Assembly: GCA_017463985.1 (NCBI GenBank)
Contig: JAFUEH010000006.1
Span: forward strand, 1 to 33,569
DNA: 33,569 nt
DNA from: Eubacterium sp.
GTDB lineage: Bacteria > Bacillota > Clostridia > Oscillospirales > Acutalibacteraceae
Reading direction: 5' to 3'
Part shown: positions 1 to 33,569 of the stretch, in pieces
How positions within the stretch are numbered: the stretch's first letter is position 1
Layout: each line of letters opens with the position of its first letter
Notes under the pieces: generated by a model
Database searches by the model: none
Seen by the model: only the letters and a program-made list of their open reading frames with translations
Told to the model about the DNA's origin: nothing
Made by a program: the position numbers and the translations under genes

Positions 1-67
1 ACTCTGCACCTCTGTTTCATTATGCTCTGAAAGCCATACTTTTCAACATTAAACAAGACAATTTGTT

Positions 68-111
68 AAGAAACACCGAAATTCTCTTTTCAGCGATTTT
101 CGGTGTTTCTT
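68..111. terminator. Hairpin, probable intrinsic terminator of an upstream gene
   Basis: A perfect 14-bp inverted repeat (arms 68-81 and 98-111, core AAGAAACACCGAAA / TTTCGGTGTTTCTT) encloses a 16-nt loop. A second small hairpin, GGCTGT-T6-ACAGCC, follows at 115-132. The first hairpin probably ends transcription of a gene to the left of the window. The rest of 1-179 shows no gene. Confidence 0.65.
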
Positions 112-179
112 TTCGGCTGTTTTTTTACAGCCCCTTTCCTAACTAAATACTTTTTGACTTTTTTATTGTCCACTTTTAC

Positions 180-1019
180 TTGACAATTTCAGCGGCCGTC
201 GGCTTTTGTCAAAGTCCGGCGGTTTTTCGCGTGGCGCGTGCCGCTCTGCACTACTGGGAGGAGCCGTGTATCAGCGGCCGAAACGGTAGCGGTACGGTCT
301 TTTTCAGCGGCTGCAATTTGCGCTGTGTATTTTGCCAGAACGAAGAGATCAGCCACCGTAACAAGGGCGTTGCCGTCAGCGAGGAGCAGCTGATCGCCAT
401 CTTTGAAGGGCTGATCGCACAAGGCGCAGAAAATATCAATTTGGTGAACCCGACGCATTACGCCGTGCAGCTGGCCGCGCTGCTGAAGCATTGGCATTCA
501 CCGATACCGGTGGTATATAATTCCTCCGGCTATGAGCGTGTTGAAACGCTGCGGCTGCTGGAGGGACTGGTCGATATTTACCTGCCGGATTTCAAGTATA
601 TCCGTCCCGAAAAAGCAGCGCGTTACAGCGGCGCAGCGGATTATCCAGCAGTTGTGACGGCTGCACTCACAGAAATGCGCCGTCAGCAGCCAACGGATAC
701 TTTTGATGAAAACGGTGTGCTGCAAAAGGGAATGATCGTTCGACATCTGATCTTACCGGCTAACACCAATTCCTCTTTGGCGATCCTTGACTATCTGAAA
801 GCAAATTTTCCCGATACCTATCTTTCGCTCATGGCGCAGTATACGCCCTGTGGCGATCTGGCCGAAATGCCGGAGCTCAGCCGGCCGATCACCAAGCGCG
901 AATACAGTAAAGTGGCGGATTATGCTGTTGACAGCGGCTTTGAAAAGGTTTTTTTGCAAAAACTTTCCTCTTCTGATAAAAAATTCATTCCAGCATTTGA
1001 TTTTACCGGAATAATGTGA
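180..1019 (+). CDS. Radical SAM protein, PflA-like activase family, N-terminally short
   Basis: This is a radical SAM protein of the COG1313 type (putative pyruvate formate-lyase activating enzyme-like). The diagnostic stretch VARAALHYWEEPCISG is at residues 18-33. The 4Fe-4S CX3CX2C motif is Cys45, Cys49 and Cys52 (SGCNLRCVFCQN). Such proteins cleave S-adenosylmethionine to generate a radical; the target of this subfamily is unknown to me. Relatives normally begin with a Cys-rich segment of the type CxLCPRxCGxxR before the GFC that here is residues 8-10. That segment is missing in this frame. The start is unclear: the only nearby candidate is TTG at 180, with no convincing Shine-Dalgarno and a stop codon at 144-146. 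The gene may be a 5'-truncated or frameshifted copy. No glycyl-radical enzyme is adjacent. mscL follows 44 nt later with its own promoter. Confidence 0.75.
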   Translation: MTISAAVGFCQSPAVFRVARAALHYWEEPCISGRNGSGTVFFSGCNLRCVFCQNEEISHRNKGVAVSEEQLIAIFEGLIAQGAENINLVNPTHYAVQLAALLKHWHSPIPVVYNSSGYERVETLRLLEGLVDIYLPDFKYIRPEKAARYSGAADYPAVVTAALTEMRRQQPTDTFDENGVLQKGMIVRHLILPANTNSSLAILDYLKANFPDTYLSLMAQYTPCGDLAEMPELSRPITKREYSKVADYAVDSGFEKVFLQKLSSSDKKFIPAFDFTGIM

Positions 1020-1025
1020 TATGAT
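997..1025 (+). promoter_or_regulatory. mscL promoter
   Basis: A -35 TTGATT (997-1002) and -10 TATGAT (1020-1025) are separated by 17 nt and lie across the 3' end of the radical SAM gene, about 40 nt upstream of the mscL start. Confidence 0.6.
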
Positions 1026-1063
1026 GTAATTGCCTAAAATATTTCTGTAAAGGAGAAAAGTAA

Positions 1064-1492
1064 ATGAAAAAGTTTATGAAAGAATTTAAAGAGTTCATTG
1101 CGCAGGGTAATGTGCTCGACCTTGCGGTAGGTGTGATCATCGGCGGTGCTTTCAGCGCCATCGTTAATGCGCTGATTGACAACATTATCAATCCGCTTAT
1201 CGCTTGCATCGGCGGGACGGATGTCGGCTTTACGGTGCCGCTTATTAATGGCCAGGCGATGGATATCGGCAAGTTCATTTCTGCCATTCTGAACTTCCTG
1301 ATTGTTGCGTTTATTATTTTCCTGATTGTGAAGTCCGCCAACAAGGCGAAGTCTTTAGCAAAGAAGGACGAGGAAGAAGAGGAAGAGGTTACCACCAAGA
1401 CCTGCCCGTTCTGCAAGAGCGAGATCGATATCGAGGCTACCAAGTGCCCTCACTGCACCTCCGACCAGCCTGCTGAAGAGGAAGCAGAATAA
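1064..1492 (+). CDS. mscL: Large-conductance mechanosensitive channel MscL with C-terminal zinc ribbon
   Basis: MscL is a homopentameric membrane channel that opens under membrane tension to release solutes during hypo-osmotic shock. The N-terminal amphipathic helix and TM1 (residues about 1-43, including EFIAQGNVLDLAVGVIIGGA) and TM2 (about 68-90) match the family. The cytoplasmic part differs from the classic MscL tail: an acidic run at 102-108 leads into a CPFC...CPHC zinc ribbon (Cys114, 117, 128, 131) and another acidic tail. At 142 aa it is slightly long for the family, the extra length being the ribbon. The ATG is preceded by AAAGGAG at good spacing. A hairpin follows the gene. The ribbon's role (metal sensing, partner binding or assembly) is not known to me. 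Confidence 0.95.
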   Translation: MKKFMKEFKEFIAQGNVLDLAVGVIIGGAFSAIVNALIDNIINPLIACIGGTDVGFTVPLINGQAMDIGKFISAILNFLIVAFIIFLIVKSANKAKSLAKKDEEEEEEVTTKTCPFCKSEIDIEATKCPHCTSDQPAEEEAE

Positions 1493-1507
1493 TTTAACAA
1501 AACAAAG

Positions 1508-1527
1508 GGGAGGGCTTTTGCCCTCCC
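1508..1527 (+). terminator. Hairpin after mscL
   Basis: An 8-bp GC-rich stem GGGAGGGC/GCCCTCCC has a TTTT loop. The downstream T-tract is weak (ATAATTTATTTT), so it may end transcription only partly and let the hydrolase be co-transcribed. Confidence 0.55.
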
Positions 1528-1554
1528 GCAATAATTTATTTTGGAGTGAAGCTT

Positions 1555-2472
1555 ATGAAAATCAAGGACTATACTTTCCCGTCGGCTACAGGTGTTTGTG
1601 AAATCGCAGCCAGAGCGTATCTGCCGGATGGCGATTATGACACCGTGCTGGTGATCCATCACGGTATGGCCGAGCATCAGGAACGCTATCAGGGCTTTAT
1701 CGAGTTCCTTTGCGCCAACGGCGTTGCCGTGTATATGCACGATATGGCCAACCACGGTAAGTCTAATGCCGCTTTTGAGGAAAGCGGCTGGTTTGGCGAT
1801 CAGGACGGCTACAAGGGCTTGGTGGACGATTTTAAGAAGAATTATGATATTGCCAAGTCGGAGAATCCGGATAAAAAAATCTATGTGATGGGTCATTCCA
1901 TGGGCTCCTTTATCTGCCGCTGCCTGACGGCGTGGTATCCGGACGAGGGCTATGCCGGCGCGATCTATATGGGTACCGGTGATGCAAATCCGATTGCCGG
2001 TATGGGCTTAAAGATGGCCGGCCTTGTCGCCAAGCTCAAGGGCACGAAGCATAAGAGTAAAACGCTGGATAAGCTCACCTTTGGCTCTTACGGCAAGGGC
2101 TTTGAGGGCAGAACCGCTTTTGACTGGCTGACAAGAGATACGGCGATCGTGGATAAGTACATTGACGATCCTTACTGCGGCTTCCTGTTCTCCGCACAGG
2201 GCATGAAGGATTTGGTCGAACTCAACATCGGTTCCAATACGGACGAATGGTATGCAAAGGTGCCGAAGGATCTGAAGATCCTGCTGACGTCGGGCGACAG
2301 AGATCCTGTCGGTCCTACCGGAAAGGGTATTCAGAATATTGCCGATAAGCTCAAGGCGACAGGCCATACTGACGTTACGGTCAATATCTATCCGGAGTGC
2401 CGTCATGAAATCCTGAACGAGCTGAATAAGGACGAGGTCATGGCAGATATCCTTGCCTGGCTGAAAGCATAA
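1555..2472 (+). CDS. Alpha/beta hydrolase, lysophospholipase / monoacylglycerol lipase-like
   Basis: This 305-aa cytosolic serine hydrolase resembles the Hydrolase_4 / lysophospholipase group. The oxyanion-hole region is HHGMAEHQERY (residues 35-45). The nucleophile elbow is GHSMGS with Ser115. The likely acid is Asp250 in SGDRDPVG and the catalytic His is His284 in ECRHEIL. The probable substrates are monoacylglycerol or lysophospholipid esters; this is inferred from the family and not visible in the sequence. The ATG at 1555 was chosen because GGAG lies 8 nt upstream. A GTG nine bases earlier overlaps that Shine-Dalgarno and is unlikely to be used. No signal peptide is seen. It converges on glgA, with a shared terminator between them. 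Confidence 0.85.
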   Translation: MKIKDYTFPSATGVCEIAARAYLPDGDYDTVLVIHHGMAEHQERYQGFIEFLCANGVAVYMHDMANHGKSNAAFEESGWFGDQDGYKGLVDDFKKNYDIAKSENPDKKIYVMGHSMGSFICRCLTAWYPDEGYAGAIYMGTGDANPIAGMGLKMAGLVAKLKGTKHKSKTLDKLTFGSYGKGFEGRTAFDWLTRDTAIVDKYIDDPYCGFLFSAQGMKDLVELNIGSNTDEWYAKVPKDLKILLTSGDRDPVGPTGKGIQNIADKLKATGHTDVTVNIYPECRHEILNELNKDEVMADILAWLKA

Positions 2473-2504
2473 TCCGTCCGTCGGCTGTTCATCAATCCAA
2501 CGAA

Positions 2505-2537
2505 AAACCGCTGTGAACGCAAGGTTCACAGCGGTTT
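2505..2537. terminator. Bidirectional terminator between the hydrolase gene and glgA
   Basis: A perfect 14-bp stem (2505-2518 with 2524-2537, AAACCGCTGTGAAC / GTTCACAGCGGTTT) has a 5-nt loop and T-rich flanks on both sides. It serves both convergent genes. Confidence 0.9.
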
Positions 2538-2554
2538 CCTGTTTTTCAGCGATG

Positions 2555-3982
2555 TTATTCCTTGAGCAGCGCTTTATACATCTTAATGTATTCGTTAGCG
2601 CTCTTGCCCCAGCTCATGTCGCACGCCAGTGCACGCTTAACGAGAATGTTCCAGCCTTCACGGTTTTGATAGCCCTCGATACCGCGATAAATGGCGCCGA
2701 GCATATCGTAAGCGTCATAGTTACGGAAGGTGAAGCCGTTGCCCTCGCCGTCACCGCTGTCGGTGATGGAATCCTTAAGGCCGCCGGTCTCACGCACAAT
2801 CGGGATCGTGCCGTACCGCAGTGCGATCATTTGTGACAGGCCGCACGGCTCGCTCTTGCTGGGCATTAAGAACATATCTGCGCCGGCATAGATTTTTCTG
2901 GAAAGCTCCGGAACAAAGCCGATCGTGATGCCGACCTTGTCAGGATATTTGTCATGCAGCTCTCTGAAGAAGCTCTCATACTGCCATTCTCCGGAGCCGA
3001 GCACCACGTACTGTACGTCGCGCTCCCACAGGCTCTTTTCCAGCACCTCTTTCATCAGGTCGAAGCCTTTGTGACCTGCTAAACGGGAGACAATGCCGAT
3101 CAGCGGTACATCGTCGCGCACGGCCATGCCCATCAGCTCCTGCAGCGCCTTTTTGTTTTTGGCTTTGGCTGCCTGGAAGTTGTCAGCATTGTAGTTGGCG
3201 GCGATATTTTTGTCTGTTTCCGGATTATAGCTGTCTGTGTCAATACCGTTCAGGATACCGCACAGCTTCCAGCTGCGCTGATTCAGGATCGGATCTAATC
3301 CGTGACTGAACCATGGGTCAAGAATTTCCTTGGCATACGTCGGAGAAACGGTAGTGACCTTATTGGCGCACTCAATGCCCGCCTTCATAAAGTTGACCAG
3401 TCCGTCGTACTGAATCAGGTTATAATATTCCGGCCCGATACCCAGCACGTCGCCCAGCAGCTCGTTGCCGTATTTGCCCTGATATTGAATGTTGTGAATG
3501 GTGAATACCGTTTTGATGTTTTCATAACCGGGTTGATTGGCGTAGAAAATACTGTAATACAGCGGCGTCAGCGCGCTCTGCCAGTCATTGCAGTGAATGA
3601 TGTCCGGCTTCCAGTCGAGGTGAGGAATAATCTCCAGCACGGCACGTGCAAAGAAAGCGAAACGCTCTGCGTCGTCATAATGACCGTAAATACCTTCGCG
3701 CTTGAAATAATACTGGTTATCCAAAAAATAATAGATAACGCCGTTGTGCTTAGCTTCAAAAATGCCGCAATACTGCCGCCGCCAGGATACCGGCACGGAA
3801 ATAGAGGTCAGGAAGGTCATTTTATCTTTGTATTCCTGCTTAATGGAATCGTATAGAGGCATGACCACTCGACAGCCGATCAGTCTTTTCCTGAGCGCGG
3901 CCGGCAGGGAACCGGCAACGTCCCCTAAACCGCCCGAAGCCATGAACGGAAGCGCTTCGGATGCTACATATAATACTTTCAT
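2555..3982 (-). CDS. glgA: Glycogen synthase (ADP-glucose type, GT5)
   Basis: GlgA transfers glucose from ADP-glucose to the growing alpha-1,4-glucan. The 475-aa length is normal. The N-terminal Rossmann domain starts MKVLYVASEALPF and the C-terminal domain has SEPCGLSQMIALRYGTIPIVRETGGL, including the conserved Glu of the EPCGL motif. The usual KTGGL motif (Lys15 in E. coli GlgA, contacting the sugar nucleotide) reads ASGGL at the same position (Ala15), so that lysine is absent. The start has AAGGAG at good spacing. It is the last gene of the glg operon, 11 nt after glgD, and ends at a bidirectional terminator. Confidence 0.94.
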   Translation of the reverse strand: MKVLYVASEALPFMASGGLGDVAGSLPAALRKRLIGCRVVMPLYDSIKQEYKDKMTFLTSISVPVSWRRQYCGIFEAKHNGVIYYFLDNQYYFKREGIYGHYDDAERFAFFARAVLEIIPHLDWKPDIIHCNDWQSALTPLYYSIFYANQPGYENIKTVFTIHNIQYQGKYGNELLGDVLGIGPEYYNLIQYDGLVNFMKAGIECANKVTTVSPTYAKEILDPWFSHGLDPILNQRSWKLCGILNGIDTDSYNPETDKNIAANYNADNFQAAKAKNKKALQELMGMAVRDDVPLIGIVSRLAGHKGFDLMKEVLEKSLWERDVQYVVLGSGEWQYESFFRELHDKYPDKVGITIGFVPELSRKIYAGADMFLMPSKSEPCGLSQMIALRYGTIPIVRETGGLKDSITDSGDGEGNGFTFRNYDAYDMLGAIYRGIEGYQNREGWNILVKRALACDMSWGKSANEYIKMYKALLKE

Positions 3983-3993
3983 AATGATTCTCC

Positions 3994-5118
3994 TTAGATG
4001 CGGGTATCCTTTGACAGGCTGACCGGGAAGTTCTCCGCGCCTGACAGCTCAATGCCGGATTTAATGTTTACGTTCTTATCTGCGATAATATAGTTCACCT
4101 TGGTGCCTTCTCCGATCACCGTGTCCTGCATGAGAATAGAATTTTTGACCACGGCGTCGGCCTCTACCTTAACGCCCTTGAAAATGATGCAGTTTTCGAC
4201 CGTTCCCTTGATTTCACAGCCGTCCGCGATCAGTGAGTTGTTGACCTTTGCCTCAGTGCCGTAAAGAGTAGGCATATCGTCGCGCTCCTTCGTATAGATC
4301 GGACGCTCCGGTGCAAACAGGCGATTTTTAATATCGCGGTTGAGCAGGCTCATGGAAATATCGTAGTAGCTCTGCACGCTGTCGATCGTGCCGACAAAGC
4401 AGTCTGTTGCGTCATAAGCATAAGCCTTGCCGCTCTTGATACAGTTCATCAAAATACTGCGCTGGAACGAAACCTCATTTTTAGAGTGCGCTGTGGTGAT
4501 CAGCGTTTGCAGCAAATACTTCTTTACCAGCACGATGTTGCAGGAATAGAAAACGTCCTCCTCGGCTGTCGGATCGATCGCGGCTTCCAGGATCTTACCG
4601 TCCTCGGCTACCTCGTTAAACACAAGCACCGAGCTGATGTTAGCCGGCTTTTTCCCCCTGACGCCGACGATGGTCACCGCGGCGCCGCTCTGCTCGTGTG
4701 CCTCAAACAATGCGTCATAGTCAATGCTGAGAATATTATTACAATCGGTCATCAGCACGTATTCCTGATTGCTTTGGTCAAGGAAGCCCATATTGCCGTA
4801 AATAGCGTCAATACGGTTGCCCCACATCGTGGTAGATGTCAGCGAATACGGCGGCAGCAGGTACAAGCCGTCTGTCTTTCTGGACAGATCCCATGGCTTG
4901 CCGGTGCCGACATGGTCCATCAGTGAATTAAAGTTTGCGTTGGTCACTACGCCGATTTTGGTAACACCGCTTTCTACCATGTTAGACAGTGGAAAGTCGA
5001 TCAGACGGTAACGGGAGCAGAAGGGAACAGAACCCATTGTACGCATATCCGTCAGCGCGCCGAGCGCTTCTTCGTGAATATTGGCAAAGATCATGCCAAG
5101 TACCTTTTTACCGTTCAT
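3994..5118 (-). CDS. glgD: GlgD, glucose-1-phosphate adenylyltransferase partner subunit
   Basis: GlgD is the second subunit of the Firmicute ADP-glucose pyrophosphorylase and associates with GlgC; in known systems it has little activity of its own and stimulates GlgC. The 374-aa protein starts [17 protein letters not shown]. The first loop reads [11 protein letters not shown] where GlgC has [11 protein letters not shown], so the nucleotide-binding signature is degenerate as expected for GlgD. The nucleotidyltransferase fold ([16 protein letters not shown]) and a C-terminal left-handed beta-helix region of hexapeptide-like repeats are present. The start was set at 5118, where AGGAGGT precedes the ATG. 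This ATG overlaps the glgC stop as ATGA, indicating translational coupling. A longer frame to 5214 is rejected. Confidence 0.93.
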
Positions 5119-6329
5119 GCGGATACCTCCTCTCCTGATGCAATCATTTCTTTCGGTGCGATTTTTGCACCTGTTTTGATCGTGGCCTTTGAGCCGATCA
5201 CGGCGATGCCCCATTCCTCCGGCTTTTCCAGCTGCTCCGGAATCTCGCCTACCTGTGCGCCGGCCTCAATGACAGCGTCCTCAGCGATGATGGAGTAATA
5301 AACCTTTGCACCCTTACCGATCTTTGCGCCGGGCATGATGACAGAATACTTGACCTCTGCGTCCTCCTCTACGATGACATCGGGGGAAATGACGGAATAA
5401 TCAATGCTGCCGTCGATTTCGCAGCCCTCACCGACGGAGGAATTCTCTACCACAGCCTTTTGACCGATATAGCTCGGCGGCGACATGGGATTGCGTGAGT
5501 AAATGCGCCAGCTCTTGTCGGACAGGTCAAGGTCTACATTCGGGTTGATGATGTCCAGATTGGCTTCCCACAGGGAGTCGATCGTGCCGACATCCTTCCA
5601 GTAGCCCTTGAACGGAAATGCAAACATCCGCTGACCGTCCGCCAGCATATTCGGGATAATGTTTTTGCCGAAGTCGTTGGAGGAATTCGGGTCTGCCTCG
5701 TCCTCAGTCAGATACTTTTTCAGCTTATCCCAGCTGAACACATAAACGCCCATAGAAGCCTTGTTTGATTTTGGCTCCTTCGGTTTTTCGGCAAATTCAT
5801 AGATCTGCTCGTTTTCGTCCGTTGCGAGAATACCGAAGCGGCTTGCTTCCTCCCACGGCACCTCCAGCACGGCGATGGTGCAGTCGGCATTGTTCTTTTT
5901 GTGGAACTCGATCATGTTGGCGTAATTCATCTTATAGATATGGTCGCCTGAGAGAATTACCACGTATTCGGGATCGTATTTTTCAATAAAGGTAATGTTT
6001 TGATAAATGGCGTTAGCAGTGCCCTTGTACCACTCTGCGCCGCCGATGGCTTCGTAGGGCGAGAGTACGTGAACGCCGCCGTTGATCCTGTCGAGGTCCC
6101 ACGGCTGTCCGTTGCCGAGGTAATCGTTGAGTACCAGCGGTTGGTACTGCGTTAATACGCCGACGGTATAGATACCGCTGTTTACGCAGTTTGAGAGCGG
6201 AAAGTCGATAATTCTGTAATTTCCGCCGTACGGAACTGCCGGCTTTGCAATGCTTTTTGTCAGTACGCCGAGCCGTGAGCCCTGACCGCCTGCCAAAAGC
6301 ATGGCTACAACATCTGTTTTGTGTGTCAT
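5115..6329 (-). CDS. glgC: Glucose-1-phosphate adenylyltransferase catalytic subunit
   Basis: GlgC makes ADP-glucose from glucose-1-phosphate and ATP, the committed step of glycogen synthesis. The 404-aa protein has the catalytic signature [14 protein letters not shown], then [20 protein letters not shown], the metal-binding SGDHIYKM, and FAEKP, whose Lys binds glucose-1-phosphate in the family. A C-terminal beta-helix follows. AGGAGG lies upstream of the ATG. It starts 18 nt after the glgB stop and overlaps glgD by 4 nt. Confidence 0.96.
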
Positions 6330-6347
6330 ACGTCAAATCCTCCTGTG

Positions 6348-8237
6348 TTATTTACTGTCATTGACTTTTTTTAGATAGATGGCAGAAAGACCGTGAAGCT
6401 TCAGGTCAATGCTCTGCTCGTGTGAATGAATTTTGATCGGAGCGGCGTGATACGTGCCGGAAAGCCGTTTTTTATCGCCGCCATAGCGCTCTAACGAGGT
6501 GTCCAGCACGACCTTATAGGTGCCGTTTTCCGGTACGCCGATCCGATAGCTGTCAAAGCTGTTCGGCGTCCAGTTAAATACCGCGATGAGCTCCTCGCCC
6601 TTTTTATTCTTTCTGCGGAAGGCGATGACGCTGTTGCTGTTGTCGTCGGCCGCGATCCACTCAAAGCCGTCCCAGCTATAATCAATTTCCCACAGCTCGC
6701 TGTGCGCCTGATAGAATTGATTCAGCTCGCGCGTAAAGCGCTGCAGTTTTGCGTGCTTATCATAATCCAGCAGCAGCCAGTCCAGTCCCTGCTTATAATT
6801 CCATTCAATGAACTGGCCAAATTCGCTGCCCATAAAAAGCAGCTTCTTGCCGGGGTGCGCAAACATATACGCCAAAAACAGCCTCATTCCGTCAAACTTC
6901 ATGTTGTATTCGCCCGGCATTTTATTCAGCAACGAGCGCTTGCCGTGTACGACCTCATCATGGCTGATCGGCAGCACAAAGTTTTCGGAAAACGCGTAGA
7001 AAAAGCTGAAGGTAATGCAGTTATGATTGCCCTTGCGGAACAGCGGATCCAGCGCGGTGTAGCGCAGCATATCGTTCATCCAGCCCATATTCCACTTGAA
7101 GTTAAAGCCGAGACCGCCGATGTCGGTCGGCATGGTGATCATCGGCCAAGCGGTGGATTCCTCAGCGATCATCATCACCTCCGGATGTTCCTTGAACATC
7201 GCGGCATTCAGCTGACGGAAAAAGTCAACCGCCTCTAAGTTTTCACGTCCGCCGTTTTTGTTGGGTACCCATTCTCCCTCCTTACGGCAATAATCAAGGT
7301 ATAGCATGGAGGCGACAGCGTCCACGCGCAGCCCGTCAAAGTGGTATTGATCCACCCAATACATGGCGGAGCTGATCAGAAATGAACGCACCTCTTTTTT
7401 ATTATAATCAAATACACGTGTGCCCCACTCCTTGTGCTCACCCTTGCGCGGATCACTGTATTCATAACAGCAGGTACCGTCAAATTCGTACAGGCCGTGT
7501 GCGTCCTTCGGGAAGTGCGCCGGTACCCAGTCCAGGATCACGCCGATGTTGGCGCGGTGACACGCGTCTACAAAGTACATCAGATCCTCCGGTACGCCGT
7601 AGCGGGAGGTCGGCGCAAAATAACCGGTGACCTGATAACCCCAAGAGCCGTCAAACGGGTATTCCATAATCGGCAGCAGCTCAATGTGCGTATAACCCAT
7701 TTCCTTTACATAAGGAACCAGCTGCTCCGCCATTTCGCGGTAGCTGAGAAAGCTGCCGTCTTCATGCTGTTTCCAAGAGCCAAAATGCAGCTCATAGATA
7801 TTGACAGGCTTTTCCAGTATGTTGCCGGTCCGGTTGCGCTGTTGCCATTTGGCGTCCTTCCACGGGTAAGCTGACAGCTCATATACCTTGGAGCCGGTGG
7901 CCGGACGTGTTTCCTGATGAACGCCGTAAGGATCTGCTTTCAGCAGCGTTTTGCCGTCCTTTGTCTGAATGGCATACTTGTAGCAATCGTAAACGTTGAC
8001 ATTGTCCACGATCGCCTCCCATATTCCCGGCGAAACAGGGAAGCAACGGTGCGCCTCGCTGTTCCAGCCGTTAAAGTCACCGACAACGCTGACAGCTTCC
8101 GCGTTCGGCGCCCATACCCTGAAAGCGTATTGCCCCTTGCTGATCTGATGAACACCAAAGAATTCATAAGCCTTATAATTTGTTCCGTCATGGAACAAAT
8201 AGATCGGCAGCTGGTATTCCTCCTTTACTTTTGCCAT
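6348..8237 (-). CDS. glgB: 1,4-alpha-glucan branching enzyme (GH13)
   Basis: GlgB introduces alpha-1,6 branches into glycogen. A CBM48-like N-terminal module is seen around residues 25-110 (FFGVHQ, FRVWAPNAEAVSVVGDFNGWN). The GH13 catalytic barrel follows, with the nucleophile Asp306 in DGLRVDAVASM, the acid/base Glu359 in MIAEEST, and the third acid in PISHDEVVHGKRSL. The 629-aa length is typical. The longest frame starts at 8321, but AAGGAG sits 8 nt before the ATG at 8237 and relatives begin near here, so 8237 is taken. It is the first gene of the operon. The promoter lies about 80 nt upstream, preceded by three repeated palindromes. Confidence 0.95.
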   Translation of the reverse strand: MAKVKEEYQLPIYLFHDGTNYKAYEFFGVHQISKGQYAFRVWAPNAEAVSVVGDFNGWNSEAHRCFPVSPGIWEAIVDNVNVYDCYKYAIQTKDGKTLLKADPYGVHQETRPATGSKVYELSAYPWKDAKWQQRNRTGNILEKPVNIYELHFGSWKQHEDGSFLSYREMAEQLVPYVKEMGYTHIELLPIMEYPFDGSWGYQVTGYFAPTSRYGVPEDLMYFVDACHRANIGVILDWVPAHFPKDAHGLYEFDGTCCYEYSDPRKGEHKEWGTRVFDYNKKEVRSFLISSAMYWVDQYHFDGLRVDAVASMLYLDYCRKEGEWVPNKNGGRENLEAVDFFRQLNAAMFKEHPEVMMIAEESTAWPMITMPTDIGGLGFNFKWNMGWMNDMLRYTALDPLFRKGNHNCITFSFFYAFSENFVLPISHDEVVHGKRSLLNKMPGEYNMKFDGMRLFLAYMFAHPGKKLLFMGSEFGQFIEWNYKQGLDWLLLDYDKHAKLQRFTRELNQFYQAHSELWEIDYSWDGFEWIAADDNSNSVIAFRRKNKKGEELIAVFNWTPNSFDSYRIGVPENGTYKVVLDTSLERYGGDKKRLSGTYHAAPIKIHSHEQSIDLKLHGLSAIYLKKVNDSK

Positions 8238-8316
8238 GCGTGATACTCCTTGTTGCTTAAATATCATCTTATTGATAGGAGCGTATATATAGACCCCCAT
8301 ATTAATTATTTTATAT

Positions 8317-8345
8317 ATCATAACATTAAAACCTGTCTAATGCAA
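8317..8345 (-). promoter_or_regulatory. glg operon promoter
   Basis: On the minus strand, -35 TTGCAT (8345-8340) and -10 TATGAT (8322-8317) are separated by exactly 17 nt. Transcription would start near 8310, giving a leader of about 70 nt before glgB. Confidence 0.7.
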
Positions 8346-8361
8346 GGGAATTTTGGTTATT

Positions 8362-8443
8362 TTGTTACAAGAAATTGTAAATTTTTTCTCAAAATTGTGC
8401 GTTTTGTTACAAAATGATAAAAAATTTTGGTAATTGTATACAA
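8362..8443. promoter_or_regulatory. Three TTGTnACAA-type palindromes upstream of glgB
   Basis: TTGTTACAA occurs at 8362-8370 and 8404-8412, each within an 11-nt direct repeat TTTTGTTACAA, and TTGTATACAA occurs at 8434-8443. Centre-to-centre spacings are 42 and about 30.5 bp, close to whole helical turns. They lie 50-130 nt upstream of the glg transcription start, in the 335-nt gene-free, AT-rich gap 8238-8572. They may be activator or repressor sites for glg or for the divergent dapF; the protein is unknown. Confidence 0.45.
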
Positions 8444-8509
8444 AACACCGCTCGGCGGATACGTCAAAAAACAACAATGAAATCAGTGGATTATTGGTGC
8501 TATTATCTA

Positions 8510-8539
8510 TTGCGGTGCATGAAACAGTTGTGATATAAT
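8510..8539 (+). promoter_or_regulatory. dapF-purC-purB promoter
   Basis: A perfect -10 TATAAT (8534-8539) is preceded by an extended TG motif (8531-8532). A weak -35 TTGCGG (8510-8515) is spaced 18 nt. The start codon of dapF is 33 nt beyond the -10. Confidence 0.65.
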
Positions 8540-8572
8540 AAAAACCTGTTAAAGAAAAGGGAGGACAACACG

Positions 8573-9424
8573 GTGAAGTTTACAAAAATGCACGGGTGCG
8601 GCAATGATTATGTGTATTTTGATTGCACCGAATGTGAAATAGCGGACGAAGCGGCAGCGGCGATCGCGCTGTCGGACCGCCATTTCGGGATCGGCGGCGA
8701 CGGTATTATTATTATCAAACGCGGCAAACAAGCTGATTTTGAAATGGTGATGTACAATGCCGACGGTTCGCGCGGCGCGATGTGCGGCAACGGGATCCGC
8801 TGTGTTGCAAAGTATGTATATGACAATGGCTTAACCGATAAAACATCGGTTGCCATTGAGTCGATGGGCGCCGTGAAATATATTGACCTGACTGTACAGA
8901 ACGGCAAGGCGGTCAGTGCCAGGGTAGATATGGGCAGGCCGATTTTGACGGCTGCAGCGATTCCCGTGATTACCGACGGCGAGCGGGCGGTAAAGCTGCC
9001 GATTACGGTGGACGGCACGGAATACCGGATGACCTGCGTGTCGATGGGGAATCCGCATGCGGTAGTGTTCCTGGACAAGTCGCCTAAGGACTTTCCGCTG
9101 GAGACGGTCGGCCCGCAGTTTGAAAATCATACGGCCTTTCCTGACAGAACCAATACGGAATTTATCCGCGTCTTGGACAGAAAGAATCTTGAAATGCGCG
9201 TGTGGGAACGCGGCAGCGGTGAAACGCTGGCTTGCGGCACCGGCGCGTGCGCCAGTGCGGTGGCAGCTATCCTGAACGGTTATACAGACAATGAGGTGAC
9301 TGTGCATCTGCTTGGCGGCGACCTGCAGATCAGCTGGAGCGGTAATGCAGATGACAGCGTGTTCATGACCGGACCGGCCACTACGGTATTTACCGGCGAA
9401 ATTCCGCTGGCAATGAAGCAGTAA
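8573..9424 (+). CDS. dapF: Diaminopimelate epimerase
   Basis: DapF interconverts LL- and meso-diaminopimelate for lysine and peptidoglycan synthesis. The 283-aa protein begins [17 protein letters not shown]. It carries both catalytic cysteines of the two-base mechanism: Cys71 in [15 protein letters not shown] and Cys221 in [13 protein letters not shown]. The start is GTG, with GGGAGG upstream. It is the first gene of a mixed operon; purC follows after 22 nt. Confidence 0.96.
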
Positions 9425-9446
9425 TAAACGCAAGGAGGATAAATTG

Positions 9447-10157
9447 ATGACAAAAACAGTGCAGCTTTACGAGGGTAAAGCCAAGAAGGTGTGGGCAACC
9501 GAGGACGACAACGTAGTGATCGTCGATTATAAGGACGATGCCACAGCGTTTAACGGTGTGAAGAAGGGCACGATCGTCGGCAAGGGTGTTGTTAACAATA
9601 AAATGAGCAACTACCTGATGCAGCTGCTGGAAAAGCACGGTGTGCCGACGCACTTTATCGAGGAGCTTTCCGATCGGGAAACCGCCGTAAAAAAGGTGAC
9701 GATCGTACCGCTGGAGGTTATTATTCGTAACCGTGCGGCAGGTTCTATCTGCAAGCGTCTCGGCTTGGAGGAGGGCATGGATTTCTTATGTCCTTCCATC
9801 GAATTCTCGTATAAGGACGATGACCTCGGTGATCCGCTGATCAGCGAGTACCATGCCATTTCCTGCGGCTTTGCGACGCGCGAGGATGTGGATACCATCA
9901 AGGCGTATGCGTTTAAGGTTAACGATGTGCTGAAGGAATATTTTGCTTCTATCGGCGTCGAGCTGATCGACTTTAAGCTGGAATTCGGTAAAACGGCGGA
10001 CGGCACGATCGTGCTGGCTGATGAGATCAGCCCCGATACCTGCCGCTACTGGGATATTCATACGCACGAAAAGCTGGATAAGGATCGCTTCAGAAGAGAT
10101 CTTGGCGGTGTAGAAGAAGCGTATGCTGAAATGATGAAACGAGTAGGACTGGACTAA
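9447..10157 (+). CDS. purC: SAICAR synthetase
   Basis: PurC (phosphoribosylaminoimidazole-succinocarboxamide synthase) joins aspartate to CAIR in purine synthesis. The 236-aa length is typical. Motifs seen are [10 protein letters not shown] at the N-terminus (ATP-binding region), [21 protein letters not shown] and [14 protein letters not shown]. The ATG at 9447 is 8 nt after AAGGAGG; a TTG one codon earlier is less likely. purB, which acts next on the SAICAR product, is the next gene. Confidence 0.97.
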
Positions 10158-10234
10158 GATAGAAATAAAAACGAAAGAGCAAAATGCTGAAGGTTAGGCC
10201 GGACCTGCCTTTAGCACGGAAAGCGGAGGGCTGT

Positions 10235-11668
10235 ATGGCAAACGACAGATATTCTTCTCCCTTTGCGGCGCGTTATGCCAGCAGGGAAATGCAGTATATT
10301 TACTCACCCGATTTTAAGTTCAAAACCTGGCGCAAGCTGTGGATTGCGCTGGCGGAGGCGGAGCATGAGCTGGGACTGAATGTGACCGAGGCACAGATCG
10401 CAGAGCTGAAGGCGCACGCCGAGGATATTAATTATGACGTGGCGCAGGCTTATGAAAAGAAGTTTCGTCACGATGTCATGAGCCACGTGCACGCTTATGG
10501 CGAGCAGTGCCCGAATGCGAAGGGTATTATCCACCTCGGCGCGACCTCCTGCTATGTAGGCGATAACACTGACGTGATCACGATGCGCGAAGCGCTTTAC
10601 CTGGTGAAGAAAAAGCTGGTGAACGCCATTGCCTCCGTTGCTAAGTTTGCGGACGAATATAAGGATATGCCGTGTTTGGGCTTTACGCATTTCCAACCGG
10701 CACAGCCGACGACGGTCGGTAAACGCGCGACGCTGTGGCTGATGGATCTGGTGCTGGATTATCAGGAGATCAATCACGTGATCGATACGCTGATGCTGCT
10801 TGGCTCCAAGGGTACGACCGGTACGCAGGCCTCGTTTTTAGAGCTGTTTGACGGCGACCATGAAAAGTGTAAGGAGCTGGACAGGAGGATTGCCGCTAAA
10901 ATGGGCTTCAAAGCCTGTTTCCCCGTCAGCGGCCAAACTTATGCGCGCAAGCTCGATACGATCGTCTGCAACGCACTGGCGCTGATTGCACAGAGCTGCT
11001 GCAAGTTTTCTAACGATCTGCGTCTGCTGCAGAATCTTAAGGAAATTGAAGAACCGTTTGAAAAGAACCAAATCGGCTCCTCGGCCATGGCTTACAAGCG
11101 TAACCCGATGCGCAGTGAACGCATTGCTTCGCTGTCGCGCTATGTGATGATCGACGCGCTGAATCCGGCATGGACGGCGTCGGCGCAGTGGTTTGAGAGA
11201 ACGTTGGACGACAGCGCGAATAAGCGTGTGTCAGTTGCCGAAGCCTTTTTGGCGATCGACGGCATTTTGGATCTGTTTATCAATGTGACGAGCGGTTTGG
11301 TGGTTTATCCGAAGGTGATCGAGGCAAGACTGATGAGTGAGCTGCCGTTCATGGCGACAGAAAATATCATGATGGACGCCGTGAAGAAGGGCGGCGACCG
11401 TCAGGAACTGCATGAAAAGATCCGTCAGCACTCCATGGCGGCCGGCGCCGTTGTTAAGGTTGAGGGCGGTCAGAATGATTTGGTGGATCGCATTGCAGCT
11501 GATCCCGCCTTCATGACAACGAAGGAGGAAATCCTCGCGATCCTTAAGCCGGAAAACTTTGTCGGCAGAGCACCGCAGCAGACGGCGGACTTCCTCAGCG
11601 AGGTCGTTCAGCCGATTTTGGACGAGAACAAAGCGCTCCTGGGTCTTGATGTTGAGATCAATGTATAA
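10235..11668 (+). CDS. purB: Adenylosuccinate lyase
   Basis: PurB releases fumarate twice in purine synthesis, from SAICAR (the product of purC) and from adenylosuccinate. The 477-aa protein contains HLGATSCYVGDNTD, THFQPAQPTTVGKR and the superfamily signature loop GSSAMAYKRNPMRSE with its catalytic serines. The ATG at 10235 is preceded by GGAGGG. An upstream in-frame ATG at 10184 has a poor ribosome site and would add 17 residues unlike the family. A strong terminator follows. Confidence 0.95.
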   Translation: MANDRYSSPFAARYASREMQYIYSPDFKFKTWRKLWIALAEAEHELGLNVTEAQIAELKAHAEDINYDVAQAYEKKFRHDVMSHVHAYGEQCPNAKGIIHLGATSCYVGDNTDVITMREALYLVKKKLVNAIASVAKFADEYKDMPCLGFTHFQPAQPTTVGKRATLWLMDLVLDYQEINHVIDTLMLLGSKGTTGTQASFLELFDGDHEKCKELDRRIAAKMGFKACFPVSGQTYARKLDTIVCNALALIAQSCCKFSNDLRLLQNLKEIEEPFEKNQIGSSAMAYKRNPMRSERIASLSRYVMIDALNPAWTASAQWFERTLDDSANKRVSVAEAFLAIDGILDLFINVTSGLVVYPKVIEARLMSELPFMATENIMMDAVKKGGDRQELHEKIRQHSMAAGAVVKVEGGQNDLVDRIAADPAFMTTKEEILAILKPENFVGRAPQQTADFLSEVVQPILDENKALLGLDVEINV

Positions 11669-11681
11669 ACAATAAATATTG

Positions 11682-11715
11682 AAAGCGATTTGGTATAGCA
11701 GCCAAATCGCTTTTT
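11682..11715 (+). terminator. Terminator of the dapF-purC-purB operon
   Basis: A perfect 12-bp stem (11682-11693 with 11702-11713, AAAGCGATTTGG / CCAAATCGCTTT) ends in a T5 run. Confidence 0.9.
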
Positions 11716-11870
11716 CATTATTATCGCTGCTACTGCACTCTCCATTTCAGACAGGAGGGAATTGCGCTCTTTTCGGCAGTGCGATCTTCCTATTTGCAGC
11801 ACTGTATACAGGCGAGGCGGGAAGGTGCTGCGCAGCGCGAAAAATCGTATAAAAATCAACCACTGGTTTA

Positions 11871-11899
11871 TTGACAGCGGTTTTGGGCAGTGTTATAAT
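11871..11899 (+). promoter_or_regulatory. Perfect consensus promoter of the peptide-XRE-ABC locus
   Basis: TTGACA (11871-11876), a 17-nt spacer and TATAAT (11894-11899) match the housekeeping consensus at all 12 positions. This is the only promoter in the window found with both hexamers perfect. Confidence 0.9.
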
Positions 11900-11935
11900 A
11901 ACCGAGAAATCACAACAGGAAGGAGGTAAAACAGA

Positions 11936-12022
11936 ATGACGAAGATGAGAACTAATTATCGTGCACCGAGAAATAATACTGCGCTGTTTTGCCGCCCGAA
12001 GGGAGACTGTTGTATTTTGTAG
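11936..12022 (+). CDS. 28-aa Cys-containing small peptide, putative leader peptide
   Basis: This very short ORF starts 8 nt after a perfect AAGGAGGT Shine-Dalgarno (11920-11927), about 30 nt downstream of a perfect promoter, so it is almost certainly translated strongly. The peptide begins MTKMRTNYRAPRNN and ends FCRPKGDCCIL. It is basic, has three Cys (19, 25, 26) and no hydrophobic signal segment. A terminator hairpin begins 30 nt after its stop, before the XRE and ABC genes. The arrangement matches ribosome-controlled attenuation of an exporter operon, as known for the BmrB leader of bmrCD in Bacillus subtilis. The alternative is a substrate peptide exported by the ABC pair; no modification enzyme is adjacent. 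Confidence 0.7.
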   Translation: MTKMRTNYRAPRNNTALFCRPKGDCCIL

Positions 12023-12052
12023 GGGAGTCCCTGCAAAGAACGGTATTCTGAC

Positions 12053-12083
12053 GCCGTCGGCAATTGCGCCGACGGCTATTTTT
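12053..12083 (+). terminator. Terminator/attenuator between the small peptide and XRE gene
   Basis: A perfect 9-bp GC-rich stem GCCGTCGGC (12053-12061) / GCCGACGGC (12068-12076) has a 6-nt loop and a TATTTTT tail. Because the only clear promoter lies upstream of it, the exporter genes would be expressed mainly by read-through. Weak alternative pairings exist upstream (for example AATACTG near 11972 with CGGTATT near 12041), but I could not identify a convincing antiterminator. Confidence 0.8.
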
Positions 12084-12108
12084 ATGTCAAGAAAGGGGAA
12101 AAGACGGA

Positions 12109-12315
12109 ATGGACGCTAAGAGCTTGCTCTCAAAAAATATTGCAAAATACCGTAAGCGCTGCTGCATGACGCAGTCGCAGCTGGCGGAGCAGATGGGCGT
12201 GACCACTCAGGCGGTATCCAAGTGGGAGCAGGGGATTTGCGCGCCGGACATTACACTGTTGCCGGAGCTGGCCGCCTTTTTTGAAGTGAATATTGACGAG
12301 CTGTTCAACGAATAA
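12109..12315 (+). CDS. Small XRE-family HTH regulator
   Basis: This 68-aa single-domain Cro/C1-type DNA-binding protein has the helix-turn-helix TQSQLAEQMGVTTQAVSKWEQG (quoted in two parts: TQSQLAEQMG, VTTQAVSKWEQG), followed by the usual PDITLLPELAAFFEVNIDELF ending (PDITLLPELAAF, FEVNIDELF). It has no ligand domain. The start at 12109 follows AAAGGGG; the longer frame from 12064 would begin inside the terminator. It lies 40 nt before the ABC genes and probably regulates them; possible targets are the promoter at 11871 or sites elsewhere. Confidence 0.85.
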   Translation: MDAKSLLSKNIAKYRKRCCMTQSQLAEQMGVTTQAVSKWEQGICAPDITLLPELAAFFEVNIDELFNE

Positions 12316-12355
12316 GAATGTGTGAAAATGATGAAAACGAAAGGTGGTGAGGATC

Positions 12356-14176
12356 ATGCGCTATATTGACGTTCAGGAGGAAAAAGCACCGGTGCTGCGC
12401 AATATTTTTTATGCGCTCAAGACAGTTTGGCGTGCGGATAAATGGCTGCCGCTCGGCTATACGCTGGAGATGACGCTGGACTTTTTCTTTGACCTGTTTA
12501 TTCAAAACGTCCTGTTCTTAAAAGTGCTGCTGGGCGTGATTGAAGGGGAAAGCAGCTTCATCTATTATTTAAAATACTTGGGTCTGTTCGCCCTGCTGTC
12601 GCTGGCAACAAAGGGCGGCAGCTGGTATTTTGCGTACCGCGGCCATATTGCGGCAAAAAGTGCGCTGAAAAATATCAATCATCAGATCTTTGCCAAGGCG
12701 AGTACACTGGATATTGCCTGTTATGAAAATCCTGATTTTTACGACATCTATCAGCGTGCCTCCGAGGTGGTCAGCAAGGGCTATTACGATTTGTTCTGCG
12801 ACAGCTTTGCTATGATTGCCGGCAGCCTGCTGTCGCTCGTGCTGGTGGTGATCACGGTGGCGGCGATCGATCCGTATTATCTTCTCTTCTTAGCGCCGGT
12901 GCTGCTGGTGGTTGTGATCGAGCTGTTGAAAAGTAAGTACTGTTACAAACGCGATCTGGAAATGACGCATAATAACCGGGTAAAGGCCTACGTACAGCGC
13001 ACGGTGTTTTTGCGCGATTACGCAAAGGACATCCGTACCTCCAATATCTTTTTGGTGCTGCTACAGCGCTATCGCGGTGCCGTTAAGGCTAACGTGATGA
13101 TCCTGAAAAAGTATGGCGTCGGACTGTTCCTGTACAGCGTCGTCAGCACGCTGTTCAGCGATTTTTTGCCGATCATCGGCACGTATGCCTTTGCAGGCTG
13201 GCAGCTGATCCATACCGATCGGCTGAGCGTCTCAGGCTTTTCGGTAGTGCTGTCCTCCGTCAATTCCGTGCGCTGGGCGATGGGCGATCTGTCAGAGTGC
13301 TTTTCAGATGTATCCGAAATGGCGCTGTATTTTGAAAATCTCAAAAGGTTCTATGCGTATGAGCCGACGGTGACGGACGGTACGCTGGAGGCGAAAGCGT
13401 TTGAAACATTGGAGTTCCGTCATGTTTCCTTCCGCTATCCGGACGCGCCGCAAAATGCGTTGACGGATGTTTCCTTTACGCTGAAAAAAGGTGAAACGCT
13501 GGCGGTGGTAGGTGTGAACGGCGCCGGCAAATCAACGCTTGTCAAGCTGCTGCTCCGCTTCTATGACCCAACGGAGGGCGAAATTTATTATAACGGCGTC
13601 AGCCTGAAGGAATACAGAATCGAAAGCCTAAGAAACAGCTTTGCTACCGTGTTTCAGGATTACAAAAACTTTGCGGTATCGGTTTATGAAAACGTAATGT
13701 GCCGCGTGTGCGACGGGGACGATAAGGTCTTGGCGCGTCACGCATTGGAGCAAAGCGGCGCATGGGATAAGATCGCTACGCTGCCAAAGGACGGCGATAC
13801 CGTGCTGACGAGGGAATTTGAAAAGGACGGCGTCGGCCTGTCCGGCGGTGAAAATCAAAAGGTATCCGCGGCGAGGCTGTTCGCAGGTGATTTTGAGATC
13901 GCCGTGCTGGACGAGCCGTCCTCTGCACTGGATCCGATCGCAGAGCACCTGATGTATGAAAATCTCATGCAGGCGACGGAAAATAAGACGGTGCTCTATA
14001 TCTCTCACCGTCTTTCCAGTGCGGCCTTCAGCGACCGTGTTCTGGTGCTGGACGGCGGTCAAATCGCTGAGCAGGGAACGCATGAGACGCTGATGCAGCA
14101 GGGCGGCATCTACAGCCGGCTGTTTGCGCTGCAGGCCTCCAGCTATCAGGTGAAGGAGGTGGAGCAGAATGCATAA
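12356..14176 (+). CDS. ABC exporter half-transporter (TMD-NBD fusion), first subunit
   Basis: This 606-aa membrane exporter subunit has about six transmembrane segments (roughly residues 33-330) fused to an ATPase domain. Walker A is GVNGAGKST (386-393), the Q-loop is VFQD (Gln434), the signature is LSGGE (495-499), Walker B is IAVLDE (515-520) and the H-loop His is 551, so the site looks fully catalytic. No C39 peptidase domain is present, so it would not cleave a leader. The ATG at 12356 is 8 nt after AAGGTGG; GTG codons just upstream overlap that site. It overlaps the next ABC gene by 8 nt, implying a heterodimer. The substrate is unknown: drugs or peptides, including possibly the 28-aa peptide. 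Confidence 0.88.
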   Translation: MRYIDVQEEKAPVLRNIFYALKTVWRADKWLPLGYTLEMTLDFFFDLFIQNVLFLKVLLGVIEGESSFIYYLKYLGLFALLSLATKGGSWYFAYRGHIAAKSALKNINHQIFAKASTLDIACYENPDFYDIYQRASEVVSKGYYDLFCDSFAMIAGSLLSLVLVVITVAAIDPYYLLFLAPVLLVVVIELLKSKYCYKRDLEMTHNNRVKAYVQRTVFLRDYAKDIRTSNIFLVLLQRYRGAVKANVMILKKYGVGLFLYSVVSTLFSDFLPIIGTYAFAGWQLIHTDRLSVSGFSVVLSSVNSVRWAMGDLSECFSDVSEMALYFENLKRFYAYEPTVTDGTLEAKAFETLEFRHVSFRYPDAPQNALTDVSFTLKKGETLAVVGVNGAGKSTLVKLLLRFYDPTEGEIYYNGVSLKEYRIESLRNSFATVFQDYKNFAVSVYENVMCRVCDGDDKVLARHALEQSGAWDKIATLPKDGDTVLTREFEKDGVGLSGGENQKVSAARLFAGDFEIAVLDEPSSALDPIAEHLMYENLMQATENKTVLYISHRLSSAAFSDRVLVLDGGQIAEQGTHETLMQQGGIYSRLFALQASSYQVKEVEQNA

Positions 14177-15986
14177 AGCAGGGAAAAAAGAGCATTCCAC
14201 GGTATCCAATATTTTCTATTTTATCGGGCTGCTGTTCCGCATTTCACCGTTTTATGTGATCGGTGAGCTGTTATGGGGCGTGTGTATGTATTTGCCGCCG
14301 CGCCTCGTCAGCGTGCTGGGTGTGAAGTATATTATTGATGTGTATACCGGCGGCGAGCATTATGAAAGGATCTATTATGCTGTGGCCGTCATCGCAGCGG
14401 TTTTGGTGATCAGTCGCCTGCTGGCCTGGACCTTCCGTGAATTTTATTGGAATATCGGAAAGGAGCGTGTGTTTGCCGCACTGAGCGAGCAGCTGTATGA
14501 AAAGGCGCGTTCACTCGATCTAGAAAAATATGACGATCCCGATTATTATACCGATTTTATTCTGACGATCGAAAGCTCTGCCGAAAATGTGGAGCTGCTG
14601 ATGCATCTGGTGCGGAATTATTTTGCGGATGTGGTGTCGCTGATTACCGTTTCCTCTGTGATGCTGGCGATTGATCCGGTGTGCCTGCTGATTATTTTAG
14701 CGGTCGTGACGGCTTTTATACCGCTGTCAAAAAAGGTTGGTGCGCTGCAGATGAACCGCCGGACGGACAATGCAAAATACCACCGCCGATCGGATTATTT
14801 TCAGCGAATCTTCTACCTCCAGGATTATGCCAAGGAGGTGCGTATGAATGGGATCCGCCCGATGCTGACGGATAAATACGACGAGGCGGCGGAGGATGTG
14901 ATCGCTAACCAAAAGGGTTACTGGGGCAAGATCTCGCTGTACTATTTTTTGCAGGAGGCCGGTGTGCAGGTGCTGGGCTTTATGGTGCTGTTGCCGCTGT
15001 ATCTCGGCTACTTGGTGCTGGTAAAAAAATCAATCAGCGCCGGTGATTTTGTGGCGGCGTTCAACGGTGCGTACGGCATCGCGATGTCCGTGAATTTTAT
15101 CACTGTATGGGCAGTGGCGCGTTTTTCCGAACGGTCAAAAATGATTGAAAAATTCCGTGTGTTTCTGAACACGGAAAGCCGTATTAACGACGGCGATACC
15201 GCCGTCAGTGACGCCCTGCCGCAGGAACTTTGTATCGACCACTTGACCTTTACCTATCCCGGCAATGAGGAGCCGACCCTGCGCGATATCAGCCTGACGG
15301 TGAAGCCTTATGAAAAAATTGCGCTGGTGGGCTATAACGGTGCCGGTAAGACGACGTTGACGAACCTGCTGCTACGCCTTTACGACGTAGACAGCGGCAG
15401 TATTCGCATCGGCGGCGAGGATATCCGCAATGTCGCCGTTAAAGCCCACCGAGACCGCTTTGCTGTGGTATATCAGGACTTCCGGACGTATGCCTGTACG
15501 CTGGCAGAAAATGTGGCGATGGATGTTGCTCCTGATGAAAAGCAGGTCGCGCAGGCGCTGCAAAAGAGCGGCTTTCAGAAATCATTGCCGAACGGCGTCA
15601 ATACGGAGCTGCTGCGTGAATTCGATCAAAACGGCACGATGCTGTCAGGCGGCGAAGCACAGAAGGCGGCTGTGGCGCGTGTGTTCTGCAAGGGCTGTTC
15701 CTTTGCGATCTTAGATGAGCCGTCCGCTAACCTGGATCCCGTTGCGGAATATAACCTGAATCGGGCTATGATGGCCGCTGCGCACGATAAAACGGTGATC
15801 TTTATCTCTCACCGCTTGTCCACGACCGTGAATGCCGACCGGATTTATGTGATGGAAAACGGCCGTATCATCGAAAGCGGCACGCATGAGGCCCTGATGG
15901 CGCAGGACGGCGCTTATGCCTATATGTTCCGCCTCCAGGCTGAAAAGTATCAGAACGGCGCGGCCGACCAACCGCTGCAGATGTAA
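14169..15986 (+). CDS. ABC exporter half-transporter (TMD-NBD fusion), second subunit
   Basis: The 605-aa partner of the preceding gene has the same layout: transmembrane domain to about residue 330, then an ATPase with Walker A GYNGAGKTT (388-396), Q-loop VYQD, signature LSGGE (492-496), Walker B FAILDE (512-517) and H-loop His548. Both subunits keep the catalytic Glu and a canonical signature, unlike asymmetric heterodimers with one dead site. The two NBDs share the run REF...LSGGExQK, suggesting duplication. The ATG overlaps the upstream stop, with AAGGAGGTGGAG as ribosome site. A terminator follows. Confidence 0.88.
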   Translation: MHKAGKKEHSTVSNIFYFIGLLFRISPFYVIGELLWGVCMYLPPRLVSVLGVKYIIDVYTGGEHYERIYYAVAVIAAVLVISRLLAWTFREFYWNIGKERVFAALSEQLYEKARSLDLEKYDDPDYYTDFILTIESSAENVELLMHLVRNYFADVVSLITVSSVMLAIDPVCLLIILAVVTAFIPLSKKVGALQMNRRTDNAKYHRRSDYFQRIFYLQDYAKEVRMNGIRPMLTDKYDEAAEDVIANQKGYWGKISLYYFLQEAGVQVLGFMVLLPLYLGYLVLVKKSISAGDFVAAFNGAYGIAMSVNFITVWAVARFSERSKMIEKFRVFLNTESRINDGDTAVSDALPQELCIDHLTFTYPGNEEPTLRDISLTVKPYEKIALVGYNGAGKTTLTNLLLRLYDVDSGSIRIGGEDIRNVAVKAHRDRFAVVYQDFRTYACTLAENVAMDVAPDEKQVAQALQKSGFQKSLPNGVNTELLREFDQNGTMLSGGEAQKAAVARVFCKGCSFAILDEPSANLDPVAEYNLNRAMMAAAHDKTVIFISHRLSTTVNADRIYVMENGRIIESGTHEALMAQDGAYAYMFRLQAEKYQNGAADQPLQM

Positions 15987-15998
15987 TAAAATATCATT

Positions 15999-16035
15999 TC
16001 CGGCTTGCCGACAGTCAGGTAAGTCGGATTTTTTT
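15999..16035 (+). terminator. Terminator of the XRE-ABC operon
   Basis: An 11-bp stem (15999-16009 with 16018-16028, including two G-U pairs) and an 8-nt loop are followed by T7. Confidence 0.85.
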
Positions 16036-16047
16036 GTGGATTTGTTA

Positions 16048-16076
16048 TTGCTATATTATTACAAATATGTTATACT
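16048..16076 (+). promoter_or_regulatory. Promoter of the SCP2-aminotransferase-transketolase operon
   Basis: -35 TTGCTA (16048-16053), 17 nt, then -10 TATACT (16071-16076) preceded by an extended TG at 16068-16069. The start would be near 16083, about 55 nt before the first gene. Confidence 0.65.
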
Positions 16077-16095
16077 TTTTATGAATATTATTGTT

Positions 16096-16119
16096 TGATT
16101 TGTACAAATAGGCAAATCA
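16096..16119. promoter_or_regulatory. Palindrome and inverted repeat just downstream of the operon promoter
   Basis: A 12-bp perfect palindrome ATTTGTACAAAT (16098-16109) sits inside a larger inverted repeat TGATTTG (16096-16102) / CAAATCA (16113-16119). It lies about 13-37 nt beyond the predicted transcription start and just before the ribosome site AAAGGAGG. A repressor operator is likely; an RNA stem affecting translation is the alternative. Confidence 0.5.
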
Positions 16120-16137
16120 GGCTAAAGGAGGAATTTT

Positions 16138-16902
16138 ATGAAAGAAGCAAGAGCGATGGCGTTTGTCAATGCGTACGGCGTGCTCAGAACGCTGGAGAAT
16201 CTCTGCGACACGGTTGACGAAGCAAAGGCGGTCTGCCAAAGCCTGACAAAGCCGGTGGCACTGTGCTTTGACGTGACGGACGGCCCGTGCGTTACCTATC
16301 ATTTTTCAGCTGACGGCTGCCGCTTTTCCGAGGGGGATTACGGCTGTACCTGTAAAATGAAGTTTGCCTCACCGGAGAAGTTCAACGCCCTGATCGACGA
16401 CACTAAGCCCGGTATTCCCGTCAAAAATCCGATCCAGCTGATCCAGTTTTTGCTCGGCCCCTTTTCTAAGCTGACAGATATTTTAACCAAATACCTGATG
16501 CCAAAGGAGGAGGATTTAAAGAATCGGGATTTCTTTGAAACCTCAACGATTCTGACGATGTATACGATCGCCGGTGCGATCTGTGCGTTGGCAAACGAGG
16601 ATTCTATCAGCAAGGGTTCCGCTTCTTATATCGTTGACGGCGACGTGCAGATGGGTATCACTGACGCGGTATACGTTACCCTTCGCTGCCGTGACCACAA
16701 GCTGGAGCTGATCAAAGAAAAACCGGATACGCCGCGTGCTATCATGGAGTTCAAAACGATCGATCTTGCCTATGGTCTGTTCACCGGTACCGCCTCTACC
16801 ATGGCGGAGCTCTGCGCCGGCAATATCTATATGGCCGGTATGTGCAATATGCTTGATAACATCAACCGTATCCTCGACAGGGTTGCGGTATACTTAGGTT
16901 AA
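16138..16902 (+). CDS. SCP2-like (sterol-carrier-type) protein, bilobed
   Basis: This 254-aa soluble protein has no signal peptide. Residues about 40-125 and 145-250 each look like an SCP2-type lipid-binding module. The first has CFDVTDGPCVTYHF and CKMKFASPEKFNALIDD. The second has IVDGDVQMGITDAVYVTLRC, DHKLELIKEKPDTPRAIMEF, then GLFTGTASTMAELCAGNI. A linker LTDILTKYLMPKEED joins them. SCP2 folds bind acyl-CoAs or other hydrophobic ligands; here the ligand is unknown and the family call rests on pattern recognition. AAAGGAGG precedes the ATG. It is the first gene of a five-gene operon that ends with a second SCP2-like protein. Confidence 0.65.
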   Translation: MKEARAMAFVNAYGVLRTLENLCDTVDEAKAVCQSLTKPVALCFDVTDGPCVTYHFSADGCRFSEGDYGCTCKMKFASPEKFNALIDDTKPGIPVKNPIQLIQFLLGPFSKLTDILTKYLMPKEEDLKNRDFFETSTILTMYTIAGAICALANEDSISKGSASYIVDGDVQMGITDAVYVTLRCRDHKLELIKEKPDTPRAIMEFKTIDLAYGLFTGTASTMAELCAGNIYMAGMCNMLDNINRILDRVAVYLG

Positions 16903-16914
16903 GGAGGGACAGCA

Positions 16915-18186
16915 ATGAGTAAATATCCTGAATATACGCATGAAAAATCCAGAGAATGGTTTGACCGCGCGCTGAATGCAATTCCCTCCGGCATTTACGG
17001 CCATCTTGGTCCCTCCGAGGGCCTTTGGCTGCCGATCACGAAGTGGCCGCTGATGGGCGATCATGCCAAGGGTACTTATTTTTGGGATGTAGACGGCAAT
17101 AAATATCTCGATATGATGTGCGCCTACGGTCCGAACGTGCTCGGCTACTGTGACGACGATGTGGATAAGGCTGCGATGGAACAGCTGCGCATCGGTAACT
17201 GTACGACCTCGCCGTCATATAAGATGGTGGAGTGCGCCGAGCTGCTCAAGGACACGGTCGCTATGGCTGACTGGGCCTTCTTTATGAAGAACGGTTCTGA
17301 CGCAACGACCTTCTCCGTTATGTGCGCCCGTGCTCACACCGGTAAAAAGAAGATCATGTTCTTCAAGGGCTACTATCACGGCGATTTCCAGTGGTGTCAA
17401 AAGGCCGACTATCCCGGCATTATGCCCGAAGAGGTAGCCAACAATATTATTGTACCGTGGTTTGACTTGGACGCTATGCAGGCGGCGTATGACGCTTGCG
17501 GCGGCGATGTCGCCGGACTGATCGCACAGCCGTACGATCACGGTAACTTCTATGATAACGTCTGTGCTACCAAGGAGCAGTGGGCGGCGGTTCGCAAATT
17601 CTGCGACGATCACGGTATGGTACTGATCATCGACGATGTGCGCACCGGTTTCCGTCTGGACATTCAGGGCTCTGACCATTACTACGGCTTCAAGGCTGAC
17701 CTGATCTGCTTCTGTAAGGCGTTGGCTAACGGCTACAATATGTCCGCCGTCTGCGGTCAGGAGCATATCAAAAACACCGCCTCCTCCGTGGTATATACCG
17801 GTTCCTATTGGATGAGCGCCGAGCCGTTTGCGGCCTGCCTTGCCTGTATCCCGAAGATGAAGCGGCTGGATGTTCCGACTATGTTCCGTCAAAAGGGTAT
17901 TCAACTGACCGACGGCCTGAAGGCGGCCGGCAAGGAGCACGGCTTCGATTTAGTTGTTTCAGGTGAACCGGCGCTGTTCTATCTCAGAATTGCAAACGAC
18001 GACAGCCTGATGCTGCATCAGGAATGGGTGGCAGAATGTGTCAGCAGGGGTCTGTTCCTTGCCTCGCACCATAATCACTTTATCAATGCCTCGCTGCAGG
18101 ATGAGGATATTGCGCTGGCGATTGATATTGCAGAGGATGCGTTCGGCGTGGTGGCTGCCAACCATCCGGAATTAGATTTGAAATAA
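16915..18186 (+). CDS. Class III PLP-dependent aminotransferase, glutamate-1-semialdehyde aminotransferase-like
   Basis: This 423-aa PLP enzyme of fold type I has GTYFWDVDGNKYLDM near residue 53, the phosphate-binding NGSDAT (126-131), Tyr154-His155 (YYHGD) stacking on PLP, Asp240/241 in IIDDVRTGFR, and the Schiff-base Lys268 in DLICFCKALANGY. It would move an amino group to or within a keto or aldehyde substrate. It is not obviously HemL, since no haem genes are near and its ends differ. AAGGAGGG lies before the ATG, 12 nt after the SCP2-like gene. Its neighbours suggest it acts with the split transketolase; the substrate is unknown. Confidence 0.85.
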   Translation: MSKYPEYTHEKSREWFDRALNAIPSGIYGHLGPSEGLWLPITKWPLMGDHAKGTYFWDVDGNKYLDMMCAYGPNVLGYCDDDVDKAAMEQLRIGNCTTSPSYKMVECAELLKDTVAMADWAFFMKNGSDATTFSVMCARAHTGKKKIMFFKGYYHGDFQWCQKADYPGIMPEEVANNIIVPWFDLDAMQAAYDACGGDVAGLIAQPYDHGNFYDNVCATKEQWAAVRKFCDDHGMVLIIDDVRTGFRLDIQGSDHYYGFKADLICFCKALANGYNMSAVCGQEHIKNTASSVVYTGSYWMSAEPFAACLACIPKMKRLDVPTMFRQKGIQLTDGLKAAGKEHGFDLVVSGEPALFYLRIANDDSLMLHQEWVAECVSRGLFLASHHNHFINASLQDEDIALAIDIAEDAFGVVAANHPELDLK

Positions 18187-18230
18187 GCAAGCGCAGCAGA
18201 AAGACTTAAGAAAATTTTAACACAAAACCG

Positions 18231-18276
18231 CCGCGCGGTCGGCACTGTTGCACCGTAAAGGCAGCTGACGGCGCGG
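18231..18276 (+). promoter_or_regulatory. Long GC-rich hairpin between the aminotransferase and transketolase genes
   Basis: CCGCGC-G-GTCGGC (18231-18243) pairs with GCTGAC-G-GCGCGG (18264-18276), a 12-bp stem with one G-G mismatch and one G-U pair around a 20-nt loop. No T-run follows, so it is not a plain terminator. It may stabilise or process the mRNA, or be a cis-regulatory element in the 118-nt gap. Confidence 0.45.
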
Positions 18277-18304
18277 TATGTTTGAAAAAGAAAGGGGTAA
18301 TACT

Positions 18305-19198
18305 ATGCCGGCAGATTTCAAGCCGTTTGACAAACAGGAATGGCTCCGCCTTGAAAAAAAGGCCGATGAGCTGAGAAGATTAACCTTAAAAACCGCAATA
18401 TGGGGCGGATCCGGTCACGTGGGCGGCGCGCTGTCCTGTATGGACGCGATGACGATCTTATATCACCGCTTCATGAAGCTCGATCCGAAGGATTCAAAAA
18501 TGCCCGACAGAGATCGCTTTGTGCTTTCTAAGGGCCATGCGGCTGTCGGCTATGCGCCGGTGCTCGTGGACTTTGGCTATATGCCTGAGGAGGAGCTGCA
18601 TATCTTTAACCTGACGGGTGCGAAGATCGGTATGCACCTTGATTCTAATAAGGTGAACGGCTGTGAATTTTCCACCGGTTCGCTCGGTCACGGTATTTCT
18701 ATTGCGGTCGGCTTTGCGCTGGCGGGCAGAGTGAACGGGCTGGACTACATGAACTATGTCATTACCGGCGACGGCGAGATGAACGAGGGCTCTAACTGGG
18801 AGGCCATTATGGCAGCGGCTCAGTTCAAGCTTTCCAATGTGGTCGTTATGGTGGATAACAATAAGTGCATGATCGACGGCCGGACGGTTGACGAAATGAG
18901 CATTGAGCCGATCGACAAAAAGTTTGAGGCCTTTGGCTATATTGTTCACCGTGTCGACGGTCATAACATGAAAGAGCTGAACGACGCGATCGAAGCAGCC
19001 ATCAAGAACCATCAGGACGGCGGTGAGCAGCCGACAGCCATCATTTTGGATACCTTTAAGGGCGCCGGCGTTGACTTTATGCAGGATAATTATCTGTGGC
19101 ACTATGGCTCACTCGATGAGGAAAAAGCAAACCAGGCGTATGCATCGCTGGATAAATACTATAAAGAGCGCTGTGAACGCGCTGAAAAGGAGGCGTAA
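18305..19198 (+). CDS. Transketolase N-terminal (TPP-binding) subunit
   Basis: This 297-aa subunit of a split transketolase binds the thiamine diphosphate via GDGEMNEG (155-162) and DNNK. Conserved histidines are seen in GSGHVGG (His38), SKGHAA (His78) and STGSLGHG. It is about the N-terminal half of a full-length transketolase. It works with the next gene product to move two-carbon ketol units, or to form another carbon-carbon bond. The start at 18305 follows AAAGGGG; the longer frame from 18278 is not favoured. Two nt separate it from the C-terminal subunit gene. Whether it serves the pentose-phosphate pathway or a dedicated pathway is not decided by sequence. Confidence 0.92.
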   Translation: MPADFKPFDKQEWLRLEKKADELRRLTLKTAIWGGSGHVGGALSCMDAMTILYHRFMKLDPKDSKMPDRDRFVLSKGHAAVGYAPVLVDFGYMPEEELHIFNLTGAKIGMHLDSNKVNGCEFSTGSLGHGISIAVGFALAGRVNGLDYMNYVITGDGEMNEGSNWEAIMAAAQFKLSNVVVMVDNNKCMIDGRTVDEMSIEPIDKKFEAFGYIVHRVDGHNMKELNDAIEAAIKNHQDGGEQPTAIILDTFKGAGVDFMQDNYLWHYGSLDEEKANQAYASLDKYYKERCERAEKEA

Positions 19199-19200
19199 TT

Positions 19201-20211
19201 ATGGGCGGTATGACATATACAATGACAGATACGACGAAGCTGTCTACGGCGGAGTGCTACGGTATTGCGCTGTGTGAGCTCGGTGAGGAACACAAGGACG
19301 TTGTTGCGCTGACCGCCGATCTTGCCAAATCTACAAAGATCGGTATGTTTGGCGATCAATTCCCGGAGCGCTTTGTGAACGTAGGTATTGCCGAGCAGAA
19401 CCTGTTTACCGTTGCTGCTGCGATGGCGAAAAACGGTCTAGTTCCGTTTGCTTCTACCTTTGCAATTTTTGCTGCAGCCCGTTCGCTCGATCAGATCCAT
19501 ACGGATATTTGTTATCAGAATGTGCCGGTTAAGATCATTGCTACGCACGCTGGCACCTCCTTTGGCCAGGCAGGCTCTACGCATCACAGCCTGATCGATA
19601 TGACTTGTATGAGAGCGTTGCCGCACATGACCGTGATCTGTCCGTGCGACGGTTCGGAAACCTATCATGCGGTAAAGGCAGCTTATGATATTCCCGGCCC
19701 GGTATATATCCGTATTAACCGCGGCTTTGATCAGGTGATCTATAAGAACGTGGAGGACTGCCACTTTGAATGGGATAAGGCCAGCATCATGAACGAGGGA
19801 ACGGATATTACCGTGATCGCTTGCGGCTCCTGTGTATTCGAAGCGATGCAGGCAGCCAGGATGGTGGAAGCTGACGGCGGCATTAAGGTCCGCGTGATCA
19901 ATATGCATACGATCAAGCCAATCGATGAAGAAGCGGTTTTGAATGCCATCATGGATACACGCCGCATCATCACCGTCGAGGATCATGAGATTCAGGGCGG
20001 TCTTGGCTCAGCGGTAGCAGAGGTCGTTGCCAAGAGCGGTAAGGCCTGCGCTTTCAAGATGCTCGGCCATGACAATGCGTTCTCTACGATCGGCCTGCAG
20101 GAGGATCTGCTGGCGCTTGCTAAGATTGACGCCAACGGCATTGCAGAAGCGATTTCAGAGGTTATGCACGCTGACTTTGAGGCAGACGATGCATGGGACG
20201 ACGAGTTCTGA
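19201..20211 (+). CDS. Transketolase C-terminal subunit
   Basis: This 336-aa protein is the partner of the preceding gene. The pyrimidine-binding domain contains FVNVGIAEQNL with Glu65, which activates the TPP aminopyrimidine ring, and THAGTSFGQAGSTHHSLID in the position of the sugar-binding loop. The C-terminal domain has VINMHTIKPIDEEA and ITVEDHEIQGGLGSAVAEV. AAGGAGG is spaced 7 nt from the ATG. It is in the same operon as the SCP2-like proteins and the aminotransferase. Confidence 0.92.
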   Translation: MGGMTYTMTDTTKLSTAECYGIALCELGEEHKDVVALTADLAKSTKIGMFGDQFPERFVNVGIAEQNLFTVAAAMAKNGLVPFASTFAIFAAARSLDQIHTDICYQNVPVKIIATHAGTSFGQAGSTHHSLIDMTCMRALPHMTVICPCDGSETYHAVKAAYDIPGPVYIRINRGFDQVIYKNVEDCHFEWDKASIMNEGTDITVIACGSCVFEAMQAARMVEADGGIKVRVINMHTIKPIDEEAVLNAIMDTRRIITVEDHEIQGGLGSAVAEVVAKSGKACAFKMLGHDNAFSTIGLQEDLLALAKIDANGIAEAISEVMHADFEADDAWDDEF

Positions 20212-20247
20212 TTCCGACTTTATAACGGCTGAAAGGAGTTGTATTCT

Positions 20248-21045
20248 ATGCCATCTGATGAAGTTCGTTACGCGAACAAAGTGTTTATGGCAGGGGCATT
20301 GCCGCTGATGAAAACGATTGCCACCGATGTCCCGTCACTGAAAAAGAAATTTGAAGGCGTGAACGCCATTTATCAGGTTTCCGCCATGGTGAACGCCGAG
20401 GATAAAGAAGCGGTACATTTCATTGTTGAAAACGGCGAGTGGACAGTCAAGCTCGGCGAATACCTCGGGCAGCAAAAAATTGACGGCGAGCTGGCTTTTT
20501 CCTCGATGGAAAAGATGAATGCTTTCATGAAAGGCGATATGACGAAGCTGCCAAAGATGAAAATCAAATCGCTCGGTAAGTTCGTTAAGTTCATGATGGT
20601 GCTGCTCAAGATGTCCGATCTGCTCGGCATCAAGGAGCCGCCGGAGAATGACGAGGAAACCTCTGTGTTGCTGTGTAAGCTGTATTTTTACCTGCTTTCC
20701 TCGGGTATTTCTCAGCTCAACAAGTTGGGCCATCCGCAGATCCATGATTGGGCGCTCAAGTCTCCTGACCGCTGCTATCAGTGGGAGGTTGTCGGTCATC
20801 CGGAGTGTACGGCGTACATCCGTATTAAGGCCGGCAAGTCGAGAGCGGGCAGAGGTGCTTACAAGCGCGCTAAACCGTTCTTCTGCATGAAGTTTGACTC
20901 TCCGACCTCTGCGCTGAAGATCCTGCTCGGGACGGGCGATATGTTCCAGATGACAGCGGATCAGCAGCTGATGATGGAGGGCGGTCCGGAGTTCGGCGTA
21001 CAAATTGGTGATTATATGATGATCGTCGGGGATTTAGCGACTTGA
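20248..21045 (+). CDS. Second SCP2-like protein
   Basis: This 265-aa soluble protein has the same two-lobe plan as the first gene of the operon but is divergent. Lobe one has AVHFIVENGEWTVKLG and KIDGELAFSSMEKMNAFMKGD. A linker MVLLKMSDLLGIKEPPEND follows. Lobe two has CYQWEVVGHPECTAYIRIKAG, then MKFDSPTSALKILLGTGDM and a closing EFGVQIGDYMMIVG. The ligand is unknown. It is read as a probable lipid or hydrophobic-intermediate binder by position and pattern only. The start at 20248 follows AAAGGAG; a TTG three codons upstream overlaps that site. A terminator follows. Confidence 0.55.
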   Translation: MPSDEVRYANKVFMAGALPLMKTIATDVPSLKKKFEGVNAIYQVSAMVNAEDKEAVHFIVENGEWTVKLGEYLGQQKIDGELAFSSMEKMNAFMKGDMTKLPKMKIKSLGKFVKFMMVLLKMSDLLGIKEPPENDEETSVLLCKLYFYLLSSGISQLNKLGHPQIHDWALKSPDRCYQWEVVGHPECTAYIRIKAGKSRAGRGAYKRAKPFFCMKFDSPTSALKILLGTGDMFQMTADQQLMMEGGPEFGVQIGDYMMIVGDLAT

Positions 21046-21074
21046 TCCATACCCTATAGCATAACATAATGAGA

Positions 21075-21108
21075 GAGGCTACCTTGCGAAAACAAGATAG
21101 CCTCTTTT
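21075..21108. terminator. Terminator of the SCP2-transketolase operon, also facing DAHP synthase
   Basis: A 12-bp stem with one mismatch (21075-21086 with 21093-21104, GAGGCTACCTTG / CAAGATAGCCTC) is followed by TTTT on the plus strand. It lies between convergent genes and may work weakly in the other direction. Confidence 0.85.
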
Positions 21109-21123
21109 GTGTTTTGAAGGTAT

Positions 21124-22164
21124 TTAAATTTGCTCAGCAATCTGATAGATCAGCGCCTTTGTTTTATCCCAGCCGAGGCAGGGATCGGTAATCGATTTGC
21201 CGTAAACGCCGTCCTCGATCTTCTGACAGCCGTCCTCAATGTAGGACTCGATCATGAAGCCCTTGACCATTTCGCGGATATCGCTGCTGTGACGGCAGGC
21301 GTGCAGTACCTCGTTGACGATACGCACCTGCTCCAGGTATTTCTTGCCGGAGTTGGAGTGGTTGGTATCCACAATGACTGCCGGATTTTCATAGCCGCCG
21401 TTGCAGTACAGATCGTGTAGGATGCGTAAGTCCTCGTAGTGATAATTCTGATGATTAATGCCGTGCTTGTCTACGCTGCCGCGCAGGATCGCGTGCGCCA
21501 GCGGATTGCCCTGGGACTCTACCTCCCAGCCTCTGTAAAGGAAGGTGTGACCGTGCTGGGCAGCATTGATCGCGTTGAGCATAATGGAAAAGTCGCCGCT
21601 GGTCGGATTCTTCATACCTACCGGAACGCAGCAGGCGCTGGATACCAAGCGGTGCTCCTGATTTTCAACGGAGCGTGCGCCGACGGCAATATAAGAAAGC
21701 AGGTCGGAAAGGTATCTTCCGTTTTCGGGATACAGCATTTCGTCCGCACAGGTCAGCCCCGTTTGCTCGATGGCGTTTTTATGAAGCTGGCGGATGGCGA
21801 TAATACCCTCCAGCATATCCGGCTTTTTGTCCGGATCCGGCTGGTGGAGCATTCCTTTGTAGCCGGCGCCGGTGGTACGCGGCTTGCCGGTGTAAATGCG
21901 GGGAATGATCAAAATTTTGTCCGCCACCTCTTTTTGTACCTCTGCGAGGCGGTGAATGTAGTCCAGCACGGCGTCCGCTCTGTCTGCTGAGCAGGGACCG
22001 ATGACGAGTGCCAGTCGACTGTCTTGTCCGCTGAAGATGGCCGCAATCTCTTCATCGCGTTCATTTTTGACAGCCGTTGCCTCCGGGGAAAGGGGATATT
22101 GCTCCTTGATCTCCTTCGGGATCGGCAGCTTTCGTTTGAATACTGTGTTATGCATATTGTCCAT
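21124..22164 (-). CDS. 3-deoxy-7-phosphoheptulonate (DAHP) synthase, class I AroF/G/H type
   Basis: DAHP synthase condenses phosphoenolpyruvate and erythrose-4-phosphate, the first step of aromatic synthesis. The 346-aa protein has LALVIGPCSADR, IPRIYTGKPRTTGAGYKGM, GARSVENQEHR, GMKNPTSGD and the metal-site region VIVDTNHSNSGKK, all typical of the E. coli-like class. The ATG is preceded by CGGAGG. Its own promoter leaves a leader of only about 16 nt, so there is no room for a T-box or attenuator. It converges on the transketolase operon, a possible source of erythrose-4-phosphate. Confidence 0.95.
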   Translation of the reverse strand: MDNMHNTVFKRKLPIPKEIKEQYPLSPEATAVKNERDEEIAAIFSGQDSRLALVIGPCSADRADAVLDYIHRLAEVQKEVADKILIIPRIYTGKPRTTGAGYKGMLHQPDPDKKPDMLEGIIAIRQLHKNAIEQTGLTCADEMLYPENGRYLSDLLSYIAVGARSVENQEHRLVSSACCVPVGMKNPTSGDFSIMLNAINAAQHGHTFLYRGWEVESQGNPLAHAILRGSVDKHGINHQNYHYEDLRILHDLYCNGGYENPAVIVDTNHSNSGKKYLEQVRIVNEVLHACRHSSDIREMVKGFMIESYIEDGCQKIEDGVYGKSITDPCLGWDKTKALIYQIAEQI

Positions 22165-22186
22165 AGTTTGTTACCTCCGACTGCCT

Positions 22187-22215
22187 ATCATAGCACCATT
22201 GTCCGTAAAAGTCAA
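22187..22215 (-). promoter_or_regulatory. DAHP synthase promoter
   Basis: Minus strand: -35 TTGACT (22215-22210), 17 nt, -10 TATGAT (22192-22187). Confidence 0.8.
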
Positions 22216-22216
22216 A

Positions 22217-22254
22217 TTCCGATTTGCCGGAAGTTTTCTTTCAGCAAATCGGAA
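22217..22254 (-). terminator. cysK terminator
   Basis: A perfect 11-bp stem (22244-22254 with 22217-22227, TTCCGATTTGC / GCAAATCGGAA) lies after the cysK stop, with a moderately T-rich tail. It abuts the -35 box of the DAHP synthase promoter. Confidence 0.7.
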
Positions 22255-22271
22255 CGAATCATCGCTGTGAT

Positions 22272-23201
<930 letters not shown>

Positions 23202-23266
23202 AATAAAGTCCTCCATAATAATTGTTTTATCGTGCGAAGCAAGCTCCGCTTTTTGAATGTGACCAC

Positions 23267-23295
23267 ATCATAACACATAAAACCTAGAATGTCAA
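23267..23295 (-). promoter_or_regulatory. cysK promoter
   Basis: Minus strand: perfect -35 TTGACA (23295-23290), 17 nt, -10 TATGAT (23272-23267). Confidence 0.85.
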
Positions 23296-23304
23296 TAGGT
23301 TTTA
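23278..23304. promoter_or_regulatory. Inverted-repeat operator over the cysK -35 box
   Basis: Nine-bp arms TAAAACCTA (23278-23286) and TAGGTTTTA (23296-23304) flank a 9-nt centre that carries most of the -35 hexamer. The placement fits a repressor blocking RNA polymerase. Rrf2-family regulators such as CymR control cysK in Firmicutes; the match here is inference. Confidence 0.6.
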
Positions 23305-23334
23305 GGGGAATTAATGAAATTTTTTTGAATATGC

Positions 23335-23423
23335 AAAAACCCGGCGCCATTTTGACGTCGGGTTTGCTGCAATGCAGTACGGTAAAGGCAAGGGCCTGCC
23401 ATACCGCTTTTTTATTATCCATT
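23335..23423 (-). ncRNA. Candidate structured small RNA
   Basis: On the minus strand, a promoter-like TTGATT (23459-23454), 18 nt, TATTAT (23435-23430) precedes about 85 nt of structured sequence. It contains a hairpin CGGTA...TACCG with inner TGCC/GGCA (23380-23406), a short CTGCA/TGCAG hairpin (23367-23377) and a terminator AAACCCGACG / CGCCGGGTTT (23337-23365) followed by T5. Read on the plus strand, the hairpin at 23380-23406 is followed by T6, so the strand is not certain. No convincing ORF fits. No known RNA family is recognised. Confidence 0.35.
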
Positions 23424-23509
23424 GGATAAATAATAAATGAGAAAACCGGCTAAAATCAACAGGAAAACAGAGAAAAACGGAGATAACGGAATTTATTTTA
23501 ATTTGAGTG

Positions 23510-23538
23510 TTGACATTTTTGGCGCGTTTTGGTATGAT
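23510..23538 (+). promoter_or_regulatory. rplM-rpsI promoter
   Basis: Perfect -35 TTGACA (23510-23515), 17 nt, -10 TATGAT (23533-23538). The leader is only about 30 nt, too short for the L13 leader RNA known in other Firmicutes. Confidence 0.9.
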
Positions 23539-23576
23539 AGGCAAGCATTAAAAATTATTAATCGGAGGATATGACT

Positions 23577-24005
23577 ATGTCAACATTTATGCCAAAGGCT
23601 GACGAAATCGAACGCAAGTGGTATGTTATTGACGCAGCAGGCAAGCCGCTCGGTAAGGTTGCTGCTGAGGCAGCAGTTCTTCTCAGAGGAAAGCAAAAGC
23701 CTATTTTTACGCCGAACGTAGACTGTGGTGATTTCGTTATCATTATCAACACCGATAAGGTTGTACTTACCGGTAACAAGCTTGAAAATAAGTATTATTA
23801 TCATCACTCGGGCTATATCGGAAATCTGAAGTCCGTTAAGTATGGCACTCTGATGAAGGAAAAGAGCGATTTCGCTGTTATGAAGGCGGTTAAGGGCATG
23901 ATCCCGGACACCACACTCGGCAGAAAGCAGCTCACTAGATGCAAGATTTACAAAGGCGCAGAGCACAAGCACGAGGCCCAGAAGCCTGAAGCTTGGGAAA
24001 TGTAA
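23577..24005 (+). CDS. rplM: 50S ribosomal protein L13
   Basis: L13 is an early-assembly protein of the large ribosomal subunit that binds 23S rRNA. The 142-aa protein has WYVIDAAGKPLGKVA, the FTPNVDCGDFVIIIN stretch and GMIPDTTLGRKQ, all family hallmarks, at normal length. Two ATGs lie at 23571 and 23577; GGAGG at 23564-23568 is 8 nt from the second, so 23577 is chosen. It is co-transcribed with rpsI, as in most bacteria. Confidence 0.97.
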   Translation: MSTFMPKADEIERKWYVIDAAGKPLGKVAAEAAVLLRGKQKPIFTPNVDCGDFVIIINTDKVVLTGNKLENKYYYHHSGYIGNLKSVKYGTLMKEKSDFAVMKAVKGMIPDTTLGRKQLTRCKIYKGAEHKHEAQKPEAWEM

Positions 24006-24021
24006 GGGAGGTATGTAGATT

Positions 24022-24420
24022 ATGTATGAATCAAATCCTTTTTTCTACGGAACAGGCAGAAGAAAAGAATCTGTAGCTCGTGTTCGCGTGTACGCCGGCT
24101 CAGGTAAAATCACGATCAACGACAGAGATATCGACGATTACTTTGGCCTTGAGACGCTCAAGCTCATCGTTCGTCAGCCGCTCGCTTTAACAGAAACTGC
24201 TGAAAAGTTCGACATCGTTTGCCGTGTAAACGGCGGCGGCGTTACCGGTCAGGCCGGTGCGATCCGTCACGGTATCGCCAGAGCACTGCTTCAGTATGAT
24301 GAGAGCCTTCGTCCTACTTTAAAGAAGGCCGGCTTCCTCACTCGTGACCCGAGAATGAAGGAAAGAAAGAAGTACGGTCTCAAAAAAGCACGTCGTGCAC
24401 CGCAGTTTAGTAAGAGATAA
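24022..24420 (+). CDS. rpsI: 30S ribosomal protein S9
   Basis: S9 is a small-subunit protein whose C-terminal tail reaches the P-site tRNA. The 132-aa protein has [15 protein letters not shown], the [21 protein letters not shown] core and the basic C-terminus ending APQFSKR; the final Lys-Arg is the conserved tRNA-contacting end. GGGAGGT precedes the ATG, 16 nt after rplM. Confidence 0.97.
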
Positions 24421-24434
24421 CTCATTTTCAATAG

Positions 24435-24518
24435 CGCCTCCCAAGTGGAGGCGTTTTTGTTATCAAGAGATAAATACGTTTCTTACTTCAATACCCTTGT
24501 CTTGTACAAGGGCGTTTT
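24435..24518 (+). terminator. Tandem terminators after rpsI
   Basis: First hairpin CGCCTCC/GGAGGCG (24435-24441 with 24447-24453) ends in T5. A second, CCCTTGT/ACAAGGG (24494-24500 with 24506-24512), is followed by CGTTTT. Together they insulate the ribosomal operon from gatCAB. Confidence 0.8.
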
Positions 24519-24520
24519 GT

Positions 24521-24549
24521 TTGACTTGCCCTGTTTATGAGAATATGAT
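24521..24549 (+). promoter_or_regulatory. gatCAB promoter
   Basis: -35 TTGACT (24521-24526), 17 nt, -10 TATGAT (24544-24549). The gatC start is 21 nt beyond the -10, so the leader is very short. Confidence 0.75.
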
Positions 24550-24570
24550 ATGATAAGAAGCGGTGATACT

Positions 24571-24861
24571 ATGGAAATTACAAAGAAACGAATAACACGT
24601 CTTGAAGAGCTGGCGCATATAACGCTGACGGATGCGGAGCGTGCCGCAGTGGCGGACGAGCTGACGGCACTACTCTCTTATATGGCGCTGCTGGACACAT
24701 TGGACACAGCGGATACGGCCGAAGCAACCCATTTATTCGGTATTCATAATGTGCTGCGCAGCGATACGGTAAAGCCGTCCTTGCTGAGAGAGCAGGTGTT
24801 GCAGAATACCGTCAGCGAGGACGGCTGCTTCGCAGTGCCGCAAACGGTGGAGGAGGGCTGA
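24571..24861 (+). CDS. gatC: Asp/Glu-tRNA amidotransferase subunit C
   Basis: GatC is the small scaffold of the GatCAB complex that converts Glu-tRNA(Gln) (and often Asp-tRNA(Asn)) to Gln-tRNA(Gln), implying indirect glutamine charging. The 96-aa protein has the family pattern RITRLEELAHITLTDAE and the late segment LRSDTVKPSLLREQVLQN. The start at 24571 was chosen because the earlier in-frame ATG at 24550 lies in or next to the -10 box. The ribosome site is weak (GGTG). gatA begins 1 nt after its stop. Confidence 0.93.
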   Translation: MEITKKRITRLEELAHITLTDAERAAVADELTALLSYMALLDTLDTADTAEATHLFGIHNVLRSDTVKPSLLREQVLQNTVSEDGCFAVPQTVEEG

Positions 24862-24862
24862 C

Positions 24863-26287
24863 ATGCGTCGAAAATATGCTTCAGCTTTAGCGCTGGCACA
24901 GCAAATCCGCCGCGGTGAGCTCACAGTGCCGCAGCTGGTGGAAATGCTGCTGTCACAGCCGGATCGGCATGGCTGCTACACCTTCCTGAATGCAGAGCAG
25001 GCTATGTCACGTGCTGCAGCTGTTCAACAGAAAATTGAGAACGGTAGGGCGGTATCTCCGTTAGCAGGCGTACCGCTGGCGGTGAAGGATAATATTTGTG
25101 TGCAGGGGATGCCGACTACCTGTGCTTCAAAAATGCTGCGCAGCTTTGTACCGCCATACAGTGCAACGGTTGTACAAAAGGCGGAGGGAGCCGATATGAT
25201 CATTCTCGGCAAGCTCAATATGGACGAATTTGCAATGGGCTCTACCGGCGAAACCTCTTGCTTCGGCGCTGTCAGTAATCCGTACGACAGCAGCCGGACG
25301 GCCGGCGGTTCTTCCTCCGGTGCTGCCGCCGCGGTCGCTGCCGGTAACGCCTTGCTGGCACTGGGGAGCGATACCGGCGGTTCTGTCCGTCAGCCCTGCG
25401 CCTATTGCGGCACCGTCGGATTGAAGCCGACCTACGGCGCCGTTTCTCGCTATGGGCTGATTGCTTATGCTTCTTCACTCGACACCGTCGGTATCGTGGC
25501 CAATACGGTGGCTGATGCAGCTGCCCTGTTTGCCCAAATAAAAGGGAAGGATGAAAAGGATGCCACTTCGCTGGAAAGCGCGCCGATCTCTTTGAAAACG
25601 CTGTCGGGCAGTTCGCTTAAGGGCAAAAAAATCGGCCTGCCGGAGGAGCTGTTCGGGCAGGGTGTTGATGAGGCGGTCAGGGAGCGTGTGCTTGCTGCTG
25701 CGGACGCGATGAAGCAGTGCGGCGCTGAAGTAACGCATTTCAGTCTGCCGATGCTGCGCTACGGTGTGGCGGCCTATTATATTCTTGCCTGTGCGGAAGC
25801 CAGCGCCAACCTTGCGCGCTATGACGGTGTGCGCTATGGCCACCGCGCCGAGGGTTGTCAAACAGTAGAGGCGCTATATAATGCCTCACGCAGCGAGGGC
25901 TTTGGCTATGAGGTGAAAAAACGGATATTGCTCGGCAATTTTGTGCTGAGCGAGGGCTATTATGACGCTTATTACCGTAAAGCGCTTCGTGCTAAACAGC
26001 TGCTTTGTGAGGCATACCAGGACGCGCTTTCACGCTATGATTTTTTGTTGACGCCGGTCACGCCGACCGTGGCACCCAAGCTTGGAACGGTATTGACGGA
26101 TCCCATGAAGATGTACCTGTCAGATATGTATACGGTAACGGTGAACTTGACCGGACTGCCGGCCTTGGCACTGCCTTGCGGCACAGACCAAGACGGCCTG
26201 CCGATTGGGCTTCAGATGATCGGAAGACCCTTTGATGAACAAAACCTTTTGGGCGCGGGATGCGCTTTTGAAAAGATAACGTTATGA
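24863..26287 (+). CDS. gatA: Asp/Glu-tRNA amidotransferase subunit A (glutaminase)
   Basis: GatA releases ammonia from glutamine for the GatCAB reaction. The 474-aa amidase-signature protein has the Ser-cisSer-Lys triad as Lys75 (LAVKDN), Ser150 (GGSSSG) and Ser174 (DTGGSVRQP), each four residues before the numbering of S. aureus GatA. It lies between gatC and gatB, and its stop overlaps the gatB start by 4 nt (ATGA), so expression is coupled. Confidence 0.97.
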   Translation: MRRKYASALALAQQIRRGELTVPQLVEMLLSQPDRHGCYTFLNAEQAMSRAAAVQQKIENGRAVSPLAGVPLAVKDNICVQGMPTTCASKMLRSFVPPYSATVVQKAEGADMIILGKLNMDEFAMGSTGETSCFGAVSNPYDSSRTAGGSSSGAAAAVAAGNALLALGSDTGGSVRQPCAYCGTVGLKPTYGAVSRYGLIAYASSLDTVGIVANTVADAAALFAQIKGKDEKDATSLESAPISLKTLSGSSLKGKKIGLPEELFGQGVDEAVRERVLAAADAMKQCGAEVTHFSLPMLRYGVAAYYILACAEASANLARYDGVRYGHRAEGCQTVEALYNASRSEGFGYEVKKRILLGNFVLSEGYYDAYYRKALRAKQLLCEAYQDALSRYDFLLTPVTPTVAPKLGTVLTDPMKMYLSDMYTVTVNLTGLPALALPCGTDQDGLPIGLQMIGRPFDEQNLLGAGCAFEKITL

Positions 26288-27702
26288 AATATGAAACTGT
26301 ATGCGGCTTGGAGGTACACGCCGAGCTGTCCACAAAAACAAAAGTATTCTGTTCCTGTACGACTGCCTTCGGCGGCGAGCCGAATACGCACTGCTGTCCG
26401 GTTTGTTTGGGACTGCCAGGATCGCTGCCGGTGCTGAATGAACGGGTGGTGGAATATGCACTGCGGTGCGGTCTTGCACTGCATAGTGAAATAACGCGCC
26501 GCTCCTGTTTTGACAGGAAAAATTATTTCTATCCCGATTTACCGAAGGCCTATCAGATCTCGCAGCTGTATCTACCGATCTGCCGCGGCGGTTATGTAAC
26601 CGTTCACGACACGGTTCATGGCGGTATGAAACGTGTTCACCTTCACGAGATTCATATCGAAGAGGATGCCGGGAAGCTGGTACACCAACACGGTAAAACG
26701 CTGGTGAATTATAACCGTGCCGGCGTGCCGTTGCTGGAAATCGTCAGCGAGCCGGAGCTTGCGAACGGTGAAGAGGCGGCAGAGTACACGGAACGGCTGA
26801 AGGAAATATTACAGTTTTGCGGTATTTCTGACTGTAAAATGCAGGAGGGCTCGTTGCGTGCAGATGTGAATGTCTCTGTCAGAGAGGTTGGCAGTACCGT
26901 GTTCGGCACCAGAACAGAAATGAAAAATCTTGCCTCGTTGAAGGCTATTAAAACAGCGGTAGATACCGAGGCAAAGCGCCAGTCAGCTCTGCTGTCGCAG
27001 GGAAAAACCGTGGTGCAGCAAACACGCCGCTGGGATGAACAAAAAAACGCCTCCTTTGCCATGCGGTCAAAGGAGGAAGCGCATGATTATCAGTATTTTC
27101 CGGAGCCGGATCTGCCGCCCTTGGTGATCACGGATGATGATATCAGTGCCGTGCGCGCCACCCTGCCCGAGCTGCCGGAGGCAAAACGGCTGCGCTATGT
27201 GGAAGCCTTGGGACTCAGTGATTATGATGCGGCGGTGCTTTGCGCAGAGCCTGCAACAGCCGCCCTGTTTGAAGAAACGCTTGCGATGACAAACAATCCG
27301 AAAATGACAGCCAACTGGATGATGGGAGAGGTCATGATGCTGCAAAAGGAGGGCGGCGGCACGGTCTCTCCGGCATCGCTCGGCGCAGTGATCAACGCGG
27401 TGATGAAGGGAGAGATCACGCGCGAATCCGGCAAAGAAGTGTTGGCGGCGGCTTACCGCAACGGCGCAGTGCCGGCGGAATATATTCAGGCGCACGGTCT
27501 GAAAACCGTACAGGACAGCGCATTACTGCTGGCGACAGTGCGGACGGTGCTGTCGGAATCTGAGAAAGCAGTGACAGAGTACCGCGCCGGGAAAGAGAAA
27601 TCCTTCAATTTTCTGCTTGGACAGTGCATGAAACGTCTGCAGGGCAAAGCAGATGCTGCCGCTATCCGAACGATATTAAAAGAAGAGCTGGGCACGCAGT
27701 AA
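26284..27702 (+). CDS. gatB: Asp/Glu-tRNA amidotransferase subunit B
   Basis: GatB binds the misacylated tRNA and activates the carboxyl group with ATP. The 472-aa protein begins with YETVCGLEVHAELSTKTKVF and has two cysteine pairs, CSC and CCPVC, that form the zinc site in relatives, then DRKNYFYPDLPKAYQISQ and the C-terminal YqeY-like tail domain. The ATG overlaps the gatA stop. The terminator stem overlaps the last codons. Confidence 0.97.
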   Translation: MKYETVCGLEVHAELSTKTKVFCSCTTAFGGEPNTHCCPVCLGLPGSLPVLNERVVEYALRCGLALHSEITRRSCFDRKNYFYPDLPKAYQISQLYLPICRGGYVTVHDTVHGGMKRVHLHEIHIEEDAGKLVHQHGKTLVNYNRAGVPLLEIVSEPELANGEEAAEYTERLKEILQFCGISDCKMQEGSLRADVNVSVREVGSTVFGTRTEMKNLASLKAIKTAVDTEAKRQSALLSQGKTVVQQTRRWDEQKNASFAMRSKEEAHDYQYFPEPDLPPLVITDDDISAVRATLPELPEAKRLRYVEALGLSDYDAAVLCAEPATAALFEETLAMTNNPKMTANWMMGEVMMLQKEGGGTVSPASLGAVINAVMKGEITRESGKEVLAAAYRNGAVPAEYIQAHGLKTVQDSALLLATVRTVLSESEKAVTEYRAGKEKSFNFLLGQCMKRLQGKADAAAIRTILKEELGTQ

Positions 27703-27718
27703 GTGCTCAGCTCTTTTT
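27683..27718. terminator. Terminator of gatCAB, overlapping the gatB stop
   Basis: A 13-bp stem with one G-U pair (27683-27695 with 27703-27715) has a loop that contains the gatB stop codon. T5 follows on the plus strand. It may also serve the convergent nuclease gene. Confidence 0.85.
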
Positions 27719-27747
27719 GATGGCAGGGTTTGCCCTCTTATGTCTAC

Positions 27748-28707
27748 TTACGGATTGCATTGTCCGCACGGCGTATAGCCTTCATCGATCAGCGACTGAC
27801 GGGAGGCGTCCACCTCTTGGCGGTTATCCTCGCTGATGGTACCGACAGCGGCACAGTCCGGCTTATGGAATTTCTTGGATTTAGTGTTCAGTACGTAGCG
27901 CGCGGCTGCGTTGCTTTGTCCGGTGGTTTCTGCGGCGTCAGCATCGTCCGCAAGGGTGCTGTCGCCGGTCAGATAATCGATCTCAATACCGGGCTGCACG
28001 TTAAAGCAGTAGACATTAAAACAGACGCCCTCTCCTTGATCCTCTACGCTCATGGCCTCCATTTGTACGCCCCTTGCTACCAGTTCATCACCAACAAAAA
28101 TTGGCGTGACGCGGTAGATGACGTGGTTGCCGGTGGTGCGTATATAGTCGCCGGTTTTTTCTTCAAACGGGAGCATACCGGTGGCGTTCATGTAACGCGT
28201 GCCGGTGATCAGGTTGCGGTTATTGGCGTTTTCAGCCGTCAGCTGGTAGGCAATCAGATGGCAGCGGTTATACAAGCTACCGCCGTCAACGTTACTGTAA
28301 TTGGTAGAGTGCCAGCCGGTGGGCTTGACGGAGCTGATACTGCCGCGCTTTTCGGTAGGCATCAGCTCCTGACCGATGCAGGCGAAGCAAGCAGTACAGC
28401 GGCCGAGATAGTCCAGCTGTCCGTAGTATTCAAACGCTTCTGTCGTCAGATCCTTTTCTAAAAAATCAGGCTGATTATCGTTGACGGTGATATACGGCGC
28501 GCCGTCATATTCCGGCAGGGCCGCAACGTCCAGTGCAGCTACGCTGCCTTCAGCACTTTGCGCATGGCTGACGCTTTCGGTATAGGCGGCGGTGGAGGTG
28601 TCCTCCGGCGTGCTGTGCTGTGTGAGCACGGTGATAACGATCACGGCCAACAGGATCGGTATCAGGATCTGTAAAAGCTTTTTCAGCTTGCTGTCTTTCT
28701 GTTTCAT
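27748..28707 (-). CDS. DNA/RNA non-specific endonuclease, membrane-anchored or secreted
   Basis: This 319-aa nuclease of the beta-beta-alpha-metal (NUC1 / EndA-like) family has an N-terminal hydrophobic segment (residues about 11-28), suggesting a signal anchor with the enzyme outside the cell. The catalytic region reads LYNRCHLIAYQL (His150), with the metal-ligand helix ENANNRNLITGTRYMN. The canonical DRGH motif is therefore NRCH. A C-terminal module (about 278-319, FHKPDCAAVG...GYTPCGQCNP) has three cysteines and looks like a small metal-binding or wall-associated tail. Likely roles are DNA uptake or nutrient scavenging. The ATG at 28707 follows AAGGAG; a TTG two codons earlier abuts that site. 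Confidence 0.85.
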   Translation of the reverse strand: MKQKDSKLKKLLQILIPILLAVIVITVLTQHSTPEDTSTAAYTESVSHAQSAEGSVAALDVAALPEYDGAPYITVNDNQPDFLEKDLTTEAFEYYGQLDYLGRCTACFACIGQELMPTEKRGSISSVKPTGWHSTNYSNVDGGSLYNRCHLIAYQLTAENANNRNLITGTRYMNATGMLPFEEKTGDYIRTTGNHVIYRVTPIFVGDELVARGVQMEAMSVEDQGEGVCFNVYCFNVQPGIEIDYLTGDSTLADDADAAETTGQSNAAARYVLNTKSKKFHKPDCAAVGTISEDNRQEVDASRQSLIDEGYTPCGQCNP

Positions 28708-28734
28708 CGGCAACTCCTTCTTTTGATCATCCTG

Positions 28735-28763
28735 ATTATACCATACTATCCTGTCAATTTCAA
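28735..28763 (-). promoter_or_regulatory. Nuclease gene promoter
   Basis: Minus strand: -35 TTGAAA (28763-28758), 17 nt, perfect -10 TATAAT (28740-28735) with an extended TG. It overlaps the 3' end of the YlbJ-like gene. Confidence 0.75.
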
Positions 28764-29774
28764 TTTCCGATTTTGGAGATCAAAAATAAATACGGCACAG
28801 CCAACCAGCATGACAGCGCTCAAGGCGCCGCTTCCTTCCGTCAAGGCGCTTTGCGGTGCGGCAAGGTTGCTGAATACAGCGGTGCTTTGCGGAAACAGCT
28901 GCGTTAGCAGTGTGCCGATGCCGAGGGAGAGCAGCGCGCAGGTGATCCGTCCCGTTAAAAAGTCAAGGTAGCGTATTTGCATAGCAGAGAGATAGTGCGC
29001 CAGCTGGAGGTGAATACATAATCCGCCGAAGCTGAGAAAAAACGCATAGTATGGCAGGGAAGGCGTTACCGCGCTTTGACACAGGCCCTTAGTGATTTCC
29101 AGCAGCGGCAGCAGCTGCTCCGGTATCGGTGCGATCGCGATGAGCGAAGAAAAAAAGACGATAAAGGCGCTCATCACGGCAAGTCCTCTGACGGTGGCTT
29201 CGGTCGCTGACGGTAATGCGGTTGCAATCGGCATAGCGCCGGCGGTGTCGCTGGCTGAAAGCGGTGTGTGACGGTAAAAAAAGCCCTGTACCAGCGCAAA
29301 CAGCAGGGCGGCAGTGATATTGGCGCTGAGTAGTAAGATACCGGCTGCGGCGCTGCAGAGTGTCATTTTGCCAACAGCTGTGATAATAAAAGCAGCGCCG
29401 CCGCATACGTTAAATCGTAGCATACGGAGAGCCTCGCTGCGGCTGATCCTACCGCTTTGGTACAGGGTAGCCGTCAGCATACAGCCGGTTGGATAGCCGC
29501 AAGTGAGCCCCAGGATAATTGCGCCGGTGGCTGCACGCGGCAGTCGAAAGACCTTTTCTGTTATGCCGCCGAACAGCTTTTCTAACACACTGCTGCCGGT
29601 GCGTAGCAGCGTGTTGCTGAGAATCATGATCGGTAATAGGGAGGGGATGATGATCTCCTCGCATAGCTGAAGACCCTCGCGCGCCCCCTCCTTCGCTGCG
29701 TCGGAAAACTGCAGCAGGCAGAGGATGGCGGCAATCAGGACAGCGGTTGTGAGCGCCATGCTTCGCTTTTCCAT
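28746..29774 (-). CDS. YlbJ-like sporulation integral membrane protein
   Basis: This 342-aa polytopic membrane protein has about eight hydrophobic segments. It shows the pattern of YlbJ / nucleoside-recognition (Gate) domain proteins: EEIIIPSLLPIMILSNTLL, FRLPRAATGAIILGLTCGYPTG, then SRSEALRMLRFNVCGGAAFI. In Bacillus, YlbJ is made in the mother cell and is needed for spore-coat or cortex maturation, which would imply a spore former. The ribosome site before the ATG is weak (GGTGAT). It is separated from the upstream phosphatase gene by a terminator, so it likely has its own, possibly sporulation-specific, promoter. Confidence 0.7.
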   Translation of the reverse strand: MEKRSMALTTAVLIAAILCLLQFSDAAKEGAREGLQLCEEIIIPSLLPIMILSNTLLRTGSSVLEKLFGGITEKVFRLPRAATGAIILGLTCGYPTGCMLTATLYQSGRISRSEALRMLRFNVCGGAAFIITAVGKMTLCSAAAGILLLSANITAALLFALVQGFFYRHTPLSASDTAGAMPIATALPSATEATVRGLAVMSAFIVFFSSLIAIAPIPEQLLPLLEITKGLCQSAVTPSLPYYAFFLSFGGLCIHLQLAHYLSAMQIRYLDFLTGRITCALLSLGIGTLLTQLFPQSTAVFSNLAAPQSALTEGSGALSAVMLVGCAVFIFDLQNRKLKLTG

Positions 29775-29804
29775 TTTTCATCACCGCTAATATATATGTA
29801 TAAT

Positions 29805-29843
29805 ATAAAGAAAAAAGAAGCACACAAACAAGTGTACTTCTTT
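29805..29843 (-). terminator. Terminator of the Wzz-kinase-phosphatase operon
   Basis: On the minus strand, AAAGAAG + ACAC pairs with GTGT + CTTCTTT (29832-29843 with 29814-29825, one mismatch) around a 6-nt loop, followed by T-rich sequence. Confidence 0.8.
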
Positions 29844-29852
29844 GATGTTGTG

Positions 29853-30569
29853 CTATTTCACCAAACGGTTGGCGTTCTGTATTAAGCGGTCTACTGCCTC
29901 GTCACCGACCTTCTTCCGGATGGCGGCGATACCCTCGCCGTATTCCGGCGGACGGGAGGTCAGGTTGTGGCAGTCAGAGCCAATCAGGTGAATTTTATTG
30001 TTCTCCAGCAGCTTGAACAGCTTCTTTTTGATATGACGCGGCGAATCGGCAAACGATGAGATGTTCACTTGGGTGAGACAACCCATTTCAATATAATCGT
30101 CTAACGTATATTTGCCGTCCATCAACGCCCGATAACGCTCAATGTGCGCCAGCACCGGTCGAATGCCGAAGTCGCAATAAAGATTCATCAGTCGGTCATA
30201 CACCTTTTCATCAAACGGCGAGGAAAAGGAATGCTCAATCAGCGCATAACCGGAGTTGCCGATACAAATCTCCTTCAAGCTGTCATTGTTGAATAGATAG
30301 TCGCTGATATAAACCTCTGCAGCCGGTATCAACTCAGGACTGCCGGACGGTAACGCCGCCAGCAATCGGTTAAAGGCCTTGTCGCGCCGCCGCAGAAAAT
30401 CATCCAGCGAAATTTCGTTAGAGTAATAATGCGGCGTCAGCACGATCTTTTTAGCGCCCTGCTCCTGTAAACGTGCGATCATCTGCAGGCTGGTTTCCAC
30501 CTCCTGCGAGCCGTCGTCAATGCCGGGGATGATATGACAGTGCATTTCAATTAAATTGTCCAAAACCAT
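29853..30569 (-). CDS. PHP-type protein-tyrosine phosphatase (CpsB/CapC/YwqE family)
   Basis: This 238-aa Mn-dependent phosphatase of the PHP superfamily would remove phosphate from the tyrosine kinase encoded just upstream. Metal-site motifs are MHCHIIPGIDDG (residues 9-20), LTPHYY, PAAEVYI, VLAHIERY and LIGSDCHN. The length is normal for CpsB/YwqE. It lies 34 nt after the kinase gene, and with the Wzz-like protein forms the usual control module for polysaccharide chain length. AGGCGGTGACAGG precedes the ATG. Confidence 0.92.
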   Translation of the reverse strand: MVLDNLIEMHCHIIPGIDDGSQEVETSLQMIARLQEQGAKKIVLTPHYYSNEISLDDFLRRRDKAFNRLLAALPSGSPELIPAAEVYISDYLFNNDSLKEICIGNSGYALIEHSFSSPFDEKVYDRLMNLYCDFGIRPVLAHIERYRALMDGKYTLDDYIEMGCLTQVNISSFADSPRHIKKKLFKLLENNKIHLIGSDCHNLTSRPPEYGEGIAAIRKKVGDEAVDRLIQNANRLVK

Positions 30570-30603
30570 CCTGTCACCGCCTTTTTCTTGATTAAGCTAC
30601 TGT

Positions 30604-31458
30604 TTAATCTTTTCTTGAATCGGGGGAGGGGCCGTAGCCGCCGTACTGTCCGTAGCCATAACCGTAGCCGTAACCGTAACCGCCGTAGCCGCCGTAGTTA
30701 TATCTGCCGTAACGGCTGTATCGGCCGTAGTTGCTGTACTTGTATTTACCGTTTGCTCTGGTTTCCACAAAGTTCACGACAAAGCCGAGGATTTTTGCGT
30801 CGATGAACTCCAGCGAAGCGATCGCACGTTCCACCTCCGGGTGGGTAGAGGAGTTGTATCTGACGATCAGCACAACGCCGTCCGACTCCTTGATCAGCGG
30901 TAACGCGTCGGATACAATGTTGATCGGCGGTGTGTCGATGATGATATAGTCAAAATCGTTAGCAATCTCGTCAAGGAAATCCTCCATTGGCTCACTGCCG
31001 AGCAGCTCCGCCGGGTTTGGCGGAATCGTACCGGAGCAGATGATGGAAAGGTTGTCAAATTCTGTTGCGTGTACAATGCTGAAAAGATCCACTCTGTCGC
31101 GCCTTGCAGCCGAAACAGAGGAACCCAGGTAATCGGTCAGACCGGGTGAATTCGGTACGCCGAAATAATGGTGAATTTTCGGCTTTCTGAGGTCGCTGTC
31201 AATTAACAGCACACGCTGACCGGCCTGCGCAAAGGTGATGGCCAGGTTGATCGTGGTGGTTGTTTTGCCCTCGCCGGCAACAGAAGAGGTTACGACAACC
31301 TTTTTACAGCCCTTTTTCATAATAGAAAAGGTGATGTTGGCACGGATGCTTTTGTAGGCCTCTTCCACCTTGAATTTCAGAGAAGGGCTTAAATCAAGGT
31401 CTTTGATCAGGGCTCTCTGTGCGTTGCCCTGCGGATTGGCTTTAGTTCTCCTGGACAT
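30604..31458 (-). CDS. BY-kinase (CpsD/CapB-type tyrosine kinase) with a Tyr/Gly-rich tail
   Basis: This 284-aa bacterial tyrosine kinase autophosphorylates on C-terminal tyrosines to control capsule or exopolysaccharide export. Walker A is SVAGEGKTT (59-67), Walker A' is VLLIDSDLR (83-91) and Walker B is DYIIIDTPP (170-178). The C-terminus (about 239-275) holds 15 tyrosines in 37 residues, mostly Gly-Tyr repeats, versus the short cluster of a few usual in the family. The start at 31458 was chosen because GGAG and GAGG lie upstream; a longer frame to 31506 runs into the Wzz gene. The cytosolic kinase needs the Wzz-like membrane protein, whose gene overlaps its start by 17 nt. Confidence 0.94.
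   Translation of the reverse strand: MSRRTKANPQGNAQRALIKDLDLSPSLKFKVEEAYKSIRANITFSIMKKGCKKVVVTSSVAGEGKTTTTINLAITFAQAGQRVLLIDSDLRKPKIHHYFGVPNSPGLTDYLGSSVSAARRDRVDLFSIVHATEFDNLSIICSGTIPPNPAELLGSEPMEDFLDEIANDFDYIIIDTPPINIVSDALPLIKESDGVVLIVRYNSSTHPEVERAIASLEFIDAKILGFVVNFVETRANGKYKYSNYGRYSRYGRYNYGGYGGYGYGYGYGYGQYGGYGPSPDSRKD
30634..30744 (-). repeat. Gly-Tyr codon repeats in the kinase tail
   Basis: Hexanucleotide-like units (GGY TAY) are repeated in the kinase 3' end, the most regular stretch being about 30650-30675. Such a tract could change length by slippage in whole-codon steps, altering the number of phosphorylation sites without a frameshift. Confidence 0.6.
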
Positions 31459-32221
31459 AACCCTCAACTCCTTTCTTGGACTGTGCCTGAATACCTCTTG
31501 CTTCAAAATTAGGAATGGTGCCGAGGACAGGAATAGAATACTTGTCGATCAGCTCCTCGCTGGACTTGATTCTGACATCCAACAGCGTTCTGAGGATGAC
31601 ATAAGCGGCGGCCAGTACGGCGCCTGCTACGGCAGCGACTGTGCACTTTCTTGCATAACCGAGGCTGCCGGCGGAGCTCGCCTTCAGCGCCTTGTCCTGT
31701 ACGGTCGCGTTGACAAGACCGCTGTTACGCTCCTCGAATACGCTGGGGATCGTCGTCTCCAGCTGCTTTGCGATCTTGTAGGAAAGATCGGCGCTGGTCG
31801 TGGTGACGCTGATGCGGAACATCGCCGTTTCGCTGATGGAGACGATCGACATCGTACCGGCGACAGTGCCAACGGAGTAGTTGGCGTTATAGGTGTTGTT
31901 CATATCCTCCACCAGCCGCTCGCGGAAATCGTTGGTGCTCATGATCTCGATGTACGTAGGCATCATCTTCATAGCGTAGTTCATCTTGCTGGTGTTGGAG
32001 GAACGCGTGATTGACATATCCGTGCTGGCGGACGAGTTGATATCGTCCGTTCCGTCGACCGCATAGGCCAAAAATTCTACGCTGGAGGTGTAGGTGAGCG
32101 TAGTGAAATTGGCGGTATAAAAGTAACCGATCAAGGCGCCGATCAGGGCGAAGAGGATAATCAGCTTCCACCTTCTGAGCAGCGCAAACAGTATTTTTTG
32201 AACGTTAGCGTCTAAATTCAT
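31442..32221 (-). CDS. Wzz/CapA-like chain-length determinant and kinase activator
   Basis: This 259-aa membrane protein has transmembrane segments near residues 18-36 (WKLIILFALIGALIGYF) and 192-213. An outer domain of about 155 residues lies between them, and a short cytosolic tail follows, which in relatives activates the kinase. The end YSIPVLGTIPNFE matches the polysaccharide co-polymerase juxtamembrane pattern. It is first in an operon with the kinase and phosphatase. No glycosyltransferase or polymerase genes are in the window, so the polysaccharide locus it controls is elsewhere. Confidence 0.88.
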   Translation of the reverse strand: MNLDANVQKILFALLRRWKLIILFALIGALIGYFYTANFTTLTYTSSVEFLAYAVDGTDDINSSASTDMSITRSSNTSKMNYAMKMMPTYIEIMSTNDFRERLVEDMNNTYNANYSVGTVAGTMSIVSISETAMFRISVTTTSADLSYKIAKQLETTIPSVFEERNSGLVNATVQDKALKASSAGSLGYARKCTVAAVAGAVLAAAYVILRTLLDVRIKSSEELIDKYSIPVLGTIPNFEARGIQAQSKKGVEGYVQEN

Positions 32222-32271
32222 AACATATTCTTCCTTAGCTTTTTATTATAGAATAAATTATCACATATAAT

Positions 32272-32300
32272 AATATACTTTAACACACCTCATTTGTCAA
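32272..32300 (-). promoter_or_regulatory. Promoter of the Wzz-kinase-phosphatase operon
   Basis: Minus strand: perfect -35 TTGACA (32300-32295), 17 nt, -10 TATATT (32277-32272). Confidence 0.75.
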
Positions 32301-32338
32301 CCGTCGAAAATTAAGGTTCAATAAAAATTAATAATTGC

Positions 32339-32367
32339 TTGAAAAAGCGCGTGCAATTTGTTATTAT
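32339..32367 (+). promoter_or_regulatory. PAP2 phosphatase gene promoter
   Basis: -35 TTGAAA (32339-32344), 17 nt, -10 TATTAT (32362-32367). It is divergent from the Wzz promoter, with the -35 boxes about 40 nt apart. Confidence 0.65.
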
Positions 32368-32399
32368 CTAGTTATAGATTTTGAAAGGGGAGAGTCATT

Positions 32400-33398
32400 A
32401 TGAATGCTCTTATGTTTTTTACACTGACGATCGGTGACTGGATCGATAAAACCTTCTACGGCTTTGATGTGTGGGTTTATAAGATCTTCGGCGCGATGCA
32501 AAACGGCTTCCTGACCTGGGTAGCCAAAGCCTTTACGGCGCTCGGTGATGAGAATTTTGTCATTCCCGTGGCGGTGCTCGGCTTAGTGCTGTGCTTTTTC
32601 AAAAAGACAAGAAAATACGGCTTGGCACTGGTATTTGCGATCATGATCGGCACCTTGGTGACGAATATTGTCGTGAAGCCGATGGTACTGCGTATCCGTC
32701 CGTATAACACCCTGCAGGGGACACCTATTGCCGAACAGTATGCAAAATGGTATGCAGGCGCCGGCGGATTTTCGGAATCGGACTATTCCTTCCCGTCCGG
32801 TCACACCACGGCGGCATTTGAGATAGCGATCGCGATGTTCCTTTGCTTCCGCAGCCGCGCTAAGGAGCTGAAGGCTGCCGGAGAAAAAACCGTCATGGGC
32901 AAGCTCGCATGGATATTCCCGGTGATTGCGATCTGCGTTATGGGCAGCCGTATTTACCTGATGGTACATTATCCTACCGATGTCATCGGCGGTCTGCTGG
33001 TCGGCACAGTTGCCGGCATCTGTGGTTACTTCATTGCGAAGGTACTTTGCAAGCTGTTTGAAAAGGTCAGCTTCCTCGATAAGATTGATGTGGAGCGTAT
33101 CAGTAAAAAAGGCTTTAATCCTAAGGCTGTTACCGTGTGCCTCTGTGTGGTACTGGTCGGCTTCTTCTGCCTGTCCTTTATTCCGGCGCTCAGTGAAGGC
33201 GCAGGACATGAGCAGCTCTGTGCTTACAGCGGTGCGGAATATGACAATGTGGCCGGAGATTACGACTGCTTGAATGCCGCCAGAGTGGACGACGAAAAAT
33301 ATTATGCTTTTGACGGTAACGACGACGGTATTCCTGACGAATACTGCAAGATTCACTGGAAAGCGCTGCATGGCGATGAAACTGAGGATCAGGAATAA
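32400..33398 (+). CDS. PAP2-family membrane phosphatase
   Basis: This 332-aa integral membrane lipid phosphatase has the three signature motifs of the superfamily: KPMVLRIRP (residues 93-101), PSGH (132-135) and SRIYLMVHYPTD (183-194, with catalytic His190). Likely substrates are undecaprenyl pyrophosphate or phosphatidic acid/PGP. A last transmembrane segment near 225-242 is followed by a Cys-containing, acidic tail of about 85 residues with no recognised domain, which makes it longer than a minimal PAP2 enzyme. GAAAGGGGAG precedes the ATG. It is divergent from the polysaccharide-control operon, which would suit an undecaprenyl carrier recycling role, but this is inference. Confidence 0.85.
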   Translation: MNALMFFTLTIGDWIDKTFYGFDVWVYKIFGAMQNGFLTWVAKAFTALGDENFVIPVAVLGLVLCFFKKTRKYGLALVFAIMIGTLVTNIVVKPMVLRIRPYNTLQGTPIAEQYAKWYAGAGGFSESDYSFPSGHTTAAFEIAIAMFLCFRSRAKELKAAGEKTVMGKLAWIFPVIAICVMGSRIYLMVHYPTDVIGGLLVGTVAGICGYFIAKVLCKLFEKVSFLDKIDVERISKKGFNPKAVTVCLCVVLVGFFCLSFIPALSEGAGHEQLCAYSGAEYDNVAGDYDCLNAARVDDEKYYAFDGNDDGIPDEYCKIHWKALHGDETEDQE

Positions 33399-33409
33399 GC
33401 AACAAAAAG

Positions 33410-33473
33410 AAGGACGCTGCGGCGTCCTTTTCAGCTTGTCGAAAAAGGTCTATCCGTAGGGATAGGCTTTTTT
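33410..33473 (+). terminator. Tandem terminators after the PAP2 gene
   Basis: First stem AAGGACGC/GCGTCCTT (33410-33417 with 33422-33429) is followed by T-rich sequence. The second, GTCTATCC/GGATAGGC (33448-33455 with 33460-33467), ends in T6. Confidence 0.8.
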
Positions 33474-33482
33474 GTATGGATA

Positions 33483-33491
33483 TGGTATAAT
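33483..33491 (+). promoter_or_regulatory. Extended -10 promoter of the last gene
   Basis: TGG-TATAAT (33483-33491) is a perfect extended -10 just after the terminators. No good -35 is visible at the expected distance. Confidence 0.5.
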
Positions 33492-33508
33492 AGATAAGGT
33501 GATGAAAG

Positions 33509-33569
33509 ATGATGGTAAAGCGAAGAGAATTAAATCGCGGACAGATAGAAATGGTGGATGTGGACAGCC
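33509..33569 (+). CDS. Start of a gene cut by the window edge, possible transposase
   Basis: An open frame begins ATGATG after AAGGTG (33496-33501) and runs to the window end: MMVKRRELNRGQIEMVDVDS. The pattern QIEMVDVDS resembles the N-termini of IS1182/IS5-type transposases, which continue with a LVPxDHLLR motif, but only 20 residues are visible. The frame starting at 33502 is also open but has no spacing from the ribosome site. The identity is a weak guess. Confidence 0.35.
   Translation, partial: MMVKRRELNRGQIEMVDVDS

Follow-up and report, generated by a model that had tools for sequence, protein, structure and literature searches.

A conserved five-gene cassette of Clostridia pairing a FumI-type aminotransferase and a divergent split transketolase with SCP2-like proteins: a possible sphingoid-base pathway

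Serine palmitoyltransferase is the known source of sphingoid bases, and their known breakdown runs through sphingosine-1-phosphate lyase, a route that yields fatty aldehyde from the sphingoid base. SCP2 folds carry many different ligands; described proteins with this domain include sterol carrier protein 2 and the alkylsulfatases SdsA1 and Pisa1. A class III PLP enzyme acting on a related head group is FumI, the aminopentol aminotransferase of Sphingopyxis (6HBS), which is reported to take the C2 amino group off hydrolysed fumonisin B1 and hand it to pyruvate (PMC2933618); this substrate is a long chain with 2-amino and 3-hydroxy groups. Transketolases (TKs) may be built from two subunits, as in the split-chain enzyme of Carboxydothermus hydrogenoformans (6YAJ, 6YAK), and engineered transketolase and transaminase cascades lead to chiral amino-alcohols (PMC5813273). 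These cascades place in series the same two reactions that we consider here; they are man-made and run in the synthetic direction, whereas in the cassette described below the two enzymes occur together in nature, are inherited as a pair and are accompanied by SCP2-fold proteins. We tentatively propose, at a little under even confidence, that its five genes form a short pathway in which the aminotransferase and the transketolase act in series on a hydrophobic 2-amino-1,3-diol; a sphingoid base, for example sphinganine, is the likeliest substrate.

The window (the whole 33,569-nt stretch of Eubacterium sp. DNA that was analysed) carries the cassette on one strand (Table 1). A sequence-only reading had described it as an SCP2-like protein, a class III aminotransferase, TK-N, TK-C and a further SCP2-like protein between one promoter and one terminator. 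This gene order was borne out by five same-strand ORFs and by Pfam matches for the aminotransferase (Aminotran_3, 4.1e-37), TK-N (6.3e-44) and TK-C (2.7e-40 and 1.9e-27). Using the main starts, the intergenic gaps measure 12, 118, 11 and 36 nt, and the 118-nt gap 5′ of TK-N folds no better than its shuffles (z −0.6). The terminator at the 3′ end is well supported (−21.2 kcal/mol, z −6.2, equalled by 0/200 shuffles), and the hairpin ahead of the cassette is also more stable than its shuffles (−19.0 kcal/mol, z −3.7). The promoter candidate is plausible from its hexamers and no firmer than that, as matches of this quality are common in the region (20 per 10 kb on both strands, with 10.2 expected). 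A single transcript would span the five genes.

Table 1. Features of the cassette and its borders (positions in the window)
Feature	Position	Strand	Remarks
Terminator-like hairpin	15999..16028	+	Between upstream ABC-exporter genes and operon; followed by T run
Sigma-70-like promoter candidate	16048..16076	+	TTGCTA-17-TATACT; TG before second hexamer; 9/12 match
SCP2-A	16138..16902	+	254 aa; SCP2-fold protein by modelling, probably a tandem double domain
Class III PLP aminotransferase	16915..18186	+	423 aa; groups with FumI; PLP lysine K268 (family alignment)
Transketolase N subunit, TPP-binding	18305..19198 (alternative start 18278)	+	297 aa; R91 replaced by N
Transketolase C subunit	19210..20211 (alternative start 19201)	+	333 aa
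SCP2-B, second SCP2-like protein	20248..21045 (alternative TTG start 20239)	+	265 aa
Intrinsic-terminator hairpin	21069..21110	+	Between operon and convergent DAHP synthase gene

The five genes are not chance neighbours. Among 81 loci (the window and the best 80 of 252 SCP2-B relatives), of which the 80 were picked via SCP2-B and hence reveal its companions, not the frequency of the other genes in its absence, the order of the window is kept at 63, an alternative order (TKN-TKC-SCP2B-SCP2A-AT) is found at four, and 13 of the 14 incomplete loci run into a contig end. Whole cassettes are also present in other classes (three genomes of two genera: G949, G808 and G1028), confirming that the arrangement is conserved beyond close relatives. 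The cassette breaks between two modules, [SCP2-A, aminotransferase] and [TK-N, TK-C, SCP2-B], which lie in two separate places in G809 and G088. Across 60 genomes, the window's own included, both SCP2-like proteins occur in 26 and neither in 32; SCP2-B alone was found in none, and SCP2-A alone in two that are 79 % and 68 % complete. There is much overlap between the G-numbered genomes and the named loci, G004 and the locus L097 of Eubacterium coprostanoligenes being one such case. This cultured cholesterol reducer is among the best 80 of 252 SCP2-B relatives, and the record titles of the loci mention gut samples of goat, cattle, deer, sheep, buffalo and horse as well as other sources. Since all five genes occur at 67 of the 81 Clostridial loci, with animal gut sources and E. 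coprostanoligenes among them, the cassette is relevant to the way in which gut bacteria deal with sphingolipids of host and bacterial origin. Among the open-access papers that our literature searches brought up, none seemed, judged by title and opening of the abstract, to report the gene set.

On sequence grounds, the aminotransferase groups with FumI-type enzymes. Its best solved relative is FumI (6hbs, 3.4e-78), followed by glutamate-1-semialdehyde (GSA) aminomutase (1.1e-42), and the match to FumI is full-length, with the motifs CAYGPN, KNGSDAT, DDVRxGFR, ANGY and TGSxW in common; in a 17-row alignment, K268 is invariant and the motif residues are invariant or nearly so. A tree places 11 cassette aminotransferases and four FumI-like ones together against HemL and GabT (99/99), and the window enzyme falls far below the cut-off of the HemL equivalog TIGR00713 from NCBIfam (177 bits, cut-off 527). 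The cassette enzymes are 34–42 % identical to FumI (35 % for that of the window), outside the 61–74 % given for enzymes proven on fumonisin (PMC9858248), and the FumI substrate lacks the 1-hydroxyl of the substrate proposed here. Three FumI relatives carried on plasmids have no annotated transketolase within 9 kb; one of them (L152, from Shinella) has genes for E1 and E2 of the acetoin-dehydrogenase type nearby.

The transketolase retains its catalytic residues and is altered at the substrate site. We compared 18 positions, numbered after TktA, in 91 cassette sets (75 distinct sequences). Fourteen are constant in 91/91 sets: H26, H66, H100, G154, D155, E160, N185, H261, S385, E411, F434, H461, H473 and R520; in the four sets from other classes H261 is unreadable owing to an alignment gap, and the remaining positions shown are kept. 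Of these positions, H26, H66, H100, D155, E160, N185, H261, E411, H461 and H473 are the TPP/Mg-binding and catalytic residues of TktA. The exchanges R91N, D469A, G262Y and L466F occur in 91/91 sets, and R358, which binds phosphate in ordinary transketolase, is likewise gone in all 91 (A in 89, S in one, T in one). R358 is, however, kept in G809 and in variant loci with an alcohol dehydrogenase, so that only the loss of R91 and D469 was found in every set, which we count against the proposed pathway. The TK-C of the window keeps E411, H461, H473 and R520 and has Ala at both R358 and D469; Arg and Asp stand there in the C. hydrogenoformans enzyme, to which both subunits are closest among solved structures. 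As a control, 30 loci were taken as the best-scoring of 59 genomes and sorted by motif into 24 TK, four DXS and two E1-beta types; R358 and D469 are kept in 24/24 TK-type loci. In the E. coli enzyme, R91 and D469 are reported to form a salt bridge (PMC5073344, PMC6310800). D469E and D469T variants favour aliphatic aldehydes according to PMC5573996, which stresses that the site need not turn apolar for this; the cassette has A, whereas these published variants have E and T, a point against the proposed pathway.

These results bear on the alternative raised by the sequence-only reading itself, an ordinary pentose-phosphate transketolase with unrelated neighbours, here taken to include a GSA-aminomutase-like enzyme that lies beside two unrelated proteins by chance. 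The retained catalytic residues and the matches of the aminotransferase to GSA aminomutase models, albeit below cut-off, would suit it. However, that reading had asked whether the genome holds another transketolase, and a second, ordinary split enzyme that keeps R91, R358 and D469 was indeed found; together with R91N and D469A in every set, the closeness of the aminotransferase to FumI rather than HemL and the cohesion of the five genes across classes, this makes the alternative very improbable.

Neither SCP2-A nor SCP2-B of the window has its own Pfam SCP2 match. In the SCP2-A alignment, 11 of 27 sequences match PF02036 (best 2.5e-7), and in the SCP2-B alignment four of 26 do so weakly (best 0.0018); the homology of SCP2-B to SCP2-A spans most of the protein (profile–profile E 1.6e-9, 218 columns). 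The SCP2 fold expected of both proteins was upheld by modelling for SCP2-A, which models as this fold and is probably a tandem double domain. The window proteins differ from sterol carrier protein 2 and from the domain of SdsA1 and Pisa1 in their apparent tandem duplication in one chain, in lying below Pfam detection and in having TPP and PLP enzymes as partners.

From the conserved gene set, its two modules, the modelled fold of SCP2-A, the affinity with FumI and the transketolase with its catalytic residues kept and its substrate site altered, all of them observed, we infer a substrate, an order of steps, a direction and a carrier role as follows. The FumI-type aminotransferase would transfer the amino group at C2 of a long-chain amine, held by SCP2-A, to a 2-oxo acid, giving a long-chain 1,3-dihydroxy-2-ketone. 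This ketone would carry an HOCH2-CO-CH(OH)-R head of the type cleaved by transketolases; the divergent split enzyme would load the C1–C2 glycolaldehyde unit on TPP and pass it to an aldose phosphate acceptor, and the fatty aldehyde R-CHO would be released and held by SCP2-B. As sugar phosphate, the lipid head would thereby join the pentose phosphate pathway, and neither sphingosine kinase nor sphingosine-phosphate lyase would be required. Sphingosine-1-phosphate lyase yields a fatty aldehyde too, but it is a PLP lyase that acts on the phosphate and gives phosphoethanolamine, whereas the cassette would use an aminotransferase and then a transketolase to give a sugar phosphate. The FumI affinity and the altered pocket agree with the earlier suggestion of TPP carbon–carbon and PLP chemistry on an amino-alcohol resembling a lipid; the building direction of that suggestion, like the substrate, is conjectural. 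If the pathway is true, transketolase, a central enzyme of sugar metabolism, would be put to a new use on a lipid, and nature would have its own version of the transketolase–transaminase cascades built by chemists.

The same enzyme series might instead serve another hydrophobic or aromatic amino-alcohol or amino-ketone, for instance a 2-amino-1,3-diol that is branched or bears an aryl group, or a small signalling compound, which we regard as rather unlikely. The breadth of ligands taken by SCP2 folds, the low identity to FumI and the aromatic residues at the transketolase channel (G262Y, L466F) speak for it, but FumI is by far the nearest solved relative of the aminotransferase, and the presence of two SCP2-type partners points to a long chain. 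The TktA variant D469T, reported to accept aromatic aldehydes (PMC5073344), is a further point in favour of such a substrate.

For the sphingoid-base pathway, we consider the catabolic direction somewhat the likelier. Four distant TKN-TKC-SCP2B loci have a Zn alcohol dehydrogenase and no aminotransferase in place, and this dehydrogenase is possibly another ketone maker. One of these four loci, L146, and the TK module of G088 have related aldehyde dehydrogenases (49 % identical), as expected if aldehyde is made. An ortholog of the variants' aldehyde dehydrogenase was found only in G088 and G481, with a fragment in G317; the nine cassette-bearing genomes G000, G004, G024, G026, G244, G272, G808, G809 and G1028 have none, the best match among them being 28 % identical (G004). 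We count these nine genomes, and the limited identity to FumI, against the sphingoid pathway. A further point against it is that neutral ceramidase (PF04734) was not found above cut-off in 10 genomes (two weak matches), although 14 control genomes gave no match either; free sphingoid bases thus have no apparent origin.

In the building direction, which we rate as unlikely, the transketolase would join the C2 unit of a ketose phosphate to a fatty aldehyde, and the aminotransferase would aminate the 1,3-dihydroxy-2-ketone to a sphingoid base without serine palmitoyltransferase. Both steps are reversible in principle, the wide presence of SCP2-A (27 of 36 other genomes of the genus) suits a near-core function, and the nine genomes lacking the aldehyde dehydrogenase fit this direction. 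However, the recurring flank genes included no recognisable N-acyltransferase or other gene of lipid assembly, the dehydrogenases of the variants are of oxidative type, and we know of no sphingolipid from these Clostridia. Taking both directions together, gut Clostridia, E. coprostanoligenes included, could, on a reading that we hold at slightly less than even odds, assemble the backbones of sphingolipids out of fatty aldehyde and sugar phosphate, bypassing serine palmitoyltransferase, or take them apart by the reverse route, each of the two enzymes having its own SCP2-type lipid carrier. Engineered cascades are reported to yield amino-polyols in the building direction (PMC5813273). E. coprostanoligenes ATCC 51222 is reported to grow without plasmenylethanolamine, which speaks against that direction, whereas the cholesterol-reducing Eubacterium 403 required and consumed this lipid, a possible source of fatty aldehyde (PMC8468837).

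We analysed 81 loci, consisting of the window and the best 80 fetched of 252 SCP2-B relatives from a scan of named genomes; as they were picked via SCP2-B, they show the companions of that protein. The five genes stood in the window's order in 63 loci and were rearranged to TKN-TKC-SCP2B-SCP2A-AT (TKN and TKC, split transketolase [TK]; AT, class III aminotransferase) in four. Partial cassettes accounted for 14, in 13 cases because a contig end lay ≤161 bp away. In one of the 63 (L065:102-1155), SCP2-A is broken into two ORFs within an otherwise whole cassette (a frameshift or assembly error). Flanking genes varied across 76 loci, and the cassette is therefore self-contained.

Within a 60-genome panel (own, 36 of the same genus and 23 of the same order), SCP2-A was found in 28 genomes and SCP2-B in 26; both were present in 26 and neither in 32, SCP2-B never occurred alone, and the two genomes with SCP2-A alone are both incomplete (79 % and 68 %). 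Even samples, each including the own genome, revealed SCP2-B to be rare across the order (5/245), class (6/391) and phylum (5/398), one of the six class-wide matches (G469) being weak (21 bits) with no TK or AT adjoining. Whole cassettes exist outside the class in three genomes of two genera from other classes (G949, G808 and G1028); genome G809 holds the complete gene set, but spread over two places.

Several neighbouring genes were observed at individual loci. Two genomes of a single genus from another class have a TetR-family regulator gene in the same orientation as the cassette, 327 bp downstream of it (L161:8600-9250; L162:6128-6778). In one sub-lineage, an NAD-dependent epimerase/dehydratase-like gene follows SCP2-B by 12–74 bp (L041:12002-13021, L133:4082-5179 and L136:10872-11891; family match checked for L041 only). 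Apart from the cassette, a single-domain SCP2 protein of about 110 aa is encoded in the window's genome (G000:C16:87978-88241) and in Eubacterium coprostanoligenes of the same genus (G004:C22:41886-42155), in the latter about 420 bp beyond the cassette on the opposite strand.

The window is an entire contig of a 2.58 Mb genome (completeness 97 %), and the promoter candidate of the cassette is a weak match. Directly upstream are two adjacent ABC exporter-type genes (12344-15986; the first assigned by Pfam, the second by eye) with their own terminator-like hairpin. Glycogen-type genes occupy 2555-8321 on the − strand (a starch synthase-type glycosyltransferase, two nucleotidyl transferases and a branching enzyme-type amylase).

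Positions of the cassette, its hairpins and the alcohol dehydrogenase variants (L146–L149, distant loci)
Feature	Position	Strand	Basis
SCP2-like, class III aminotransferase, transketolase N, transketolase C, SCP2-like (this order)	16138-21045	+	ORFs
Terminator-like hairpin	upstream of cassette, 3′ of ABC genes		folding
Strong hairpin closing cassette	21069-21110		−21.2 kcal/mol, z −6.2
TKN-TKC-SCP2B-zinc alcohol dehydrogenase-MerR operon	L146:3043-9463, L147, L148:6023-11075, L149:1273-6329		

The closest solved relative of AT is FumI, the hydrolysed-fumonisin aminotransferase (6hbs, 3.4e-78, residues 13–416), followed by GSA aminomutases (from 1.1e-42). Motifs common to AT and FumI include CAYGPN, KNGSDAT, DDVRxGFR, ANGY and TGSxW, and cassette ATs are 34–42 % identical to FumI (window AT, 35 %). 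In a 17-row tree with long outgroup branches, 11 cassette ATs and four FumI-like enzymes formed one group against HemL and GabT (99/99). FumI is described as using pyruvate to accept the amino group that it takes from C2 of hydrolysed fumonisin B1 (PMC2933618). Nine same-genus genomes lack SCP2-A; a search of six of them for AT gave no cassette AT, only distant homologs (110–136 bits, versus 668–786 bits for cassette ATs).

TK was compared at 18 positions (E. coli TktA numbering) in 91 cassette sets (75 distinct sequences). Fourteen were invariant, including all catalytic and cofactor residues examined, the remaining four being 187, 358, 464 and 469. R91N, G262Y, L466F and D469A were each present in 91/91 sets, and R358, a phosphate-binding residue in ordinary transketolases, was replaced in all 91 (A in 89, S in one and T in one). 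R91N and D469A were also present in four TK sets from other classes, where H261 falls in an alignment gap and position 358 carries G twice, A once and, in G809, R, and in the two alcohol dehydrogenase variants compared, which keep R358 and carry F434M. The window's genome encodes a second split TK, in which R91, R358 and D469 are intact and S385 is replaced by A; R358 and D469 were kept in all 24 TK-type loci among 30 control loci. Accounts of the E. coli enzyme describe a D469-R91 salt bridge and contact of S385 with the substrate phosphate (PMC5073344, PMC6310800). D469E, D469T and the equal yeast changes reportedly raise activity on aliphatic aldehydes, and by the same account the site need not turn apolar (PMC5573996); those substitutions are D469E/D469T, while the cassette has D469A. 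With S385, H461 and R520 retained, the other substrate could still be a sugar phosphate.

From a 2-amino-1,3-diol, a FumI-type enzyme yields HOCH2-CO-CH(OH)-R, the donor pattern of transketolases; we propose that AT would generate this ketone and that the cassette TK would take it as donor. An alkyl chain as R would suit a TK that has lost residues for reading an ordinary sugar phosphate and has two SCP2-type partners. Sphingoid bases, the commonest natural 2-amino-1,3-diols, are plentiful in the gut and represent the putative substrate. Chemists are reported to have run the same reaction pair towards amino-alcohols (PMC5813273).

The cassette divides into [SCP2-A, AT] and [TKN, TKC, SCP2-B], which lie at separate places in G809 and in a further genome, G088; the rearrangement in L108–L111 is a swap of exactly these blocks, and L129 has the second without the first adjoining. 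In four distant loci from other families of the class (L146–L149, three from one genus), genes for a zinc alcohol dehydrogenase and a MerR regulator (truncated at the contig end in L147) come after TKN-TKC-SCP2B, with AT and SCP2-A absent beside them. An SCP2-A search of the variant-bearing genomes returned none (one match, in G518, was its SCP2-B), and a search for cassette-type AT returned none, only a 206-bit relative elsewhere in G484. L146 additionally carries an aldehyde dehydrogenase, 49 % identical to that of the G088 TK module (L043). Judging by these separable modules and dehydrogenase variants, AT and TK each seem to be paired with an SCP2 protein of their own, and a dehydrogenase can take the place of AT as a possible ketone maker.

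The oxidative-type dehydrogenases of the variants favour breakdown, which is weakly likelier than synthesis; no ceramidase exceeded the cut-off in 10 genomes searched (two weak matches; the 14 control genomes of the same search were also negative). Synthesis is the less likely direction, although two observations favour it: SCP2-A is present in 27/36 other same-genus genomes, and nine cassette-bearing genomes have no ortholog of the variants' aldehyde dehydrogenase. Cholesterol-reducing Eubacterium 403 reportedly needed and consumed plasmenylethanolamine, which would also favour synthesis, whereas E. coprostanoligenes ATCC 51222 is reported to grow without it (PMC8468837).

The enzyme families are known; what appears to be new is the implied pathway. 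Judged by titles and abstract starts, none of the papers found in an open-access library seemed to describe it, and the main text of a cholesterol-reducer paper (PMC7435688) contains no word starting 'sphing', 'transketolase' or 'SCP2'.

We know of no pathway that matches and no described system under which to file the cassette, and hence take the system as new. Two clusters parallel it. On plasmid pShin-08 of Shinella sp. HZN7 (L152:599-10227), the gene of a FumI-like aminotransferase has E1 and E2 genes of the acetoin dehydrogenase type in its vicinity. In G088:C56 (L207:4122-12217), a sigma-54 activator, aldehyde dehydrogenase, SDR, E2 acyltransferase, SCP2 (above the Pfam cut-off) and E1-alpha/beta are clustered; together they specify an acetoin-dehydrogenase-like TPP enzyme that comes with an SCP2 protein of its own. 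Both TPP enzymes could cleave 2-keto-3-hydroxy compounds.
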